A DNA stretch of 64,000 nucleotides, from NCBI GenBank assembly GCA_938008165.1, contig CALLLP010000030.1:1-64000 (forward strand). Direction: 5' to 3'. This document shows, piece after piece, positions 1 through 64,000 of the stretch (positions are counted from its first letter, which is position 1; every line of letters begins with the position of its first letter). Source of the DNA: an uncultured Neomegalonema sp. Lineage in GTDB: Bacteria; Pseudomonadota; Alphaproteobacteria; Rhodobacterales; Rhodobacteraceae. Under the pieces are notes generated by a model, which saw only the letters and a list, made by a program, of their open reading frames with translations, made no database searches and was not told the DNA's origin. The position numbers were made by a program, and so were the translations under genes.

Positions 1-138
1 GCGGGCGGGGGCGATACCGTCGCGGCGCTCAACGCTGCCGATGCGGCGGAGCGGTTTTCCTATGTTTCCACGGCGGGCGGCGCGTTCCTCGAATGGATGG
101 AAGGCAAGACCCTGCCGGGGGTCGCGGCGCTGTCCTAG
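1..138 (+). CDS. pgk: Phosphoglycerate kinase, C-terminal fragment
   Basis: The window opens inside this gene, and only the last 45 codons and the TAG stop are present. The encoded tail contains GGDTVAAL and then [20 protein letters not shown], which is the conserved nucleotide-binding and C-terminal end of phosphoglycerate kinase, the glycolytic enzyme that transfers phosphate between 1,3-bisphosphoglycerate and ADP in the cytoplasm. The stretch ends with LPGVAAL and Ser, as expected for a complete C-terminus. The start lies outside the window. A 63-base gap separates it from the next plus-strand gene, so readthrough is possible. Confidence 0.93.
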
Positions 139-201
139 ACAAAGCCCCCAATCCTGTTCCATTCAAAGGAGGAACACGGAAAACGGGACGATAGGCCGCC
201 A

Positions 202-1323
202 ATGGGATTGAACCGGGAATTGGAGGGGATGCTCGTCGTCTCGCTGGAGCAGGCTGTTGCGGCCCCCTATTGTGGGGTCTTGCTGGCCGATGCGGGCGCG
301 CGGGTGATCAAGGTCGAACGCGCCGAAGGCGATTTTGCGCGGGGCTATGACCGGGGGGCGGGGGGTCAATCCACTATTTTCGCCTGGCTCAACCATGGTA
401 AAGAATCGCTGTGCCTCGACCTGAATGACCCCGATGACGCCGCTTTGTTGCGGGCGATGCTGGATAGGGCAGATGTCTTCGTGCACAATCTTGCCCCCGG
501 TGCGCTGTTGCGGCGCGGGTTTGGGGGCGAGGCGCTGCGGGCGCGCAATGCCGGGCTGATTACCTGCGAGATTACCGGCTATGGCGGCGAGGGGGCGGCG
601 GCGAAGAAGAAAGCCTATGATTTTCTGATTCAGGCCGAAGCGGCCCTGTGCGCCGTAACCGGCACACCGGACTCGCCCGCGCGCGTCGGGGTTTCCATCA
701 CCGATCTATCGGCGGGCCTGACCGCCTTTTCCGCCATCCTGCGGGCGTTGATTCAGCGGGGGCGGACGGGGAAGGGCGTTGACCTGTCGGTGTCGATGTT
801 CGATGTGATCGCCGATTGGATGAACATGCCTCTGATGGCGCATCGCTATTTTGGCCCCGCGCCTCAGCGATTGGGCCTGACGCATACTTTCGTCGCACCC
901 TATGGCGCGTTTCAGGCACGGGACGGGGTTGTCATGATCTCGATCCAGAATGACCGGGAATTCCGTGTTTTCTGCGAGGCGATCCTCGATCAACCGGGAT
1001 TGGCCGATGATCCGCGCTTTGCCGAAAACCCCGACCGGGTGACCCATCGCGCGGCCCTGACCGCGATTATCGAAGATGTTTTCGGGCGCCATGACCGTAA
1101 CGCTTTGATTGCGATGCTCGACGCTGCGCGCATAGCCTGTGCCCGGCTCAACGAGGTGGCCGACCTGTCGGACCACCCCTTCCTGCGCAATGCGGAGATC
1201 GACTTTGCGGGGCACCAGATTTCCATCGCTGACCTGCCGGTCATGACCGACGCGCCCCGCCGCGCTAAGGTGCCAGCACTGGGCGAGCATACGGGCGCGA
1301 TCCGCGCCGAATTCGGGAGATAG
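202..1323 (+). CDS. Class III CoA-transferase (CaiB/BaiF family)
   Basis: A 373-residue CaiB/BaiF-type CoA-transferase, which moves CoA between carboxylic acids through an aspartyl-CoA intermediate. Visible family features are LLADAGARVIKVE near residues 27-39, LDLNDPDD near 72-79, and GVSITDLSAG at 163-172, in which Asp168 is the likely catalytic Asp. The start is uncertain. ATG 202 has no good ribosome-binding site, and ATG 229 is an alternative preceded by GGAGG only about three bases away. It stands 3 bases before an aldehyde dehydrogenase and begins a four-gene catabolic set, so it probably activates an acid made by that dehydrogenase. The substrate cannot be read from the sequence. Confidence 0.9.
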   Translation: MGLNRELEGMLVVSLEQAVAAPYCGVLLADAGARVIKVERAEGDFARGYDRGAGGQSTIFAWLNHGKESLCLDLNDPDDAALLRAMLDRADVFVHNLAPGALLRRGFGGEALRARNAGLITCEITGYGGEGAAAKKKAYDFLIQAEAALCAVTGTPDSPARVGVSITDLSAGLTAFSAILRALIQRGRTGKGVDLSVSMFDVIADWMNMPLMAHRYFGPAPQRLGLTHTFVAPYGAFQARDGVVMISIQNDREFRVFCEAILDQPGLADDPRFAENPDRVTHRAALTAIIEDVFGRHDRNALIAMLDAARIACARLNEVADLSDHPFLRNAEIDFAGHQISIADLPVMTDAPRRAKVPALGEHTGAIRAEFGR

Positions 1324-1326
1324 AGA

Positions 1327-2790
1327 ATGACCGAGTATCAGCACTGGATCGATGGCGCATGGGTCGCTCCTGCCTTGGGCGAGCGGTTCGAGACCGTCAA
1401 TCCCTATACTGGCGAGGCATGGGCGACCCTCGCCAAAGGATCGGCGGCGGATATCGACCGAGCGGTCGCCGCCGCGAAAGCGGCCTTCGACGACTGGGCG
1501 CGCACCACCCCCACTGCGCGGGGCCGCCTGTTGATGAAACTGGCCGATATTGTCGAGCGCGAGGCCGAACGCCTTGGCGAGATCGAAGTGCGCGACAATG
1601 GTAAGCTGATTACCGAGATGGCGGGGCAGACCGCCTATATGGCGCAATGGTATCGCTACTATGGCGGATTGGCCGACAAGGTTGAGGGCGCGGTCCTGCC
1701 ATCCGACAAGCCGGGCATCTTCAACTTTACCCGCCATGAACCGATGGGCGTTGTCGGCATCATCACCCCCTGGAATTCGCCGCTTCTGCTGTTGTCGTGG
1801 AAGCTGGCCCCGGCGCTGGCGGCGGGATGTACCTGCGTCATAAAACCATCGGAATTCACCTCCGCTTCGACGCTGGAATTCATGGCGCTGGTCCAGGAAG
1901 CGGGCATTCCGCCGGGCGTGGTCAATGTGGTGACGGGCTATGGCGCGCAAGCGGGCGCCCCGCTGGTGGAGCACCCGGATGTGGCGAAGATCAGCTTTAC
2001 CGGATCGGATATTTCCGGTCAGAAGATCAACGAGATGGCGGCGCGCAGCTTCAAGCATGTCTCCCTAGAACTGGGCGGAAAATCGCCGAATATCGTCTTT
2101 GAGGATGCGGATATCGAGGCGGCGGTGATGGGGGCGATCTCCGGCATCTTCGCGGCGACGGGACAGACCTGCATCGCCGGATCGCGGCTGTTGCTGCAAC
2201 GCTCGATCCATGACGATTTCGTCAAGCGTCTGGTGACGGTGGCGGGCGAGGCGACCATCGGCGATCCGATGTCCCGCGATACTCATGTCGGCCCCGTAAC
2301 GACCCCGCCACAATACCGCAAAATCCTTGATTACATCGATGTGGCGAAATCCGAGGGCGCGACCTGTGTTCTGGGTGGCGGCCCGCATGACGGGCCGGGC
2401 GGTCAATTCGTGCAGCCGACCATCTTCACCGGCGTCGACAACACGATGCGCATCGCACAGGAAGAAGTGTTCGGCCCCGTGCTGTCGGTCATCCCCTTCG
2501 AGACCGAGGAGGACGCGGTGCGCATCGGCAATGATGTGAATTTCGGCCTCGCAGCGGGAGTCTGGACCACCGATATAGGCCGGGCGATCCGTATGTCCGA
2601 GCGGTTGCGCGTCGGCACCGTCTGGGTCAACACTTACCGCGCGGTTAGCTTCATGTCGCCCTTTGGCGGCACCAAGCGCAGTGGCATGGGGCGCGAAAGC
2701 GGGGCGGAGGCGATCAAGGAATATCTGCAAACCAAATCCGTCTGGATCGCGCAGGAAACCAGCGTTGCCAATCCCTTCGTTATGCGATGA
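1327..2790 (+). CDS. NAD(P)-dependent aldehyde dehydrogenase
   Basis: A full-length (487 aa) ALDH-superfamily enzyme that oxidises an aldehyde to the acid with NAD(P). The key residues are in place: Asn150 in ITPWN, the FTGSD coenzyme loop near 224-228, the general base Glu248 in SLELGGKSPN, and the nucleophile Cys282 in GQTCIAGSR. The C-terminus carries the usual EYLQTKSVW segment. The gene begins 3 bases after the CoA-transferase, and its TGA overlaps the ATG of the acyl-CoA dehydrogenase, so the three are almost certainly co-translated. The substrate is unknown. The family also includes betaine-aldehyde and hydroxybenzaldehyde dehydrogenases, and the sequence alone does not choose between them. 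Confidence 0.93.
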   Translation: MTEYQHWIDGAWVAPALGERFETVNPYTGEAWATLAKGSAADIDRAVAAAKAAFDDWARTTPTARGRLLMKLADIVEREAERLGEIEVRDNGKLITEMAGQTAYMAQWYRYYGGLADKVEGAVLPSDKPGIFNFTRHEPMGVVGIITPWNSPLLLLSWKLAPALAAGCTCVIKPSEFTSASTLEFMALVQEAGIPPGVVNVVTGYGAQAGAPLVEHPDVAKISFTGSDISGQKINEMAARSFKHVSLELGGKSPNIVFEDADIEAAVMGAISGIFAATGQTCIAGSRLLLQRSIHDDFVKRLVTVAGEATIGDPMSRDTHVGPVTTPPQYRKILDYIDVAKSEGATCVLGGGPHDGPGGQFVQPTIFTGVDNTMRIAQEEVFGPVLSVIPFETEEDAVRIGNDVNFGLAAGVWTTDIGRAIRMSERLRVGTVWVNTYRAVSFMSPFGGTKRSGMGRESGAEAIKEYLQTKSVWIAQETSVANPFVMR

Positions 2791-3944
2791 CATACGCTCT
2801 CGATCACCCCGAAATCCGCGAGGCCGTGGCGAAGCTGTGCGCGGATTTTCCCGGTGCGTATTGGCGGCGCTGTGACCGGGAACAGGCGTATCCGACCGAT
2901 TTTGTCACCGCCCTGACCGATGCGGGATATCTCGCGGCTCTGATCCCGGAGGAATATGGCGGGCTGGGCCTGCCGATTTCGGCGGGTTGTGCGATCTTGG
3001 AGGAAATCCACCGCGCGGGGGGCAATGCCGCCGCTTGTCATGCGCAGATGTACACGATGGGCACATTGTTGCGCCATGGTTCGCCGGAGCAAAAAGCGCA
3101 ATATCTGCCCGGCATCGCGGCCGGGGCGCTGCGCCTGCAAGCCTTTGGCGTGACCGAACCGACCAGCGGCACCGACACGACAGCCCTGCGCACCACCGCC
3201 CGGCGTGAGGGCGCGCAATGGATCGTCAATGGCCAGAAAATCTGGACCAGCCGGGCCGAGCATTCCGACCTCATGCTCCTGCTCGCCCGCACCACCCCGC
3301 GCGAGACGACGGCGAAGAAAACTGACGGCCTGTCGGTCTTTCTGGTCGATATGCGCGATGTGCGGGGCCACAGCCTGACCATCCGCCCCATCCGCGCGAT
3401 GATGAACCATGCGGCGACGGAGCTATTCTTCGATGACATGCCCGTACCCGCCGCCAATCTGATCGGCGAGGAGGGCAAGGGGTTTCGCTACATCCTGTCG
3501 GGTATGAATGCCGAACGCATCCTGATCGCCGCTGAATGCATCGGTGATGCGAAATGGTTCATCGCCAAGGCATCGGCCTATGCCGGAGAGCGCCGGGTCT
3601 TCGACCGCCCCATCGGCCAGAATCAGGGCGTGCAATTCCCCATCGCCCGCGCCTATAGCCAGATGCGCGCCGCCGAACTGATGCTGCACGAGGCGATCCG
3701 CCTCTATGAAGCGGGCGGCAATCCCGGCGAGGAGGCCAATCTCGCCAAGCTATTGGCCGCCGATGCCTCCTGGGCCGCCGCAGAGGCGTGCTTGCAGACC
3801 CATGGCGGTTTTGGCTTTGCCGAAGAATACGATGTCGAGCGCAAGTATCGCGAGGCGCGTCTCTATCAGGTCGCCCCGATTTCGACTAATCTGATCCTCA
3901 GTTATATCGCCGAGCATGTCCTCGGAATGCCCCGCTCGTACTGA
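2787..3944 (+). CDS. Acyl-CoA dehydrogenase with relocated catalytic Glu
   Basis: A 385-residue flavoprotein of the acyl-CoA dehydrogenase family. It shows FGVTEPTSGTD (about 120-130), the FAD-contact region NGQKIWTSRA (about 148-157) and the C-terminal ERKYREARL segment. At the place where medium- and short-chain enzymes have the catalytic YEGT motif, this protein reads YQVAPISTN. A Glu is instead present at 243 in SGMNAERIL, the position used by isovaleryl- and long-chain-type enzymes. It would introduce a 2,3 double bond into the acyl-CoA supplied by the upstream CoA-transferase. The start ATG overlaps the TGA of the aldehyde dehydrogenase. Confidence 0.92.
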   Translation: MTYALDHPEIREAVAKLCADFPGAYWRRCDREQAYPTDFVTALTDAGYLAALIPEEYGGLGLPISAGCAILEEIHRAGGNAAACHAQMYTMGTLLRHGSPEQKAQYLPGIAAGALRLQAFGVTEPTSGTDTTALRTTARREGAQWIVNGQKIWTSRAEHSDLMLLLARTTPRETTAKKTDGLSVFLVDMRDVRGHSLTIRPIRAMMNHAATELFFDDMPVPAANLIGEEGKGFRYILSGMNAERILIAAECIGDAKWFIAKASAYAGERRVFDRPIGQNQGVQFPIARAYSQMRAAELMLHEAIRLYEAGGNPGEEANLAKLLAADASWAAAEACLQTHGGFGFAEEYDVERKYREARLYQVAPISTNLILSYIAEHVLGMPRSY

Positions 3945-3973
3945 GCCACACCCCGCCACAAAAGGAGACGCCC

Positions 3974-4852
3974 GTGACCCCCGATCTTTCCGTCAAGCCC
4001 GATGTCACCGGCTTTTTCGATCCTGACAGCAATACCATCAGCTATATCCTGCGCGATCCTGCTTCGAGCGCCTGTGCGATCATCGATCCGGTGATGGATT
4101 TCGACTATGCCGCCGGGCGCATCCATTTCGAGCAGGCGGATAAGCTGATCGCTCATATCCGCGAGGCGGGGCTGTGCCTCGAATGGCTGATCGAGACGCA
4201 TGTGCATGCCGATCACCTCTCCGCCAGTCCCTATATTCAGGAACACTTGGGAGGCCGTATCGGCATCGGACGCGGCATCGTGCAGGTGCAGGAAACCTTC
4301 GGCAAGGTCTTCAATGACGGCACCGAGTTTCAGCGCGATGGCAGCCAGTTCGATCATCTGTTCGAAGATGGCGAGACGTATTCGGTGGGAGGGATGAACG
4401 CTTTCACCCTCTCGACTCCCGGCCATACTCCGGCCTGCATGACCCATGTAATCGGGGATGCCGCCTTTATCGGCGATACGCTGTTCATGCCCGATGGGGG
4501 CAGCGCGCGGGCCGATTTTCCCGGTGGGGATGCGGGCGCGCTGTACGATTCGATCCAGCGAATTCTGGCCTTGCCCGACGAGACCCGCCTGTTCATGTGC
4601 CACGATTACGGCCCCGGCGGACGCGAGATCCGGTGGGAGACCAGCGTGGCCGAGGAAAAGGCGCATAACATCCATGTCGGCGGCGGCGTCTCGCGCGATG
4701 CCTATATCGAAACGCGCCGCAGCCGGGATGCCCAGCTTGCGATGCCAAAGCTGATCCTGCCATCGCTACAGGTCAATATGCGCGCCGGGCATTTGCCTGA
4801 AGAAGAAAAATCGGAACAGGCTTATCTGAAAATCCCGATCAATCGCCTGTAG
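3974..4852 (+). CDS. MBL-fold metallo-hydrolase (ETHE1/Blh-like)
   Basis: A 292-residue metallo-beta-lactamase-fold protein with GTG start, preceded by AAGGAG at seven bases. The metal motif is THVHADH (His76, His78, Asp80, His81), followed by GHTPACMTH, the FIGDTLFMPD strand with its bridging Asp, and FMCHDY. The ARADFPGG segment is typical of the persulfide dioxygenase/Blh branch rather than of true beta-lactamases. It is the last gene of the catabolic set, 29 bases after the dehydrogenase. A sulfur-dioxygenase or thioester-hydrolase role is possible, but the reaction is not determined. Its 3' end overlaps the opposing EamA gene by 14 bases. Confidence 0.88.
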   Translation: MTPDLSVKPDVTGFFDPDSNTISYILRDPASSACAIIDPVMDFDYAAGRIHFEQADKLIAHIREAGLCLEWLIETHVHADHLSASPYIQEHLGGRIGIGRGIVQVQETFGKVFNDGTEFQRDGSQFDHLFEDGETYSVGGMNAFTLSTPGHTPACMTHVIGDAAFIGDTLFMPDGGSARADFPGGDAGALYDSIQRILALPDETRLFMCHDYGPGGREIRWETSVAEEKAHNIHVGGGVSRDAYIETRRSRDAQLAMPKLILPSLQVNMRAGHLPEEEKSEQAYLKIPINRL

Positions 4853-5723
4853 CGTCTTTTCGCGTCGCCAGCAGCACGCCGCAGGCCGCCACCGCCATGC
4901 CGAACCATGCGGCGGGGGGCATCACCTCGCCCAGAACCGCCCAGCCGATCACGGCGGCCAGCGGCGGCACGAGGAAGAACAGCGCGGAGACCTTGGCCAC
5001 CTCGCCCGCCCGGATCATGGCGAGCAGTAATCCGACCGCGATCACTGAATTCCCGATCACGAGATAGGCCATCACGGCCCCGAATTCCCACGTCCAGTCG
5101 ATCCGCATCGTCTCCAGCATCAGCATGGCGGGCACGACGCCGACCAGTCCGGCGGCATAGCCGATCAGATTGGCGGTGACCGGATGATGATTGAGACCGA
5201 AACGTTTTTCCCACAATGCCGCCATCGTAATCCCGCCCAGCCCCAGCGCCGCGAGGATGAACCCGGCGATCGTTGGCGCTTCGATGGCCATGCGTGCGAC
5301 GATGACGATCCCTGCCCCGGTCAAGCCCAGCGCCAGCCCCAGCCATCGTTTCCATCCGATCCGCTCGCCCGACCATCGCGGGGCGATCAAGGCGACGAGG
5401 ATGGGTTGCAGCGACATCAACAGGGCCGCCGTCCCCGCCGCAATGCCTTGCCGGAACGATAGATAGGTGAGGCCGAAATAGACGGATTGAATCAGAAAGC
5501 CGACAACCGCCAGATGCCCCCAATCCGCCGCGCATACGGGCAGGGGCGGTCGCAGCACGGCAAAGGCCGCCGCCATGACGACGACGACCAGACTGTAGCG
5601 CAGCGACAGGATCGTCATCGGTTCGGCGTGGTTCAGCCCCACTTTCGCGACCGTATATCCACCCGCCCAAAGCAATAGGAAGATGACCGGCGCGACAACC
5701 AGCCAACCGGGGCGGGGGGTCAT
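4839..5723 (-). CDS. EamA/DMT-family transporter
   Basis: A 294-residue inner-membrane protein with about ten hydrophobic segments arranged as two EamA repeats, the drug/metabolite transporter design. A typical repeat end is visible as AALLMSLQPILVALIAP, followed by a basic loop, near residues 92-115. Such proteins usually export amino acids or metabolites. The start lies 4 bases after the stop of the TRAP permease on the same strand, so it is probably the last gene of that transport operon. Its last 14 bases overlap the MBL gene on the other strand. The substrate is not predictable. Confidence 0.9.
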   Translation of the reverse strand: MTPRPGWLVVAPVIFLLLWAGGYTVAKVGLNHAEPMTILSLRYSLVVVVMAAAFAVLRPPLPVCAADWGHLAVVGFLIQSVYFGLTYLSFRQGIAAGTAALLMSLQPILVALIAPRWSGERIGWKRWLGLALGLTGAGIVIVARMAIEAPTIAGFILAALGLGGITMAALWEKRFGLNHHPVTANLIGYAAGLVGVVPAMLMLETMRIDWTWEFGAVMAYLVIGNSVIAVGLLLAMIRAGEVAKVSALFFLVPPLAAVIGWAVLGEVMPPAAWFGMAVAACGVLLATRKDATGD

Positions 5724-5727
5724 GGGG

Positions 5728-7764
5728 TCATGCCGCCACGGGCGGCATTGGCGTGCGCCGCCGCATCTGGATCAGGATCACCGGCGCCATGGCGACTGCG
5801 CCAATGGCCATCGTGGTCAGGCCGGGCGCGATGAAGAACAAGCTGACGAGACCCACATACCACCGCTCAAGAGAGCGCATCGGAGCGAGCATAAATCCTG
5901 AGAAGGCCGCCCCGATCGCCGCGATCCCCAGCATCGCCCCGGCCAGCGTCACCGTGAATGCTCCCCATGTAAACCCATCCGCCACCAGCAGCAGGGCAGG
6001 GGAATAGACGAACACGAAAGGCACCAATGCCTTTGCAATGCCGAGGCGGAAAGCCGTGTTGCCCGTGCGAAACGGGTTCGAGCCTGCAATCCCGGCGGCG
6101 GCATAGGCAGCCAGCGCCACGGGGGGCGTAATATCTGCGAGCACCCCGTAATAGAAGACGAAGAAATGCGAGACGAGGGGTTGAACCTGCAACTGCGCCA
6201 ATGCGGGCGCGGCCACGGCGACGAGAATGATATACGTCGCTGTCGTCGGAATGCCCGCCCCCATGATGATGCAGGCGATGGCGATCAGCACCAGCGAGAA
6301 GAACAGCGCCCATTGCTGCACCTCGAAGAAGCTGAACGGCCACATCCCGCCCACGAACGTACCGATATCCGTTGCCGTCTGCACCACGACATAGCCGAGC
6401 CGAAAGCCCACCCCGGTTAGGGTCACGACCCCGACGACGATCCCCACACAGGCCGCTGCGGCACCCACCGCCAGCGTGCTTTTCGCGCCAAGGGCCAGCG
6501 TGTCCCATAGATCGCGGGGCGTCAGGCGGTTGACCGGGTTCAGGAACCCGACCACCACGCAGGCAATGATCCCGTAGACGGCGGCAAAATCCGGCGTGCG
6601 TCCGCTGAGGATCAGATAGACGAGAATCACCAGCGGAATGACTGCCAGCCAATGCTGGCGCAGTACCAGTCCTGCTTTCGGCAGTTCTTCGGCGGTCAGG
6701 CCGCGCAGGCCCAGTTTGCGCGCCTCCAGATGCACCATGATGAAGATGCCGAAATAATGCAGCAGCGCAGGCACCAGCGCCGCCGCCAGTACATCGCGCA
6801 GGGGAATTTCGAGATACTCGACCATGATGAACGCCGCCGCCCCCAGAATCGGCGGCGTGATCTGTCCACCCGTTGAGGAGGTTGCCTCGACTGCGCCCGC
6901 GAAATGGGGCGGGTAGCCGACCTTCTTCATCGCGGGGATGGTCAGTGCGCCGGTGGTCACGGTATTGGCGATGGACGAGCCGGAAATCGTACCCATGAAG
7001 GCGGAGGAAAAAATCGCGACCTTGGCCGGTCCCCCCGAATACCGCCCCGCAATCACCATGGCGAGATCGATGAATAACTGGCCCAAGCCAATGCGCGTGG
7101 CCAAAACGCCGAACAGGATGAATAGGAACACATATTGCGCCATTACGCCGATGGCGACGCCATAGATGCCTTGATTGGTCATGTAGAGATGATTGACCAC
7201 CCCCAGCCAGCTCGACCCCCCATGCTTTAGCGCGCCGGGCATGATCGGCCCGAACAGGGCAAAGGCGATGAACAGCATCGCGATGATCGGCAGGGTCGGC
7301 CCGATCGACCGGCGTGCGGCCTCCAGTACCAGCGCAAGCAGCGCGGTGCCCATGGCCACATCCGACCAAGAGGGGTTCCCGACCCGCTCGGAGACGATTT
7401 CGGGCGGCAAAAGCGGCAGGTAGAGCGCTGCGCCGATCCCAAGGATCGCGAAGACGATATCGAGCCATGACACGCCGTCGAAGCGATACCACGCTTTCGG
7501 GGCGACCGCCGTACTTCTGGTTTTGCGCCATGAGAACAGCAGGAATACCAGACCCAGCGTGAAGGCGAGAAAAATTCCGCGATGCAGCAATTCCCGGATC
7601 AGACCGAAGCCCGAAGCATAAAAATGATAGGCCGACATCGCCACCAAGGCGATGCTGACGACGGCTCCGATAACCGGGCCGGTCGCGCGAAACGCCATTT
7701 CGGGATCGTATTTGCGCTCGATTTCGGCGAGTTGGTCGTCTGACAGGTGCTCGGAACCGGACAT
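5728..7764 (-). CDS. TRAP transporter fused permease (TAXI type, 4TM/12TM)
   Basis: A 678-residue membrane protein in which the small (DctQ-like) and large (DctM-like) TRAP subunits are fused, as is usual for TAXI-type systems. The large-subunit half carries motifs such as TISGSSIANTVTTGALTIPA (about 258-277) and GGQITPPILGAAAF (about 299-312). It would use the sodium gradient to import the ligand delivered by the TAXI binding protein encoded just upstream. Its ATG has GGGGAGAG seven bases upstream. A terminator-like hairpin lies between the binding-protein gene and this one, which should lower permease expression relative to the binding protein. Confidence 0.95.
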   Translation of the reverse strand: MSGSEHLSDDQLAEIERKYDPEMAFRATGPVIGAVVSIALVAMSAYHFYASGFGLIRELLHRGIFLAFTLGLVFLLFSWRKTRSTAVAPKAWYRFDGVSWLDIVFAILGIGAALYLPLLPPEIVSERVGNPSWSDVAMGTALLALVLEAARRSIGPTLPIIAMLFIAFALFGPIMPGALKHGGSSWLGVVNHLYMTNQGIYGVAIGVMAQYVFLFILFGVLATRIGLGQLFIDLAMVIAGRYSGGPAKVAIFSSAFMGTISGSSIANTVTTGALTIPAMKKVGYPPHFAGAVEATSSTGGQITPPILGAAAFIMVEYLEIPLRDVLAAALVPALLHYFGIFIMVHLEARKLGLRGLTAEELPKAGLVLRQHWLAVIPLVILVYLILSGRTPDFAAVYGIIACVVVGFLNPVNRLTPRDLWDTLALGAKSTLAVGAAAACVGIVVGVVTLTGVGFRLGYVVVQTATDIGTFVGGMWPFSFFEVQQWALFFSLVLIAIACIIMGAGIPTTATYIILVAVAAPALAQLQVQPLVSHFFVFYYGVLADITPPVALAAYAAAGIAGSNPFRTGNTAFRLGIAKALVPFVFVYSPALLLVADGFTWGAFTVTLAGAMLGIAAIGAAFSGFMLAPMRSLERWYVGLVSLFFIAPGLTTMAIGAVAMAPVILIQMRRRTPMPPVAA

Positions 7765-7825
7765 CGGCAGGCTCTCCCCGGTAGAACCCGATCATCGGGT
7801 CCGATCGCGTTTTACGCTCAAATAG

Positions 7826-7855
7826 AAAAGCCCGAGCGGCTGGCTGCGCTCGGGC
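7826..7855 (-). terminator. Intra-operon terminator/attenuator after the TAXI gene
   Basis: On the minus strand an 8-bp perfect stem (GCCCGAGC ... GCTCGGGC, 10-nt loop) is followed by TTTTCTATTT, the layout of a Rho-independent terminator. It stands 25 bases after the stop of the TAXI binding-protein gene and about 60 bases before the permease start. This fits partial termination that yields more binding protein than permease. Confidence 0.8.
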
Positions 7856-7879
7856 GGTCTTCGGTGGTGGGGCGAATGC

Positions 7880-9040
7880 TTATTTCAGCATGCCCATCAG
7901 GTCCTGCACCCGCATGCTGATCGCCTTGACGCTATCCATCGTCAGGGTATCGGCATCGGCGATCATGTCGCCGATCTGGCCATTCAGGGCTTCCAGTTCG
8001 GCCTTGATATCCCCGGCGGACATGGCATCGGCGATCATTCCGGCCTCTTTATAGAAGCGCGCCGCGCCGTCATGCAGGGGAACGCCAACGCCGTTCAGTG
8101 CGGTTTCGGCGGTGATGGTCTTGCCCTTGGCATGGCCCACATCGAGCAGCTTGCGCGACTCGGCGTTCCACAGCGCCTTGGTGATCTGATAGATCAGTTC
8201 TTCGTCTTCCTTGGCGGAGGTGAACCATTGTGCGCCGACCGCGACGGTATTGGTCGCCGCGACATTTTCATAGGTTCCGGCAGGGATTTCGCTTGCGGCG
8301 AAGAAGCCGTATTTATCGGTCAGGGCATCGGCGGCGGCCCCGTCGATCGGCACCAGCTTGATATCGGCGGCGGAGGCCAGCTCAACCAGCGAGCCGGTTG
8401 GGTAGCCTGCGACGACGAAAAACGCATCGATCTTGCCATTGCGCAGCGCTTCGGAGGCGGCATTGCCTTTCAGCGCTTCGGCGGTCAGATCGTCGGTGCC
8501 GAGGCCGTTTGCCTCCAGAATCAGCTTGGCATCGACATAGGTGCCCGATCCCGGCTCGTCGAGCGAGACGCGCTTGCCCGCCAGATCGGCAACCGAATTG
8601 ATGCCGCTATCGGCGAGGGCGACAAGGTGGATATGCTCCTCGAACAGCGCGGCGATGGTGCGCAGGTCCGTTGCTGGCTCCTTACCTTCCATCGTGCCGG
8701 TGCCGGTATAGGCCCAATAGGCAACATCCGACTGGGCAAAGCCAGAGTTGCGCAGGCCCGACATGATGGCATTGACGTTATCGACCGACCCGCGCGACGA
8801 GACGGCGGAGGCAATCAGCCCGTCGACACCGCAAGAGCCGCCCTTGCCGCATTCGCGTGATCCGGGGGGCTTGGAGATGGCATTCGCGATGACCCCGCCC
8901 ACGGGATAATAGGTATAGGCCGTGCCGCCTGTGCCGATGGTGAAGAATTTCAGATCTTGCGCCATCGTGGTTGCGGCCGCGCCAAGCGTGACCACCGCGC
9001 CGAGCGCAAGCGCGGTCAGGTGTCTGGTGAAAGGCTTCAT
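7880..9040 (-). CDS. TAXI-family TRAP solute-binding protein
   Basis: A 386-residue exported binding protein. ATG 9040 is chosen because it gives a clean signal peptide (MKPFTRHLTALALG... to an AMAQ-type cleavage near residue 27) and has GGGGAG about nine bases upstream. An in-frame extension to 9289 would bury the signal. The mature start, KFFTIGTGGTAYTYYPVGG, is the hallmark of the TAXI (TRAP-associated extracytoplasmic immunogenic) class. A Cys-containing insert (SRECGKGGSCGVDG) follows. It binds a small organic anion, often an amino or dicarboxylic acid, and hands it to the permease downstream. The gene is divergent from the FAN1-like nuclease. Confidence 0.94.
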   Translation of the reverse strand: MKPFTRHLTALALGAVVTLGAAATTMAQDLKFFTIGTGGTAYTYYPVGGVIANAISKPPGSRECGKGGSCGVDGLIASAVSSRGSVDNVNAIMSGLRNSGFAQSDVAYWAYTGTGTMEGKEPATDLRTIAALFEEHIHLVALADSGINSVADLAGKRVSLDEPGSGTYVDAKLILEANGLGTDDLTAEALKGNAASEALRNGKIDAFFVVAGYPTGSLVELASAADIKLVPIDGAAADALTDKYGFFAASEIPAGTYENVAATNTVAVGAQWFTSAKEDEELIYQITKALWNAESRKLLDVGHAKGKTITAETALNGVGVPLHDGAARFYKEAGMIADAMSAGDIKAELEALNGQIGDMIADADTLTMDSVKAISMRVQDLMGMLK

Positions 9041-9251
9041 GTAGGTTTCTCCCCGTGTGGCGTTCATTATGTCGCGTGGCGAGCGCCTTCCCGCCCCGCG
9101 CCCGGTTTCCTGTGTGGAGCCGGTTGTGCGCTTCACTGTCGCGATCCGGTGACGCTTGTAAACAGGGTTTTCCGATCCCCGATAGGCGGGGTTGTCAGTG
9201 CGGGGGTCATCGTCGTATAGGTTCGGTCTTCGTTCACTTTTCGGTGCGCCT

Positions 9252-11426
9252 ATGCTCGATGCCCCGCCCGGTGCGCGCCCGCGCCCCAAAGACCTGCCCG
9301 CAGGCTATCATCTCGCCCATTTCTGCGAGATGGTGAGCTTTGTCGAGCGGCTCTATGGCGGGATTCTGGGCGATGAGGCGGTGGCCTGGATCGCTGATTT
9401 CCGGGCCTTGGACCAGAACGCGCAATCCCTGCTCGTGCGCATGGCAAACCGTAAGGGATCGGTTTTCCGCATCTTGCATCTGGGATATGCCGATGTGGAT
9501 GACGTGGCGCGTCGTCTTGGCGATTTGACGGCGGCGGGATTCGTGTCGCCGGTCCGGGAAAAAGACTTCGCAGCGGCCCTGTCCGTGCTGTCAAAAGACG
9601 ATGTGCTCGATCTGCTGGCCGAGGGGCACGCGGATGAGGGCGTGCGCAAAAGCTGGACGAAGCCGAACCTGATAAAGACGGCGCGCGAACGGTTGAGCGT
9701 CTCGGAATGCTTCGACGGCGCGCGGGGGGCCGGATTTATCGCACAGCGGCGCAAACGGGCGCTGCGCTACCTGCTCTATCTGTATTTTGGGCGGATGACG
9801 GATGGATTGACCAGCTTTGCCATGCGCGATCTGGGGCTTGTCCGAACCAATAGCTTTCGTGCGGAATTCGAGGCGCGGTTCAGCGAGCGGGCCGAGGCGG
9901 AGGAGGCGTTTTTCTACGCCGAGCGCATCGCATGGCTCGACCGCTGCGATGCGGGGGATCGCGAGGCGATGGCCCGCGAGGCACCGGGTTGGTCCCCGCC
10001 GTCCGAAGCGGCGCTTCCCTTGCGCGATACATTGCTTCATGCGCTGGGGCGGCATCTGGAAAAAGCGGGCGATGCGCAGGGTGCGCGGGCGCTCTACGCG
10101 CTGGGCACCTCCCCCGAATGTGGCGAGCGGGCGGTGCGATTGGCATGGGCGGCGGGCGAAAAGGCGATGGTGCGTACGCGGCTGGAACACATGATCGCGT
10201 CACCGGGCAGCGACGGCGAAGCGCTGTTCGCGCAGGATTTTCTTGCCCGCAAATTCGGTGGCAAGCGCACCAGCCTGATCACCGATATGCTGCGCGAGGC
10301 GCCGACCATCGGCCTTGACGAATCCCACCGTGCCCTGCCCGAACGCGGGGCCGTTGCGCTGTTCGAGCGGCAGGGCTGGACGGCGGATCATGCCGAGAAT
10401 ACGCCGTGGCGCGCCCTGTTCGGCCTGTTGCTCTGGGATATCGTCTATGACAAGGCGAATGCGCGCTTGCATAACGCGTTCGAGCGGATGCCGGGGGCGT
10501 TGCGCGACGGCAGTTTCTATGCCGATAACCGCCGCGCGATCGAGGACCGGCTGGCCCTGCTCGACCGGCCTGATGCGGCCATGGCCCGCTTGCTGGCCAC
10601 CGTGACCGAGCGCTATGGCACGCTGACCCCACTGTTTCGCTGGTATCCTGATATGATCGAGCGGCTGCGGCCCTTGCTCTACCATGCGCCGAGGGGCGCG
10701 CTTGCAAGGGTTCTGCGAGGGATGGCGAGCGATTACCGCAACCGGAAAGACGGTTTCCCGGATCTGATGCTCCACCGTGACGGCGCGCTGCGATTGGTCG
10801 AGATCAAGACCGAAAACGACCAGATTCGCCGTAATCAGCTTGTCCAGCTCCAACTTTTGCGCGAGGCGGGATTCGATGTCGCGATCAACCGGGTTGCATG
10901 GATCGTGGACCCCGATCAAACCTATGTGGTCGTCGATATCGAAACGACCGGGGGCCGCGCCCCATTGCACCGGATCACGGAGATCGGCGCGGTCAAGATG
11001 CGCGGGGGCGAGATCGTGGATCGCTGGCAGTCATTGATCAACCCGGAGCGGCCCATTCCGGCGACGATCACGCGCCTGACCGGCATCACAAACGAGATGG
11101 TCGCCGAAGCGCCCGTCTTTTCCGAGATTGCCGATGATTTCGCGGCCTTCATGGAAGACGGCGTTTTCGTCGCCCATAATGTGCGTTTCGATTACGGGTT
11201 CCTGTCATCGGAATTCGGGCGGCTGGAGAAGCGCTTTCGGTATCCGACGCTCTGCACCTGTCAGTCGATGCGAAAGCTGTTCAAGGGCCTGCCCTCCTAT
11301 GGTCTCGCCAATCTGTGCCGCCATTTCGGGATCGCGCTTGAAAGCCACCACCGCGCCCTGTGCGATGCGGAGGCGGCGGCGGGGCTGTTGCTGAAGATCA
11401 ATGAAAGACGCACGAACGAGGTGTGA
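9252..11426 (+). CDS. FAN1-type VRR-NUC nuclease fused to a DnaQ-type 3'-5' exonuclease
   Basis: A 724-residue two-part DNA-repair nuclease. Residues about 15-100 (YHLAHFCEMVSFVERLYGG, then LLVRMANRKGSVFR) resemble the N-terminal helix-turn-helix region of FAN1. A helical middle part follows, then a VRR-NUC domain with the PD-(D/E)xK residues Asp504, Glu517 and Lys519 in GFPDLML and LVEIK. From about residue 555 a DEDDh exonuclease begins: Asp562 and Glu564 in VVDIETTG, AHNVRFDYGF, and HHRALCDAEA. FAN1 enzymes cut near interstrand crosslinks and 5' flaps. The attached exonuclease would trim 3' ends. The start is ATG 9252; a TTG at 9192 would add 20 residues. Its stop is 7 bases from the opposing glutamine-synthetase-like gene. 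Confidence 0.9.
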   Translation: MLDAPPGARPRPKDLPAGYHLAHFCEMVSFVERLYGGILGDEAVAWIADFRALDQNAQSLLVRMANRKGSVFRILHLGYADVDDVARRLGDLTAAGFVSPVREKDFAAALSVLSKDDVLDLLAEGHADEGVRKSWTKPNLIKTARERLSVSECFDGARGAGFIAQRRKRALRYLLYLYFGRMTDGLTSFAMRDLGLVRTNSFRAEFEARFSERAEAEEAFFYAERIAWLDRCDAGDREAMAREAPGWSPPSEAALPLRDTLLHALGRHLEKAGDAQGARALYALGTSPECGERAVRLAWAAGEKAMVRTRLEHMIASPGSDGEALFAQDFLARKFGGKRTSLITDMLREAPTIGLDESHRALPERGAVALFERQGWTADHAENTPWRALFGLLLWDIVYDKANARLHNAFERMPGALRDGSFYADNRRAIEDRLALLDRPDAAMARLLATVTERYGTLTPLFRWYPDMIERLRPLLYHAPRGALARVLRGMASDYRNRKDGFPDLMLHRDGALRLVEIKTENDQIRRNQLVQLQLLREAGFDVAINRVAWIVDPDQTYVVVDIETTGGRAPLHRITEIGAVKMRGGEIVDRWQSLINPERPIPATITRLTGITNEMVAEAPVFSEIADDFAAFMEDGVFVAHNVRFDYGFLSSEFGRLEKRFRYPTLCTCQSMRKLFKGLPSYGLANLCRHFGIALESHHRALCDAEAAAGLLLKINERRTNEV

Positions 11427-11433
11427 CCGAGCC

Positions 11434-12741
11434 TCAGCAATCGAGCGTATTATCCCGTTCCCAATCGGTCAGGTGGCGGGCATAATCGTTCCAGTCCCCG
11501 TGCTTGAGCTTGAGGAAGGCGGAGCAGGTCTCGTCGCCGATGGCTGTTCGCAGGCTTTTGTCCTTTTCCAGCGCACGCAAGGCGTCGAGCAGGTTGAGGG
11601 GCAGTTTCTTCGCGCCCCGGACCTTGTGGCCTTCGGCATACATATCGATGTCGAGCCGCTTGCCCGGATCGAGCGAGCGGTCGATGCCGTCCAGCCCCGC
11701 CGCCATGATCGCCGCCGGAAGCAGATAGGGGTTCGCCGCCCCATCCGCGAGGCGCAGCTCGAACCGGCCCGGATCGGGGATGCGGATCATATGCGTGCGG
11801 TTGTTTCCGGCATAGGTAATCGTGTTCGGCGACCAGGTGGCCCCCGATGTGGTGCGCGGGGCAGAGAGGCGCTTGTAGCTGTTGACCGTGGGATTCATCA
11901 GCGCGCACAGCCCCTCCGCATGGGCCATGATCCCGCCAAGGAAGTGATAGCCAAGGGCCGAAACGCCCAGTTCGCCCTTCGCATCGTGGAACAGGTTTTT
12001 CTTGCCCGCCTTGTCCCATACGCTGACATGGGCATGACAGCCATTGCCAGTCAGATGGCTGAAGGGTTTGGGCATGAAGGTCGCGCGCAGACCGTGCTTT
12101 TCGGCGATGGATTTTGTCATGTATTTGAAGAATGCATGTCGGTCGGCGGTGACCAGCGCATCCGCAAAATCCCAGTTCATCTCGAATTGACCATTCGCAT
12201 CCTCATGGTCGTTCTGATACGGGCCCCAGCCAAGCTCCTGCATCGCATCGCAGATTTCGGTGATAACGTCATAGCGACGCATTAGGGCCTGAACATCATA
12301 GCAGGGTTTCGCCTGCGTATCGCGCTCGTCGGCGAGGGCCTGTCCGTCCTCGGAGATCACGAAATATTCGCATTCGACGCCATGCTTGAGCCGATGGCCG
12401 TTCGCCGCTGCCCGCGCTGCGACCCGCTTGAGGGTGTTGCGCGGTCCCTGTGCGACCTCCTCGCCATTCATGTAGAGATCGGAAGCGAGCCAGCCGACAT
12501 TCTTTTTCCACGGCAGTTGAATCAGGCTGTCGGGGTCTGGGACCGCAAACATATCCGCATGGGCGGGAGTCATGTCGAGCCATGAGGCAAATCCTGCAAA
12601 TCCGGCTCCGTCCTTTTGCATTCCCGCGATGGCCGAGGCGGGAACCAGCTTGGCGCGCATGACGCCGAACAGGTCGGTGAACGAAATCAGGAAATATTCG
12701 ATCCCCTTGGATTTCGCTTCTTTTGCAAGATCGATGGCCAT
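11434..12741 (-). CDS. glnT: Type III glutamine synthetase / gamma-glutamylmethylamide synthetase-like
   Basis: A 435-residue glutamine-synthetase-fold ligase of the GlnT branch. Family signatures are FLISFTDLFGVMRAKLVP (17-34), GFASWLDMTPAHADMF (49-64), the NDHEDANGQFEMNW metal-binding stretch and TGNGCHAHVSVWD. As I remember the family, the N-terminal half resembles glutamate-methylamine ligase (GMAS), the first enzyme of the N-methylglutamate route for methylamine, as closely as it resembles GlnT. The product could therefore be glutamine or gamma-glutamylmethylamide. The mgs/mgd partners are not in the window. The ATG has GAGGGGAA seven bases upstream. It follows the racemase-like gene on the same strand by 69 bases. 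Confidence 0.88.
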   Translation of the reverse strand: MAIDLAKEAKSKGIEYFLISFTDLFGVMRAKLVPASAIAGMQKDGAGFAGFASWLDMTPAHADMFAVPDPDSLIQLPWKKNVGWLASDLYMNGEEVAQGPRNTLKRVAARAAANGHRLKHGVECEYFVISEDGQALADERDTQAKPCYDVQALMRRYDVITEICDAMQELGWGPYQNDHEDANGQFEMNWDFADALVTADRHAFFKYMTKSIAEKHGLRATFMPKPFSHLTGNGCHAHVSVWDKAGKKNLFHDAKGELGVSALGYHFLGGIMAHAEGLCALMNPTVNSYKRLSAPRTTSGATWSPNTITYAGNNRTHMIRIPDPGRFELRLADGAANPYLLPAAIMAAGLDGIDRSLDPGKRLDIDMYAEGHKVRGAKKLPLNLLDALRALEKDKSLRTAIGDETCSAFLKLKHGDWNDYARHLTDWERDNTLDC

Positions 12742-12810
12742 GATGCGGTTCCCCTCAGCGTTGATTTGCGCTTCAGGGAACCCGGTCGCGGCAGTGTGTG
12801 CAACTGAAAA

Positions 12811-13551
12811 TTACGCTAAATCGCTCGCAAACAAGGCCCCCGGTCCCCGGCCTGCCGTTTCCTGCCCCGCCAGTCGCAGCATATGCCATGCCAGCGCGAG
12901 GTTGCTGGTCAAGACCGGCACGCCCGTTGCCGCTTCCGCCTGCTCGATAATGCCAAAACTGCGCAGATTGGTGCAGGAGGCAAAGATCGCGTCGCAGTGG
13001 CCCATTGCGGCGACCTGCTCCATCGCGGCCAGGGTCGAGCGTTCGGCAATCCCCGCCACGACCCGGTCCTCGGCCTGCTCAAACGAGCCGAATCCGGCAA
13101 TCTCAAGCCCGGCCTGCTCCAGCCGCCCGCGCATTGCCGCCGAAACCTCCGCGATATAGGGTGTCACAAAGCCTAATTTGCGCACGCTCAGATGTGCGCA
13201 GGCGGCAAGGATTGCGGAGATGGGGTTCGTTGCCTCGGCCTGTGGATGCTCCTGCCGGATCAGCGCGCTGACCCGCTCCGGCCCGATCACGGTTGCGCCC
13301 GATGTGCAGCCATAGCCGATGACACCGACCTCCGGGGGCAGCAGCGCCGCCGTGCGCGGCATCTCGTTCTGCATCGCGGCAAGGGTTGCGGGTGTAACGT
13401 CCGGGGCATTCGGGATGCGGGCGTGATAAAGGCCATATCCGCCGAAGACGCTGGCCAGTTCCGGTTCCATCGTCAGGTCGGTTTGCAGCACGATCAACCC
13501 GAATGCCCCTGCTGCACAGGCTCCGTTATCGCTGTCGAAAGACAGTTTCAT
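12811..13551 (-). CDS. Asp/Glu racemase superfamily enzyme (maleate isomerase/arylmalonate decarboxylase-like)
   Basis: A 246-residue protein of the aspartate/glutamate racemase superfamily. It has the two conserved cysteines expected of the maleate cis-trans isomerase/arylmalonate decarboxylase branch: Cys82 in GYGCTSGATV and Cys193 in FASCTNLR. Enzymes of this branch isomerise maleate, decarboxylate malonates or racemise small acids through a thiol. It sits between a GNAT gene (18-base gap) and the GlnT-like ligase (69-base gap), all on the minus strand, so it may be co-transcribed. The precise substrate is unknown. Confidence 0.82.
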   Translation of the reverse strand: MKLSFDSDNGACAAGAFGLIVLQTDLTMEPELASVFGGYGLYHARIPNAPDVTPATLAAMQNEMPRTAALLPPEVGVIGYGCTSGATVIGPERVSALIRQEHPQAEATNPISAILAACAHLSVRKLGFVTPYIAEVSAAMRGRLEQAGLEIAGFGSFEQAEDRVVAGIAERSTLAAMEQVAAMGHCDAIFASCTNLRSFGIIEQAEAATGVPVLTSNLALAWHMLRLAGQETAGRGPGALFASDLA

Positions 13552-13569
13552 GCATCATCCTTCCCGCAT

Positions 13570-14100
13570 CTATGCGCCGCCCGATGACACAGAAGACGCC
13601 GCGCGTTGCAGAGTTTGGCGCCGTACCGGCTCGAACCCCATTTTCTGATATAGGGGCAGGGCGCTTGGATGGTCGAGCGTGCAGGTATTCACCGTGAGTT
13701 TCTCGATCTTTGCCGCCCAAGCATCGTGAATCCCCTCCAGCAGCAACCACGACCCCAAACCGCTTCCGACTGCTTCGGGCATCAATCCGAAATACGCAAC
13801 ATCCGCGACAGGGGCGTCCCGAAAATCGAGCATGATGAACCCGACGGGACATCCATTGCGATATGCGACGTTCAGATGAACGGCGTCATCTTGGGCAAAG
13901 GCAGCGATTTGCGCATCGTGCCATGTGTGCAGGTCGGTCCATTCATAGGCGGCCCCCACCGCATCGTAGAGGTAGCGAAAGAAATGAACCGGCGGATTCT
14001 GCGCTCGGATCAGCGATAGTCCATGATCCGGTTTTTCCCGGCGCGGCAAGGTCGGACGGGCCGTCATTTCCAGCCAAGTCACCGTATAATCGAGAATCAT
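13570..14100 (-). CDS. GNAT-family N-acetyltransferase
   Basis: A 176-residue GNAT acyltransferase. The acetyl-CoA-binding region is LMPEAVGSGLGSWLLLEGI (roughly 103-121), followed by LTVNTCTLDHPSALPLYQKM and GFEPV, the usual beta5-alpha4 end. The start is ATG 14100, which overlaps the stop of the upstream TPR gene as ATGA; a longer in-frame reading to 14589 merely runs through that gene. The substrate is unknown; this branch is often annotated only as GNAT. Confidence 0.85.
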   Translation of the reverse strand: MILDYTVTWLEMTARPTLPRREKPDHGLSLIRAQNPPVHFFRYLYDAVGAAYEWTDLHTWHDAQIAAFAQDDAVHLNVAYRNGCPVGFIMLDFRDAPVADVAYFGLMPEAVGSGLGSWLLLEGIHDAWAAKIEKLTVNTCTLDHPSALPLYQKMGFEPVRRQTLQRAASSVSSGGA

Positions 14101-14621
14101 TGATCCGGTGCCGCGAGCATGCGCCGTTCCCCCAGCCATGGATTCGCCTCGACGGCTTCGCGCAATGTCTTCTGGGCCAGAGCCGTGCGTCCCTGAAGCA
14201 TCAAGATACGAAACTTTCCGGACAAGGCTCCGAAATGGCGCGGTTCGCGGCTCAGGGCCGATTTGACGTCCGCGAGCGATTCTTCGTATTTTTCCATACG
14301 GAAATACGCAAAGGCGCGCTGATTCCACGCTTCGGCAAAATCCGGGGCGTAGAGGATCAGCTCGTCGAAAACCTCGACGGCCCCGGCATTGTCGAAGGCG
14401 TTCATCCGCTGCATCCCCAGATCGAACAGCGCCTGAGCGTCGGCATCGGGGGCCTCCATCCAGGATTGCCAGATCGCCTTTTGCGCGGCGGCGGCGATCT
14501 TGGCATCGTCGGTGGATTGCAGGATGGCGAATAGCGCATCGCGTTCTTCGGCCTGGGATGCCGTTTCGTCGGCGAGGGCAGGGCTGCATAGCAGCGCAAA
14601 GATCAAGATGAGATGTTTCAT
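14097..14621 (-). CDS. Exported TPR-repeat protein
   Basis: A 174-residue protein with a clear signal peptide (MKHLILIFALLCSPALA, cleavage before DETAS), then helical repeats. Two TPR-like motifs are visible: residues about 70-103 (ALFDLGMQRMNAFDNAGAVE) and 104-137 (AEAWNQRAFAYFRMEKYEES). It should be periplasmic and bind other proteins. ATG 14621 is preferred over an upstream in-frame start at 14651, because only the shorter form begins with the signal peptide. The gene is translationally coupled to the downstream GNAT gene. Confidence 0.82.
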   Translation of the reverse strand: MKHLILIFALLCSPALADETASQAEERDALFAILQSTDDAKIAAAAQKAIWQSWMEAPDADAQALFDLGMQRMNAFDNAGAVEVFDELILYAPDFAEAWNQRAFAYFRMEKYEESLADVKSALSREPRHFGALSGKFRILMLQGRTALAQKTLREAVEANPWLGERRMLAAPDQ

Positions 14622-14674
14622 GTTCTCAAGCCTAGATCGGTGAGGGACCACCGTCGAGGCTTCTCACATCTCTG

Positions 14675-15352
14675 TCATTTTCGAAACAGCGGCGCGCCGA
14701 CATGGTTTTCCGCCATGCTGAAAGGCCGCGAGCCGAAAAAGCCGCGCCGGGCCGAAAGCGGGGAGGGATGCGCGCTCTCGATGATCAGGGTGTTTTTGCC
14801 GGGTCCGGCATCGATCAGCGGGCGCATGCCCTGCGCATGTTTGCCCCAGAGGATCCAGACGATCCCCTCCGCCGCCGCCACGCGCCCGACGACCTGCTCG
14901 ACCAGCGCGGACCAGCCGATTTTCGCGTGGCTGCCCGCCTCTCCCTCTCGCACCGTCAGGGATCGGTTCAGCAGCAGAACCCCCCGATCTGACCAGCCGC
15001 CCAGATCGCCGGTCGCGGGGCGTATGCCCAGATCGGCCATCAATTCCTTGTAGATATTCGTCAAGGAGCGGGGCAGGGGGGCGACTTCGGGCGCCACCGA
15101 AAAGGCCAATCCATTCGCATGACCCGCCGTTGGATAGGGATCTTGCCCCAGAATGACGGCTCGCACAGCACCGGGGGGCGTGCGCTCCAGCGCGGCGAAG
15201 ACACGCTCCGGGGCGGGCAGGACCGGCCCCTGTTCTGCTGCCAGAGCGTCCAGAACCCTATCGAACGCGCCATCGGCAAAAAAAGGCAGATCATTCCATC
15301 CTGTCAGGCGCTGTGCCGCCATGCGCAGCGTATCCGCATAGGCGCGGGTCAT
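14675..15352 (-). CDS. ung: Uracil-DNA glycosylase
   Basis: A 225-residue family 1 uracil-DNA glycosylase, which removes uracil from DNA as the first step of base-excision repair. The water-activating loop is [18 protein letters not shown], with the catalytic Asp71. The conserved [18 protein letters not shown] and SAHPSPLSA motifs follow, with the catalytic His195 in the last. The ATG overlaps the TGA of trpD by four bases, so translation is coupled to tryptophan synthesis genes, an unusual place for a repair enzyme. Confidence 0.96.
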
Positions 15353-16365
15353 GGCGATCCGGTAATTCGAACCATCGCTTCCAGAACCCGCCGAGCCGAT
15401 CCGCTATCGATGCTCTCGGCGGCCAGCGCGGCCCCCTCGCGCAGATCCCCGGCCTTTCCGGCGACCAGCAGCGCGGCGGCGGCATTGAGGCAGGCGGCAT
15501 CGCGATACGCGCTTTTGGCCCCATCGAGCAGGGCCAGCAAGCGCAGAGCGTTTTCATGCGCATCGCCGCCGATGATCGAAGCGAATGGATGCTGCGGCAG
15601 GCCCGCATCTTCGGGGGCGATAACCATCGTCGTGACGGTGCCATTTTCCAGCGCGGCGACCTGCGATGGGGCGGCAATGGATAATTCGTCGGTCCCGTCG
15701 CCCCCATGAACGATCCATGCGCGTTCGGACCCCAATTGCCCCAGCGTTTCGGCCATCGGTATGATCCAGTCCGGCGAGAACGCACCGCTCAACTGCCGCT
15801 TGACCCCGGCGGGGTTCGTCAGCGGGCCAAGAATGTTGAAGATCGTCCGCACGCCCATTTCCGTACGGGTCGGCATGACATGGCGCATCGCCGAATGGTG
15901 GTTCGGCGCGGCCATATAGCCCATTCCCGCCTCGCGCAGACAGGTCTCGACCGTCTCGATCCCCGGCGACAGGTCGATCCCCAGCGCCGTCAGCACATCG
16001 GTTGCCCCCGATTGCGATGACAGCGCCCGATTGCCATGTTTGGCCACCGGCACCCCGGCCCCGGCGACGACAAGCGCGGCGGCGGTTGAGATATTGAGCG
16101 TCCCTTTCCCGTCGCCCCCCGTGCCCACGATATCGATGGCACCGGGCGGGGCCGAGACCGGCACGGCCTTTTCGCGCATCACGGCGGCGGCGGCGGCGAT
16201 CTCCTCGACCGTTTCGCCGCGCATCCTCAACGCGATGAGAAATCCGCCGATTTGCGAGGGGGTGGCCTCGCCGGACATGATCGTATCAAAGGCGTCGCGG
16301 GCTTCGTCAGCGGAGAGTGGCCCGTCGATGGCGCGCTGGATGAGGGGGGTCAGGCGTCCGGTCAT
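15349..16365 (-). CDS. trpD: Anthranilate phosphoribosyltransferase
   Basis: A 338-residue enzyme that joins anthranilate to PRPP in the second step of tryptophan biosynthesis. The PRPP-binding glycine-rich loop is visible as [17 protein letters not shown] (about 81-97), followed by [19 protein letters not shown]. The start overlaps the stop of trpG by four bases, and the stop overlaps the start of ung in the same way. trpC, which follows trpD in many related genomes, is not next here. Confidence 0.97.
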
Positions 16366-16943
16366 GGCCGTATCTCCGCGATTTTCAGGAAATTCTCCAT
16401 CAGCGTCATGCCGTATTCGGAGGCGATGCTCTCCGGGTGGAATTGTACGCCGTGGATGGGGTGCTGCTTATGCGACAGGCCCATGATCGTGCCGTCTTCG
16501 GTCTCGGCGGTGATGGCCAGACAATCGGGCAGGGTGTCGCGCTCAACCGTCAGGCTGTGATAGCGGGTCGCGTTGAACCCTTCAGGCAGGCCCCGGAACA
16601 CACTGCCATTCGAATGATCGACCGGGGATAGCTTGCCATGCATGATGGCGCCCGCGCGTACCACGGTGCCCCCGAATGCCTCGCCGATGGCCTGATGTCC
16701 GAGGCACACGCCGAAAAGCGGCTTGTCATCCGCTGCCGCCCGCTTGACCAGATCGACGCAGATGCCCGCCTGAGACGGATCGCAGGGACCGGGTGAGAGG
16801 ACGATAGCCTCCGCCCCGCGCGCCATCGCCTCGTCGACGGTCAGCGCATCGTTGCGCACGACCTCGACCGCGGCCCCCAGCATTCCGAAGGCATGAACCA
16901 GATTGTAAGTGAAACTGTCATAATTATCGATCAGCAACAGCAT
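16362..16943 (-). CDS. trpG: Anthranilate synthase component II (glutamine amidotransferase)
   Basis: A 193-residue class I glutamine amidotransferase that supplies ammonia to TrpE. It starts [20 protein letters not shown], has [11 protein letters not shown] near 50-59, the nucleophile Cys80 in [11 protein letters not shown], and the C-terminal HPES of the catalytic His-Glu pair. ATG 16943 is chosen because the homologous part begins there; an in-frame reading to 17003 adds 20 unrelated residues. trpE is not in the window. The gene is divergent from yibQ, with about 80 bases between the two starts. Confidence 0.96.
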
Positions 16944-17023
16944 GGCGATACTCCAGACCCCCGTGGACCGGCCTTTCTTGAAGCGGCGGGGGAGGGACGT
17001 CAAGGAAACCGAGCGAGGATTGG

Positions 17024-18013
17024 GTGGACAAAAACGACGAGACCTCCGAATCCGTTCCTGAGCGGAGCGGTCACTGGCTGGATACCCTTGGCGTTGCAGC
17101 TCTGGCGGCGCTCAGTGCCGGGGTCTTTGTCCTGTCCGTCGCTGCGATCGTATTGGTCAATCAGGTCGGCAGCGCCTTGACCGGCGATGCGGTCGTGGCC
17201 AATGCCGATGCAACCCATGAGATCGCCTTCGAGCCGCCTGCCCCGTCGATCACGGTTCTGCCGCCCCGTGTGGACTTGCCCGCGTGGCTGGCCAATGCGC
17301 AGCCCTTCGAGGCCCCGCCCCGGATGCCGGTCATGGCCGTTGTGGTGCTCGATGATGGAACGAACGCGTCCCTGATTGTAGAGGCGCTGAAGTGGACGGC
17401 CCCGCTCAGTTTTGCAGTGGCGGCGGATTTCGATGCCTCGCCCCACCGGGTACAGCAGATCCGGCAGGCGGGGCGCGAGGTGCTGGCACTGGTGCCCTTC
17501 GGCTATGCGCCCGATTTCGGACGCGACCCCAATGTTCTGCGGCGAGGGTTGAGCGAGGCGGAATTACTGCGCCGTCTGCGCTGGCATCTTGCCCGTGCGG
17601 GTGACGGAATCGTCGGGGTGGTCGATCACCATGCCGGAGAGATCGTGCAGGACGAACACGCCCTGCGGATTATCGGCAATGGTCTGGTATCGGATGGTAT
17701 GGCCCTGATCGATAGCCGCAGCGCCCCCGATACTCTGTTCGCCGCCCGATTGCGCCCGATGGGGGTGCCGGTCGGGCGCGGCACAACCCGAATCGGGCGC
17801 GATGACAGCATCGGCGATGCCTTGGCCGCCCTGATCGACGCCGAACGCCAAGCCTTCGCATGGGGGACGGCGATCGTGGTGGTCGAGGCGAGCGATACTG
17901 CGATGCTCGCCCTGACCGAATGGCTCGGCACGCGCAGAACCAGCATCACCCTTGCGCCCGTCTCCCATGTAATCCGGCGTCTGCGTGCCGGATTGCAGCA
18001 GGGGGTCAATTAA
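17024..18013 (+). CDS. yibQ: Divergent polysaccharide deacetylase family protein (YibQ-like)
   Basis: A 329-residue protein with one transmembrane segment (about residues 24-47), then a short linker and a periplasmic domain resembling the divergent polysaccharide deacetylase (DUF610/YibQ) family. The acidic pair is seen in [10 protein letters not shown], and later [11 protein letters not shown] replaces the usual NHMGS-type motif. GTG 17024 is preceded by GAGG. The family is thought to act on cell-wall or surface polysaccharide, but its activity is poorly known. In several alphaproteobacteria it sits inside the trp cluster. Here it is adjacent to trpG but reads away from it. Confidence 0.85.
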
Positions 18014-18030
18014 AGGGATCGCCGATCCCT
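18014..18030. repeat. Short perfect inverted repeat right after the yibQ stop
   Basis: AGGGATC-GCC-GATCCCT, a 7-bp stem with a 3-nt loop, directly follows the yibQ stop codon and lies 16 bases from the stop of the opposing FAH gene. No T-run follows on either strand, so it is at most a weak terminator or a transcript-end stabiliser. Confidence 0.5.
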
Positions 18031-18046
18031 GAGCGCGAAGCCGCCC

Positions 18047-18895
18047 TCAGGCGCCGTAATCCACGACGTCCTGTTTCTGCTCGCCCAGACCGTCGATCCC
18101 CAGTGCCATCACGTCGCCGGGTTGCACCCAAGGCTGGCCCTCCATGCCCAGAACGACCCCCTGCGGTGTGCCCGTTGCGATCAAGTCGCCCGGCATCAGA
18201 CGCATGAAGCGCGACATGTAGCTAATGCATTCCGCGACGCTGAAGATCATGTCCGACGTGTTCGAATCCTGCCGCATCTCGCCATTGATCGACAGCCAGC
18301 AGCGCAGGGATTGCGGGTCGGGGATTTCGTCTGCGGTGACGATCCACGGGCCTGTCGGTCCAAAGGTCGGCGCTGATTTGCCCTTGACCCACTGGCCGAG
18401 ACGCTTGGCCTGAAAATCGCGTTCCGAGACATCGTTGATGACGCAATAGCCCGCCACGCGCGAGAGGGCATCGGCTTCCGAGACATGCTCCGTCACTTCG
18501 CCGATCACGACGCCCAGTTCGACCTCATAATCGAGTTGCTGCGAATCCTTGGGCCGGATCACCGGATCATAGGGACCGGAGAGCGCCGAGGCGGCCTTGT
18601 TGAACAGGATCGGTTCGGTCGGGATCGTCATCTTCGCTTCGATGGCATGCTGGGTGTAGTTCAGCCCGACACAGTGAAAGGTCGGGGTCGAGGCGACGCA
18701 GGCCCCGATCCGCGCACCCGCCGCGATGATCGGCAGGCCCGACAGGTCAGAGGCCCGGATCGCATCGAGCGAGCGCAGGGAAACCGTGTCCCCCGCCAGA
18801 TCGCCGACCAGCCCCGAAATATCGCGATAGCTGCCATCTTCATGCAGGACCGCCGGTTTTTCGGACCCCTGCGGCCCGACGCGTAACAATTTCAT
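18047..18895 (-). CDS. Fumarylacetoacetate hydrolase family protein
   Basis: A 282-residue FAH-superfamily hydrolase. The metal-binding residues are visible as Glu124 and Glu126 in DYEVELGVVIG and Asp155 in VINDVSERD, with TGTPQGVVLG near the end. Members cleave C-C bonds in acylpyruvates or diketo sugar acids. It is 17 bases downstream of an L-arabinonate-type dehydratase gene, so a role on a 2-keto-3-deoxy or 2,4-diketo-3-deoxy sugar acid is the natural reading. ATG 18895 is chosen because the longer reading to 19078 runs through the dehydratase gene. Confidence 0.9.
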   Translation of the reverse strand: MKLLRVGPQGSEKPAVLHEDGSYRDISGLVGDLAGDTVSLRSLDAIRASDLSGLPIIAAGARIGACVASTPTFHCVGLNYTQHAIEAKMTIPTEPILFNKAASALSGPYDPVIRPKDSQQLDYEVELGVVIGEVTEHVSEADALSRVAGYCVINDVSERDFQAKRLGQWVKGKSAPTFGPTGPWIVTADEIPDPQSLRCWLSINGEMRQDSNTSDMIFSVAECISYMSRFMRLMPGDLIATGTPQGVVLGMEGQPWVQPGDVMALGIDGLGEQKQDVVDYGA

Positions 18896-18912
18896 GGATT
18901 GATTTCCCTCAG

Positions 18913-20697
18913 TCAGTGATTGTCGCGGGGCAGCACCTTGCCGACCCGCTGGTAATTGGTCGCGAATTCGAGGCAGCCGCCGCCATCGAGTTGCCCGACA
19001 TGGCCGCGATACAGTTCCTGCCATGGAGTCTGGTGCGGGATGATTTCCGGCTTCCATGCCGCGCGCCGCGCCTCCCATTCCGTATCCTCCACCAGTGCCT
19101 CCATGCGCCGGTTGGGAATGTCGAGGCGCACGCGGTCGCCGGTCTTCAGGAACGCGAGGCCCCCGCCCACCGCCGCCTCGGGCGAGGCATTGAGGATCGA
19201 GGGGCTTTCCGACGTGCCCGATTGCCGCCCGTCACCCACGGTCGGCAGGTGCGGGATGCCCTTGGCCAGCACGGAATCGGGTGGCTGCATGTTCACCACC
19301 TCCGCCGAGCCGGGATAGCCCACTGGGCCGACCCCCCGGATGAACAAAATGCAGTGTTCGTCGATCTCCAGCGCGGGGTCGTTGATGCGGTCGTGATAAT
19401 CCTCCGGCCCTTCGAAGACGATGGCGCGGGCCTCGTGTACGCCCTCGCGCCCCTCATCCGACAGGAATTGCGCGCGAAAATCGGCGGAGATCACGCTGGT
19501 CTTCATCAAGGCCGAATCGAACAGATTGCCGGACAGGACGAGGAAGCCCGCATCCTCGCGCATCGGATCGGCGACGGTCTTGATGACATCCGTGTCCTGA
19601 CTGCGCGTCTCGCCCAGATTCTCGGCGACGGTCTTGCCGCTGATGGTCATGGCATCGCCATGCAGCAGCCCCGCCGCCAGCATTTCGCCCATGACCGCCG
19701 GAACGCCTCCGGCCCGCTCGAAGCTTTCGCCCAGATACTTGCCCGCAGGCTGCATATTCACCAGCAGGGGCAGGGCATATCCCTGATCCTCCCAGTCCTT
19801 GACCGCCATGGGCACGCCCGCATGACGCGCGATGGCGGTGACATGCGGGGGCGCATTGGTCGAGCCGCCGATACAGGTATTCACCCGGATCGTGTTTTCG
19901 AAAGCCGCTTTGGTCATGATCGCGGAGGGGCGCAGATCCTCGCGCACGATCTCGACCGCGCGCTTGCCGGTGCGATAGGCCATCTCCATCCGCGCCCGGA
20001 ACGGAGCGGGGATTGCGGCACATCCGGGCAGGCTCATCCCCATCGCTTCGGCCAGCGCGTTCATGGTCGAGGCGGTGCCCATGGTGTTGCAATGACCAAG
20101 AGAGGGCGCGGAGGCGCAGACCCGGCTCATGAATTCCTCGTAATCGATCTTTCCCTCGGATAGCAGGCGACGGCTTTCCCAGACGACGGTTCCCGATCCT
20201 GCCAGCTCGCCTTTCCACCAGCCGTCCAGCATTGGCCCGCCGGACAGCGCGATGGCGGGCAGGTCGACGGTCGCCGCGCCCATCAGCATCGCGGGCGTGG
20301 TCTTGTCGCAGCCGGTCGTCAGGACCACGCCGTCGATGGGATAGCCATGCAGCACTTCCACAAGGCTCAGATAGGCAAGGTTCCGGTCCAGCGCTGCCGT
20401 GGGCCGCTTGCCGGTTTCCTGAATCGGATGGACCGGAAATTCCAGCGGCACGCCCCCGGCATCGCGGATGCCCGCGCGCACCCGATCGACGAGAAAGATG
20501 TGGATTTTGTTGCAGGGCGCCAGATCGCTGCCCGTCTGGGCGATGCCGATGATGGGGCGACCCGATTGCAGTTCCTCGCGCGTATATCCCTGATTCTGAT
20601 AGCGCTCGACATAGAGCGCGGTCATGCCCGGATTATTTGGATTGTCGAACCATTCCTGTGAGCGGAGGTCTTTATTGGCGCGCGTATCGTTGGTCAT
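18913..20697 (-). CDS. IlvD/Edd-family sugar-acid dehydratase (L-arabinonate dehydratase-like)
   Basis: A 594-residue iron-sulfur dehydratase. Three cluster ligands can be placed: Cys62 in DLAPCNKIH, Cys130 in TTGCDKTTPAM and Cys203 in GHCNTMGTAST. This spacing is that of L-arabinonate and other sugar-acid dehydratases as I know them, and the length also fits that group better than biosynthetic IlvD. It would convert an aldonate to the 2-keto-3-deoxy acid. The FAH-family gene that follows by 17 bases supports sugar-acid catabolism. The gene is divergent from the PaaK-like gene. Confidence 0.9.
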   Translation of the reverse strand: MTNDTRANKDLRSQEWFDNPNNPGMTALYVERYQNQGYTREELQSGRPIIGIAQTGSDLAPCNKIHIFLVDRVRAGIRDAGGVPLEFPVHPIQETGKRPTAALDRNLAYLSLVEVLHGYPIDGVVLTTGCDKTTPAMLMGAATVDLPAIALSGGPMLDGWWKGELAGSGTVVWESRRLLSEGKIDYEEFMSRVCASAPSLGHCNTMGTASTMNALAEAMGMSLPGCAAIPAPFRARMEMAYRTGKRAVEIVREDLRPSAIMTKAAFENTIRVNTCIGGSTNAPPHVTAIARHAGVPMAVKDWEDQGYALPLLVNMQPAGKYLGESFERAGGVPAVMGEMLAAGLLHGDAMTISGKTVAENLGETRSQDTDVIKTVADPMREDAGFLVLSGNLFDSALMKTSVISADFRAQFLSDEGREGVHEARAIVFEGPEDYHDRINDPALEIDEHCILFIRGVGPVGYPGSAEVVNMQPPDSVLAKGIPHLPTVGDGRQSGTSESPSILNASPEAAVGGGLAFLKTGDRVRLDIPNRRMEALVEDTEWEARRAAWKPEIIPHQTPWQELYRGHVGQLDGGGCLEFATNYQRVGKVLPRDNH

Positions 20698-20874
20698 GGA
20701 GCCATCCCTGCAACTATTCTTGCATCAGGCTTACGCCGTCTTCGCCAAAGGATAAAGACCCGCTCTTGACGGGTATCGGATGCGCTCGGCATCATTTTTC
20801 CGAAGGCGGGTCTATTCCCGTGTCGCGGGGCGCTGTAGCGTGCCGACGAACAAGCTGAATTGAGGAAGTCGCCG

Positions 20875-22092
20875 ATGACCGCCACTGATCTGCGTGAAAC
20901 ACGCTCCGCCGAGGACCGCGATGCCGCCCTGATGCAGGCGGTGCGCGAAATCGTATCCGGCGCGCAGAAGGGGTCGGTCCATTACGGCATGACTCTCGCA
21001 CAGATCGATCCGCAGGCGGTACAGTCGCGGGGCGATCTTGCGGCTTTGCCGGTCCTGCGCAAATCCGACCTCATGGCCCTGCAAGAGCAGGAGCCGCCCT
21101 TTGGCGGGATCGCCAGCGAATCTGTGGCGGCGATGACGCGTGTTTTCCTGTCGCCGGGGCCGATTGCGGAGCCGCAGACCGGCGAGGATGCGGATGGATG
21201 GCGCTTTTCCCGTGCCCTGAATGCGGCGGGGATCGGGCGGGGCGATATCGTGCATAACTGCTTTTCGTATCACCTGACCCCGGCGGGGTTCATGATGGAT
21301 TCGGCGATCCGGGCGGTTGGCGGAACGGTCTTTCCCGGCGGGGTCGGCCATACCGCCACGCAGGCGGAGGCCATGCGCCGCTTTGGCATTACCGCCTATG
21401 TTGGTACGCCCGATTTCCTGCGCACGATCCTTGAGGCCGCCGATGAAGAGAAACTGCCGATCCGCACGGTCGAGAAAGCGCTGGTCTCCGGCGGTCCGCT
21501 GTTTCCCGCCCTGCGCGACTGGTACAAGGCGCGGGGCATCCGGGTGCAGCAGGCATATGGCACCGCCGATCTGGGGCTGATCGCCTATGAAACCGAGGCG
21601 ATGGAGGGGTTGATCGTCGATGAGGATGTCGTGGTCGAGATCGTGCGTCCCGGCACCGGCGATCCGGTGCCCGAGGGCGAGGTCGGCGAGGTGGTCGTCA
21701 CGACGTTCGATCCGGCCTATCCGATGATCCGTTTCGCGACCGGCGATCTGTCGAAGGTGATGCCGGGGCCATGCCCCACGGGCCGAACCAATATGCGCCT
21801 TGCGGGATGGATGGGCCGCGCCGATCAGACAACGAAGGTCAAGGGCATGTTCGTGCATCCCGAACAGGTAGCACGGGTCGCCAAGGCCCATGGCCTCGCG
21901 CGGGTCCGCCTTGAAGTGACCGAGACGGAGGGCCGCGACCGGATGACCCTGATCTGCGAAGGCGAGGGCGATGCCGAGGCGGTTGTCGAGGCGATGTACC
22001 GCGAATGCCGGTTAAAGGGCGATGTGCGCTTCATCGGGTCCGAGACCCTGCCCAATGACGGCAAGGTCATCGATGACCGGCGGGCGCTCTGA
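20875..22092 (+). CDS. Phenylacetate-CoA ligase-like adenylate-forming protein with altered P-loop
   Basis: A 405-residue protein of the PaaK/AMP-binding superfamily. Recognisable parts are QAYGTADLGLIAYE, FATGDLS and a C-terminal lysine in LPNDGKVIDD. In the position of the nucleotide-binding SSGTTGKPT loop it reads LSPGPIAEPQTG, so the usual TTG and Lys are missing. ATG 20875 is preferred, with GAGGAAG six bases upstream; an in-frame TTG lies at 20860. It may still adenylate an aryl or acyl acid, or it may have lost that activity. It is divergent from the sugar-acid dehydratase and 21 bases before the DjlA-like gene. Confidence 0.83.
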   Translation: MTATDLRETRSAEDRDAALMQAVREIVSGAQKGSVHYGMTLAQIDPQAVQSRGDLAALPVLRKSDLMALQEQEPPFGGIASESVAAMTRVFLSPGPIAEPQTGEDADGWRFSRALNAAGIGRGDIVHNCFSYHLTPAGFMMDSAIRAVGGTVFPGGVGHTATQAEAMRRFGITAYVGTPDFLRTILEAADEEKLPIRTVEKALVSGGPLFPALRDWYKARGIRVQQAYGTADLGLIAYETEAMEGLIVDEDVVVEIVRPGTGDPVPEGEVGEVVVTTFDPAYPMIRFATGDLSKVMPGPCPTGRTNMRLAGWMGRADQTTKVKGMFVHPEQVARVAKAHGLARVRLEVTETEGRDRMTLICEGEGDAEAVVEAMYRECRLKGDVRFIGSETLPNDGKVIDDRRAL

Positions 22093-22113
22093 CGTCATGG
22101 CAAGGGGGTGTTC

Positions 22114-22824
22114 ATGACGGAGAACGCGGTGCCCGCGATGACGCTGTGGCAACGATTGCGCGAGGCTCTGGGCGTGTTGGGCGACCGGGTCGCGTCGTTT
22201 TTCGACACCGGCTGTCCGGCGGAGACGAGCGATGCCTTTGCGATGGCGGTGGTGGCATTGGGCGCGAAGATGGCCAAATCCGACGGGCGCGTGACCCGCG
22301 ACGAGGTGATGGCGTTTCGCGAGGTCTTTCGTATTCAGGATGCCGATATGCCCGATGTGGCGCGGCTCTACGATCTGGCGCGGCAGGATGTGGCCGGGTT
22401 CGATCTCTATGCCCGCCGAATCGCGAGGATGTTCCGGGGACGGGAGGAAATTCTCGAAACCCTGCTCGACGGGCTGTTTCATATCGCGCAGGCGGATGGG
22501 GCGCTGCACGAAAACGAAGTTCTGTTTCTGCAAACGGTCGCGGAGATTTTCGCCCTGCCCGAAGCGGTCTTCGAACAGGTGCGCCTGCGTAACCTGCCCG
22601 CGCGGGATCGATCATCCTACGATCTGCTTGGAGTGTCGCCGGATATGCCGTTGGAAGAGATCAGGCGCCATTGGCGAAAGCTTGCCGCGAAATTGCATCC
22701 CGATCGACTTCAGGGTGAGGGCCTGCCCCCGGAGGCGCTGCGCCTGACCGAACAGCGCCTCGCGGATGTCAACGCGGCGTGGGACAGTATTCGCCGCGCC
22801 GCCGCCCCCGAAGCCACCGCCTGA
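22114..22824 (+). CDS. DjlA-like co-chaperone (TerB domain plus J domain)
   Basis: A 236-residue protein with a TerB-like helical domain at about 40-155 (MAKSDGRVTRDEVMAFRE, then IAQADGALHENEVLFL) and a J domain at about 168-230, with HPD at 195-197 in KLHPDRL. The J domain would stimulate a DnaK-type chaperone. Classical DjlA has an N-terminal membrane anchor; here the N-terminus is short and amphipathic rather than a clear transmembrane helix. ATG 22114 has AGGGGG upstream. It lies 21 bases after the PaaK-like gene. Confidence 0.88.
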   Translation: MTENAVPAMTLWQRLREALGVLGDRVASFFDTGCPAETSDAFAMAVVALGAKMAKSDGRVTRDEVMAFREVFRIQDADMPDVARLYDLARQDVAGFDLYARRIARMFRGREEILETLLDGLFHIAQADGALHENEVLFLQTVAEIFALPEAVFEQVRLRNLPARDRSSYDLLGVSPDMPLEEIRRHWRKLAAKLHPDRLQGEGLPPEALRLTEQRLADVNAAWDSIRRAAAPEATA

Positions 22825-22909
22825 GCGCGCTTTCATAAGCCGTTAAGCACGACAGGGTAGGACTCAGGCGTTGCGGAGGTTTTTCTTCGCGCGGATGACG
22901 GAGATCCTC

Positions 22910-23884
22910 ATGGCTGACGGTGCCGGTAAGCTCAGCAGGCTTGCACGCCTAAAAACCCTCAAGAGCGGTCTGAAGCCCAAGGGCGAGTCGCCTGTGGGGG
23001 AAGAAGACGCCTTGACCCTCGATGTGCTGTTCGACGAACCCGGCGCAGCGGCGTCGGGACCGGATGCCCCGACCTCCCAAGGGACCGATCAGAATACCGA
23101 AAGCCTGAGCGCCTATTTCGAAGCGCTGGGCATCGTGCCGGACAGCGCCAAAGTCGCCGGGGCGACCGGCACCGCGCCCCAGCCCTATACTCCCAATCCG
23201 CTCACCGATTCCAAGCCGGAAACCCCGAAACCCGCCGTGAAGGGCCGCGAAGTCGATGCGCGCGACCGCTGGGCCGATCCGGTACGCGAGGATAGTACAT
23301 ACCTGACATCCTTTGCGGGTGAGATGCCGCAGGATACCTATGCGCCCCCGATCCCCGATCCGGTGATCCCCACAGTCGCGAAACAGCCGGTCGCCGACAG
23401 CGCCCCCAAACAGACACCACCGCTGGACGATCCCGATCCGGTTGCCCCTGCCGAGGCGCGCCAAGAATTCGCTGAAACCCGCGATGATATTCTGACGCTG
23501 GACGACCCCGTCGATGCGCTCGAAGCCTCCGCTTCGGATGGCGAGGAGCCAGAGGAATTCGGCAGCGAAATCGATATCGAGGCATTCGAGCGGGAAATCG
23601 CTCTTGCTCAGGAGATGCAGGTAAAACGCAAGGTATCATCCGAGAGTACGCCCCCCCTCATCCCCGATTCAGAATTCGACCCTGAACCCGAAAGTGCCGC
23701 CGACAGCGATACCCGCAAGCCGCTGAGTGTGACCTTCGACGAAAGCCGCGCAGCCCTTCTGAAGCAAGTTTCGGCGCAGATGGAGTGCTCCATCGACGAT
23801 GTGGTCGTGACCGCGATCGACTGGTATCTCGATGCGTTGTTCGGTGAGGAAACCGCCAACAGGGAGGCGGGCATCGCCGAATAG
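22910..23884 (+). CDS. Disordered acidic protein with ribbon-helix-helix-like C-terminus
   Basis: A 324-residue protein I do not recognise as a named family. It begins with a basic stretch (GKLSRLARLKTLKSGLKPKG), then about 230 residues rich in Pro, Asp, Glu, Ala and Thr with little predicted order. Residues about 270-310 read as one strand (LSVTFDES) followed by two helices (LLKQVSAQMEC; DDVVVTAIDWYLDALF), the outline of a ribbon-helix-helix DNA-binding unit. ATG 22910 is chosen for the GGAG eight bases upstream; ATG 22895 is possible. It could be a DNA- or protein-scaffold factor. The function is unknown. Confidence 0.7.
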   Translation: MADGAGKLSRLARLKTLKSGLKPKGESPVGEEDALTLDVLFDEPGAAASGPDAPTSQGTDQNTESLSAYFEALGIVPDSAKVAGATGTAPQPYTPNPLTDSKPETPKPAVKGREVDARDRWADPVREDSTYLTSFAGEMPQDTYAPPIPDPVIPTVAKQPVADSAPKQTPPLDDPDPVAPAEARQEFAETRDDILTLDDPVDALEASASDGEEPEEFGSEIDIEAFEREIALAQEMQVKRKVSSESTPPLIPDSEFDPEPESAADSDTRKPLSVTFDESRAALLKQVSAQMECSIDDVVVTAIDWYLDALFGEETANREAGIAE

Positions 23885-23889
23885 ATGCC

Positions 23890-24405
23890 TCACATCCTGC
23901 GATACATGATCGTCGTGCCGTGCAGGGCCTTGCCATCGGGATCGAGGGCGTAGCCGGGTATTTCACCGACCGCGACGAACCCCGCCGCCCGGTAGAGCGC
24001 TTGGGCGGCATCCCCCGTGCGCGTATCGAGCACGAGCAGCGACAGGCCCCGTTCCACCGCTTCGCACTCCAACGCGACCATCAAACGACGCGCGAGGCCC
24101 CGGCGCCGGATGCGCGGATCGACCATCATCTTGCAGACATCGCCCCGATGCGGCTGATTCGGTGGCAAGCCGCAATCCAGCGAGACCGTCCCCGCGACCG
24201 CGCCATCGTCCACCGCGACAAACAGCGCCAGTGCCCCGCTCTCCAGCGCCGCCGCATGTCGGTCCCAGAAGGCCAGCGCCTCCTCCAGTGACAGCGGGTG
24301 CATGAATCCGACGGCCCCGCCTGCCGCGACTGTGCCGCGCAGAAGATTGGCCAGTCCCTCCCGGTGCTGTGCATAGCCTCCGGCATCGAGTCGCAGGACA
24401 GTCAT
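23890..24405 (-). CDS. GNAT-family N-acetyltransferase
   Basis: A 171-residue GNAT protein with the acetyl-CoA loop in MMVDPRIRRRGLARRLM (about 94-110), then LLVLDTRTGDAAQALYRAAG and GFVAVGEIPGYA. The acceptor is unknown. It is convergent with the RHH-tailed gene (5-base gap) and divergent from the M48 protease gene, so it appears to be a single-gene unit. Confidence 0.87.
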   Translation of the reverse strand: MTVLRLDAGGYAQHREGLANLLRGTVAAGGAVGFMHPLSLEEALAFWDRHAAALESGALALFVAVDDGAVAGTVSLDCGLPPNQPHRGDVCKMMVDPRIRRRGLARRLMVALECEAVERGLSLLVLDTRTGDAAQALYRAAGFVAVGEIPGYALDPDGKALHGTTIMYRRM

Positions 24406-24483
24406 TGCGATCCCCCTTGATGTTCATCGATCCGCTTCCCATGCTCTACCATGCCCGGAACCGGGCACAACGGGAGGCGATCC

Positions 24484-25170
24484 ATGCTGTTCAAGCTGCT
24501 GCCGATCCTCGCCATGGTGGCTTGGGCCTGGTACACGATGCGACGCTCTGAAAAGGGCCTGCTGCGCGACCTCGACCGCAAAAGTACACCATTGGACAGT
24601 GGACCGCTATTATCGGCGCTCCAGCGGTTTCGGCATGCCATGGGTGTCGATGATATCCGCGTCGCGATCTACGAGCAGGAGGCGATCAACGGCCTTGCCG
24701 CCCCGGATGGGCGCATCGTCCTGACGCGGGGCCTGTTCGACCGCTATCGCAAGGGCGATTTCAATGTCAGCGAGCTTGCCGCCGTCATCGCCCATGAAAT
24801 CGGCCATGTCGCGCTGGGCCATATCGACCGTCGCAAGAAGGCATGGAAGGTCGAAATGGCAGCGAAGGCGGCGGCGGGATTGTTCCTGCCGCGTGCCCTG
24901 ACCGGCTTGATCGGCACGGTCGTTCAATATGCCTCGAAGGCATTTCACATGGGCCTGAGCCGCCGCGACGAATACGAAGCGGATGCCTTCGCCGTGGCCC
25001 TGATGCAGCGATCCGGCTTCGACCCGCGCGCGAGTGTGACATTGCTGGAAAAGCTCGATCGCATGGCCGAGGGCCGCAGTGCCCCGATCGAATGGCTTGC
25101 CAGCCATCCCCCAAACGCCAAACGGATCGCCGCCGTCGAGCGCGCAATCGCCGGGCCAGACATGTCCTAA
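24484..25170 (+). CDS. M48-family zinc metalloprotease
   Basis: A 228-residue protease with an N-terminal hydrophobic anchor (residues 1-19) and the zinc motif HEIGH (His104, Glu105, His108) in VIAHEIGHVALGH. The third ligand region is RRDEYEADAFA with Glu163. The small size and single anchor resemble the Oma1/BepA-like branch that works on envelope proteins, rather than HtpX with four membrane helices. ATG 24484 has GGGAGG about seven bases upstream; an in-frame ATG at 24451 lacks a site and would mask the anchor. Confidence 0.9.
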   Translation: MLFKLLPILAMVAWAWYTMRRSEKGLLRDLDRKSTPLDSGPLLSALQRFRHAMGVDDIRVAIYEQEAINGLAAPDGRIVLTRGLFDRYRKGDFNVSELAAVIAHEIGHVALGHIDRRKKAWKVEMAAKAAAGLFLPRALTGLIGTVVQYASKAFHMGLSRRDEYEADAFAVALMQRSGFDPRASVTLLEKLDRMAEGRSAPIEWLASHPPNAKRIAAVERAIAGPDMS

Positions 25171-25390
25171 AGACCAATCGCGACCGCGTGCGGTGTGGCC
25201 TTTTCGCTCTGTCATTAAGCGGCATCGCCTGTAACATTGGTCCATTACCGGCAGTCGACACGGTTTTCCTGCGGTGATACCACTCGTCCCGATGGTCCAC
25301 CGCACCTCCCTTCTCCGGCTCGGTGGCCGGGGCGGGGCGGCCTATTTGAAGGGTCTGTGCTGAGGGCTTCTGGTTCACGAGGCACCCGAC

Positions 25391-26311
25391 ATGACCGATA
25401 CGCACCGTTCAACCCATGATGCCGCCGAAGATGACCGGAACGAGCATATCCACATCTATGTCGATGGCGAAATCGTCCCGCGCGCGCAGGCGACGGTGTC
25501 GGTATATGACAGCGGATTCATGCTGGGCGATGGCGTGTGGGAGGGGTTGCGGGTCCATGACGGGCATCTCGCTTTCCTCGACGAGCATCTCGACCGGCTC
25601 TACGAAGCGGCGCTCTATATCGGTCTCGATATCGGCAAAACGCGGGCGGAACTGACTCAGGCGATCCGGGACACGCTCGATGCCAATGGCATGACGACCG
25701 ATGCCCATATCCGCATGATGATCACGCGGGGGCGCAAGAAAAAACCGTTCCAGCACCCGCATCTGAGCATTTACGGCCCTACCATCGTCATCATCGCCGA
25801 GCATTCGACGCCCGATGAGAGCATCGTGGAGCGGGGCATTCGCCTGCACACTACGCCCCATCATCGCGGCCTGCCCCTGACCCAAGATTCAAAGCTCAAT
25901 TCGCATTCAAAGCTCAATTGCATCATCGCCCTGAACCATGCCTTGCAGGCCGGGGCGGATGAAGCGCTGATGCTCGATCCGTTCGGCTTTGTGAATACGA
26001 CGAATGCCTGCAACTTCTTCATCGTCAAGAAAGGGGCCGTCTGGACCTCGACCGGCGATTACTGCATGAATGGGATCACACGGCAGAAGGTGATCGATCT
26101 GTGCCGCGAGAATGCCATTCCCGTCTTCGAGCGCAGCTATTCGCTTGTCGATACCTATAGCGCGGATGAAGCGTTCCTGACGGGCACATTCGGCGCGCAA
26201 ACCCCTGTCTTCGAGATCGATGGACGGCCCATCGGCGGGGGGCGACCGGGGCCGGTCTTCACGCGCATTCGGGCGCTTTACAAGGAATTGCTGCTGCGCG
26301 ACGCGGGGTGA
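25391..26311 (+). CDS. Class IV PLP-dependent aminotransferase
   Basis: A 306-residue fold-type IV aminotransferase of the D-amino-acid/branched-chain/aminodeoxychorismate-lyase group. FMLGDGVWEGLRVHDG (43-58) is the N-terminal signature. The PLP lysine is Lys168 or Lys174 in SKLNSHSKLNC, and GADEALMLDPFGFV and TGTFGAQTPV follow. Which amino acid it uses cannot be read from these motifs. A 220-base gap with no gene precedes it, and it converges on the APH-like kinase gene. Confidence 0.9.
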   Translation: MTDTHRSTHDAAEDDRNEHIHIYVDGEIVPRAQATVSVYDSGFMLGDGVWEGLRVHDGHLAFLDEHLDRLYEAALYIGLDIGKTRAELTQAIRDTLDANGMTTDAHIRMMITRGRKKKPFQHPHLSIYGPTIVIIAEHSTPDESIVERGIRLHTTPHHRGLPLTQDSKLNSHSKLNCIIALNHALQAGADEALMLDPFGFVNTTNACNFFIVKKGAVWTSTGDYCMNGITRQKVIDLCRENAIPVFERSYSLVDTYSADEAFLTGTFGAQTPVFEIDGRPIGGGRPGPVFTRIRALYKELLLRDAG

Positions 26312-26347
26312 TGCCCGGCTTTGGCTATGGGTGCGCGGGCCGTGGCG

Positions 26348-27364
26348 TTATCCGAAACCACCGCGCGTAACATCCATACCCCGCCGGGCAAAGCGCGCAG
26401 CGAGCGGACCGAGGGAGGCGGCCTCTGCCGATGCCGCGCTTCCGGCCCGTGCGCGGTCTGCGATGCCGACAAAGATCACGGCAAAGCGGAACAGGGCAAA
26501 GGCGACGTGAAACCGCTGCAAGGGGGGCGTTTCCGGGGCATATCGTCGATACTGCGCGACAAAAGCGTCCTGAGAGGGGATGCCGAGCGCTGCGCGATCC
26601 AGCCCGAGGATGCCCGCATATTCATCCGGTGCCGTATGCCAAGGCAGGCAGCAAAACCCCAGATCCGCCAGCGGATGGCCCAGTGTCGATAATTCCCAGT
26701 CGAGCACCGCCACGACACGGGGCTGCGCCGGGTGGATCAACAGGTTCCCCAGCCTGAAATCCCCATGGGCTATGGCGCTGTGCCCGTCATCGGGCGGTTT
26801 ATGTGCGGTCAGCCATGCGATCAGGTCGTCCAGTGCCGGGATCGGCCCGCTTGGCGATGCCTGCCATTGACCGGACCACCGGGCGATCTGGCGTTCGAAA
26901 TAATTACCGGGCCGCCCGTAATCGCCCAGCCCGACCGTATCGGGGCGCAGCGCGTGCAGCCGTGCCAGCGTTTCGGCCATCGATAGATAGAGTGCCTCGC
27001 GTTCGGCGGGGGCGAGGCCGGGCAGGGCGCACTCATGGAAGACGCGCCCCTCGACCCGCTCCATCAGGTAGAATGGCGCGCCCAGCAGAGCCGGATCTTC
27101 ATGAAAGAGGATCGGGCGCGGCACCGGCACATCCGTTCCCTGAAGCGCTTTGAGGATGCGAAATTCCCGGTCGACCGCATGGGCACCGCGCAGGGTCTCG
27201 CCATTGGGTTTCTTGCGCAGAACCATCCGCTGCCCTGCATGGGTCAGGAAGTATGTCGGGTTCGACTGCCCGCCCCCGATCCGCTCCAGCGCCATCGCGC
27301 CCGCGCCGAATGTCGCGTCCAGAAATCCGTGCAGCGTAGGGATGTCAAAATCTGCGTCAGTCAT
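26348..27364 (-). CDS. APH-family kinase, ACAD11 N-domain/LvaA-like
   Basis: A 338-residue aminoglycoside-phosphotransferase-fold kinase. It shows the glycine-rich GGGQSNPTYFL, the lysine of MVLRKKPNG, the catalytic loop IAHGDFRLGNLLIHP and the metal Asp in VLDWELSTLGHPLADLG. The last motif is typical of the kinase half of human ACAD10/11 and of bacterial LvaA, which phosphorylate the hydroxyl of 4-hydroxyacyl-CoA. The start overlaps the stop of an ACAD11-like dehydrogenase gene by eight bases, which supports the same two-step chemistry. It is the last gene of a four-gene operon. Confidence 0.88.
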   Translation of the reverse strand: MTDADFDIPTLHGFLDATFGAGAMALERIGGGQSNPTYFLTHAGQRMVLRKKPNGETLRGAHAVDREFRILKALQGTDVPVPRPILFHEDPALLGAPFYLMERVEGRVFHECALPGLAPAEREALYLSMAETLARLHALRPDTVGLGDYGRPGNYFERQIARWSGQWQASPSGPIPALDDLIAWLTAHKPPDDGHSAIAHGDFRLGNLLIHPAQPRVVAVLDWELSTLGHPLADLGFCCLPWHTAPDEYAGILGLDRAALGIPSQDAFVAQYRRYAPETPPLQRFHVAFALFRFAVIFVGIADRARAGSAASAEAASLGPLAARFARRGMDVTRGGFG

Positions 27365-28562
27365 CGACCGGCCACCGGAAAAAGCCATCCTGCGCCGCCG
27401 CCAATTCGCGGTTCAGGACCATCCGATGCACCTCGTCCGCGCCATCCACCAGCCGCGCCTGACGCGCATAGCGGTAGATCCATTCGAGGACGGTATCCTT
27501 CGAATAGCCCCGCGCGCCGTTGATCTGGATTGCGGTATCGGCGGCCCGGTGCAGCAGGTTCGCGACATGGATTTTCGCCATCGAGACTTCCTTGCGGGCA
27601 AAGCCGCCCCGGTCGATTTCCCACGCCGCTTTCATGGTCAGAAGGCGTCCGGTCTCGATATCCATCGCAAGGCCGCCCAGCATCATCTGGATGCTTTCGC
27701 GGTCGATCAGCCGGATGCCGAAGCCCTCGCGCTCCGCCGCATAGGCCCGCGCGATCTCGACACAGCGGCGCGCCAGCCCCAGCCAGCGCATGCAATGGGT
27801 CAGGCGCGCGGGGCCAAGGCGCGTCTGGGTCAGCTTCAGGCCGCGCCCCTCGCCGATCAGTACGTTCTCGGCGGGGATTTCGAGGCCGTCGAAAGCCAGC
27901 TCACAATGCCCGCCATGTTCCTCTGGCCCCATGATCCCAATGCGTCGCAGGATGTGCCAGCCGGGTTGGCCGGCATAGAATAAAAAGGCGGTCAGACCCG
28001 TGCGGGGATCGTCCGATGTGCGGGCGACAAGGATGAAATGCTGCGCCTCCTCCGCGCCGGTGATGTACCATTTGCGGCCATGGACGACATAGCGGTCGCC
28101 GCGTTTTTCGGCAGTGGTGCGAATCATCGACGGGTCGGAGCCGCCCCCCGGATGCGGCTCGGTCATGGCGAAGGAGGATCGCACCGCGCCATCGATAATC
28201 GGCTGCATCCAGCGGTCTTGCTGTTCGGGCGTGCCGATCTTTGCCAGCACCGAGATATTTCCGTCATCGGGGGCCGCGCAATTGATGCAGACCGGCCCGA
28301 AGATCGAACGGTTCGCCTCCTCGTAGAGAACCGCGCGCTCGACCATTGACAGGCCCATCCCGCCACGCTCCACGGGGGCTTGCGGTGCCCAGATGCCGAT
28401 GTCCTTTGCCCGTTTGCGCATCCGGGCCAGCGGTTCGGGAGCGATATTCTCATGGGCATCGAAATGCGTGCGGTCGTCTTCGAGGGGCAGCAATTCCTCA
28501 TCGACGAATGTTGCAAGCCGCAGGCGCAGCGCCTCGACTTCGGGCGTGATCCGAAAATCCAT
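27357..28562 (-). CDS. Acyl-CoA dehydrogenase of the ACAD10/11 type
   Basis: A 401-residue acyl-CoA dehydrogenase. SFAMTEPHPGGGSDPSMI and HGRKWYITGAE are the flavin and substrate regions. The C-terminal catalytic site reads VDGADEVHRMVLNRE, with Asp where classical enzymes have Glu, matching the DGPDEVH type of ACAD10/11. Those enzymes eliminate phosphate from a 4-phosphoacyl-CoA to give an enoyl-CoA. ATG 28562 is selected by GAAGGAA six bases upstream. It is 11 bases after the DUF1989 gene and overlaps the kinase gene. Confidence 0.9.
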   Translation of the reverse strand: MDFRITPEVEALRLRLATFVDEELLPLEDDRTHFDAHENIAPEPLARMRKRAKDIGIWAPQAPVERGGMGLSMVERAVLYEEANRSIFGPVCINCAAPDDGNISVLAKIGTPEQQDRWMQPIIDGAVRSSFAMTEPHPGGGSDPSMIRTTAEKRGDRYVVHGRKWYITGAEEAQHFILVARTSDDPRTGLTAFLFYAGQPGWHILRRIGIMGPEEHGGHCELAFDGLEIPAENVLIGEGRGLKLTQTRLGPARLTHCMRWLGLARRCVEIARAYAAEREGFGIRLIDRESIQMMLGGLAMDIETGRLLTMKAAWEIDRGGFARKEVSMAKIHVANLLHRAADTAIQINGARGYSKDTVLEWIYRYARQARLVDGADEVHRMVLNRELAAAQDGFFRWPVDD

Positions 28563-28573
28563 GTCGCGTTCCT

Positions 28574-29269
28574 TCACTCTCCGACCTTCTCGACCCAGAA
28601 GATCAAAGGGGCCGGTTGCGTATCGATGCCGTTCACCGGCGTCATATCCTGCGGACAGGCGGACATGATGCAGATACATGCCGCTTTCGCCTCCAGCGCG
28701 ATGTGGTCGCCCGGTCGAGAGACGGGCGGCGTCCAAGCATAGCGACCATCTTCGGCCACCGGGATATTCATCCAGATATTGAAGGGGGAGGGCACGTGGA
28801 TCGGCGCGATGCCGATGGCCTCAAGGGCCATGCGGAAATTATCGGCGCAATTGTCGTGGTATCCCTTGGCCCCCAGCGTTTCGTAGCGGGGCTGATCGCA
28901 GCAGGCGATGAGGATATCATGCACGCCGGGAGACGTATCCTCGACGATCTCGATCAGGGGGCGGCGGCGATTTGTGACCAGCGTATCGCCCTGCCGGACA
29001 TAGACCTTGCCCAATGCCGTGCGCGTGTGCTCCATCGACAGCATTTCACCCGGTGCGCCATGGACGAGGGCAAAGAAATCGCAAACCTGATGCCCTTGCT
29101 CGTTCAGAATGAACAGTCGGTCGCCGGGGTTCAGATGCACCGCGCGCCCCTCCCGTGCGGGGATGGTGTGGCGCTCTCCGGGGGTTACGCGTCCATTCGC
29201 AGAGACCGGATTGTCCTTGGTGCCATTTGTGCCGTCACAGGCGCGGGGGTCGTAATGCGGCGTGGTCAT
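28574..29269 (-). CDS. DUF1989 (urea carboxylase-associated) family protein
   Basis: A 231-residue protein of the DUF1989/urea-carboxylase-associated family. Conserved stretches include GDRLFILNEQGHQVCDFFAL, TNRRRPLIEIVEDTSPGVHD, SPFNIWMNIPV and SACPQDMTPVNG. Relatives accompany urea carboxylase in a guanidine/urea context, but no urea carboxylase or allophanate hydrolase is present here. It begins one base after the stop of the deaminase gene and precedes the ACAD11-like gene by 11 bases, so all belong to one transcript. Confidence 0.88.
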   Translation of the reverse strand: MTTPHYDPRACDGTNGTKDNPVSANGRVTPGERHTIPAREGRAVHLNPGDRLFILNEQGHQVCDFFALVHGAPGEMLSMEHTRTALGKVYVRQGDTLVTNRRRPLIEIVEDTSPGVHDILIACCDQPRYETLGAKGYHDNCADNFRMALEAIGIAPIHVPSPFNIWMNIPVAEDGRYAWTPPVSRPGDHIALEAKAACICIMSACPQDMTPVNGIDTQPAPLIFWVEKVGE

Positions 29270-29270
29270 C

Positions 29271-29723
29271 TCAATCCTCCGCGATATCCTCGGCCCAGAG
29301 TTCGGGGCGTTCCTCGATAAAGCGCTGCATCAGGGCGATGCATTCCGGGTCGTCGGCGACGATCACCTCGACGCCCCGCTCGCGCAGGAAATCCTCGTTC
29401 CCGCCGAAGGTCGTGTTCTCGGCGATGACGACGCGGGGGATGCCGAATTGGACGATGGTGCCTGAGCACATCATGCAGGGGCTAAGCGAGGTATAGAGCG
29501 TGGTGTCGCGATAGGTCTTTTGCCGTCCGGCCTTGCGCAATGCATCCATTTCGCCATGGGCGATGGGGTCGCCTTGCTGTACGCGCTGATTGCGCCCCTG
29601 AGCCACGAGCGTTTCGCCCCGCGCGATGACCGAGCCGATGGGACACCCTCCTTCATCAAAGCCCGCTTTGGCCTCGTCATAGGCGATTCGCAGGAAATGG
29701 CGGTCGGTGTCGGTCAGGGGCAT
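29271..29723 (-). CDS. Nucleoside/cytosine deaminase family protein
   Basis: A 150-residue zinc deaminase of the CMP/dCMP-deaminase superfamily. The ligands are His56 with proton-shuttle Glu58 in AHGEMDAL, and Cys83 and Cys86 in SPCMMCSGTI. The FGGNEDFLRERGVEV tail is like yeast-type cytosine deaminase, so cytosine, guanine or a related nitrogen heterocycle is the likely substrate. It is the first gene of the four-gene minus-strand operon. The long gap upstream must hold its promoter. Confidence 0.88.
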   Translation of the reverse strand: MPLTDTDRHFLRIAYDEAKAGFDEGGCPIGSVIARGETLVAQGRNQRVQQGDPIAHGEMDALRKAGRQKTYRDTTLYTSLSPCMMCSGTIVQFGIPRVVIAENTTFGGNEDFLRERGVEVIVADDPECIALMQRFIEERPELWAEDIAED

Positions 29724-30176
29724 GGTCGAAACTCCGTGGCGGGCAATCCTTCGCCCCTAGAAGGGCCTGTCCCCGAACATCCGTCAAGCCATTGCGTCGG
29801 GCCGCTTTGCTTCCGTGGGGTCGGGCCGCTTTGCTTCCGTGGGAAAGAGACCGTTTTCGGCATCGTCTTTCCCGATTCACAGAATTATGCGGAGATTGGC
29901 CGAGATCGTCATTCATGGTGAACCGATAAAGCGGTCTCGCAGGGCGTTGGCCTTTATCGAATGCTCTCGCCGCATGGACCGTCTGATCCGCTGTAGCATC
30001 GCGTATTATGCCGCAATTAAACGCATCATCTGTGATTTGCGTGCTCTGCTCACAGTTGTGTATAGAAATCGTGATGGCGCGTGAATGGCGCCTACAGGGT
30101 CTGTCACCCGTAGAAAATATTAATGTTCGTTACATAGCTTGTCGAGAGATACCGAACCCCCAAGGAGTAAGCTAAG
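29724..30176. other. 453-base intergenic region with divergent promoters
   Basis: This gap separates the deaminase operon (reading left) from the repeat-protein gene (reading right). It contains a perfect 24-base tandem duplication at 29796-29843 and becomes visibly AT-richer from about 29880 towards the GTG start at 30177. I see no convincing gene, RNA or classical terminator in it. Confidence 0.6.
29796..29843. repeat. Perfect 24-base tandem duplication
   Basis: Two directly adjacent copies of a 24-base unit that begins GTCGGGCCGC and ends TTCCGTGGG, at 29796-29819 and 29820-29843. There is no spacer and there are only two copies, so it is not a CRISPR array. It lies about 75-120 bases upstream of the deaminase start and could duplicate a regulatory site. 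Confidence 0.9.
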
Positions 30177-32363
30177 GTGTTGAATACCTTCACGATCGTC
30201 GAAACATCAAGCGTCGCATCCAGCGGCGTATCCGCGTCCACGCTTGCCAATGTACGGTCGGGCATCCTCGCCGCTGGGGGCATCATCAATGACAATTTTC
30301 AACAATCCGGCGTCGATATTGAAATATCGCTGAGCATTGCGGACCTCGGCGGCAATACCCTTGCGACCGGCGGAACCAGCTTTCACGGGACCACCGCAGA
30401 CGGCCCCGGTCAGGAAATCTGGACCCTCAATTCCTTGAACGAGATCATCACGGGGCAGGAATACGATCCCGGTGGATCGACCACCGACATCGCGTTTACC
30501 GTCGATATCGACGCCCTGACGAATAATACATTCTTTTTCGATCCCGATCCGCAGGCCCGGACGGCCTCGGTGCCCGGCAACCAGATCGATTTTCTGACTC
30601 TTGCGATTCATGAGTTATTGCATGGATTTGGCTTTCTCGCCCTCACAACCGGCGAGCCGAGTGACCGCGAAGTACCCGGCCCGGACATTTCGCCCTTCGA
30701 TGACAATGTCGATCTGATTGGCGGCAATCGGTTCTTCACCGGCGCGAATGCCGTGGCGGCCAATGGCGGAAATCCGATCCGGCTGCTGGACGGCGCTTCG
30801 GCCCATCCGCTTGACGGCGTCAACGGCATCGACAGCATCATGAACGCGACCATCACCACGGGCACGCGCAAGTTTCTGTCCCCGATCGAGCTTGCGATCC
30901 TTGAGGATATGGGCGCTCCGATCGTGACCCCGCCCGCATCCGCCGATTTCAATCTGGCGCTGGGCACCGTGGAAACGGGGCGGTATGGCAACCGCTATAC
31001 GGGCGCCACGGGTGCCTCCGACACGGACGCCGTCGTGCAGGCGACCTTTACGGGGACGGCGTCGTCGCTCAAGCTGTCCTTCGACGGGTTTGACATCGAT
31101 TTCGATAATGAGCTGGAGGTTTTCCTCAACGGCAACAGTCTCGGTTTCATCGATGCGGGCGTGAACGAGGGAACGGCCTCCTATGCCATCGATATTGCCG
31201 CCTCCGCGCAGATTGCGGGCGAGAACGAGCTGGAATTCCGTCAGGAGATCAACCCGGCGTTCAAATGGGGCGTGACCAATGTGCTGCTTTCCTCGTCCTT
31301 CGATTTTGATCTCGCGGCTGGCACGGCGGAAACCGGCAAGTTCGGGAATAAGTTTGACGGGGCGACCGATACCGATGGCATTGTCTCGGCATCTTTCACG
31401 GGCACCGGGTCGTCCCTGACGCTGTCCTTCGACGGGTTTGACATCGATTTCGATAATGAGCTGGAGGTTTTCCTCAACGGCAACAGTCTGGGTTTCATCG
31501 ATGCGGGCGTGAACGAGGGTACAGCGTCCTATGAATTGGCCATCGCCGCCTCCGCGCAGAATACGGGCGAGAATGAGCTGGAATTCCGTCAGGCGATCAA
31601 CCCGGCGTTCAAATGGGGCGTGACCAATGTGCTGCTTTCCTCGTCCTTCGATGTCGATCTGACGGTCGGCACGGCGGAGACCGGGCGCTATGGCAACAAA
31701 TATGCGGGGGCCTCAGGTGCGTCGGATACGGATGGGGTTGTCTCGGCATCCTTCACCGGCGCGGGGACCGATCTTGTGCTGTCCTTTGACGGGTTTGACA
31801 TCGATTTCGATAATGAGCTGGAGGTTTTCCTCAACGGCGACAGTCTCGGCTTTATCGATTCGGGCGTCAACGAGGGCACAGCGTCCTATGAATTGGCCAT
31901 CGCCGCCTCCGCGCAGAATACGGGCGAGAATGAGCTGGAATTCCGTCAGGCGATCAACCCGGCGTTCAAATGGGGAGTCACCGATATTCTGCTCTCCACC
32001 GCCTTCGACTTCGATCTGACGGTCGGCACGGCGGAGACCGGGCAATATGGCAATAAATTCGCCGGTACAACCGACACGGATGGCGTCGTCTCAGCGTCCT
32101 TCACGGGTACGGGGTCCGATCTGGGGCTGTTCTTCGACGGGTTCGACATCGATTTCGACAATGAGCTGGAAGTTGTGCTGAACGGCAACAGCCTTGGTTT
32201 TGTCGATGCGGGCGTGAATAACGGCACGACATCTTATGGCACCGTCATCGCGGCAAGTGCCCAAAATGCGGGTTTGAACGAGTTGGAATTCCGCCAGGCG
32301 ATCAACCCGGATTTCGCATGGGGTGTGACCAATGTGCTGCTGGATGATTTGATGGCGATGTAG
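30177..32363 (+). CDS. Putative HELLH zinc protease with four tandem beta-domain repeats
   Basis: A 728-residue protein. GTG 30177 is preceded by AAGGAG at nine bases. Residues 1-255 form a catalytic-looking domain with AIHELLHGFGF (His145, Glu146, His149), then His210 and a possible Met-turn SIMNA at 221-224. The Gly two residues after the second His position fits metzincin spacing, but the usual third His is Ala. Residues 257-375, 376-491, 492-610 and 611-728 are four copies of one domain (GFDIDFDNELEVFLNG ... FKWGVTNVLL), probably a beta-sandwich binding domain. There is no N-terminal signal peptide, so type I or another signal-less export is possible. The family is not known to me. Confidence 0.85.
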   Translation: MLNTFTIVETSSVASSGVSASTLANVRSGILAAGGIINDNFQQSGVDIEISLSIADLGGNTLATGGTSFHGTTADGPGQEIWTLNSLNEIITGQEYDPGGSTTDIAFTVDIDALTNNTFFFDPDPQARTASVPGNQIDFLTLAIHELLHGFGFLALTTGEPSDREVPGPDISPFDDNVDLIGGNRFFTGANAVAANGGNPIRLLDGASAHPLDGVNGIDSIMNATITTGTRKFLSPIELAILEDMGAPIVTPPASADFNLALGTVETGRYGNRYTGATGASDTDAVVQATFTGTASSLKLSFDGFDIDFDNELEVFLNGNSLGFIDAGVNEGTASYAIDIAASAQIAGENELEFRQEINPAFKWGVTNVLLSSSFDFDLAAGTAETGKFGNKFDGATDTDGIVSASFTGTGSSLTLSFDGFDIDFDNELEVFLNGNSLGFIDAGVNEGTASYELAIAASAQNTGENELEFRQAINPAFKWGVTNVLLSSSFDVDLTVGTAETGRYGNKYAGASGASDTDGVVSASFTGAGTDLVLSFDGFDIDFDNELEVFLNGDSLGFIDSGVNEGTASYELAIAASAQNTGENELEFRQAINPAFKWGVTDILLSTAFDFDLTVGTAETGQYGNKFAGTTDTDGVVSASFTGTGSDLGLFFDGFDIDFDNELEVVLNGNSLGFVDAGVNNGTTSYGTVIAASAQNAGLNELEFRQAINPDFAWGVTNVLLDDLMAM
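30945..32360 (+). repeat. Four tandem repeats of about 350 bases inside the protease-like gene
   Basis: Units begin at 30945, 31302, 31650 and 32007 (357, 348, 357 and about 354 bases). The 9-base length differences come from a GAS insertion in units 1 and 3. Around 31083, 31431 and 31788 the DNA is almost identical over about 60 bases. Units 2 and 3 also share a second long near-identical stretch. Unit 4 has drifted most. Confidence 0.92.
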
Positions 32364-32379
32364 CCCTATCGGCACGCTC

Positions 32380-32464
32380 CTGCCCCGGCGCATTGGCTGG
32401 GGCAGGGGACAAGGCAGGCGGAGGGCGACGGGTCTTTGGCCTCAAGCCACTCGCTCGCCCTCCG
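32380..32464. terminator. Two stem-loops between convergent genes
   Basis: The first stem-loop is CTGCCCC ... GGGGCAG at 32380-32405. The second has perfect 10-base arms CGGAGGGCGA ... TCGCCCTCCG at 32419-32464. They fill the space between the stops of the repeat-protein gene (plus) and the adenosine kinase gene (minus). Neither has a good T-run, so a bidirectional transcript-end role is inferred from position. Confidence 0.55.
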
Positions 32465-32468
32465 GCGT

Positions 32469-33464
32469 TCAGGTCCAGCCTTCGATCGCGAATTTTGCCT
32501 TCAGCGCATCCGAACACCGCGCGCCGAGCACCTGAATGACAGCATTTGCCGCCGTGCAGCCCATGGCGCCACAGACATCGAGAGGGTGTCCGGTGGCCAT
32601 GCCATTCAGGAACCCGGCGGCGAACAGGTCGCCTGCGCCGGTCGTATCCACCAGCGCGGCAACAGGCAGCGCCGGAACTGCGATCCGCTCGTCGCCAGAG
32701 ACGATGACGGCCCCATCCGGCCCGCGCGTGATCGCCGCGATCGCCACATCCCCGGCGACGGCGGTGAGGGCCGCTTCCAGATCGTCGGTTTGGTAGAGCG
32801 ACAGAAGCTCCGCTTCATTGGCGAACAGCACGTCGATGTCACTGGCCACGATCTCGCGAAAGCTGTCACGATGGCGATCGACGCAGAACGGATCGGACAG
32901 GCTAAGCGCGACCTTGCGGCCCGCCTCATGGGCGATTTCCATGGCGCGGCGAAAGGCATCCTTGGCGGCGGGCTTATCCCACAGATAGCCCTCCAGATAC
33001 AGGATGCCCGATCCCGCAACCGCGTCTGTGTCCACATCATCAGGTCCCAGATCGCCGGAAACGCCCAGATAGGTCGCCATCGTCCGTTCCGCATCGGGGG
33101 TGACCATGACCATGCAGCGCGCCGTTGCCTCGCCTTCCGTGGCGGCGGGGGAGGTGAAGACGGTGCCGGTCGAGCGGATGTCATGGGCAAAGATGTCGCC
33201 AAAAGTGTCATCACGCCGCTTGCCGATAAACGCGGCCCTGCGCCCCAGCGCTCCGAGGGCGGCGATGGTGTTTGCGGCCGATCCCCCCGATCTCTCGGTT
33301 GTCTCGCCCAGCGCGTTGTAGAGTGCGGTCGATCCGGCCTCGTCCACCAACGTCATCGCGCCCTTGGATAAATCCTGTGCTTCGAGGGTGGCATCCCCGA
33401 CTCGGGCGATGATGTCCACGATGGCGGCACCGACGGCGATTACGTCATGGGTTGTGTCGGACAT
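32469..33464 (-). CDS. Adenosine kinase (PfkB family)
   Basis: A 331-residue PfkB-type sugar kinase. The N-terminal GG motif is RSGGSAANTIAALGALG (about 58-74) and the catalytic signature is DTTGAGDLFAAGFL near 278-291. Its place behind metK and ahcY on the same strand points to adenosine as substrate: AhcY splits S-adenosylhomocysteine to homocysteine and adenosine, and this kinase would return adenosine to AMP. A strong hairpin lies in the 112-base gap upstream, so expression may be set separately from metK. Confidence 0.88.
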   Translation of the reverse strand: MSDTTHDVIAVGAAIVDIIARVGDATLEAQDLSKGAMTLVDEAGSTALYNALGETTERSGGSAANTIAALGALGRRAAFIGKRRDDTFGDIFAHDIRSTGTVFTSPAATEGEATARCMVMVTPDAERTMATYLGVSGDLGPDDVDTDAVAGSGILYLEGYLWDKPAAKDAFRRAMEIAHEAGRKVALSLSDPFCVDRHRDSFREIVASDIDVLFANEAELLSLYQTDDLEAALTAVAGDVAIAAITRGPDGAVIVSGDERIAVPALPVAALVDTTGAGDLFAAGFLNGMATGHPLDVCGAMGCTAANAVIQVLGARCSDALKAKFAIEGWT

Positions 33465-33514
33465 GGGGCGTTCTCTTCTGTGACAATAAACGGGGGTGGG
33501 GCCTTACATGATTT

Positions 33515-33542
33515 CGCCGACGCGGGGCTTTGCGCGTCGGCG
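33515..33542 (-). promoter_or_regulatory. Perfect 10-bp hairpin in the metK-adenosine kinase gap
   Basis: CGCCGACGCG and CGCGTCGGCG flank an 8-base loop. On the coding (minus) strand it is followed by AAATCATG rather than a T-run, so it is not a standard terminator. It is located about 50 bases upstream of the kinase start and could be an mRNA-processing or stability element. Confidence 0.6.
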
Positions 33543-33576
33543 GTCTGTTTCATCCGTAAGGCAGGCGTCCGGGGGG

Positions 33577-34743
33577 TCAGACGTGTTTTTTCAGCGTATC
33601 GGCCAGATCGGTTTTCTCCCACGAGAAGCCGCCGTCATCTTCGGGCATGCGTCCGAAATGGCCATAGGCGGCGGTGCGGCGATAGATCGGGCGGTTAAGG
33701 CCCAGCGTCTGGCGAATGCCGCGCGGGGTCAGGTCGATGCTCTTGCGAATCGCGTCTTCGATCACCGATGGGGGCACCTGTCCCGTGCCGTAATCATCGA
33801 CATAGATCGACAGGGGCTGTGCTACGCCGATGGCATAGGCGAGCTGAACGCTGCATCGCGAGGCCAGCCCCGCCGCCACGACATTCTTTGCCACATAGCG
33901 CGAGGCATAGGCCGCCGAGCGGTCTACCTTGGTCGGGTCCTTGCCTGAGAATGCCCCGCCGCCATGGGGGGCCGCGCCACCATAGGTGTCCACGATGATC
34001 TTGCGCCCCGTCAGGCCCGCATCGCCATCTGGACCGCCGATGACGAACTGGCCGGTCGGGTTGACATGCCAGATCGTATCCGCATCGACCCATCCTTCGG
34101 GCAGAGCCTTCAGGGCATAGGGTTCGACGATCATGCGAATATCGTCCGAGCTGAGGCCCTCGGCGTGCTGGGTCGAGATCACGATGGTATGGGCGCGCAC
34201 GGGCTTGCCGTCGCGGTATTCGACGGTGACCTGCGATTTGGAATCGGGTTCGAGCTGCGGGGCCTCGCCCGAATGGCGCGCGATGGCCATATTCTGTAGA
34301 ATGCGGTGCGAATAGAGGATCGGTGCAGGCATCAATTCCGGGGTCTCGTCGCAGGCATAGCCGAACATGATGCCCTGATCGCCCGCGCCCTCGTCCTTAT
34401 GCATGCCCGTGCCTGCATCGACGCCCATGGCGATATCGGCGGATTGGCCATGGACCATGCATTGCACTTCGCAATGATCCCAGTGAAAGCCTTTCTGCTC
34501 GTAGCCGATTTCCTTGATCGTCTGGCGGGCGGCTTCGATCATCTCGTCGCGCTTGACCGATCCGCGTACCTCGCCCGCAAGAACGACATTGTTCGTGGTG
34601 GTCAGCGTCTCGACCGCCACGCGGGCCTCAGGCTCGCGGCCGATGAACAGGTCGACAATGGCGTCTGAAATCGCGTCGGAGACCTTGTCGGGATGGCCTT
34701 CGGAGACGGATTCGGAGGTGAAGAGATACTCTTTGCGGGTCAT
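33577..34743 (-). CDS. metK: S-adenosylmethionine synthetase
   Basis: A 388-residue methionine adenosyltransferase, which makes S-adenosylmethionine from methionine and ATP. It begins [20 protein letters not shown], has [16 protein letters not shown] (about 117-132) and the [16 protein letters not shown] phosphate loop (about 255-270). ATG 34743 is the start homologues use; an in-frame extension to 34869 runs into the ahcY gene. It lies 79 bases downstream of ahcY, with a terminator-like hairpin in between. Together with ahcY and the adenosine kinase it makes up the activated-methyl cycle. Confidence 0.97.
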
Positions 34744-34777
34744 GATGCGCACTCTCGTAAAATGGGTCGGCACGATA

Positions 34778-34811
34778 CGAAAAGAGGCCCCGGAGGGATA
34801 CCCGGAGCCTC
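34778..34811 (-). terminator. Rho-independent terminator/attenuator between ahcY and metK
   Basis: On the minus strand GAGGCTCCGG and CCGGGGCCTC form a 10-bp stem (one G-T pair, 8-base loop) followed directly by TTTTCG. It begins 11 bases after the ahcY stop and ends 35 bases before the metK start. It should stop part of the ahcY transcripts, so metK is either read through or driven from a very short promoter region. Confidence 0.8.
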
Positions 34812-34822
34812 GCGATCGCGGC

Positions 34823-36244
34823 TTAGTAGCGGTAATGGTCGGGCTTGAACGGGCCTTGCTCCGGCACACCGATATAGTTGGCCTGTTCGCTGGACAGCTT
34901 GGTCAGTTCGACGCCCAGCTTTTCCAGATGCAGCGTGGCAACCTTCTCATCGAGATGCTTGGGCAGGACGTAGACCTGATTCTCGTATTTGTCGTTGTTC
35001 TTGTACAATTCGATCTGCGCCAGCACCTGATTGGTGAAGGATGCGGACATCACGAAGGACGGGTGGCCCGTCGCACAGGCGAGGTTTACAAGGCGCCCTT
35101 CGGCCAGCAGGATCATTTTCTTGCCGTCGGGGAATTCGATCTCGTCGACCTGTGGCTTGATGTTGTTCCACGTCATGTTGCGCAGACCGGCGACTTGAAT
35201 CTCGCTGTCGAAGTGACCGATATTGCAGACGATGGCCCGGTCTTTCATGTCGCGCATGTGGTCGACGGTGATGACGTCCTTGTTGCCGGTGGTGGTGACG
35301 AAGATGTCGCCCTTGCCTGCGGCCTTGTCCATCTTGGTCACTTCATAGCCGAGCATCGCGGCCTGAAGCGCGCAGATCGGGTCGATTTCCGTGACCATGA
35401 CGCGGGCGCCCTGCGATCGCAGCGATTCCGCCGAGCCTTTGCCCACATCGCCAAAGCCGCAGACGACGGCGACCTTGCCGCCCATCATCACATCGGTCGC
35501 GCGGCGGATGCCGTCGACCAGCGATTCGCGGCAGCCATAGAGGTTGTCGAATTTCGACTTGGTGACCGAGTCGTTTACATTGATCGCGGGGAAGGGCAGT
35601 TCGCCTTTTTTGGCGAGTTGATACAGGCGATGCACGCCGGTCGTGGTTTCTTCGGAGACGCCCATGATCGCGTCGCGGCGCTTGGTGAACCAGCCCGGCG
35701 ATTGCTTGTGGCGCGCGTAGATCTGCGCCTTGACGACTTCTTCTTCCTCGTTTTCAGGATTGGGGATGATGTCTTCACCGGCTTCGAGCTTGGCGCCGAG
35801 GATGATGTACATCGTGGCGTCGCCGCCATCGTCGAGGATCAGGTTTGGGGTGCCATCGGGGTTTTCGGCTGTGACGGGCCAGTCGAAAATCTTGTCGACA
35901 TACAGCCAGTAATCTTCCAGCGACTCGCCCTTGATCGCATAGACGGGGGTGCCGCCCGCCGCGATGGCCGCCGCCGCATGGTCCTGCGTCGAGAAGATGT
36001 TGCAGGTCGCCCAGCGGATATCCGCGCCCAGTTCGGCCAGCGTTTCGATCAGAACGGCGGTTTGGATCGTCATGTGCAGCGAGCCGGTGATCCGCGCGCC
36101 CTTGAGCGGCTTGTCCTTGCCGAATTCCTCGCGGCAGGCCATCAGACCGGGCATCTCGGTCTCGGCAATGTCGATCTCCTTACGACCGAAATCGGCAAGG
36201 GTAATGTCGGCAATGGCATAATCGGGCTGCGATGGAGCATCCAT
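34823..36244 (-). CDS. ahcY: Adenosylhomocysteinase
   Basis: A 473-residue S-adenosylhomocysteine hydrolase, which removes the by-product of methyl transfer. Visible motifs are [16 protein letters not shown] (about 54-69), [14 protein letters not shown], the NAD loop [18 protein letters not shown] and the C-terminal KPDHYRY that closes the NAD site of the neighbouring subunit. ATG 36244 is used; upstream in-frame codons do not match the family. A 532-base AT-richer region upstream holds its promoter. Confidence 0.97.
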
Positions 36245-36776
36245 GTCTGGAATCCTGTTCGATGAGAGGAGGAGGGCGCACCCTCCGTTTTGACGGCTCC
36301 CATAACAGGATGCAAAACCGGAAGCAATCACGATATGCAGAAATCGTTATATGATTTGATAACGTGTCAGTTATCGAAGCCGTCTGGCGGATGGTTTAGG
36401 CGTGTGAAAGTTAAAATACGGTCATTGCGGCATGGTATTAAGGCGCTGCTTCAATCACAGCGTCCGTTATTCATATCTCTAACGCATTTATTGGCGTTTT
36501 ATTACCATACGTGAAACGGGGAATGGTCTTTTGCTGCAAAAATTGTGCATAGATCGGCTCGGTGGGATGCCTGCTCGTGAAAAGACGATACTGGGCCGAT
36601 CAATCCGATGGTGCAGATGCTTTGCTGGCCGTCTTCCTGCCGCGCCCTGACGGTCAGGCCGGGTATTCCGCTTGCATCTTGGCGCCGCTGCGTGTAACCC
36701 ACGCGCTCTCGACCGATCTTCCGGCTAAAAGGGCTGCCGAGGGGATCAATAACGCACTGTTTTTCAGGAGAGCGAA
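36245..36776. other. 532-base divergent regulatory region (ahcY / rpmI-rplT)
   Basis: The interval between the ahcY and rpmI starts is AT-rich from about 36300 to 36560, unlike the surrounding coding DNA. It has an inverted repeat CGTTAT ... ATAACG at 36345-36364, with related ATCG/GATA-containing words on both sides, and a GGAGGG-CGCA-CCCTCC hairpin at about 36272-36287 in the presumed ahcY leader. I found no SAM, SAH or SAM/SAH riboswitch core that I recognise. A 75-codon open frame at 36562-36789 overlaps the rpmI start and is not supported. Confidence 0.55.
36345..36364. promoter_or_regulatory. Candidate operator palindrome upstream of ahcY
   Basis: CGTTAT-ATGATTTG-ATAACG, with perfect 6-base arms, lies about 100 bases upstream of the ahcY start in an AT-rich stretch. 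Known proteobacterial regulators of S-adenosylhomocysteine recycling (ArsR-type SahR) bind AT-rich palindromes, but I cannot match the exact motif, so this is only a candidate. Confidence 0.35.
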
Positions 36777-36977
36777 ATGCCCAAGATGAAGACGAAATCC
36801 GGAGCGAAAAAACGCTTCCGGGTGACGGCGAGCGGCAAGATCAAAGGATCGCCCGCCGGTAAACGCCACGGCATGATCAAGCGCACGAATAAATTCATCC
36901 GCACTGCGCGCGGTATGGAAGTGCTGTCCGAGCCGGATCAGAAAATCGTTCGGCAGTTTCTGCCGTACAATCGATAA
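36777..36977 (+). CDS. rpmI: 50S ribosomal protein L35
   Basis: A 66-residue, very basic protein beginning [20 protein letters not shown] and ending VRQFLPYNR, the normal length and sequence of L35 in the large ribosomal subunit. CAGGAGAG lies just upstream of the ATG. It is followed 12 bases later by rplT. infC, which precedes rpmI in many bacteria, is not upstream here. Confidence 0.97.
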
Positions 36978-36989
36978 GGGGGGTATCCG

Positions 36990-37361
36990 ATGTCACGAGT
37001 TAAACGGGGTACCGTCCAGAAGGCACGCCACAAGCGGGTTCTTGAACAGGCGAAAGGCTATTATGGCCGCCGCAAGAACGTCTTTCGCGTTGCCACGCAG
37101 GCCGTCGACAAGGCCCAGCAATACGCCTATCGCGACCGCAAGAACCGTAAGCGCAGCTTCCGCGCTTTGTGGATTCAGCGCATCAATGCCGGTGCCCGCG
37201 AGCATGGCATGAAGTATAATCAGGTCATCGATGGTCTGAACAAGGCCGGGATCGAGATCGACCGCAAGGTTCTGTCCGATCTGGCCATTCGCGAGCCTGA
37301 GGCGTTCAAAGCGATTCTCGATCAGGCTAAGGCGGCTCTGGGCGACGCGCAGCCCGCTTGA
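36990..37361 (+). CDS. rplT: 50S ribosomal protein L20
   Basis: A 123-residue ribosomal protein L20 ([20 protein letters not shown], then [17 protein letters not shown] and [20 protein letters not shown]). L20 binds 23S rRNA early in assembly and in several bacteria also represses its own mRNA. It forms a two-gene operon with rpmI, ended by a clear terminator 28 bases after the stop. The C-terminus has a short Ala-rich extension typical of alphaproteobacteria. Confidence 0.97.
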
Positions 37362-37388
37362 TCCCAACCCGGATCGATTCAATATACA

Positions 37389-37419
37389 GCCGCGCCCCCG
37401 CACCGGGGCGCGGCTTTTT
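37389..37419 (+). terminator. Rho-independent terminator after rplT
   Basis: GCCGCGCCCC and GGGGCGCGGC form a perfect 10-bp stem with a 6-base loop, followed by TTTTT. It ends the rpmI-rplT transcript and is the clearest terminator in the window. Confidence 0.95.
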
Positions 37420-37503
37420 CGATTCTCGCCCCGATCCGCTTTACGTCTCGTATCCGGCTCTGTAAGGCCCAAGCGCAGAGCGAGAATGACAGGAGCGACA
37501 CCC

Positions 37504-37905
37504 ATGGATACGCGCGCAGTGATCGACGCCTATTACACCGCGTTCAACGATCATGACGGCGAAGCGATGCTGGCCTTGATGACCGACGATGTCCGCCATG
37601 ACGTCAATCAGGGGGAGCGCCGCATCGGCAAGGACGCTTTCCGTGCCTTCAACGCGAAGATGGATGCATGCTATGCCGAGCGCCTGACCGATATCGTCGT
37701 TATGGTCAGCGAAGACGGCACGCGGGCCTCGGCGGAGTTCACGGTTAACGGGTTCTACACTGCGACTGACGACGGATTGCCTGAGGCGCAGAACCAGCGC
37801 TACACCCTGCCTGCCGGAACCTTCTTCGCGTTGCGCGATGGCCAGATCGCGCGGGTGACAACCTATTACAATCTCAGCGATTGGCTGCGCCAGATTGAGG
37901 CTTAG
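37504..37905 (+). CDS. NTF2-like / ketosteroid-isomerase-related protein
   Basis: A 133-residue SnoaL/NTF2-fold protein: AYYTAFNDHDGEAMLALMTD at the N-terminus, a central cone-forming beta region, and ARVTTYYNLSDWLRQIE at the end. The fold binds small hydrophobic molecules and in some members catalyses isomerisation or hydrolysis; no catalytic set can be assigned here. ATG 37504 is preferred over 37486 because AGGAG lies about nine bases upstream. It converges on the glycosyltransferase gene with a 12-base gap. Confidence 0.85.
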   Translation: MDTRAVIDAYYTAFNDHDGEAMLALMTDDVRHDVNQGERRIGKDAFRAFNAKMDACYAERLTDIVVMVSEDGTRASAEFTVNGFYTATDDGLPEAQNQRYTLPAGTFFALRDGQIARVTTYYNLSDWLRQIEA

Positions 37906-37917
37906 GGGGATCGTCGA

Positions 37918-39150
37918 TCAGGTCGGGTCACGCTGGCCGGGGAATGTCAGCCCCGTCGCGCGCTCGTAGACATCAAGCGTCGCTTTTTGCATCCGCGTGG
38001 TGGAAAACATCCGCTGTATGCGCAGGCGCGCCAGCTTTCCGATCCGGTCGGATGTGTCCTGATCCAGAGTCAGAAAGGCATTCATGGCCTCGGCCATCTT
38101 TGCCGCATTGCCCGGCTCGACCAATGCGCCGGTCACCCCGTCATCGACGGTCTCGCGCGCGCCGCCATGGTTTGTGGCGACGACCGCGCGGCCCATTGCC
38201 TGCGCCTCCACGGCCACGCGGCCAAAGGCTTCCGGGTCCGTCGAGGCGGAGATGGCGCAACTGGCCACGCGATAGGCGGCGGGCATGTCATGGCAGGATC
38301 CTGCGATCTTGATGACGTCCGAGCAGCCCTTGTCGCTCGCCCGTTTTTCCAGTTCGTCCGGGTAGCGCGACCCATCCGGAGCGCCGCCCACCATCAATCC
38401 GAGAAAATCCGGCCCGCGCCGTTCCCGCAGGATCGCACAGGCATCGATGAACACTTCCTGCCCCTTCCACCGGGTCAGGCGACCGGGCAGCAAAAAGACG
38501 GGGCGCGTCTCGTCGGTCAGGCCCCAGCGATCGGCAAGCTGCGCGATGCGCTCGCCGGTCATGGCATCGGGGTTGAAGATATCCAGATCGGCCCCGCGCG
38601 GGATGGTGACGATGCGGCTGTCGGGGACGCCATGGCGCTCGCGGATCATCTGCGCGATGAAATCCGAGACCGCGATGGTCGGATTACCCTTCGCCATCAC
38701 GGCATTATAGCGGCGTTTGAGCGGAAAACCCTCGTTATATGCGCCGTGATAAGTGGTCACGAACGGAGTGCCCGTTTGCTGCGCGGCCCAATATCCGCTC
38801 CAGGCGGGGGCACGGCTACGGGCGTGGATCAGGTCGATGCGTTCTTCGGCGACCATCTCCGCAATGCGGCGGGCATTCTTGCGCATGGTGAACAGGTTTT
38901 TCGTCTGCACAGGCATCTCGATGAATTCACCGCCCAGTGCATTCAGGCGCGAGGCAAGGCGCCCCCCGGCGGACGCAACGAGCGCGCGGCCCCCCGCCTT
39001 GACGATGGCGGTCGCGATCTCCAACGTCCCGCGCTCCACCCCACCCTCGTCGAGGCGCGGGACGATTTGCAGAATGACGGGACGCTTGCCGGACGGGTCG
39101 GAGCGCGATAGCCCCGGATCGTCGGAGGTTGCACCGGAGGCTGAAGCCAT
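37918..39150 (-). CDS. Glycosyltransferase family 4 protein
   Basis: A 410-residue GT-B glycosyltransferase. The N-terminal domain starts VILQIVPRLDEGGVERGTLE; the donor-binding half includes LLPGRLTRWKGQEVFIDA and the E-x7-E region DPEAFGRVAVEAQAMGR followed by GARETV. It probably adds a sugar to a lipopolysaccharide or surface-glycan acceptor at the inner membrane. The best start, ATG 39150, has no clear ribosome-binding site and its codon overlaps, on the opposite strand, the ATG of the hydrolase gene at 39149. An earlier in-frame ATG at 39210 would place the two genes in real overlap. Confidence 0.88.
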   Translation of the reverse strand: MASASGATSDDPGLSRSDPSGKRPVILQIVPRLDEGGVERGTLEIATAIVKAGGRALVASAGGRLASRLNALGGEFIEMPVQTKNLFTMRKNARRIAEMVAEERIDLIHARSRAPAWSGYWAAQQTGTPFVTTYHGAYNEGFPLKRRYNAVMAKGNPTIAVSDFIAQMIRERHGVPDSRIVTIPRGADLDIFNPDAMTGERIAQLADRWGLTDETRPVFLLPGRLTRWKGQEVFIDACAILRERRGPDFLGLMVGGAPDGSRYPDELEKRASDKGCSDVIKIAGSCHDMPAAYRVASCAISASTDPEAFGRVAVEAQAMGRAVVATNHGGARETVDDGVTGALVEPGNAAKMAEAMNAFLTLDQDTSDRIGKLARLRIQRMFSTTRMQKATLDVYERATGLTFPGQRDPT

Positions 39151-39928
39151 GAAGAAAACCGATCTGTACCGTACACCTGACGACAGGACTATCGCGTATC
39201 GTCGCAGCATAGTGCAAGCGACAAGCGCAGGGAGAGTGCGTCCGGGCATCGTTTTTCTGCCCGGTTTCCGGTCCGACATGGAGGGAAGCAAGGCGCTATT
39301 CCTGCATGAATGGGCCGAAAAGCAGGGCAGGGCGTTTCTGCGGTTCGATTATACGGGGCATGGCGCATCTTCGGGGGCGTTTGCGGATGGATGCATTGGC
39401 GACTGGTTTCGCGATGCCTGCGATGTGCTGCGCGCCCTGACCGAAGGACCGCAGGTTCTGGTCGGGTCGTCCATGGGGGGATGGATCGCGCTGTTGCTGA
39501 TGCGGGCCATGCCGGAGCGGGTCGCAGGCTTGGTCGGGATCGCGGCGGCCCCGGATTTCACCGAAGAAACGATATGGCAGCGCGCGACCACGGCCCAGCG
39601 CGAGACCCTGCTGCGGGAGGGGCGGCTTGAAGGGCCGAGCGCCTATGGCGACGAGCCGTATCTCATTACGCGCAAGCTGATCGAGGATGGGCGACACCAT
39701 CTGGTGATGCGCTCGCCGCTCTGCGCGCCTTGTCCCGTGCGCCTGCTGCATGGGATGGCGGACCCGGATGTGCCATGGGAGACCGCCGCGCGGCTGGCCG
39801 ATCATATCGAGGGCGATGATGTGCGGGTGACGCTGCTGCGCGGTGCCGGGCATCGTCTCAGCGATGCGCCGGAACTGGCCCTGATCGCGGAAACGGTGCA
39901 GGCGCTGCCCGACCCGGTGGAGGCATAA
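39149..39928 (+). CDS. Alpha/beta hydrolase
   Basis: A 259-residue alpha/beta-hydrolase-fold enzyme. The nucleophile elbow is GSSMGG with Ser108; an acidic residue is in HGMADPDVPWE and the catalytic His is in GAGHRLSD near residue 243. The overall size and motif order resemble small esterases and palmitoyl-protein-thioesterase-like bacterial proteins. The start is well supported by GGAGG eight bases upstream. It precedes the P450 gene by 2 bases, so the two are one transcript, and its ATG overlaps that of the divergent glycosyltransferase. Confidence 0.87.
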   Translation: MKKTDLYRTPDDRTIAYRRSIVQATSAGRVRPGIVFLPGFRSDMEGSKALFLHEWAEKQGRAFLRFDYTGHGASSGAFADGCIGDWFRDACDVLRALTEGPQVLVGSSMGGWIALLLMRAMPERVAGLVGIAAAPDFTEETIWQRATTAQRETLLREGRLEGPSAYGDEPYLITRKLIEDGRHHLVMRSPLCAPCPVRLLHGMADPDVPWETAARLADHIEGDDVRVTLLRGAGHRLSDAPELALIAETVQALPDPVEA

Positions 39929-39930
39929 CC

Positions 39931-41145
39931 ATGCATACCGTTGCGGTGCCGGACAAACACGATCCTGCACCGGGTCTGGCGCGGTTGGTGGCGGCGGGTC
40001 CGGTGGTGCGTATGCGGGTGCCGGTCATCGGCGAGATCCCCTTCGTGACGACCCATGCGGGCTGTGAAAGGTTGCTGAAGGACGATACCCTGTTCTCGAC
40101 GGATATTGCGAATGGGCGCAATCGGCGCATCGCGTGGTTCCTGCGCCTGATGCCGCGCAATGTGCGGGTGATGACGGAGAATATGCTCCAGAAGGATGGG
40201 CACGAACATCGCCGCCTGCGCAAGATGGTCGATGGGGCGTTCCGGCGCGGTGCGGTCGAGGCATGGGAATTGCGGATCGAGGCGATTGCGGCGGGGCTGC
40301 TGGATGACTGGGCAACCTCGGAGGATGGCGATTTCGTGCGCCATGTCGCGCGGCCCCTGCCGCTCGCGGTGATCTGCGAGATACTGGGCCTTGCCCATGA
40401 GGATCGCCCCGATTTCGTGCGCTGGATGGCGGCGTTTTCGCAAGGGGGGTCGATCTGGCGGTTGCCGGGAATTTATTGGTCTCTCACCCGGATCAATCGC
40501 TATCTGATGGCGCGGTTCGAGGAGCGGCGCGCCGATCCGGGGGATGATCTGATTTCGGTGCTCGTTCATGCCGCCGATGGCGAGGATCGTCTCACCGATG
40601 ATGACGTCTTGGCGATGCTGGGCCTGCTGTTCATCGCCGGGCATGAGACAACGACCCATCTGATGAGCAATTCGGTGCTGACCCTGCTGAAGAATCCGGC
40701 GGAGCTGTCCCGTTTGCTGGCCGATCCGGCGCTAGAGGGAACGGCAGTGGACGAATTGCTGCGTTATGTCGGGGCGGTCGAGATGACCAAGCCGCGCTAC
40801 CTGCTTCGGGATGCGGAGTTTCTCGGCGTCCCGTTTCGGCGCGGTCAGGCGGTCATGGCGCATCTGGCCGCTGCGAACCGCGATCCCGCCGTTTTCGACG
40901 ATCCCGACCGGCTCGATCTGGGGCGCAGGCCCAACCGTCATCTTGCATTTGGCGGCGGGCCGCATTTTTGCCTCGGAGCATGGCTGGCCAAGGCGGAGCT
41001 TGCCGCGATTCTGCGCCTGCTATGGCGCCATGCGCCCGACCTTGCGCTGGGCGTACCGGAGGGGGAACTGCAATGGAACGCGCAGGCGGGCATTCGCGCG
41101 CTCCATACGCTGCCATTGACCCGATCCCGCCACGCGGGCATTTAG
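39931..41145 (+). CDS. Cytochrome P450
   Basis: A 404-residue soluble bacterial P450. The oxygen-binding I-helix motif is AGHETTTH (236-243), the ExxR pair is Glu275 and Arg278 in DELLRYV, and the haem loop is FGGGPHFCLGAWLA with the ligand Cys347. It would hydroxylate or otherwise oxidise an unknown substrate, using ferredoxin and reductase partners that are not encoded nearby. It follows the alpha/beta hydrolase by 2 bases, which suggests that the two act on the same molecule, perhaps an ester or lactone. Confidence 0.95.
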   Translation: MHTVAVPDKHDPAPGLARLVAAGPVVRMRVPVIGEIPFVTTHAGCERLLKDDTLFSTDIANGRNRRIAWFLRLMPRNVRVMTENMLQKDGHEHRRLRKMVDGAFRRGAVEAWELRIEAIAAGLLDDWATSEDGDFVRHVARPLPLAVICEILGLAHEDRPDFVRWMAAFSQGGSIWRLPGIYWSLTRINRYLMARFEERRADPGDDLISVLVHAADGEDRLTDDDVLAMLGLLFIAGHETTTHLMSNSVLTLLKNPAELSRLLADPALEGTAVDELLRYVGAVEMTKPRYLLRDAEFLGVPFRRGQAVMAHLAAANRDPAVFDDPDRLDLGRRPNRHLAFGGGPHFCLGAWLAKAELAAILRLLWRHAPDLALGVPEGELQWNAQAGIRALHTLPLTRSRHAGI

Positions 41146-41195
41146 GGTGAAGGAACGCCAGAAGGGCGGGCCGTCCGGGAATCGGGGCGAGAATC

Positions 41196-42155
41196 GTGCT
41201 GCACTATCTTGATTTCGAAAAGACCGTTGCCGAGCTTGAAGGCAAGGCGACTGAACTGCGTGCCCTTGCCGGACAGGATTCGGACATGGATATCGAGCAG
41301 GAGGTCGCGCAGCTCTCCGTCAAAGCGGAAAAGCATCTCAGCGACCTCTATAAAAAGCTCAGCCCCTGGCAGAAATGTCAGGTCGCGCGCCATCCCAATC
41401 GCCCCCATACGGTCGATTATGTCGAGGCGTTGATCGACGATTTCGTTCCGCTGTTCGGGGATCGGGGGTTTGCGGAGGATTCGGCGGTCATTGGCGGTCT
41501 GGGGCGTCTCGACGACCGGGCCGTGATGATCCTTGGCCATGAGAAGGGCGCGGATACCGCCGCCCGGCTGAAACGCAATTTCGGCATGTCGCGCCCGGAA
41601 GGGTATCGCAAGGCTGTTCGATTGATGGACATGGCGGATCGTTTCGGGATTCCGGTCCTGACCTTCATCGACACCCCCGGCGCCTATCCCGGCAAGGGCG
41701 CGGAGGAGCGCGGACAGGCGGAGGCCATCGCCCGCTCGACCGAGAAATGTCTGGAAATCGGCGTGCCTTTGATCTCGACCGTGATCGGGGAGGGCGGCTC
41801 CGGCGGGGCCATTGCGCTGGCCACCGCCAATCGCATCATCATGCTGGAACATGCGATCTATTCTGTCATCTCGCCCGAAGGATGCGCCTCTATTTTGTGG
41901 AAATCCCAAGACAAGGCGCAGGAGGCGGCGGCGGCCCTGCGCTTGACGGCCCAAGACTTGCTTACTCTCTCGGTTGTGGATGCGATTGTGCCGGAACCCA
42001 CGGGGGGCGCGCATCGCGATCCACAAACAACTTTCGACGATTTACGTAAGAAATTGTCGGAAACACTTGAAAGTTTTGACGGAATGTCCCCTGATGCTAT
42101 TAGGGCTGAACGGCGGGAGAAATTTCTCGCCATGGGACAAAAGGGACTCGACTGA
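41196..42155 (+). CDS. accA: Acetyl-CoA carboxylase carboxyltransferase, alpha subunit
   Basis: A 319-residue AccA, which with AccD moves the carboxyl group from biotin to acetyl-CoA in the first step of fatty-acid synthesis. It begins [20 protein letters not shown] from a GTG codon, has [20 protein letters not shown] (about 164-183) and [16 protein letters not shown] (about 195-210). Length and start match other alphaproteobacteria. It is 50 bases after the P450 gene, but the gap could hold a promoter. Confidence 0.97.
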
Positions 42156-42212
42156 CGGTATCGCCTGTGCGGTGCCGCCTGTTACTAGGATTGAGCCGCA
42201 GAGGAGGTCACC

Positions 42213-44063
42213 ATGCCGATGGCGAAATATAAACTGAAAAGCGTTGCCCGCCTCGCCATGGGCACGGCGATACTGACAGTCATCTCTGGCTGTGAAAACA
42301 ATGTCGCGAACAGCTATAGCGATCTGGTTTCCGTGCCCCCCGCTGCCAGCGATCCGGTCTCCGTGCCGATTGTCGAGACGCCCCCGGAGGCCAATATCGC
42401 TGCCGCGCCGGAATCAGCCCTGCCAGAAATTGCCGTACCGGATTATGTCGCGCCGGGTGCGCCGACCTATACCGAAAGCTCGCAGGCGGCCAATGTCGAG
42501 ACCTTTGAATCGATCTATGGCGCGCCGGTCACCGATGCGGCATCGGGCACGCTTTTGACCGCCGAGCCTTATTCGCCCCCTTCCTATGATGACGGCACCG
42601 TGGCGACTCAGGCCATCCCCGCGCCGCCTGCTACCGCGACCGTTGCGGAAGCGGTGACCCCCTCCTACACGCAGCGCACGATTGCCGCGCTGGAGCCTGC
42701 GACCTTCGGCGTGGAAACCACGGCAGTCGAGGGGCTGGTTTATGGTGAAAGCCTTACCTCCTCCTCCTATACGGTCACGTCGGAACCCATCTCGCTGGAG
42801 GCGGATGTCACGGATAATCAGGTCTACGGAGAAGCGGCCTCCCAGCCCCTTTCTTTCGAGAGCTACACGGTGGATACCGTGCCGCTTACGGGATCGGAGA
42901 CGTCGCTGCCCGCCAATGACGAAACGCCCGAATTCGAGACCGCGACACTTTCCACATCGTATATCGACACCCTGCCCCTGATCGATGCCTCGGCTCTTTC
43001 GGAAGAACCGGCGTTGGTCGAGACGATCCCTGCGCCGGTTTCGACCGTGATCGCGACCGAGCCTTTGCTGAACGTTGCGCCCATTGAAACGGCGGCTTTC
43101 AACGCGCCTGAGACTAAGGCGCTTGAGTCGGCGGCGCCGTCCTATAACGGCGTCGAGATCATCAGCAATGATGAATTGCTCGCGGCCTATTCAGATGCTG
43201 CGCCCAGTGTCGGATTCGAGCAGGAGCCGCCTGCTTTGTCCGGGCAATATACGGTCACATCGGTCGAGAGAGCCTCTGTGGTGGCGACGGCTCCCGTGGT
43301 CGAGATTGCCGCCCTCGCAGCGCCGAAAACGGTGGCCTCTCCTTTGCCCCGTCCGAAACAATCTGCGGCTGTGGTCACGCCGGTGGTGCTGGATCTCAGC
43401 CCCGCGACGGCCCCGCTGCCCCGTCGTCGCCCCAGTTCCGCCGAGCGGGTCTATGCCACGCTTGATGCCCCGGTGCCGCAGCCGCGCCCCATCTACAAGG
43501 AGCCGATGGCCGTTGCCACGACGGCGGGCAACTATGTCTCTATCGGGGCCTTGAAGGATTTCGACACGCCAAAAGCGGCCGATGGCGCGGTGATGGCCGA
43601 TGCCAAGAAGATGCTTAAAGAAGCACCCAAAGCGAGCGCTGAAGGCGTTCAGGAAGCCAGTCTTCGCACCGTTGCGCCCAAGCCCAAGGCGCTGAAAATG
43701 GACAAGCCCGTCGCTCTGGACACCGAAACCTCCGAATTATCGGGAACGTCCTGGCGCTTGACCAAGGTTGACGCGGCGATGGTGTCCGTCAATGCGGAGC
43801 TGCATTTCGACGGGTCCAGCGGTTTCGCCGGGGGGCAAGGCCCCTGCAACAGCTATGGCGGCGAATTCATCAATATCGGTCAGGGCCGGTTCTCGATGGA
43901 TAATATCTTCTCGACCGATGTGGGATGTTCGAGCCTTGACGTCGAGAAAAAATATCTCGAAGCGCTGGAAAGCGCGGAGCGGTATGAGATTGCGCCGGAC
44001 TTTTCGGATATGACCCTGCTCGACGCTCAGGGCCGGGCCATCGCCCAGTTCAAGGCGTTTTGA
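42213..44063 (+). CDS. Long lipoprotein with C-terminal META/HslJ domain
   Basis: A 616-residue lipoprotein. The signal peptide ends in LTVISGC with Cys27 as the lipidated residue. Residues about 28-500 are a low-complexity, Ser/Thr/Pro/Ala/Glu-rich region with loosely repeated SYTV and AEP words and several short PLPRP or PLPRRRP tracts. Residues about 509-616 form a META (HslJ-like) domain: LSGTSWRLTKVD, then GPCNSYGGEF and FSTDVGCSS. META proteins are small outer-membrane or periplasmic proteins. The very long linker here could span the periplasm or the cell wall. The ATG has GGAGG just upstream. Its end overlaps the opposing FAD enzyme gene by 14 bases. Confidence 0.83.
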   Translation: MPMAKYKLKSVARLAMGTAILTVISGCENNVANSYSDLVSVPPAASDPVSVPIVETPPEANIAAAPESALPEIAVPDYVAPGAPTYTESSQAANVETFESIYGAPVTDAASGTLLTAEPYSPPSYDDGTVATQAIPAPPATATVAEAVTPSYTQRTIAALEPATFGVETTAVEGLVYGESLTSSSYTVTSEPISLEADVTDNQVYGEAASQPLSFESYTVDTVPLTGSETSLPANDETPEFETATLSTSYIDTLPLIDASALSEEPALVETIPAPVSTVIATEPLLNVAPIETAAFNAPETKALESAAPSYNGVEIISNDELLAAYSDAAPSVGFEQEPPALSGQYTVTSVERASVVATAPVVEIAALAAPKTVASPLPRPKQSAAVVTPVVLDLSPATAPLPRRRPSSAERVYATLDAPVPQPRPIYKEPMAVATTAGNYVSIGALKDFDTPKAADGAVMADAKKMLKEAPKASAEGVQEASLRTVAPKPKALKMDKPVALDTETSELSGTSWRLTKVDAAMVSVNAELHFDGSSGFAGGQGPCNSYGGEFINIGQGRFSMDNIFSTDVGCSSLDVEKKYLEALESAERYEIAPDFSDMTLLDAQGRAIAQFKAF

Positions 44064-45291
44064 TCGATTGCCGAGAGGGGCGATGATCCCATCGCCCTTG
44101 GGATCGTTTTAGCCCCAACCGGGCCAGCGGAAAGCCCATCGTGCCCGCCACCAAGGCCCCCAGCAGGGCCGGGGCGGGCCATGTGCCTGAGAGCGGCCCG
44201 ACGATCCGGTCCCGCAGGATGGGCAAGGCGCGGCTGTCGGATTGATAGACCGGCGTGAACATCCGGCTCATCATCTGAAACAGGCGCACATGTCCCTGTC
44301 GCAATTGCGCATAGGTCGGACCGATCTCGGCCCGGCCTTCTGTCGCGACCGCTTGGGCGAGGGCAAAAGCGTCCAGCAAGGCCATATTCGCGCCCTGACC
44401 CAGTTGCGGGCTGGTCGCGTGATAGCTGTCGCCGATATGCACGATCCCGGCGCCATAGGGTTTTGCGAGGGTTCGATGGTGATAGCGCGCGTAGGTGAGG
44501 GCGTCATGCCCCGTGATTCCGTCGAGCAAAATCTCGGTTTCGGGCCAGAGGGCGCGCACCTCGTCTTTCCAGTCGTTGAGCGGGGTGTCGCGCCAGCGAT
44601 CATAGGCGTCGCGATGCAGGCTCCAGAAAAATGTCGCTTTTGGCGTCTGCCCCTCGCCCGCGATGCCGACCGGCAAGACGCCCGCCATCTTCGACGCGCG
44701 GCAATATCGCTGTTCGAGGGCATGGGGCGAGAAGGGGCCGCCTTCGGGCCAGTCGAGCGTCGCCCAAAGCGCGCCGTAAGCCAGCGCCCGCCCCGGTGTA
44801 TGGGCGCTGAGCGCCGAGCGGGTGCCGAGGGCATTGACGATCAGATCGAAGGGACCGGCCGCTGCATAATCCTCGAATTCCAGCGTACCGTTGACCCCCC
44901 TGAGAACGGTCATGCCGGGGCGGATCGTCACCGCCTCGCGGCGGATTGCATTATAGAGCAGGTCGAACAGGGCGCTCCGCTGAACGGCAAGGCCGCGATA
45001 CCCCGGATCGAGGGCGGCGTAGGAGACATCGAGCACCACCCTGCCGCTGGGATGAGAGCACCCGAATAAACGGTCGATCCATGCCCCGCGCTCCGCGATC
45101 CGGTCGAAAAGGCCAAGGGCGTCGAGTACCGCGAGGCCGGTCGGTTGCAGCATGAAGCCCGATCCGGCGGGTTGCGGTGTTTCGAACCGCTCGAAAAGGG
45201 TGACGTGATGGCCTTGGCGTGCCAGCAAGAGCGCGCTGGCCAGCCCGCCGATCCCCGCGCCGCAGACCGCTATCGCCAGTCCGTCAGCCAT
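44050..45291 (-). CDS. FAD-dependent aromatic-type monooxygenase
   Basis: A 413-residue flavoprotein of the PHBH/UbiH class. The dinucleotide motif is CGAGIGGLASALLLARQG (about 9-26) and the second FAD motif is HIGDSYHATSPQLGQGANMA. These enzymes hydroxylate aromatic or quinone substrates with NAD(P)H and oxygen. The C-terminal part looks membrane-associated (APALLGALVAGTMGFPLARL). The start overlaps the stop of the protease gene by 8 bases, so the two are coupled. An in-frame extension to 45375 is not needed. Confidence 0.88.
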   Translation of the reverse strand: MADGLAIAVCGAGIGGLASALLLARQGHHVTLFERFETPQPAGSGFMLQPTGLAVLDALGLFDRIAERGAWIDRLFGCSHPSGRVVLDVSYAALDPGYRGLAVQRSALFDLLYNAIRREAVTIRPGMTVLRGVNGTLEFEDYAAAGPFDLIVNALGTRSALSAHTPGRALAYGALWATLDWPEGGPFSPHALEQRYCRASKMAGVLPVGIAGEGQTPKATFFWSLHRDAYDRWRDTPLNDWKDEVRALWPETEILLDGITGHDALTYARYHHRTLAKPYGAGIVHIGDSYHATSPQLGQGANMALLDAFALAQAVATEGRAEIGPTYAQLRQGHVRLFQMMSRMFTPVYQSDSRALPILRDRIVGPLSGTWPAPALLGALVAGTMGFPLARLGLKRSQGRWDHRPSRQSIKTP

Positions 45292-46180
45292 GCCGCAGAC
45301 AATCGAGCCGCACGGTCGCCGCTGTGCCGATGGTGTAGAGACCGGCCTCAGTGCGTTCGTGGCCGGGGGTGCCATCGATGGCGTGGCGGATGCGGGATTT
45401 TTCGAGGAAAGCCGCCACCGCGCGCGCCTCGGTCACGACGGCGAGATGCTTGAGAATCGTGCCGGTCAAGCGGCTGGCGGCGACGGAATCGATCTTCGCT
45501 TTCAGCACGCCGATCACCCGTCCCCGGCTGTCGAGGACCGGCCCGCCGGAATGGCCGCGCCGCACATCGCCCAATACACCGATCAGGCCGCGCGCGCGCG
45601 GGTCGCTCAGGGTATAATTGACGAGAGCAGGGGTCAGGCGCGGGGTCAGGCGGATGCGCCCTTCCTGCGGATAGCCGATCACCGCGACCGGCTCGCCTTC
45701 AGGGGGCAGATAGGGCGCAAGGCGCAGATAGCGGCGCACACGATACCCTGAATCGAGGATGGCAAGGTCGTTCGCCTTATCCGTCGCCCGGATGCGCACG
45801 GGCAGACGCCGGGCAGAATCGGGCACACGCAATTCGACCGCATCACAGGTGCTGACCACATGGGCGCTCGTCAGGATCGCGCCGGATTCGTTGATGGCAA
45901 AACCCGCCCCTGCGCTGTGAAAAGTCAGGCGGCGGGCGGTTTCGGCGCGGCGGATGGCGTCGCTCTGAATCATGATCCGCTGGCGTTGGCGCTCGTAATC
46001 CGCCTTGAGGCGCGTGGCCTCGGCGGTGGTCACTTCGCGCCCGGTACAGCGCTTTCGGCGCACGGGCTGAACGATGCCGCGCTTTGCATCCCAGCAATTC
46101 ACGACTTCCATGGCGGGATCAGACCCCATTGCAGGGGATGAAACCAGCAGGGCGGCGATCAGGGGTATCCAGTACATCAT
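45284..46180 (-). CDS. Exported trypsin-like serine protease
   Basis: A 298-residue S1-fold protease with a signal peptide (MMYWIPLIAALLVSSPAMG). The triad can be placed as His107 in SAHVVST, Asp138 in KANDLAIL and Ser211 in RRGHSGGPVLD. Between the signal and the catalytic domain lies a basic helical stretch (about 40-85). It lacks a PDZ domain, so it is not DegP-type. Several Cys residues could form disulfides in the periplasm. It is the first of two overlapping genes with the FAD monooxygenase. Confidence 0.87.
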   Translation of the reverse strand: MMYWIPLIAALLVSSPAMGSDPAMEVVNCWDAKRGIVQPVRRKRCTGREVTTAEATRLKADYERQRQRIMIQSDAIRRAETARRLTFHSAGAGFAINESGAILTSAHVVSTCDAVELRVPDSARRLPVRIRATDKANDLAILDSGYRVRRYLRLAPYLPPEGEPVAVIGYPQEGRIRLTPRLTPALVNYTLSDPRARGLIGVLGDVRRGHSGGPVLDSRGRVIGVLKAKIDSVAASRLTGTILKHLAVVTEARAVAAFLEKSRIRHAIDGTPGHERTEAGLYTIGTAATVRLDCLRHG

Positions 46181-46216
46181 GGATACAAGAATACGCGCGA
46201 AGGATGACAGACCGGT

Positions 46217-46747
46217 TCACGCGGGGCGATCCGTCAGGTCGTCGGGATCGATTCCCATCTCGCGCAGGCGGATGCGTTCTGCATCGGTCAGCGGGGCGGT
46301 GGGGGCAGGCTCCACCTCGCGCCGGGCGATCTGTCGCCATGCCACGAAGCCCCCGATCAGCAACAGGATCGGTCCCCCAAGCCACAGGGCTGCACTGACG
46401 GGCGAGAAGCGGGGCTTCAGGAGCACGTATTCGCCATAGCGAGCGACGACGTAATCGAGAACCTCGTCATTCGTATCTCCCTCGACCAACCGCTCGCGGA
46501 CCACGAGGCGCAGGTCTTTGGCCAGTTCAGCATCGGAATCATCGATGCTCTGGTTGCGGCAGACGAGACAGCGCAACCCTTTAGACAGGTCACGGGCGCG
46601 TTGCTCCAGCGCCGGATCGGCGAGGACTTCGGAGGGTTGCACGGCCCCCACGGGCAGGGGCATGAGCAGCGCCAGTATCAGCAGCGCCGCCGTCGCCGAC
46701 CGTCCACGCCTCGTCCTGCACTGTGTCATATTGCGGTCATGCGTCAT
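46217..46747 (-). CDS. ccmH: Cytochrome c-type biogenesis protein CcmH (CycL/Ccl2)
   Basis: A 176-residue thiol-redox protein of cytochrome c maturation. It has an N-terminal signal-anchor, then the redox pair Cys60/Cys63 in LRCLVCRNQSIDDS, the KDLRLVVRE helix region and one C-terminal membrane helix (about 123-142). It helps reduce apocytochrome c or deliver it to CcmF. The start overlaps the stop of ccmF as ATGA. The length is that of the single-domain form, without the TPR half seen in some CcmH proteins. Confidence 0.95.
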   Translation of the reverse strand: MTHDRNMTQCRTRRGRSATAALLILALLMPLPVGAVQPSEVLADPALEQRARDLSKGLRCLVCRNQSIDDSDAELAKDLRLVVRERLVEGDTNDEVLDYVVARYGEYVLLKPRFSPVSAALWLGGPILLLIGGFVAWRQIARREVEPAPTAPLTDAERIRLREMGIDPDDLTDRPA

Positions 46748-48720
46748 TCTGCGGGCACCATGGCGGTCTTTTTCCGATTGGGCGCGCCGACGCGGTGGCG
46801 GCGGTCGGTCAGACTGAGCACCCCGCCCAGCGTCATGATCAATGCGCCGATCCAGATCCAGTTCGCGAAGGGTTTCACATAGGATCGCACGGCCCAGCCG
46901 CCATCCTCCTGCCGGTCGCCAAGGACGATATAGATGTCCTCGATCAGGCTGGCGCGGATGGCCGCTTCGGTCGTTTGGGTGCGCTGAACCGGATAAAACC
47001 GCTTTTCGGAAAGCAGGCTGGCAATCTCCTCACCGTCCTGAAAGACCGTGAATTTGCCGCCATCGATGCGGTAATTGGGACCGTTCAGCCGCTCGACCCC
47101 GTCGAAGCGGATTTCATAGCCGGAAAGCGGGATCATATCGCCGACCTTGGCCACGCGAATATCCTCGGTTTCCCAAGCGGTGATGCCGACGATGCCGAAG
47201 GCGGTGACGCCCATGCCGATATGCGCCAGCGCCTGCCCCCATGCCGACCGGGGCAGCCGAGCGAGGCGGCGCAGGCTTTCGCCCGCAGGTGCCCGGCCCA
47301 GCTTGACCCGCTCCGCCACATCGACGATCACGCCGAAGATCGCCCAGAAGGCCAAGGCGATCCCCAGCGGGGCAAAGATCGGCCCGCCTGAGCGCCACAT
47401 GGCAAACATCGCCCCGATTCCGATCGACAGGGCGGCGGCGGTCCACAGCTTTTTCATCACGCGGGGCAGGTCGCCCCGCTTCCAAGGCAGGGCCGCACCG
47501 ATGGGCATCACCATCAGCATCACGATCATCAGCGGCGTGAAGCCCATATTGAAGAAGGGTGGGCCGACGCTGATTTTCTCGTTCGTGAAGGCTTCGACAA
47601 AGAGCGGATAGAGCGTGCCGATGAACACGACCGCCGTGGCGACCGACAAGAGCAGGTTATTGAGAATCAAGCCGCTCTCGCGACTGACCGGGGCAAACAC
47701 GCCTTCGGGGGCCATCTGTGGCGCGCGCCACGCATAGAGCGCCAGCGAACTACCCGTCGCAATGACGAGAATCCCCAAGATAAAGACCCCGCGCTCCGGA
47801 TCATTGGCAAAGGCATGAACACTGGTCAGCAGGCCAGAGCGCACGATGAATGTCCCGACGAGGCTGAGCGAAAAGGCGATGATGGCGAGCAGGATGGTCC
47901 AGCTTTTGAGGGTCGACCGCTTTTCGACGACAACCGCCGAATGCAGCAGGGCGGCGGCGACGAGCCATGGCATAAAGCTGGCATTCTCCACCGGATCCCA
48001 GAACCACCAACCGCCCCAGCCAAGCTCGTAATAGGCCCAATAACTGCCCAGGGCGATCCCGACTGTCAGGGTTGACCATGCCAGCAGAGTCCAAGGCCGC
48101 ACCCAGCGCGCCCATGCGGCATCGACCCGCCCTTCGATCAGGGCGGCGACGGCAAAGCTGAAGGGCATCGAAAGGCCGACATAGCCCATATACAAAAAGG
48201 GCGGATGCGCCGCGAGCGCCCAGTCCTGCAACAGCGGATTGAGGCCGGTGCCATTCACGGGCACGGGGTCCATGCGCTCGAAAGGGTTCGAGGTAAAAAG
48301 GATGAAGGCAAGGAACGCCACCGCCACCATTGCCTGTACCGCCAGTGACCGTGCGCGCAGGGAGGGGGGGATATTGCGCCCGAACGAGGCGACCAGCGCG
48401 CCGTAAAGCGCGAGGATCAGCACCCAGAGGAGCATTGATCCTTCATGATTGCCCCAAACCCCTGCGATCTTGAACAGATACGGCTTGTCGCTGTGCGAAT
48501 TGGCATAGACCACCCGCAGCGAGAAATCCGAATTGATGAAGGCATATGTGAGCGCCGCAAACGAAAAGCCGATGAGCAAAAAGCTCATCATCGCGGCACT
48601 TTCCGCAAAGCGCATCGGCTCTGCATAGCCTTTATGCGCACCCCAGAGCGGGATGATGGATTGCGCAATCGCCACCGCGAACGCGAGGATCAGCGCAAAA
48701 TGTCCGAGTTCAGCAACCAT
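46744..48720 (-). CDS. ccmF: Cytochrome c haem lyase subunit CcmF
   Basis: A 658-residue membrane protein that joins haem to apocytochrome c in system I. The tryptophan-rich haem-handling motif is GWGGWWFWDPVENASFMPWL (about 234-253), with many transmembrane helices around it and a large periplasmic loop near the C-terminus. It is directly followed by ccmH with a 4-base overlap. ccmG and ccmE are absent from this position, as in Rhodobacter-type arrangements where ccmG belongs to the ccmABCDG cluster. Confidence 0.96.
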   Translation of the reverse strand: MVAELGHFALILAFAVAIAQSIIPLWGAHKGYAEPMRFAESAAMMSFLLIGFSFAALTYAFINSDFSLRVVYANSHSDKPYLFKIAGVWGNHEGSMLLWVLILALYGALVASFGRNIPPSLRARSLAVQAMVAVAFLAFILFTSNPFERMDPVPVNGTGLNPLLQDWALAAHPPFLYMGYVGLSMPFSFAVAALIEGRVDAAWARWVRPWTLLAWSTLTVGIALGSYWAYYELGWGGWWFWDPVENASFMPWLVAAALLHSAVVVEKRSTLKSWTILLAIIAFSLSLVGTFIVRSGLLTSVHAFANDPERGVFILGILVIATGSSLALYAWRAPQMAPEGVFAPVSRESGLILNNLLLSVATAVVFIGTLYPLFVEAFTNEKISVGPPFFNMGFTPLMIVMLMVMPIGAALPWKRGDLPRVMKKLWTAAALSIGIGAMFAMWRSGGPIFAPLGIALAFWAIFGVIVDVAERVKLGRAPAGESLRRLARLPRSAWGQALAHIGMGVTAFGIVGITAWETEDIRVAKVGDMIPLSGYEIRFDGVERLNGPNYRIDGGKFTVFQDGEEIASLLSEKRFYPVQRTQTTEAAIRASLIEDIYIVLGDRQEDGGWAVRSYVKPFANWIWIGALIMTLGGVLSLTDRRHRVGAPNRKKTAMVPAE

Positions 48721-48882
48721 TTCTCTTTTCTGCCCCGGTCTCCGCGCTTGCGCAACGTGGCATCTTGCGCCGCAGGGTCATTTTCACGCGACTTTGAGAT
48801 GCGACGTGCCGCCCGGTGGACGGGCCGGGGGCGTGCCGCTTATTTTGCCAAGCGGAACCCCGTGAAAGAATGAGGCGACCGG

Positions 48883-49395
48883 ATGTTGCGTAAAGCCCTG
48901 AAATGCCTGCACACGCTGGGGGCCTGCGGCCTGATTGGGGGGCTGGGATGCTACATGATCCTGCTCGTCTTCGCCCCGCAGGACACGCCCGCCGCCTATG
49001 CCGATCTCAGGGCGTCGATTGCGCTGGTCAGCGATTATGTGCTGATTCCGTCCCTCGCGGTGGCGCTGGTATCGGGATTGCTGTCGATGGCATTTCACAT
49101 GCCCTTCATGGATAAGGGCTGGGCATGGGCCAAGGCGGTGATGGGCATTTTGATGTTTAAGGGGGTTCTGACCGTCGTGGGGGCCAAGGCGGACCACGCC
49201 GCCGCCCTCGCCCGAAAGATGGAGACCGGCGAGGTCCAACGCGCGACCATCGACGCCGCCATGCGCCATGAGTGGTGGACCCTGTGGATCGTCGTTGCCC
49301 TGTCGGTCGCGAATGTGGTGCTGGGCGTCTGGCGCCCGAAATTCGCCGCATCACCGGGCCGGGCATCGACCTCAGAGCCGCCCGAACCTGTGTGA
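48883..49395 (+). CDS. Small four-helix membrane protein (DUF2269-like)
   Basis: A 170-residue inner-membrane protein with about four hydrophobic helices (roughly 8-30, 45-70, 80-100, 130-150). The first helix contains LHTLGACGLIGGLGCYMI, reminiscent of DUF2269-type predicted membrane proteins. The function is unknown. ATG 48883 has GAGG seven bases upstream. It is divergent from ccmF, with about 160 bases between them, and is the only gene in its unit. Confidence 0.75.
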   Translation: MLRKALKCLHTLGACGLIGGLGCYMILLVFAPQDTPAAYADLRASIALVSDYVLIPSLAVALVSGLLSMAFHMPFMDKGWAWAKAVMGILMFKGVLTVVGAKADHAAALARKMETGEVQRATIDAAMRHEWWTLWIVVALSVANVVLGVWRPKFAASPGRASTSEPPEPV

Positions 49396-49474
49396 CGCCC
49401 GGTTCCGCTTGGTCCGGCCATGGGCCTGATGTGGGATGCGGGGGGCGCAATCGCGCCTCCCACTATATCGGTTC

Positions 49475-50164
49475 TCAGAACGAATATTTCGCGCCGATCG
49501 AGAATGCGCTCAGGCTGACGTCATTGGGGTTGACGCGGTTTGTGCCGCCTGCAACTTCCGGAATGCCACCGAATTCGGCATCCGTTGTCTGGGTGTATTC
49601 GATAAACACGCCGATATGATCCGTGATGGCATACCCTGCTCCAAATCCGAACGAAAACGTCGCTTCTCTCTCGGAGGCCGTCGTGACAGGTGGCGCAAAA
49701 GTGTATGAGTTTCGAACATCAAAATCCAAAACGGTGAGACCGCCATGGGCGTAGATGGAAAGCTTGTCGGTGGCATTGACGCCCGCCAAGATGCGGCCCC
49801 CATAGCTGGCATTCAGATCGATGTCGGTGACGAGGACGCCGTTGATATTGCGCGACGAGCCATTCTCGAAATTGTAAAAACCTTCAGCCCCGATAAAATA
49901 CTGATTTTCTGCGAAACTATGCTTGTAGCCAAGGGCGAGACCGCCTGAGAAATCGGTGGAATCTGCGGTCGTTACGCCGCTGGAATCGGGAACAGGAAGT
50001 CCCGCAAATCCGCCGGTGTTCCGGTTGATCGTATGATCGAATGTGGTCGCGCTCACTTTGCCGGAGACATACACGCCTCCACCGGCATGGGCTGCGGTTC
50101 CGACCATAACGCCGGTCGCCATAATGGCGGCGACAATACCTTTATGAAACACACTCATTTTCAT
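49475..50164 (-). CDS. Outer-membrane beta-barrel protein
   Basis: A 229-residue porin-like small barrel. It has a signal peptide (to about AAHAGG, residue 26), alternating beta-strand patterns such as FSGGLALGYKHSF and FSFGFGAGYAITDHIGVFIE, and ends in AKYSF, with the C-terminal Phe expected for BAM recognition. Its design is that of eight-stranded Omp25/OmpW-like surface proteins of alphaproteobacteria. Start 50164 or 50158 (two adjacent Met codons). The upstream gap to 50395 is AT-rich and probably holds its promoter. Confidence 0.87.
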   Translation of the reverse strand: MKMSVFHKGIVAAIMATGVMVGTAAHAGGGVYVSGKVSATTFDHTINRNTGGFAGLPVPDSSGVTTADSTDFSGGLALGYKHSFAENQYFIGAEGFYNFENGSSRNINGVLVTDIDLNASYGGRILAGVNATDKLSIYAHGGLTVLDFDVRNSYTFAPPVTTASEREATFSFGFGAGYAITDHIGVFIEYTQTTDAEFGGIPEVAGGTNRVNPNDVSLSAFSIGAKYSF

Positions 50165-50395
50165 TGTTAACCCTTTGTTAATGTTTTGTTTTAGGATGAA
50201 GCATCCTGAGGCGATAAAACTTTTGAGAGCAGGTTTGTCTAATCAACGCTGATCACATAGTCGGGTAAAATCGTGATCGGTATCTTTGCGAGTTCATGCG
50301 TGGACGCGCTGTGCTGCGGAAAGCCCTTGCGCGGGATGTCATCATGCCGTGATGGTGCGGCGGTCGCTGTTGAGAGCGCGACCGGGGGCGTTGGT

Positions 50396-51241
50396 ATGAC
50401 ACAGCGGATGCGGGCGATCCTCGCCATGGCGGTCGGGGTATTGATGCTCGTGCTCAATGACACGGCGGCGAAATGGCTCGTGACACGCTACGATCCGCTA
50501 CAGGTCGCATTCATGCGCAGTCTCTGCGCGCTGCCGATGGCCATGGCGCTGGTGGTCGCCTTCGATGGCGTGCGGGGATTTCGCTCGCGCCGTGCCGGGG
50601 TGCATGCCGTGCGCGGGGTGCTGGTTCTGGTTGCGACGGTGGCGTATTTCGAGGCGTTGACGGTTCTGCCACTGGCGGAGGGTCAAGCGTTGCTGTTCAC
50701 CGCTCCGATCATCGTTGCGGCCCTCGCGGCGCTGTTTCTCAAAGAGCGGGTGGATGTCTGGCGCTGGTCGAGCGTGGGGATGGGGTTTCTGGGCGCGGTG
50801 ATCGTCATTCGCCCCGGCATGGCGGGGTTTCAGCCGGAATCGCTCTACGCGCTCTCGGCGGCGGGCCTGTATGCGCTGATCATGCTCAGTGCACGGTGGA
50901 TCGATGAGCGGGACAGTCTGTGGACGCTGACTTTCCAGATGACGCTGTTTTCGGTGTTGTTCGGATCGGTCAGTCTGCTGGGGGACTGGCCCTCGCCCCA
51001 GAGGGCGGATGCGGGGTTATTCGCCCTGATGGCATTGCTCGGCACCGGAGGCATGGCATTGGTCAGTCAGGCGTTTCGCATGGCCCCGGCCAGCCTTGTC
51101 GCGCCGCTGGATTACACCGCGCTGCTCTGGGCCAGCCTTGCGGGATGGGCGATCTGGGGCGCTGTGCCGGACTGGCCGGTCTATGTCGGGTCGGCGGTGA
51201 TCGTGGCGAGCGGGCTGATCGTGCTGCGCAGCCGGGGATAG
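50396..51241 (+). CDS. EamA/DMT-family transporter
   Basis: A 281-residue ten-helix drug/metabolite transporter (two EamA repeats). VLPLAEGQALLFTAPIIVAA (about 83-102) is the end of the first repeat and MAPASLVAPLDYTALLWASL is the equivalent part of the second. ATG 50396 is taken because the first membrane helix follows directly; an in-frame extension to 50273 is poorly coding. It is 65 bases before the MttB-family gene on the same strand. It differs from the EamA gene at 4839-5723 in sequence detail. Confidence 0.9.
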   Translation: MTQRMRAILAMAVGVLMLVLNDTAAKWLVTRYDPLQVAFMRSLCALPMAMALVVAFDGVRGFRSRRAGVHAVRGVLVLVATVAYFEALTVLPLAEGQALLFTAPIIVAALAALFLKERVDVWRWSSVGMGFLGAVIVIRPGMAGFQPESLYALSAAGLYALIMLSARWIDERDSLWTLTFQMTLFSVLFGSVSLLGDWPSPQRADAGLFALMALLGTGGMALVSQAFRMAPASLVAPLDYTALLWASLAGWAIWGAVPDWPVYVGSAVIVASGLIVLRSRG

Positions 51242-51306
51242 ATAGAGGGTTGCGTCATGGGATCGGTGGGGCATGGTCAGGGTCGGAACATCGAAGGACG
51301 AATCCC

Positions 51307-52854
51307 ATGGCCACCCCTCGACGTCGACGCCGCAGCAATGCCTCGCCCCGCGACCGGGAGGCAATGGCGGGACGTATTCCGCAATTGCCGTGGAAACAGC
51401 CGCGCAACCCCTATGCCCCGCTCAAGGTTATCAGCGACGATCAGGTCGAGGCGATTCACCGGGCATCGCTGCGGGTGCTGGAGGAACTGGGCATCGAATT
51501 GATGTCCGCCGAGGGACGGGCGCTGTTTCGCGCGGCGGGGGCGCAGGTGGACGAGGCGAGCCAGATCGTGCGGATGGAAGGTGCGCTGGTCGAGCAGCTT
51601 ATCTCGACCGCCCCGTCGGAGTTTACGCTCACCTCGCGCAATCCTGACAAGGCGCTGCATATGGGCGGCGATTCTATCGCGTTCGGCATGGTGGCGGGGC
51701 CGCCATCGGTGCATGACGCTGTGAATGGCCGCCGATCGGGGAATATGGATGATTACGAGAACTTTACGCGCCTCGCGCATCACTTCAACGCCATCCACAT
51801 CATCGGAAATCAGGTCTGTGCGCCAGTCGAATTACCCGCCAATTCGCGGCATCTGGATACGTATAACGCGAATATTTCGTTGTCGGACCTGTGCTTTCAC
51901 GCCTCCGCCATCGGGGCAGGGCGGGCGACGGATGCGATCCGGATGCAGGCGATTGCGCGGGGCATTTCACTGGCGGAAATCGCGGATAGCCCCGGCGTCA
52001 CGACGATCATCTCAGTCAATTCGCCGCGCAAATTCGATGACAGCATGGCCGATGGCCTGATCGCGATGTCGCGCCATGGTCAGCCGCCCGTCGTGACGCC
52101 TTTCACCCTGATGGGGGCCATGACGCCAGTGACCCTTGCCGCCGGTCTGACGCAGCAAAATGCCGAGGCGCTGTTCGGGATTGCCCTGTCGCAGCTGGCC
52201 AATCCCGGTTCGCCGGTGGTCTATGGGGCCTATACCTCGAATGTGGATATGCGCTCAGGGGCGCCCGCCTTTGGCACGCCGGAGAATACGAAGGCGAATA
52301 TCGCTTCGGGGCAACTCGCGCGGCGTTATGGCCTGCCCTATCGCGCCTCGCCCACCAGCGCCTCGAACGCGGTGGATGCACAGGCGGCCGATGAGACGCA
52401 GATGGCGATGTGGAGTTGCACGCTGGGCCATGCCAATTTGCAATACCATGCCGCCGGATGGATGGAGGGGGGTTTATGCGCCTCCTACGAGAAATTCATC
52501 CTCGATGTGGAGATGATCCAGCACATGACCGCCTTTCTCGACCCGATCGAGATCGACGAGGGCACATTGGCATTCGAGGCGATGCGCGATGTGCCGACGG
52601 GCGGGCATTTCTTCGGCTCGCCGCATACGATGGACCGCTACGAGACAGCCTTTTACCAGCCGATGCTGAGTGATTGGCAGAATTACGAGAACTGGGAATT
52701 ATCGGGCGCAAAAACCGCGACCCAGCGCGCGACGGATCTATGGCAACAGGCGCTGCGCGAATACGAACAGCCCGCGATGGAGCCAGCGGTGCGCGAAGAA
52801 CTCGACGCCTATATCGCAACGCGCAAACAAGAGATCGGAACAGGAGACCCCTGA
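51307..52854 (+). CDS. Trimethylamine methyltransferase (MttB) family protein, non-pyrrolysine
   Basis: A 515-residue MttB-superfamily protein. Family-like stretches include LRVLEELGIELMSAEGRALF (54-73), FTLTSRNPDKALHMGG, VNSPRKFDDSM and a long C-terminal half with ASPTSASNAVDAQAADET. No in-frame TAG is present, so there is no pyrrolysine. Such proteins demethylate quaternary amines such as glycine betaine with a corrinoid protein, but no corrinoid partner or MtgA-like gene is nearby. ATG 51307 has GAAGGA eight bases upstream. The MBL-hydrolase gene starts 2 bases after its stop. Confidence 0.9.
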   Translation: MATPRRRRRSNASPRDREAMAGRIPQLPWKQPRNPYAPLKVISDDQVEAIHRASLRVLEELGIELMSAEGRALFRAAGAQVDEASQIVRMEGALVEQLISTAPSEFTLTSRNPDKALHMGGDSIAFGMVAGPPSVHDAVNGRRSGNMDDYENFTRLAHHFNAIHIIGNQVCAPVELPANSRHLDTYNANISLSDLCFHASAIGAGRATDAIRMQAIARGISLAEIADSPGVTTIISVNSPRKFDDSMADGLIAMSRHGQPPVVTPFTLMGAMTPVTLAAGLTQQNAEALFGIALSQLANPGSPVVYGAYTSNVDMRSGAPAFGTPENTKANIASGQLARRYGLPYRASPTSASNAVDAQAADETQMAMWSCTLGHANLQYHAAGWMEGGLCASYEKFILDVEMIQHMTAFLDPIEIDEGTLAFEAMRDVPTGGHFFGSPHTMDRYETAFYQPMLSDWQNYENWELSGAKTATQRATDLWQQALREYEQPAMEPAVREELDAYIATRKQEIGTGDP

Positions 52855-52856
52855 GC

Positions 52857-53744
52857 ATGATACCCCTCGCAAGCGGACAATATCCGGGCGCGCAGCGATT
52901 GCGCATCGGCGATGCGGTCGTGACGGCCCTGTCGGACGGCTATATCGATCTGGGGCCGCAGACGGTGCCGGGGGCAACGGCGGATGACCTCGCGCTCCTC
53001 GTCGCCTCGCCCTATGCGCTGGAAGAAGGGTATCGATCCTCGATCTCGGCGTTTCTGGTCGAAAGCGGGGGGCGGCGTATCCTGATCGATGCGGGCGGGG
53101 CGCAATCGGGAATCGGCACGCTTGGGCGGATGCAGGGGGTGCTTGCGGCGATCGGTGTGGGGCCGGATACAATCGATGCGCTGGTGATGACGCATCTGCA
53201 CCCCGACCATGCGGGGGGCGCCTTCGACGCGTCGGGGGCGGCGGTCTTTGGCCATGCGGAGATGATCCTGCGGGTGGAGGAACATGCGTTCTGGCATGAT
53301 GATGCGCCCGTGAATGACGGCAACCGCGCCTATTTCGACCTCGCGCGCAAGGCTGCCGGTGCCTATGCGCGGGGCGGTCGGTTGACGCTGTTCGATCGTG
53401 ATCGCGAGGTGATGCCGGGCTTGCACGCGGAGTTTCTGCCCGGTCATACGCCGGGGCATACCGGCTATCGCGTGGAAAGCGGTGGCGAGGCTTTGCTGAT
53501 TTGGGGCGATATCGTCCATATTCCGCCGGTTCAGATGAAGCGGCCCGGTATCGGCATCGCTTTTGATGTGGAGGGTGCACAGGCGGAGGCGACGCGCCGG
53601 GCCGTGCTGGAACGCGCGGCGTCGGACCGGCTGAAGATCGCCGGAATGCACTTGCCGTTTCCCGCTTTTGGCAGTGTGGCGCGGGACGGCGAGGGGTATC
53701 GTTTCCTCCCGGCACCCTATGACCATGAGCCGGGGCATCCATGA
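52857..53744 (+). CDS. MBL-fold metallo-hydrolase (lactonase/OPH-like)
   Basis: A 295-residue metallo-beta-lactamase-fold enzyme. The dinuclear site is seen as THLHPDHAGG (His113, His115, Asp117, His118), FLPGHTPGHTGYRV, WGDIVHIP and the final IAGMHLPFP. This pattern fits the quorum-quenching lactonase and methyl-parathion-hydrolase-like branch. It begins 2 bases after the MttB-family gene and overlaps the next GNAT gene by 4, so the three are co-translated. An in-frame upstream reading to 52674 lies inside the MttB gene and is rejected. Confidence 0.88.
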   Translation: MIPLASGQYPGAQRLRIGDAVVTALSDGYIDLGPQTVPGATADDLALLVASPYALEEGYRSSISAFLVESGGRRILIDAGGAQSGIGTLGRMQGVLAAIGVGPDTIDALVMTHLHPDHAGGAFDASGAAVFGHAEMILRVEEHAFWHDDAPVNDGNRAYFDLARKAAGAYARGGRLTLFDRDREVMPGLHAEFLPGHTPGHTGYRVESGGEALLIWGDIVHIPPVQMKRPGIGIAFDVEGAQAEATRRAVLERAASDRLKIAGMHLPFPAFGSVARDGEGYRFLPAPYDHEPGHP

Positions 53745-54199
53745 CCGACTTTCGGCCCATGCGCGTCGAAGACGAGGCGGCGGTCATCGCGCTGTGGCAG
53801 GCCTGCGGTCTGACACGGCCTTGGAACGACCCCGCCGCCGATATTGCGCTGGCGCGGGGCGGGGCGGCGTCGGATATTCTGATCCATGATGCGCAGGGCG
53901 TGCCGGTCGCCTCGATTCTGGTCGGGCATGATGGGCATCGGGGATGGATCTATTATGTCGCAACCCACCCGGATCACCGCCGCAAGGGGCTGGGACGGGC
54001 GGCGATCGCGGCGGCGGAGGCTTGGGCCATCGCGCGGAATGTGCCGAAAATGCATCTGATGATCCGCCCCGGAAACGAGGCGGTCATAGCCTTCTACGAG
54101 GCGCTGGGCTATGGAGACGGGAATATTCTGGTGATGCAGAAATGGCTCGATAAAGCGCGGGAGGCGCTCTATCCGGGGCCACCGGGGAGAACGGGATGA
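53741..54199 (+). CDS. GNAT-family acetyltransferase (YpeA-like)
   Basis: A 152-residue GNAT protein close to the YpeA type: FRPMRVEDEAAVIALWQACG at the N-terminus, acetyl-CoA loop HPDHRRKGLGRAAIAAAE (about 76-93) and FYEALGYGDGNILVMQKWL at the end. The acceptor is unknown. Both ends overlap neighbours by 4 bases, so translation is coupled to the MBL and NnrU genes. Confidence 0.88.
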   Translation: MTDFRPMRVEDEAAVIALWQACGLTRPWNDPAADIALARGGAASDILIHDAQGVPVASILVGHDGHRGWIYYVATHPDHRRKGLGRAAIAAAEAWAIARNVPKMHLMIRPGNEAVIAFYEALGYGDGNILVMQKWLDKAREALYPGPPGRTG

Positions 54200-54762
54200 T
54201 CCTGCTATTGCTTGGTCTGGTGCTGTTTGCCGGATTGCACCTTTTCACGACCGTTCTGCGCCCGATGCGCGAGCGCGTCGTGGCAAAGATCGGCGAGGGG
54301 CCTTGGAAAGGGCTGATCGCGCTTGGGCTGATCGCTTCGGTCGTGCTGATCGTGCGCGGCTATGGCGTGGCATCGTCGGCGGCGCTGTGGATCGCGCCGG
54401 ACGGGGCGCGGCATCTGGTGGTTTTCGCCATGCTGCCCGTGCTGATCCTCTACATGGGCAGTTATCCCGGCTCCGCGATCCGTGCGCGCCTGCGCCATCC
54501 GCAATTGATGGGATTTGCGCTCTGGGCGCTGCTGCATCTCATCGTCAATGGCGAGGTCCGGGCGGTGACGTTGTTTGGTGGGCTGCTGATCTGGGCCATG
54601 ATTCAGGCGGTTTTGCTCAACCGCCGCGACGGGACACCCCCTTTGCCCGAAGCGGGAGAATCGATTGCGAAGGCATGGGCGGCGGTGCCGGTCGGAGGCG
54701 GCGTTTGGGCGCTTTTGCTCTGGGCGCATGAATGGCTGTTTGGTGCGAGTCCCTTCGCATGA
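54196..54762 (+). CDS. NnrU family membrane protein
   Basis: A 188-residue inner-membrane protein with about five or six helices, of the NnrU family. Recognisable stretches are GLHLFTTVLRPMRERVVAKI, ARHLVVFAMLPVLILYMGSY and HPQLMGFALWALLHLIVNGE. NnrU was named from nitric-oxide/nitrite reduction regions and is related to isoprenoid-modifying Z-ISO proteins. Its exact role is unsettled. Here it lies directly before, and overlaps, mobA, so it travels with molybdenum-cofactor genes rather than with denitrification genes. Confidence 0.88.
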   Translation: MILLLLGLVLFAGLHLFTTVLRPMRERVVAKIGEGPWKGLIALGLIASVVLIVRGYGVASSAALWIAPDGARHLVVFAMLPVLILYMGSYPGSAIRARLRHPQLMGFALWALLHLIVNGEVRAVTLFGGLLIWAMIQAVLLNRRDGTPPLPEAGESIAKAWAAVPVGGGVWALLLWAHEWLFGASPFA

Positions 54763-55352
54763 CGGTTCTGGGGATCATTCTCGCAGGCGGCCTCGCCCGG
54801 CGGATGGGAGGGCAGGACAAGGCCTTCCTGTCGCTGGACGGCGCGCCGCTGCTCGACCGCGCGCTTGTCCGGCTGGGACCGCAGGTCGAGGCGCTCGCAA
54901 TCAATTCCAATGCGCAGGCGGCGCGCTTTGCGGGATATGCGCCCGCGCTCGTGCCGGATCTGGATGACAGCCGGGCCGGGCCGCTGGCGGGGGTGCTGGC
55001 GGGGTTGACCCATGCCGAGGCGGTGGGCGCGTCGCATGTGGTCACCGTGGCGGTGGATACGCCGTTCTTTCCGCTTGATCTGGTGCAGTGCCTGCGCGCG
55101 GCGGCGCAAGAGCAGAGCATGCCGCTGGCCTGTGCGGCCACGGGTGAGCGCACGCATCCGGTCTTTGGCCTCTGGCCCGTTGCCCTGCGTGCCGATCTGG
55201 CGCAGACGCTGGCCTCTGGCGAGCGCAAGGTGGATCGCTGGACGGGGCGGCATGGCTGTGCCGTGGCCCGCTGGGGGGCCGAGCCGTTCGATCCCTTTTT
55301 CAATGTCAATACGCCCGAAGAACTGGCCGAGGCCGAAAGGCTGGTGTCATGA
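54759..55352 (+). CDS. mobA: Molybdenum cofactor guanylyltransferase MobA
   Basis: A 197-residue nucleotidyltransferase that attaches GMP to the molybdenum cofactor. The GTP-binding signature is LAGGLARRMGGQDKAFL (8-24), then a Asp-containing VAVDTPFFPLD and FFNVNTPEELAEAERL. ATG 54759 overlaps the NnrU stop by four bases; an in-frame start at 54732 lies inside that gene. It is the first of mobA-mobB-moeA. Confidence 0.95.
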   Translation: MTVLGIILAGGLARRMGGQDKAFLSLDGAPLLDRALVRLGPQVEALAINSNAQAARFAGYAPALVPDLDDSRAGPLAGVLAGLTHAEAVGASHVVTVAVDTPFFPLDLVQCLRAAAQEQSMPLACAATGERTHPVFGLWPVALRADLAQTLASGERKVDRWTGRHGCAVARWGAEPFDPFFNVNTPEELAEAERLVS

Positions 55353-55849
55353 GGCTCTATGGCGTGACGGGCTGGAAGAACAACGGCAAGACCACCCTTG
55401 TCGAGCGGCTGGTGACGGAGATTGCCGGGCGCGGCCTCAGCGTCTCGACGGTCAAGCATGCGCATCATGGCTTCGATCTCGATGAACCGGGCAAGGATTC
55501 ATGGCGTCACCGCGAGGCTGGCGCGCGGGAAGTGCTGGTCTCCGGCGGGGCGCGCTGGGCCTTGATGCATGAATTGCGCGGTGCGGACGAGCCGCCGCTG
55601 GCCGATCTGCTGGCGCAGTTAAGCGCGGTCGATCTGGTGATTGTCGAGGGCTATAAACGCGATACGCACCGCAAGATCGAGGTGCGGCGGGCGGCGGCGG
55701 CGCGCGAGTTGATCGCGGCGGGGGATGCCTCGGTGCGGGCCGTGGCGACGGATACGCCGCTGGAGGGGTTCGACAGGCCGCAATTCGATCTCGATGATGT
55801 TCGGGGTATCGCTGATTTCATGCTGGCGGATGCGCTGTCATGGCCCTGA
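55349..55849 (+). CDS. mobB: Molybdopterin-guanine dinucleotide biosynthesis protein B
   Basis: A 166-residue P-loop protein with GWKNNGKTTLVERL (8-21), VKHAHHGFDLDEPGKDSWRH and LVIVEGYKRDTHRKIEV, the standard MobB pattern. MobB assists MobA in making the guanine-dinucleotide form of the cofactor. It overlaps mobA by 4 bases and moeA by 10. Confidence 0.94.
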   Translation: MRLYGVTGWKNNGKTTLVERLVTEIAGRGLSVSTVKHAHHGFDLDEPGKDSWRHREAGAREVLVSGGARWALMHELRGADEPPLADLLAQLSAVDLVIVEGYKRDTHRKIEVRRAAAARELIAAGDASVRAVATDTPLEGFDRPQFDLDDVRGIADFMLADALSWP

Positions 55850-57093
55850 AAAACGATTGTTTCGCCCTTCCCGCCGGGGTTGCGTGGACGCCGGTGACGG
55901 AGGCGCTGGCCGATCTGCGGGGGCGCTTGTCCCCGGTGACAGGGGTAGAGGCGGTGGCGCTGGGTGCGGCGCAGGGGCGTATTCTGGCGCGCGACGTGAT
56001 GGCCCCGATTTCCCTGCCCCCCGCCGATAACTCCGCTGTGGATGGCTATGCACTGGCCCATGGCTCCTTGACCCCTGAGGGTGAACAGCGGCTTGCACTT
56101 GTGCCCGGACGCTCGGCGGCGGGCGCGCCGTTTGGCGGGGTGATCGCGGCGGGGCAGGCGGTGCGTGTGCTGACCGGTGGGGTGATGCCGGATGGCACTG
56201 ATTCGGTCGTGATGGACGAGGATGTCGATCGCGACGGCGATGCGATCCGCTTTGGTTCGGGCCTGAAAGCCGGGGCGAATCGTCGGCGCGCGGGTGAGGA
56301 TATTCGCGCGGATGCGCCTGCATTGACCGCCGGGGCGCGGCTGGGTCCGGCGGCAATGGCGCGGTTGGCATCGATCGGCGTGGCGGAGGTGGCGGCGTTC
56401 GCGCCGCTGCGGGTTGCGGTTTTTTCGACTGGCGATGAGCTTGCGGAGCCGGGCGAAGCGCTGCGGCCGGGTCAGATATACGATGCGAACCGGGCGATGC
56501 TGTTGTCATTGGTCCGGGCGCAGGGGGTCGTAGCGCTGGATCATGGGCGCATTCCCGATCGCCCGGCCGCCATCGCCGACGCGCTGGCCACCGCTGCGCG
56601 CGATGCGGATGCGGTGATCGTGTCGGGCGGGGCATCGGGCGGCGATGAGGATCATGTCTCGCGCGAGTTATCGCGCAGCGGGGCGATGGCCCTGTGGCGG
56701 ATTGCGATGAAACCGGGCAGGCCGCTGGCGCTGGGTCAAATCGACGGGGTGCCGGTCTTTGGCTTGCCGGGCAATCCGGTTGCGGCCTTCGTGTGCTTTC
56801 TAATTTTCGCCCGGCCTGCCCTGTGCCGGTTGGCGGGGGCCGATTGGCCGGAGCCGATGGGCTATCCGCTGGTCGCCCGGTTTTCGGCGCGCAAGAAGCC
56901 GGGCCGGGCCGAATACCTGCGTGGGCGGGCCGATGGCACCGGGGGGGTCGAGAAATTCCGCTCGGACGGATCGGGTCTCATTGGCGGGCTGGTCTGGTCG
57001 GGCGGATTGATCGCGCTGGACCATGACCGGGGCGCGGTGGAGGCGGGCGAGGTCGTGCAGTTCCTGCCCTATGCCGAATTCGGGGTGGTATAA
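55840..57093 (+). CDS. moeA: Molybdopterin molybdotransferase
   Basis: A 417-residue MoeA, which inserts molybdate into adenylylated molybdopterin. PPADNSAVDGYA (60-71) and the MPDGTDSVVMDEDV and VFSTGDEL motifs are in place, followed by GLPGNPVAAFVCF in the MogA-like domain. It starts 10 bases inside mobB. The order NnrU-mobA-mobB-moeA makes a cofactor-maturation operon; the molybdoenzyme it serves is not in the window. Confidence 0.95.
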   Translation: MALKNDCFALPAGVAWTPVTEALADLRGRLSPVTGVEAVALGAAQGRILARDVMAPISLPPADNSAVDGYALAHGSLTPEGEQRLALVPGRSAAGAPFGGVIAAGQAVRVLTGGVMPDGTDSVVMDEDVDRDGDAIRFGSGLKAGANRRRAGEDIRADAPALTAGARLGPAAMARLASIGVAEVAAFAPLRVAVFSTGDELAEPGEALRPGQIYDANRAMLLSLVRAQGVVALDHGRIPDRPAAIADALATAARDADAVIVSGGASGGDEDHVSRELSRSGAMALWRIAMKPGRPLALGQIDGVPVFGLPGNPVAAFVCFLIFARPALCRLAGADWPEPMGYPLVARFSARKKPGRAEYLRGRADGTGGVEKFRSDGSGLIGGLVWSGGLIALDHDRGAVEAGEVVQFLPYAEFGVV

Positions 57094-57162
57094 CACCCTT
57101 TGCTGAAATGCACAGGATGCCCTAAATCTCGTGCATTGCTGTTGTCGGTCGAGGAGAGCGCC

Positions 57163-58047
57163 ATGTCGTCGCAGAGTACCCTGTCGAAGAAATCAGCCGT
57201 GGCCGATCCCGATCAGTCGCCGGAAACAAAGCCAAAGCGCAAACGCATGACCGTGCCCGGCTTTATGGCGCGCAAGGGAGGTGAGCCGCTGGTCTGCCTG
57301 ACCGCCTATACCGCCCATGTCGCCAATCTGCTCGATCAGCGGTGCGATCTGCTGCTGGTGGGCGACAGCCTTGGGATGGTGATCCACGGGATGCCCAATA
57401 CGCTGGGTGTCACTCTTGAACATATGATCATGCATGGTCAGGGCGTGATGCGCGGAGCCGAGAAATCCCTGGTCGTCGTGGACCTGCCCTTCGGCAGCTT
57501 TGAGGAAAGCCCTGAAATCGCCTTTCGCAATGCCGCACGGGTGGTGAAGGAAACCGGCTGCGCGGCGGTCAAGCTGGAGGGCGGGGCCGAGATGGCGCCG
57601 ACGATCCGCCACCTGACCCGGCGCGGCATCCCCGTGATGGCCCATATCGGCCTGATGCCGCAAAACATGAATGTCATGGGCGGCTTCAAGGTCGCGGGCC
57701 GGGACGAGCGGGATTGGGAAGGCATCATTCAGGATGCCCGCGAGGTCGAGAAGGCGGGCGCGTTCTCGGTGGTGGTCGAGGGCGTGACCGAACCGCTGGC
57801 CGAAAAGATCACACAATCGATCTCGATTCCGACGATCGGCATCGGGGCCTCGGCGCAATGTGACGGACAAATCCTTGTTTTCGAAGATATGATCGGGCTG
57901 TTTCCGCGCGTGCCCACCTTCGTCAAACGCTATGGCAATATGCAGGACATGATCGAAGGGGCCGCCGACACCTATGCCGAAGAAGTGCGCGCCCGGCGCT
58001 TTCCCGGCGATGACCACGTCTACACTCTCAGCAAGAAAGACGGCTGA
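57163..58047 (+). CDS. panB: 3-methyl-2-oxobutanoate hydroxymethyltransferase
   Basis: A 294-residue PanB, which makes ketopantoate from ketoisovalerate and methylene-tetrahydrofolate for pantothenate and CoA. It has [24 protein letters not shown] (about 71-82), [10 protein letters not shown] and [17 protein letters not shown]. The first 25-30 residues are a variable, charged extension. ATG 57163 is chosen because GAGGAG is about six bases upstream; the longer reading to 57100 is not needed. panC is not adjacent. Confidence 0.95.
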
Positions 58048-58110
58048 GGGGCCGCGCTTCGCCGGGCGCTTGTCGGGCGGCGCGATGTTTGGTCGCGCTG
58101 GGGTGGGCTG

Positions 58111-58147
58111 AATCAGGAAATGCGCATTCTGGGTGCGATTCCTGATT
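58111..58147. repeat. Long imperfect hairpin after panB
   Basis: AATCAGGAA and TTCCTGATT are perfect 9-base arms, and beyond one mismatch the stem can continue with TGCGC/GTGCG. It lies 64 bases after the panB stop and about 100 before the YfgM-like gene. There is no T-run after it, so it could be an operator, an mRNA-end hairpin or a weak terminator. Confidence 0.65.
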
Positions 58148-58247
58148 CCCCTTGATCGGACAATGCTCTAATGTCCGCGCGTTGCGGTGGATTGTTTGCC
58201 GTAAGCGATAAATGAAGTCCGGGATGGTCCCGGCGGGAGAGGACGCC

Positions 58248-59006
58248 TTGGCGGAGTCGGACAGTTTTATTCAGGAAGTCAGCGAGGAAGTACGTCGCGA
58301 CAGGATGTATGCCGTATGGCGGCGCTATGGCCCCTGGCTGATTGCCGTGATCGTCATCGCTGTCCTGCTCGCCGCCGGTAAGGGGTGGTGGGAAGGCCGG
58401 GTCGAGGCGCGCAAGGCCGAGCTGGGCGGTGCGTTGCTCGAAGCCGATGCCATCGAGGATCCGGCGGCGGCCTCATCGGCCTTTCTGGCTCTGGCCGAGC
58501 AGGGTGAATACGATTATCCCGTGATTGCGGGCCTGCGCGGCGCGTCGGCACTGATGCAATCGGGTCAACTCGACGAGGCCGAAGCGCAATACGAGAGGAT
58601 CAAGGCTCTGCCTGAAGTCGATCCGCGCTTTCGCGATCTGGCGGAATTGCGCATCGTCATGATGCGGTCCGAAACGATGGACCCGGATGAGATGCTCGAC
58701 CGGCTCGGCCCGCTGACCGTCGACACGTCCGTCTGGCGCCTGCCTGCCCTTGAATATGAAGCGGCGGCGTATCTGAAGAAAGACGATCCGAAGGCGGCGG
58801 TCGCGTCCCTGAGATCCATTCTCGACATCCCGCAATTGACCGCGGCGACTCAGGGGCGCATTCAGGAATTGATCGAGGCGATCAGCGAAACTCTGGATAC
58901 CCCGGCTGCGGATATTCCGGTGGAGGATGCCGCGACTGAGGATGCCGCGACTGAGGAAGCCCCGACCGAGGAAGCCCCGACCGAGAAAGAAGGAGCGCAA
59001 CAATGA
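58248..59006 (+). CDS. YfgM-like TPR protein with one membrane anchor
   Basis: A 252-residue protein of the YfgM type: a short cytoplasmic start (ESDSFIQEVSEEVRRDRM), one transmembrane helix (about 29-45) and a periplasmic TPR-like domain. TTG 58248 is preferred because it has AGAGG just upstream and gives the usual family N-terminus; ATG 58212 is an in-frame alternative. The C-terminus carries four near-identical five-residue units (EDAAT/EEAPT) encoded by 15-base repeats. YfgM works with the SecYEG-periplasmic chaperone network. The gene overlaps bamB by 4 bases. Confidence 0.88.
   Translation: MAESDSFIQEVSEEVRRDRMYAVWRRYGPWLIAVIVIAVLLAAGKGWWEGRVEARKAELGGALLEADAIEDPAAASSAFLALAEQGEYDYPVIAGLRGASALMQSGQLDEAEAQYERIKALPEVDPRFRDLAELRIVMMRSETMDPDEMLDRLGPLTVDTSVWRLPALEYEAAAYLKKDDPKAAVASLRSILDIPQLTAATQGRIQELIEAISETLDTPAADIPVEDAATEDAATEEAPTEEAPTEKEGAQQ
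58923..58982 (+). repeat. Four 15-base repeats at the 3' end of the YfgM-like gene
   Basis: Units at 58923, 58938, 58953 and 58968: two copies of GAGGATGCCGCGACT followed by two of GAGGAAGCCCCGACC. The 15-base length keeps the frame, so copy number can change without breaking the gene. Confidence 0.92.
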
Positions 59007-60319
59007 TCTCCCCGCTGCGTACTGGTCTTCTCGGATTGTGCTGCACGGCTTTGCTGGGTGGGTGCAGCAGCTTTAACTTTTTTGAGGATGATGAAGTCCG
59101 CTTGCCCGGCGAGCGTATCCCCGTTCGCACATCGACTGCGGAAGTGCCGGTCGCGGCGGATAGTGTCGCCATCGTTCTGCCCGCTGCGGTGACGAACAGC
59201 GACTGGCCGCAATTCAATGGCAATTCGACCCATTCCATCGGCCATGTCGCCGCCGGATCGCTGCAGCAGGTCTGGCGCGTCAGCGTCGGCAGTGGCTCTG
59301 CCGGGCGCATCGTGTCGCCTCCCATCGTCTTTAGCGGGCGCGTCTATGCCATGGATACCGCCTCTACGGTTTCGGCCCATGATGCGGGCACCGGCGCGCC
59401 GGTCTGGAGTGTCGATCTGACACCGGAAAGCGAAAACGCCATCGACGGTTTCGGCGGTGGTCTCGCGGCGGAGGATGGCCGGGTGTATGCCTCCAGCGGG
59501 TTTGGTCTGCTGACGGCGCTTGATGCGGCCAGCGGCGCAGAAATCTGGACCGGAGCCTTGCGCGCCCCCAGCCGTGCTGCGCCCAGTATTGCCGGGGGGC
59601 GCATCTTCGTCGTCACACGCGAGAATCGGACCTTCGCCTTCAATGCGGCGACGGGCGAGGCGGGCTGGAACCGGCAGGGTCTGGAACAGGCCGCCGGTAT
59701 TCTGGGTGGCGCGGGGCCTGCGGCGACCGATCGCGTCGTCATTGCTCCCTATTCCTCCGGCGAGCTGACCGCGTATCTCGCGGCTTCGGGCCGTCCGATA
59801 TGGGAAGAAGACCTGACCGGAATCCGGGGTGCGGGTGGCTTGGCGGCGCTTAATGACGTGGCGGGCGATCCCGTGATCTCCGATGGCGTCGTTTATGCCG
59901 CCAGCCAGTCTGGGCGCCTCGCCGCCATCGATCTGCGTAATGGTGACCGGCTTTGGACCCGCAATGTGGGCGGTGCTCAGGCCCCCTATGTCGTGGGCAA
60001 TGCCGTGTTCTTCGTCGATGACAGCGGTGTTTTGCATGCATTCGACCGCGACACGGGCGACACGGCGTGGCAAGTTCCGCTCGGCGAGTTCGAAGACCCG
60101 GAAGATCGCGAGGATGCGATTGTTTGGGCCGGGCCGATCGCGGCGGGTAATCGCCTGCTGCTGACATCGAGCACGGGCCGGTTGATCGCCGTCGATCCCA
60201 CAAGCGGACAGATCGTCGCCGAAGCGGCCCTACCCGAAGGATCGAGCGTGCCGCCCGTTGTCGCCAATGGCACGATCTATGTTCTCACAGACGACGCGTC
60301 CTTGATCGCGTTTCGATAG
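59003..60319 (+). CDS. bamB: Outer-membrane assembly lipoprotein BamB
   Basis: A 438-residue PQQ-like beta-propeller lipoprotein. The lipobox is ALLGGC with Cys21. Repeated blade motifs such as VYAMDTASTVSAHDAGTGAP, AALDAASG-type turns and LAAIDLRNGDRLWTR mark an eight-bladed propeller. It is a partner of the BamA machine that inserts outer-membrane proteins. The order YfgM-bamB-der is conserved widely in proteobacteria and supports the call. It overlaps the YfgM-like gene by 4 bases and is 13 bases before der. Confidence 0.94.
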   Translation: MISPLRTGLLGLCCTALLGGCSSFNFFEDDEVRLPGERIPVRTSTAEVPVAADSVAIVLPAAVTNSDWPQFNGNSTHSIGHVAAGSLQQVWRVSVGSGSAGRIVSPPIVFSGRVYAMDTASTVSAHDAGTGAPVWSVDLTPESENAIDGFGGGLAAEDGRVYASSGFGLLTALDAASGAEIWTGALRAPSRAAPSIAGGRIFVVTRENRTFAFNAATGEAGWNRQGLEQAAGILGGAGPAATDRVVIAPYSSGELTAYLAASGRPIWEEDLTGIRGAGGLAALNDVAGDPVISDGVVYAASQSGRLAAIDLRNGDRLWTRNVGGAQAPYVVGNAVFFVDDSGVLHAFDRDTGDTAWQVPLGEFEDPEDREDAIVWAGPIAAGNRLLLTSSTGRLIAVDPTSGQIVAEAALPEGSSVPPVVANGTIYVLTDDASLIAFR

Positions 60320-60332
60320 AAAGTTCTGACCG

Positions 60333-61733
60333 ATGGCCTTTTCCGTTGCGATCATCGGTCGCCCGAATGTCGGGAAATCGACGCTGTTCAATCGCCTTGT
60401 CGGCAAGCGTATCGCATTGGTCGATGATACCCCCGGTGTCACGCGAGACCTGCGCGAAGGCGACGGACGGTTGCGCGATCTGCGCTTTACCGTCGTCGAC
60501 ACGGCGGGACTGGAGGATGCAACCGACGATTCACTACAGGGGCGCATGCGCCGTCTGAGCGAACAGGCCATCGATACGGCGGATGTCTCGCTGTTCATGA
60601 TCGACGCCCGTGCCGGGATCACCGCGACCGACCGCGACCTTGCCGACTTGCTGCGCCGCAAGGAAGCGCGGGTCATCGTGCTCGCGAATAAATCCGAGGG
60701 GCGCGCGGGGGATGAGGGTTTTTACGAAGGCTTTTCGCTTGGCCTTGGCGAGCCGGTGCGCGTCTCCGCCGAGCATGGGGAGGGGTTGGAAGACCTGCGC
60801 GATGCCCTCGCTCCCTTGGCCGTCGAATTCGAGATGGACGAGGATACGCTGCCCGATATCGAGGTCGCTCTCGATCCCGAAACGGGCGAGCCGGTCGAGG
60901 CGGTGGAGCCGGATAAACCGATCCAGATCGCCATTGTTGGCCGCCCCAATGCCGGAAAATCGACCCTCGTGAACCGCATTCTGGGTATCGACAAGATGCT
61001 CACCGGTCCCGAGGCGGGAATCACCCGCGATGCCATCGGCACCGTCCATGACTGGGGTGGCCGGGCCGTGAAACTGTTCGATACTGCGGGGATGCGAAAG
61101 CGGGCGAAGGTGACTGCGAAGCTCGAAAAGCTGTCGGTATCCGATGGATTGCGCGCGGTGAAGTTCTCCGAGGTCGTGATCGTCCTGCTCGATGCGCAAA
61201 ACCCGCTGGAAAGTCAGGATTTGCGCATTGCCGACCTTGCCGAACGCGAGGGCCGCGCGGTGGTGATTGCGGTCAATAAATGGGATCTGGTAGACGAAAA
61301 ACAGAAGACCATGGCCGCGCTCAAGGAATCGGTGACGCGCCTTTTGCCCCAGTTGAGAGGCGTGCCCTTCGTGATGCTGTCGGCGCGCGACGGCAAGAAT
61401 ATCGACCGCCTGCACGATGCGGTGATGAAGGCCCATACCATCTGGAACGCGCGGGTTTCGACGGCGCGTCTGAATGATTGGCTGATCGAGATGGTCGCGC
61501 GCCACCCGCCGCCCGCACCCGGAGGGCGGCGGATCAAGCTGCGCTACATGACGCAGGCAAAGACGCGCCCGCCGACCTTCGTGACCTTTTGCTCGCGACC
61601 GGAGGAAGTGCCCGCCGCCTATCGCCGCTATCTCGTAAATGGCTTGCGCGAGGCGTTTGGATTGCAAGGCACGCCGCTGCGATTGTTCCTGCGCAAGCGC
61701 GAAAATCCTTACGAGCCGGGAAAATCGCGGTAG
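60333..61733 (+). CDS. der: Ribosome-biogenesis GTPase Der (EngA)
   Basis: A 466-residue protein with two tandem GTPase domains. The first P-loop is [14 protein letters not shown] (9-22) with DTAGLED. The second is [14 protein letters not shown] near 206-219 with [11 protein letters not shown] and NKWD. A KH-like C-terminal domain begins near [15 protein letters not shown]. Der is essential for 50S subunit assembly. It directly follows bamB. Confidence 0.97.
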
Positions 61734-61766
61734 GATGATGCGTGATTGAAACGGGAGAGCAAAACC

Positions 61767-62213
61767 ATGATGCGTTTGTCTGTCATTCTATTCGCGGCTT
61801 TGGCGGTGTCACCCGCCTCGGCTCAGGGGCTTGAGGGTCTGCTTGGGCAATTTCAGGATAAGGCCAAGGCAACGGCCTTCGATACCGCTATTCAAAGTCA
61901 GGCACCGGGCCTGTCGGGTCTGACTCAGGGTTTGTCGGACAGTCAGAAAGCCCAGCTTTTCGATCTCGGTGTCGATAATGCGGGAACGATCGGTCAGGTC
62001 GCGGCGGGCGCCTCCGCGCTCGGAGCCGTATCGGGTGTCACCGCCCCGGCCTATCCGCAGCCCGTCGCGCCCGCTCCGGCCTATGGCACGGTGGCTCCGG
62101 CCTACCCACAACCCGTCGCGCCCGCCCCGGCCTATGGGCAGGGTCAGACAACGGCGAATGATGCGTTGATCAACGGCGTGATTCAGCTTGGCTTGGGCGC
62201 GCTCGGAAACTGA
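61767..62213 (+). CDS. Small exported protein with Pro/Ala-rich repeats
   Basis: A 148-residue protein I cannot assign. It has a signal peptide (MMRLSVILFAALAVSPASAQ), a helical part (about 25-75), then two tandem copies of APAYPQPVAPAPAYG and a short hydrophobic tail. It should be periplasmic or outer-membrane associated. ATG 61767 is chosen for GGGAGAG eight bases upstream; 61770 and TTG 61746 are alternatives. It is 33 bases after der and convergent with the SDR gene. Confidence 0.8.
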   Translation: MMRLSVILFAALAVSPASAQGLEGLLGQFQDKAKATAFDTAIQSQAPGLSGLTQGLSDSQKAQLFDLGVDNAGTIGQVAAGASALGAVSGVTAPAYPQPVAPAPAYGTVAPAYPQPVAPAPAYGQGQTTANDALINGVIQLGLGALGN

Positions 62214-62222
62214 GATCGCCGA

Positions 62223-62882
62223 TCACCCTAGGACCAGCGATACGACCCCCTGTGCCACCTCTGCGCAGGGGGTTAGCTTCGTGCGGTCCTCGCTTGGATA
62301 AAAGCGGGCGCGGGTCGCGGTCGGCATCGGTGGTGGGCGGTGAAAATGGGCGATCACGCCGGTTTTTTCGCGCTCGGCGGCATAGGCGCGGGCAAAGGCG
62401 ATGCCCGCATCCTTGGTCGCATGATAGGGAGACCAGAGCGCTTTGCCGTCTTGCGAATCCGTCATGAAGATCGCCGCCGGAGCCTTCGCCGCCCCGAACA
62501 GGGGATCGATGACCCGGAGCAGGCTTTGCATTGCCCGCGCATTGATCGCAAACGCCCGGTCGAGCGTCTTGGCATCCAGATGCGTGACCGGCGACAGGTG
62601 CGGTGCATGAATCGCGCAATGCACCAAGAGATCGAGCCGCCCGTGGCGCTGATGGATCGCATCGGCCACGCGTTCAAGGGCCGCGTTATCGGTGATATCC
62701 ATCGGGAGCAGGGTCGGGCGCAGGCCCCCATCCTGTGCGATGCAATCGTCGAGTTCTTCCAGCGCTCCTTGCGTGCGGGCCATGGCCCAGACCTGCACGT
62801 CCTGCCCTGCCAGTGCCCGCGCGACCGAGAATCCCAAGCCTCGCGATGCGCCGGTGACGAGGGCGACCCGCGCGGCGCTCAT
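62223..62882 (-). CDS. Short-chain dehydrogenase/reductase
   Basis: A 219-residue SDR with TGASRGLGFSVA (10-21) and the catalytic Ser143, Tyr153 and Lys157 in TDSQDG and PYHATKDAG. The usual NNAG segment is replaced by HCAIHAP (88-94), a variant seen in this purF-linked subgroup. The substrate is unknown. The ATG overlaps the stop of purF, an arrangement common in Rhodobacterales-like genomes. Confidence 0.9.
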   Translation of the reverse strand: MSAARVALVTGASRGLGFSVARALAGQDVQVWAMARTQGALEELDDCIAQDGGLRPTLLPMDITDNAALERVADAIHQRHGRLDLLVHCAIHAPHLSPVTHLDAKTLDRAFAINARAMQSLLRVIDPLFGAAKAPAAIFMTDSQDGKALWSPYHATKDAGIAFARAYAAEREKTGVIAHFHRPPPMPTATRARFYPSEDRTKLTPCAEVAQGVVSLVLG

Positions 62883-64000
62883 TCGGCAGCGTCGAGCGTC
62901 AGCTCGCCACTATCGATCGCGTCGGTCGGTGTCAGCGGGTATTCGCCGGAGAAACAGGCATCGCAATATTGCGGCGCGGCCCCATCGCGCCCATCCTCGC
63001 CACAGGCCCGGTAGAGACCGTCAAGCGATGTGAAGGCCAGACTGTCGAGGCCCAGATGCGCCCGCATCTCCTCGGTCGTCATATGCGAAGCGAGCAGCTT
63101 GGAACGGTTTGGCGTATCGACCCCGTAATAGCAGGGCCATGCGGTCGGGGGCGAGGCGATGCGGAAATGCACCTCCTTTGCGCCCGCATCGCGGACCATC
63201 TGCATGATCTTGATCGAGGTGGTCCCGCGCACGAGCGAATCGTCGACCAGCACGACGCGCTTGCCCGCAACGACCGCCTTGTTCACGTTGAGCTTCAGCT
63301 TGACGCCGAGATTGCGGATATGATCCGTCGGCTCGATAAAGGTGCGGCCCGTATACTGGTTTCGGATCACGCCGAAGGCGAAGGGGATGCCGCTTTCCTG
63401 ACTGTATCCGATGGCCGCCGGGGTGCCGCTGTCGGGCACGGGGCAGACGACATCCGCCTCTATCAGATTTTCCCGCGCCAGTTCCTCGCCGATGCGGCGG
63501 CGGGTCTCATAGACGCTGCGCCCTTCAATCTGGCTGTCGGGACGCGAGAAATAAACATATTCGAAGATGCAGAACCGGCTCGGTTTGGGTGTGAATGGGC
63601 GGCTTGTCACGATGCCCTTATCGCTGATGACGACCATTTCGCCCGGCTCGATATCGCGCACATAATCCGCGCCGATGATGTCGAGGGCGCAGGTCTCGGA
63701 GCTGAGCACGTAAGCATTGCCAAAGCGCCCCAGAACCAGAGGCCGTACACCGGATGGATCGCGCAGGCCGATCATTTTTGTCCGGGTCATGGCGATGATT
63801 GAGAAGGCCCCCTCCACCGCGCGCAGGGCGTCGGTGATGCGATCGGGCAGCTTGTTCTGGATCGACCGGGCCATCAGATGCACGATGCATTCGGTATCGG
63901 ACGAGGATTGGAAGATCGATCCCCGCTTGACCAGATCGTTTCGAAGGGCCGCCGCATTGGTGATATTGCCATTATGGGCGATGGCGCAGCCGCCGGGCGC
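62879..64000 (-). CDS. purF: Amidophosphoribosyltransferase, 5'-truncated by the window edge
   Basis: The first enzyme of purine synthesis, which makes phosphoribosylamine from PRPP and glutamine. The frame is open to the end of the window. The residues seen at the edge (PGGCAIAHNGNITNAAALRN) belong to the N-terminal glutamine amidotransferase domain, so the catalytic Cys at the N-terminus lies outside. The PRPP loop is LVDDSLVRGTTSIKIMQM, and DGLYRACG and the Cys-containing CDACFSGEYP are near the C-terminus. It is coupled to the SDR gene by a 4-base overlap. Confidence 0.96.
   Translation of the reverse strand, partial: APGGCAIAHNGNITNAAALRNDLVKRGSIFQSSSDTECIVHLMARSIQNKLPDRITDALRAVEGAFSIIAMTRTKMIGLRDPSGVRPLVLGRFGNAYVLSSETCALDIIGADYVRDIEPGEMVVISDKGIVTSRPFTPKPSRFCIFEYVYFSRPDSQIEGRSVYETRRRIGEELARENLIEADVVCPVPDSGTPAAIGYSQESGIPFAFGVIRNQYTGRTFIEPTDHIRNLGVKLKLNVNKAVVAGKRVVLVDDSLVRGTTSIKIMQMVRDAGAKEVHFRIASPPTAWPCYYGVDTPNRSKLLASHMTTEEMRAHLGLDSLAFTSLDGLYRACGEDGRDGAAPQYCDACFSGEYPLTPTDAIDSGELTLDAAE

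Follow-up and report, generated by a model that had tools for sequence, protein, structure and literature searches.

The window, a stretch of 64,000 nucleotides from an uncultured Neomegalonema sp., carries a pair of overlapping genes on the minus strand. The upstream gene (27357..28562) encodes a 401-aa protein of the acyl-CoA dehydrogenase (ACAD) fold, in which the N-terminal, middle and C-terminal acyl-CoA dehydrogenase domains all score above the Pfam cut-off; according to Pfam, motif, tree and Foldseek evidence it is a proposed 4-phosphoacyl-CoA lyase that would form 2-enoyl-CoA. The downstream gene (26348..27388; Pfam APH, 193 bits) encodes an APH-fold kinase of the ACAD10/11 type, a proposed 4-hydroxyacyl-CoA kinase, of 346 aa from the ATG at 27388 or 338 aa from the in-frame ATG at 27364, giving an overlap of 32 or 8 bases, respectively. 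The first-pass annotation had the coordinates and strand of both genes exactly, its 8-base overlap is right if the kinase starts at 27364, and the strings it quoted, VDGADEVH and DWELSTLGHPLADLG, were both found as stated. The best solved-structure matches were 3dxp (7e-96) and ACAD11 (6e-69) for the kinase and ACAD11 (7e-67) for the dehydrogenase, and because these matches are strong the gene pair is not a product of chance. Upstream on the same strand lie a DUF1989 gene (28574..29269), 11 bases from the dehydrogenase, and, 1 base further, a cytosine-deaminase-like gene (29271..29723), whose closest solved relatives are titled cytosine deaminase (2o3k and 1uaq, for example); both neighbours were judged to be outside the pathway.

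Dehydrogenase

Residue D373 (27444..27446, minus strand), in VDGADEVH, aligns with the catalytic Asp of ACAD11, where Thermus 1ukw has Glu, as the first-pass annotation had proposed. It is invariant in alignments A1 (16 rows) and A2 (24 rows), as are R248, R253 and H256 to R259 of the putative phosphate-handling motif R248-LGPA-R253-LT-H256-C-M-R259 (27786..27821, minus strand), which aligns column by column with RLGPGRIHHCMR of ACAD11. Mutations in ACAD11 have shown that R626, H634 and R637 of this motif matter (PMC12440821). By alignment, the features that ACAD10/11 need, the Asp and R-x4-R-x2-HCMR, are present in the window dehydrogenase; together they occur in all 25 aligned members of its clade and in none of the six outgroup rows. 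This signature had been overlooked in the first-pass annotation. HCMR is not invariant among the family rows, as L019, L054 and 4hr3 deviate. The Asp alone was rejected as a family marker, since another ACAD of the same genome (L034) has it (IWDGTSEIQ) without HCMR. A link between kinase type and the third residue after the Asp (Asp, or Ser/Thr) seemed real in the first rows only and was discarded, as nine loci with an LvaA-type kinase have DGADEVH.

The dehydrogenase tree contains an LvaC-type clade (6 rows, 100/95), an ACAD11-type clade (16 rows, 100/100) and a window-type clade (25 rows, 100/100), which together with two further rows split from the six-row outgroup at 100/99. The window protein thus falls among the ACAD11- and Lva-type proteins and not with the conventional dehydrogenases. 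The lva operon (lvaABCDE) used here was taken from the P. aeruginosa plasmid p12939-PER (locus L081), where LvaB alone is annotated and LvaA, C, D and E are named by gene order. Sequence identity of the dehydrogenase reaches just 43% with the closest lva-operon protein used and 35% with ACAD11, compared to 31% with Thermus 1ukw, so that the enzyme's substrate may differ. Human ACAD11 was the top Foldseek match, barely ahead of conventional ACADs (TM-scores 0.86 vs 0.85). Fold, Asp, HCMR with its upstream Arg, and grouping are all consistent with a 4-phosphoacyl-CoA lyase of the ACAD10/11-LvaC type. Of 289 genomes sampled from the class, 37 (including that of the window) contain a clade-level match (E 1e-130 or better).

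Kinase

The catalytic loop HGDFRLGN (26744..26767, minus strand) aligns with HGDFKLDN of ACAD11, and H208, G209, D210, R212, G214 and N215 are invariant in alignment A3 (16 rows). The segment LDWELSTLGHPLADLG (26657..26704, minus strand), aligned with LDWELSTFGHPLTDLA of ACAD11, contains DWE, which we take to be the metal-binding site expected of the APH fold, and the APH catalytic residues HGD...N and DWE are thus present. The kinase is 40% identical to the ACAD11 kinase domain and 27% to its counterpart in the lva operon (L081). In the kinase tree, for which 43 of 81 rows were used, none of them antibiotic kinases, an ACAD11 side (35 rows) and an LvaA side (8 rows) split at 100/100. The window kinase groups on the former with the ACAD11 kinase and 3dxp, so that the LvaA-type kinase of the lva operon was not found in the window pair.

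Gene neighbourhood in relatives

Linkage was surveyed at 80 named alphaproteobacterial loci, counting neighbours within 6.5 kb of the dehydrogenase; short-chain reductases (SDRs) had to reach 45% identity to LvaD-like queries, and ligases 50%. A kinase was found near the dehydrogenase at 62 of the 80 loci, an LvaD-like SDR at 58 and an LvaE-like CoA ligase at 24. At 49 loci the SDR lies upstream in the same orientation and ends no more than 150 nt away, compared to no such SDRs in the 208 kb of flanking sequence outside 6.5 kb. The first-pass annotation's link to an lva-like pathway was thereby upheld, as relatives of the pair are found in lva-like cassettes; that of Sulfitobacter is 54% (SDR) and 47% (ligase) identical to the plasmid-borne lva operon. 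Culturable relatives such as Sulfitobacter dubius and Thioclava atlantica have a cassette of SDR, dehydrogenase, ligase and kinase. No kinase lies within 6.5 kb at 18 of the 80 loci (one of which, L133, ends 11 nt downstream), and because of these the dehydrogenase may also work alone or with an unlinked kinase.

In the window, neither an LvaD-like reductase nor an LvaE-like ligase was found in the operon of the pair. The window genome has both elsewhere, the reductase at locus C10 (49% identical to LvaD) and the ligase at locus C20 (50% to LvaE), partners that had been overlooked in the first-pass annotation. With 63% sequence identity, the C10 reductase is likely to be orthologous to a linked congeneric reductase. 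Within the genus the reductase occurs once in each of the eight genomes with the dehydrogenase and the window-type kinase and in one of four tested genomes without them; in G010 it is present without the clade's dehydrogenase. That the C10 gene is a random SDR is unlikely, since it is a clear outlier (53%, 240 bits, with the runner-up at 145 bits) and its occurrence in the genus tracks that of the pair. An AMP-binding gene in the window (20860-22092), considered as a candidate for the ligase, has PaaK-like proteins as its best named relatives, the LvaE-like ligase being the one at C20.

The dehydrogenase clade has switched kinase partners at least three times. LvaB (DUF6285) accompanies 12 of 15 loci with an LvaA-type kinase and none of 77 with other kinases, and a search of the window genome (assembly 85% complete) for LvaB (PF19802) gave no match. 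Judged by identity, the pair is unusual in being a hybrid: LvaC is a closer match to the dehydrogenase than ACAD11 is, whereas the kinase is closer to ACAD11 than to LvaA. That a dehydrogenase leaning towards LvaC is combined with a kinase of the ACAD11 type, and with no LvaB, was likewise overlooked in the first reading.

Discussion

From the observed gene order, motifs, phylogeny and linkage in relatives we infer, with a probability of roughly 80%, that the pair phosphorylates a 4-hydroxyacyl-CoA and then removes the phosphate, giving a 2-enoyl-CoA. The kinase would transfer the ATP phosphate to the 4-hydroxyl of the 4-hydroxyacyl-CoA, after which D373 of the FAD-binding dehydrogenase-fold partner would take the proton adjacent to the thioester while R248, H256 and R259 hold the phosphate. 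Expulsion of the phosphate would involve no net oxidation and leave a 2-enoyl-CoA to be passed on to beta-oxidation, so that the 4-hydroxy group is taken off and an awkward acid may enter fat breakdown, as with mammalian ACAD10/11. The unlinked reductase and ligase of the window genome would serve the same route, and the ACAD10/11-type kinase is predicted to need no LvaB. Because an LvaD-like reductase occurs in most of the relatives' cassettes and an LvaE-like CoA ligase in some, what usually enters the route is probably a 4-oxo or 4-hydroxy acid.

The Pfam names are general and the public-record annotations generic, which would also suit an ordinary acyl-CoA-oxidising dehydrogenase beside an unrelated kinase of the APH fold, such as one involved in resistance or acting on a small molecule. 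The fold scores hardly part ACAD11 from 1ukw, which is titled medium-chain acyl-CoA dehydrogenase. However, the window dehydrogenase is in a clade of its own, the outgroup rows have no HCMR, and the kinase recurs near the dehydrogenase at most of the named loci. In the fold search the kinase matched 3dxp best (E 1.5e-27) and antibiotic kinases at 3e-9 at best; this contrast is drawn from the search scores (solved-structure and fold searches), not from the tree. We thus consider an ordinary dehydrogenase very unlikely. Somewhat less improbable, but still unlikely, is that the same kinase-then-eliminate chemistry acts on another hydroxy substrate, with the hydroxyl at another position or on a steroid or terpenoid side chain. 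The sequence divergence from LvaC and ACAD11 would allow this, 9fsg, titled 25-hydroxy steroid kinase, ranked second in the fold search with the kinase, and the title of 9ft5 names a 25-phospho product. Still, 9fsg is only 22% identical (E 5e-13) compared to 44% for 3dxp, the position of the phosphate-binding motif is conserved with ACAD11, and the cassettes match the lva pathway step by step.

The first-pass annotation had also placed the deaminase and DUF1989 in one operon with the pair; on this reading they would work with it in providing or processing the 4-hydroxy substrate. The same-strand spacing is tight (1, 11, and -8 or -32 bases), G009 and G002 have the same gene order, and there is a weak indication in that minus-strand promoter-like matches were found only upstream of the deaminase and terminator-like matches on that strand not at all. 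However, neither gene was found at any of the 80 named loci. In the genus 12 of the 14 genomes have the deaminase, four of them having no dehydrogenase of the clade, and among the nine genomes with that dehydrogenase the deaminase adjoins it in three and lies apart in five (G001, G005, G007, G011, G012). G003 could be read either way: its dehydrogenase contig stops at the gene start and its deaminase-DUF1989 contig shortly past an insertion element, which allows adjacency, but there the two genes come after an ABC transporter and a polysaccharide-deacetylase-family gene. No dehydrogenase follows the deaminase and DUF1989 in G004, G006, G010 and G013, nor in G003 up to the insertion element. 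Membership is not supported, because the two form a separate pair within the genus, mostly at other places and next to the dehydrogenase in three of the 14 genomes (G003 aside), and we give it hardly any credence; they are probably an independent module belonging to something else.

It seems somewhat more probable than not that the window-type dehydrogenases are a third 4-phosphoacyl-CoA lyase branch beside LvaC and ACAD10/11, widespread in Alphaproteobacteria and swapping its kinase between two only distantly related lineages, LvaA with LvaB and an ACAD10/11-type kinase without LvaB. If so, the window represents the second form, the 4-phosphoacyl-CoA intermediate would be the shared currency through which the parts can be exchanged, and many bacterial genes labelled only phosphotransferase family protein or acyl-CoA dehydrogenase family protein would gain a reaction. 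As both forms occur in one genus, the exchange of kinase partners is a natural experiment on the role of LvaB. That 4-hydroxy acids can be handled by a kinase-then-eliminate route has become known only recently, from levulinate catabolism in P. putida and from mammalian ACAD10/11 (2024-2025), and given the share of the class genomes with a clade-level match the route may matter for the turnover of lactones, levulinate and oxidised lipids. DUF6285 was named nowhere in the literature searched, and among the matches listed for ACAD11, LvaC and LvaB we recognised none describing the window-type dehydrogenase clade.

Of the known systems, the lva operon likewise has separate kinase and ACAD-fold genes, the catalytic Asp and HCMR, and a reductase and ligase like those of the pair's relatives. 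In contrast, its kinase is on the opposite side of the kinase tree, and in the window genome LvaB has no match and the reductase and ligase are unlinked. Mammalian ACAD10/ACAD11 share with the window the kinase type, the Asp and the HCMR motif (PMC12440821), whereas they are one fused chain, a layout not found in the window, and the ACAD11 dehydrogenase domain belongs to a different clade. The closest solved kinase, 3dxp (Ralstonia eutropha Reut_A1007; 44-45% identical), falls in a nine-row set with the ACAD11 kinase (100/99), outside the window's own subgroup, and 9fsg is by its title also an APH-fold kinase acting on a metabolic hydroxyl, but that of a steroid. The first-pass annotation had regarded the separate halves as remarkable, but bacteria normally encode kinase and dehydrogenase separately: LvaA and LvaC are two proteins as well, and a separate bacterial pair has already proved functional. 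In that study (PMC11342911), the separate kinase and dehydrogenase of an ACAD10-like pair from B. pseudomallei, said to be nearer to ACAD10 than the proteins of P. putida, replace the parts of ACAD10 in vitro, and in consisting of two separate proteins this pair resembles that of the window.

Results

The acyl-CoA dehydrogenase-like gene (27357-28562, minus strand, 401 aa) is directly followed on its 3' side by the APH-fold kinase gene (26348-27388, minus strand), exactly as the first-pass annotation had placed them. The overlap between them is 8 bases for a kinase start at the 27364 ATG and 32 bases for one at 27388. On the upstream side of the dehydrogenase come a DUF1989 gene (gap of 11 bases) and then a deaminase-like gene (gap of 1 base), and an aminotransferase gene (25391-26311) is convergent with the kinase gene. 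A consensus scan gave minus-strand promoter-like matches only 5' of the deaminase and nothing terminator-like on that strand, a pattern hinting that one transcript might span deaminase to kinase. Between the deaminase and a pfkB-family gene there is a plus-strand ORF of 728 aa (30177-32363) with internal repeats seen by eye; in the congeneric genomes G002 and G009 these two neighbours are directly adjacent without it.

The dehydrogenase had been likened to ACAD10/11 because of an Asp in place of the catalytic Glu. This Asp is present (D373), but alone it is a weak marker, since another ACAD of the same genome (L034, C8:307633-308775) carries Asp at the catalytic position (IWDGTSEIQ) without the rest of the signature, the HCMR motif being absent. 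The R/HCMR motif, found essential according to the excerpted text of the ACAD10/11 study (PMC12440821), is stronger sequence evidence for an ACAD10/11-like dehydrogenase than the Asp. In an alignment of 55 sequences, R248, R253, H256-C-M-R259 and D373 fall in the motif columns, motif residues and Asp are common to 25/25 rows of the window clade, and HCMR occurs in none of six outgroup rows; elsewhere in the family the motif is imperfect (L019, L054 and 4hr3 deviate). The same residues are invariant in two more alignments (16 and 24 relatives). The dehydrogenase tree splits the ACAD11/LvaC-like family from the outgroup at 100/99 and shows three clades without settled branching order among them, namely LvaC-type (6 rows, 100/95), ACAD11-type (16 rows, 100/100) and the window clade (25 rows, 100/100), with L016 and L019 close to the ACAD11 clade at lower support. 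The best fold match of the predicted model (mean pLDDT 86.6) is human ACAD11, with conventional ACADs nearly equal.

In alignment, the catalytic segments of the window kinase (HGDFRLGN, LDWELSTLGHPLADLG) are close to those of the ACAD11 kinase (HGDFKLDN, LDWELSTFGHPLTDLA) and unlike those of the lva-operon kinase (HRDYRTGN, LDWEFTSWGDPCEDLG). In a kinase tree built from 43 of 81 rows, with antibiotic kinases left out, it falls on the ACAD11/3dxp side, with LvaA and seven others opposite (split 100/100). 3dxp was also its top match in the fold search (E 1.5e-27), followed by the 25-hydroxy steroid kinase and Rv3168, and antibiotic kinases reached E 3e-9 or weaker; the kinase model is less certain than that of the dehydrogenase (mean pLDDT 81.2, active-site parts below 50).

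Kinase partners were surveyed at 124 loci, a non-independent set (L045 and L082 are near-copies) that spans the three dehydrogenase types. An LvaA-type kinase lay near the dehydrogenase at 15, with DUF6285 (the LvaB family) also at 12 of these; at 32 there was no kinase of any type in reach. DUF6285 accompanied other kinase types at none of 77 loci, a set with a few short loci (1.5 kb flank) and the weakly assigned L053 and L054. Among the three LvaA-type loci lacking DUF6285, the contig ends inside the kinase at L063 and just past it at L171, and at L207 none was found in about 3 kb more contig past the kinase. Only two of 16 whole genomes searched had DUF6285 (G001 and G037), and none was found in the window genome (3.1 Mb assembly, 85% complete). 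G001 is the sole congeneric genome seen with an LvaA-type kinase beside the clade's dehydrogenase, its DUF6285 being on another contig. Mapping kinase type (66 window-type, 13 LvaA-type) onto a quick tree of 105 dehydrogenases takes no fewer than three changes, and three are forced by well-supported branches.

On named plasmids, relatives of the dehydrogenase stand in SDR-dehydrogenase-ligase-kinase cassettes (Sulfitobacter, Mesorhizobium, Paracoccaceae La 6) or SDR-dehydrogenase-kinase cassettes (Pseudosulfitobacter, Ponticoccus, Roseivivax), and the Sulfitobacter SDR and ligase are 54% identical to LvaD and 47% to LvaE. The SDR is absent at the Chelatococcus locus, the kinase is absent nearby in Azospirillum thermophilum, neither was found at the Methylobacterium aquaticum locus, and the Aminobacter SR38 kinase (42%) is on the opposite strand. 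Among the best 80 of at least 573 confirmed loci in one genome-collection scan (four from the window's own genus, seven with under 4.5 kb downstream), 58 had an SDR (identity 45% or higher) within 6.5 kb; at 49 it lay on the same strand and ended at most 150 nt upstream of the dehydrogenase, against no such SDR in 208 kb of flank past 6.5 kb. Within 6.5 kb, a window-type kinase was present at 53, an LvaA-type kinase at nine and a ligase (at least 50%) at 24, the kinase was missing at 18, and SDR, ligase and both kinase types were all missing at nine. By homology, these cassettes hold the separate components of the lva pathway, namely a ligase, a reductase, a kinase and a lyase. At eight Methylobacterium loci (L141-L143, L147, L167, L168, L171, L172) the dehydrogenase, a beta-ketothiolase-like gene, an SDR and an LvaA-type kinase stand in one run, with a ligase nearby in seven, apparently a fuller cassette.

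The window pair has neither an SDR nor a ligase beside it. The window's genome holds one SDR (contig C10, 49% identical to LvaD) and one ligase (C20, 50% to LvaE) that are clear outliers against LvaD- and LvaE-like queries, and the pair would presumably need both. Across 12 genus genomes, the window's included, the SDR occurs in single copy in all eight that carry the dehydrogenase together with a window-type kinase, and in one of four without these two (G010). Of the eight, G005, G011 and G012 have the SDR linked to the dehydrogenase, and the other five have it elsewhere. This co-occurrence with variable linkage fits one pathway with a relocated reductase gene, assuming orthology of linked and unlinked SDRs, which are 63% identical. 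The C10 SDR stands next to a group of genes, two of them with ornithine cyclodeaminase and alanine racemase/D-serine dehydratase-like Pfam domains (L121:9170-15184), a neighbourhood that we take to resemble the beta-hydroxyaspartate cycle cluster.

The deaminase, close to chains named cytosine deaminase, is found in 12 of 14 genus genomes at 81% or more. DUF1989 follows it in eight of the 12, and the dehydrogenase comes after both in three only (G000, G002, G009), in whose species the two modules are probably co-transcribed. Four genomes (G004, G006, G010, G013) have the deaminase-DUF1989 pair without the clade's dehydrogenase, and in five of nine dehydrogenase-bearing genomes (G001, G005, G007, G011, G012) the deaminase is not beside it. 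Adjacency is hidden in G003, where the dehydrogenase contig ends at the gene start and the deaminase-DUF1989 contig soon after an insertion element. On the latter contig the deaminase-DUF1989 pair comes after genes for an ABC transporter and a polysaccharide-deacetylase-family protein (L126:4600-10631); in G007 the deaminase follows a polysaccharide-deacetylase-family gene (L127:3364-4835). The module in these two genomes likely serves uptake and breakdown of a nitrogenous compound. No deaminase or DUF1989 match occurred anywhere in the 80 best loci. A single conserved pathway of deaminase-DUF1989 with kinase-dehydrogenase was rejected: these are neighbouring modules, seen side by side in three of the 12 deaminase-bearing genomes.

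Discussion

Judged from sequence, the window pair is predicted to be a two-gene, LvaB-free kinase-lyase for 4-hydroxyacyl-CoA, its dehydrogenase probably representing a widespread third branch within the LvaC/ACAD10/11 family. The substrate could be a levulinate-like 4-oxo acid, a gamma-lactone or an oxidised lipid fragment.

According to the excerpted text of PMC6692424, LvaB of P. putida binds LvaA and growth on levulinate requires both, and in P. citronellolis the lvaA homologue has no lvaB close by; LvaB is therefore not universal even among LvaA systems. The word LvaB is absent from PMC12440821. A histidine phosphatase family gene is near the P. citronellolis homologue (PMC6692424, same excerpts), and one follows DUF6285 on Azospirillum and Thermus plasmids (L077, L052).

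Our lva comparisons rest on proteins of the P. aeruginosa plasmid p12939-PER operon (kinase, LvaB, ACAD, SDR, CoA synthetase, in that order; only the LvaB name is annotated, the others being assigned from gene order). Identity between the plasmid ACAD (L081) and ACAD11 is 34% (51% positives), which disagrees with the 62% and 56% identity to ACAD10 and ACAD11 given for KT2440 LvaC in the excerpted PMC11342911. Against this operon, the window dehydrogenase is 43% identical to the ACAD (ACAD11: 35%); against ACAD11, the window kinase is 40% identical to its kinase (lva-operon kinase: 27%). By identity, the pair is a hybrid, with a dehydrogenase nearer the lva-operon protein and a kinase nearer ACAD11.
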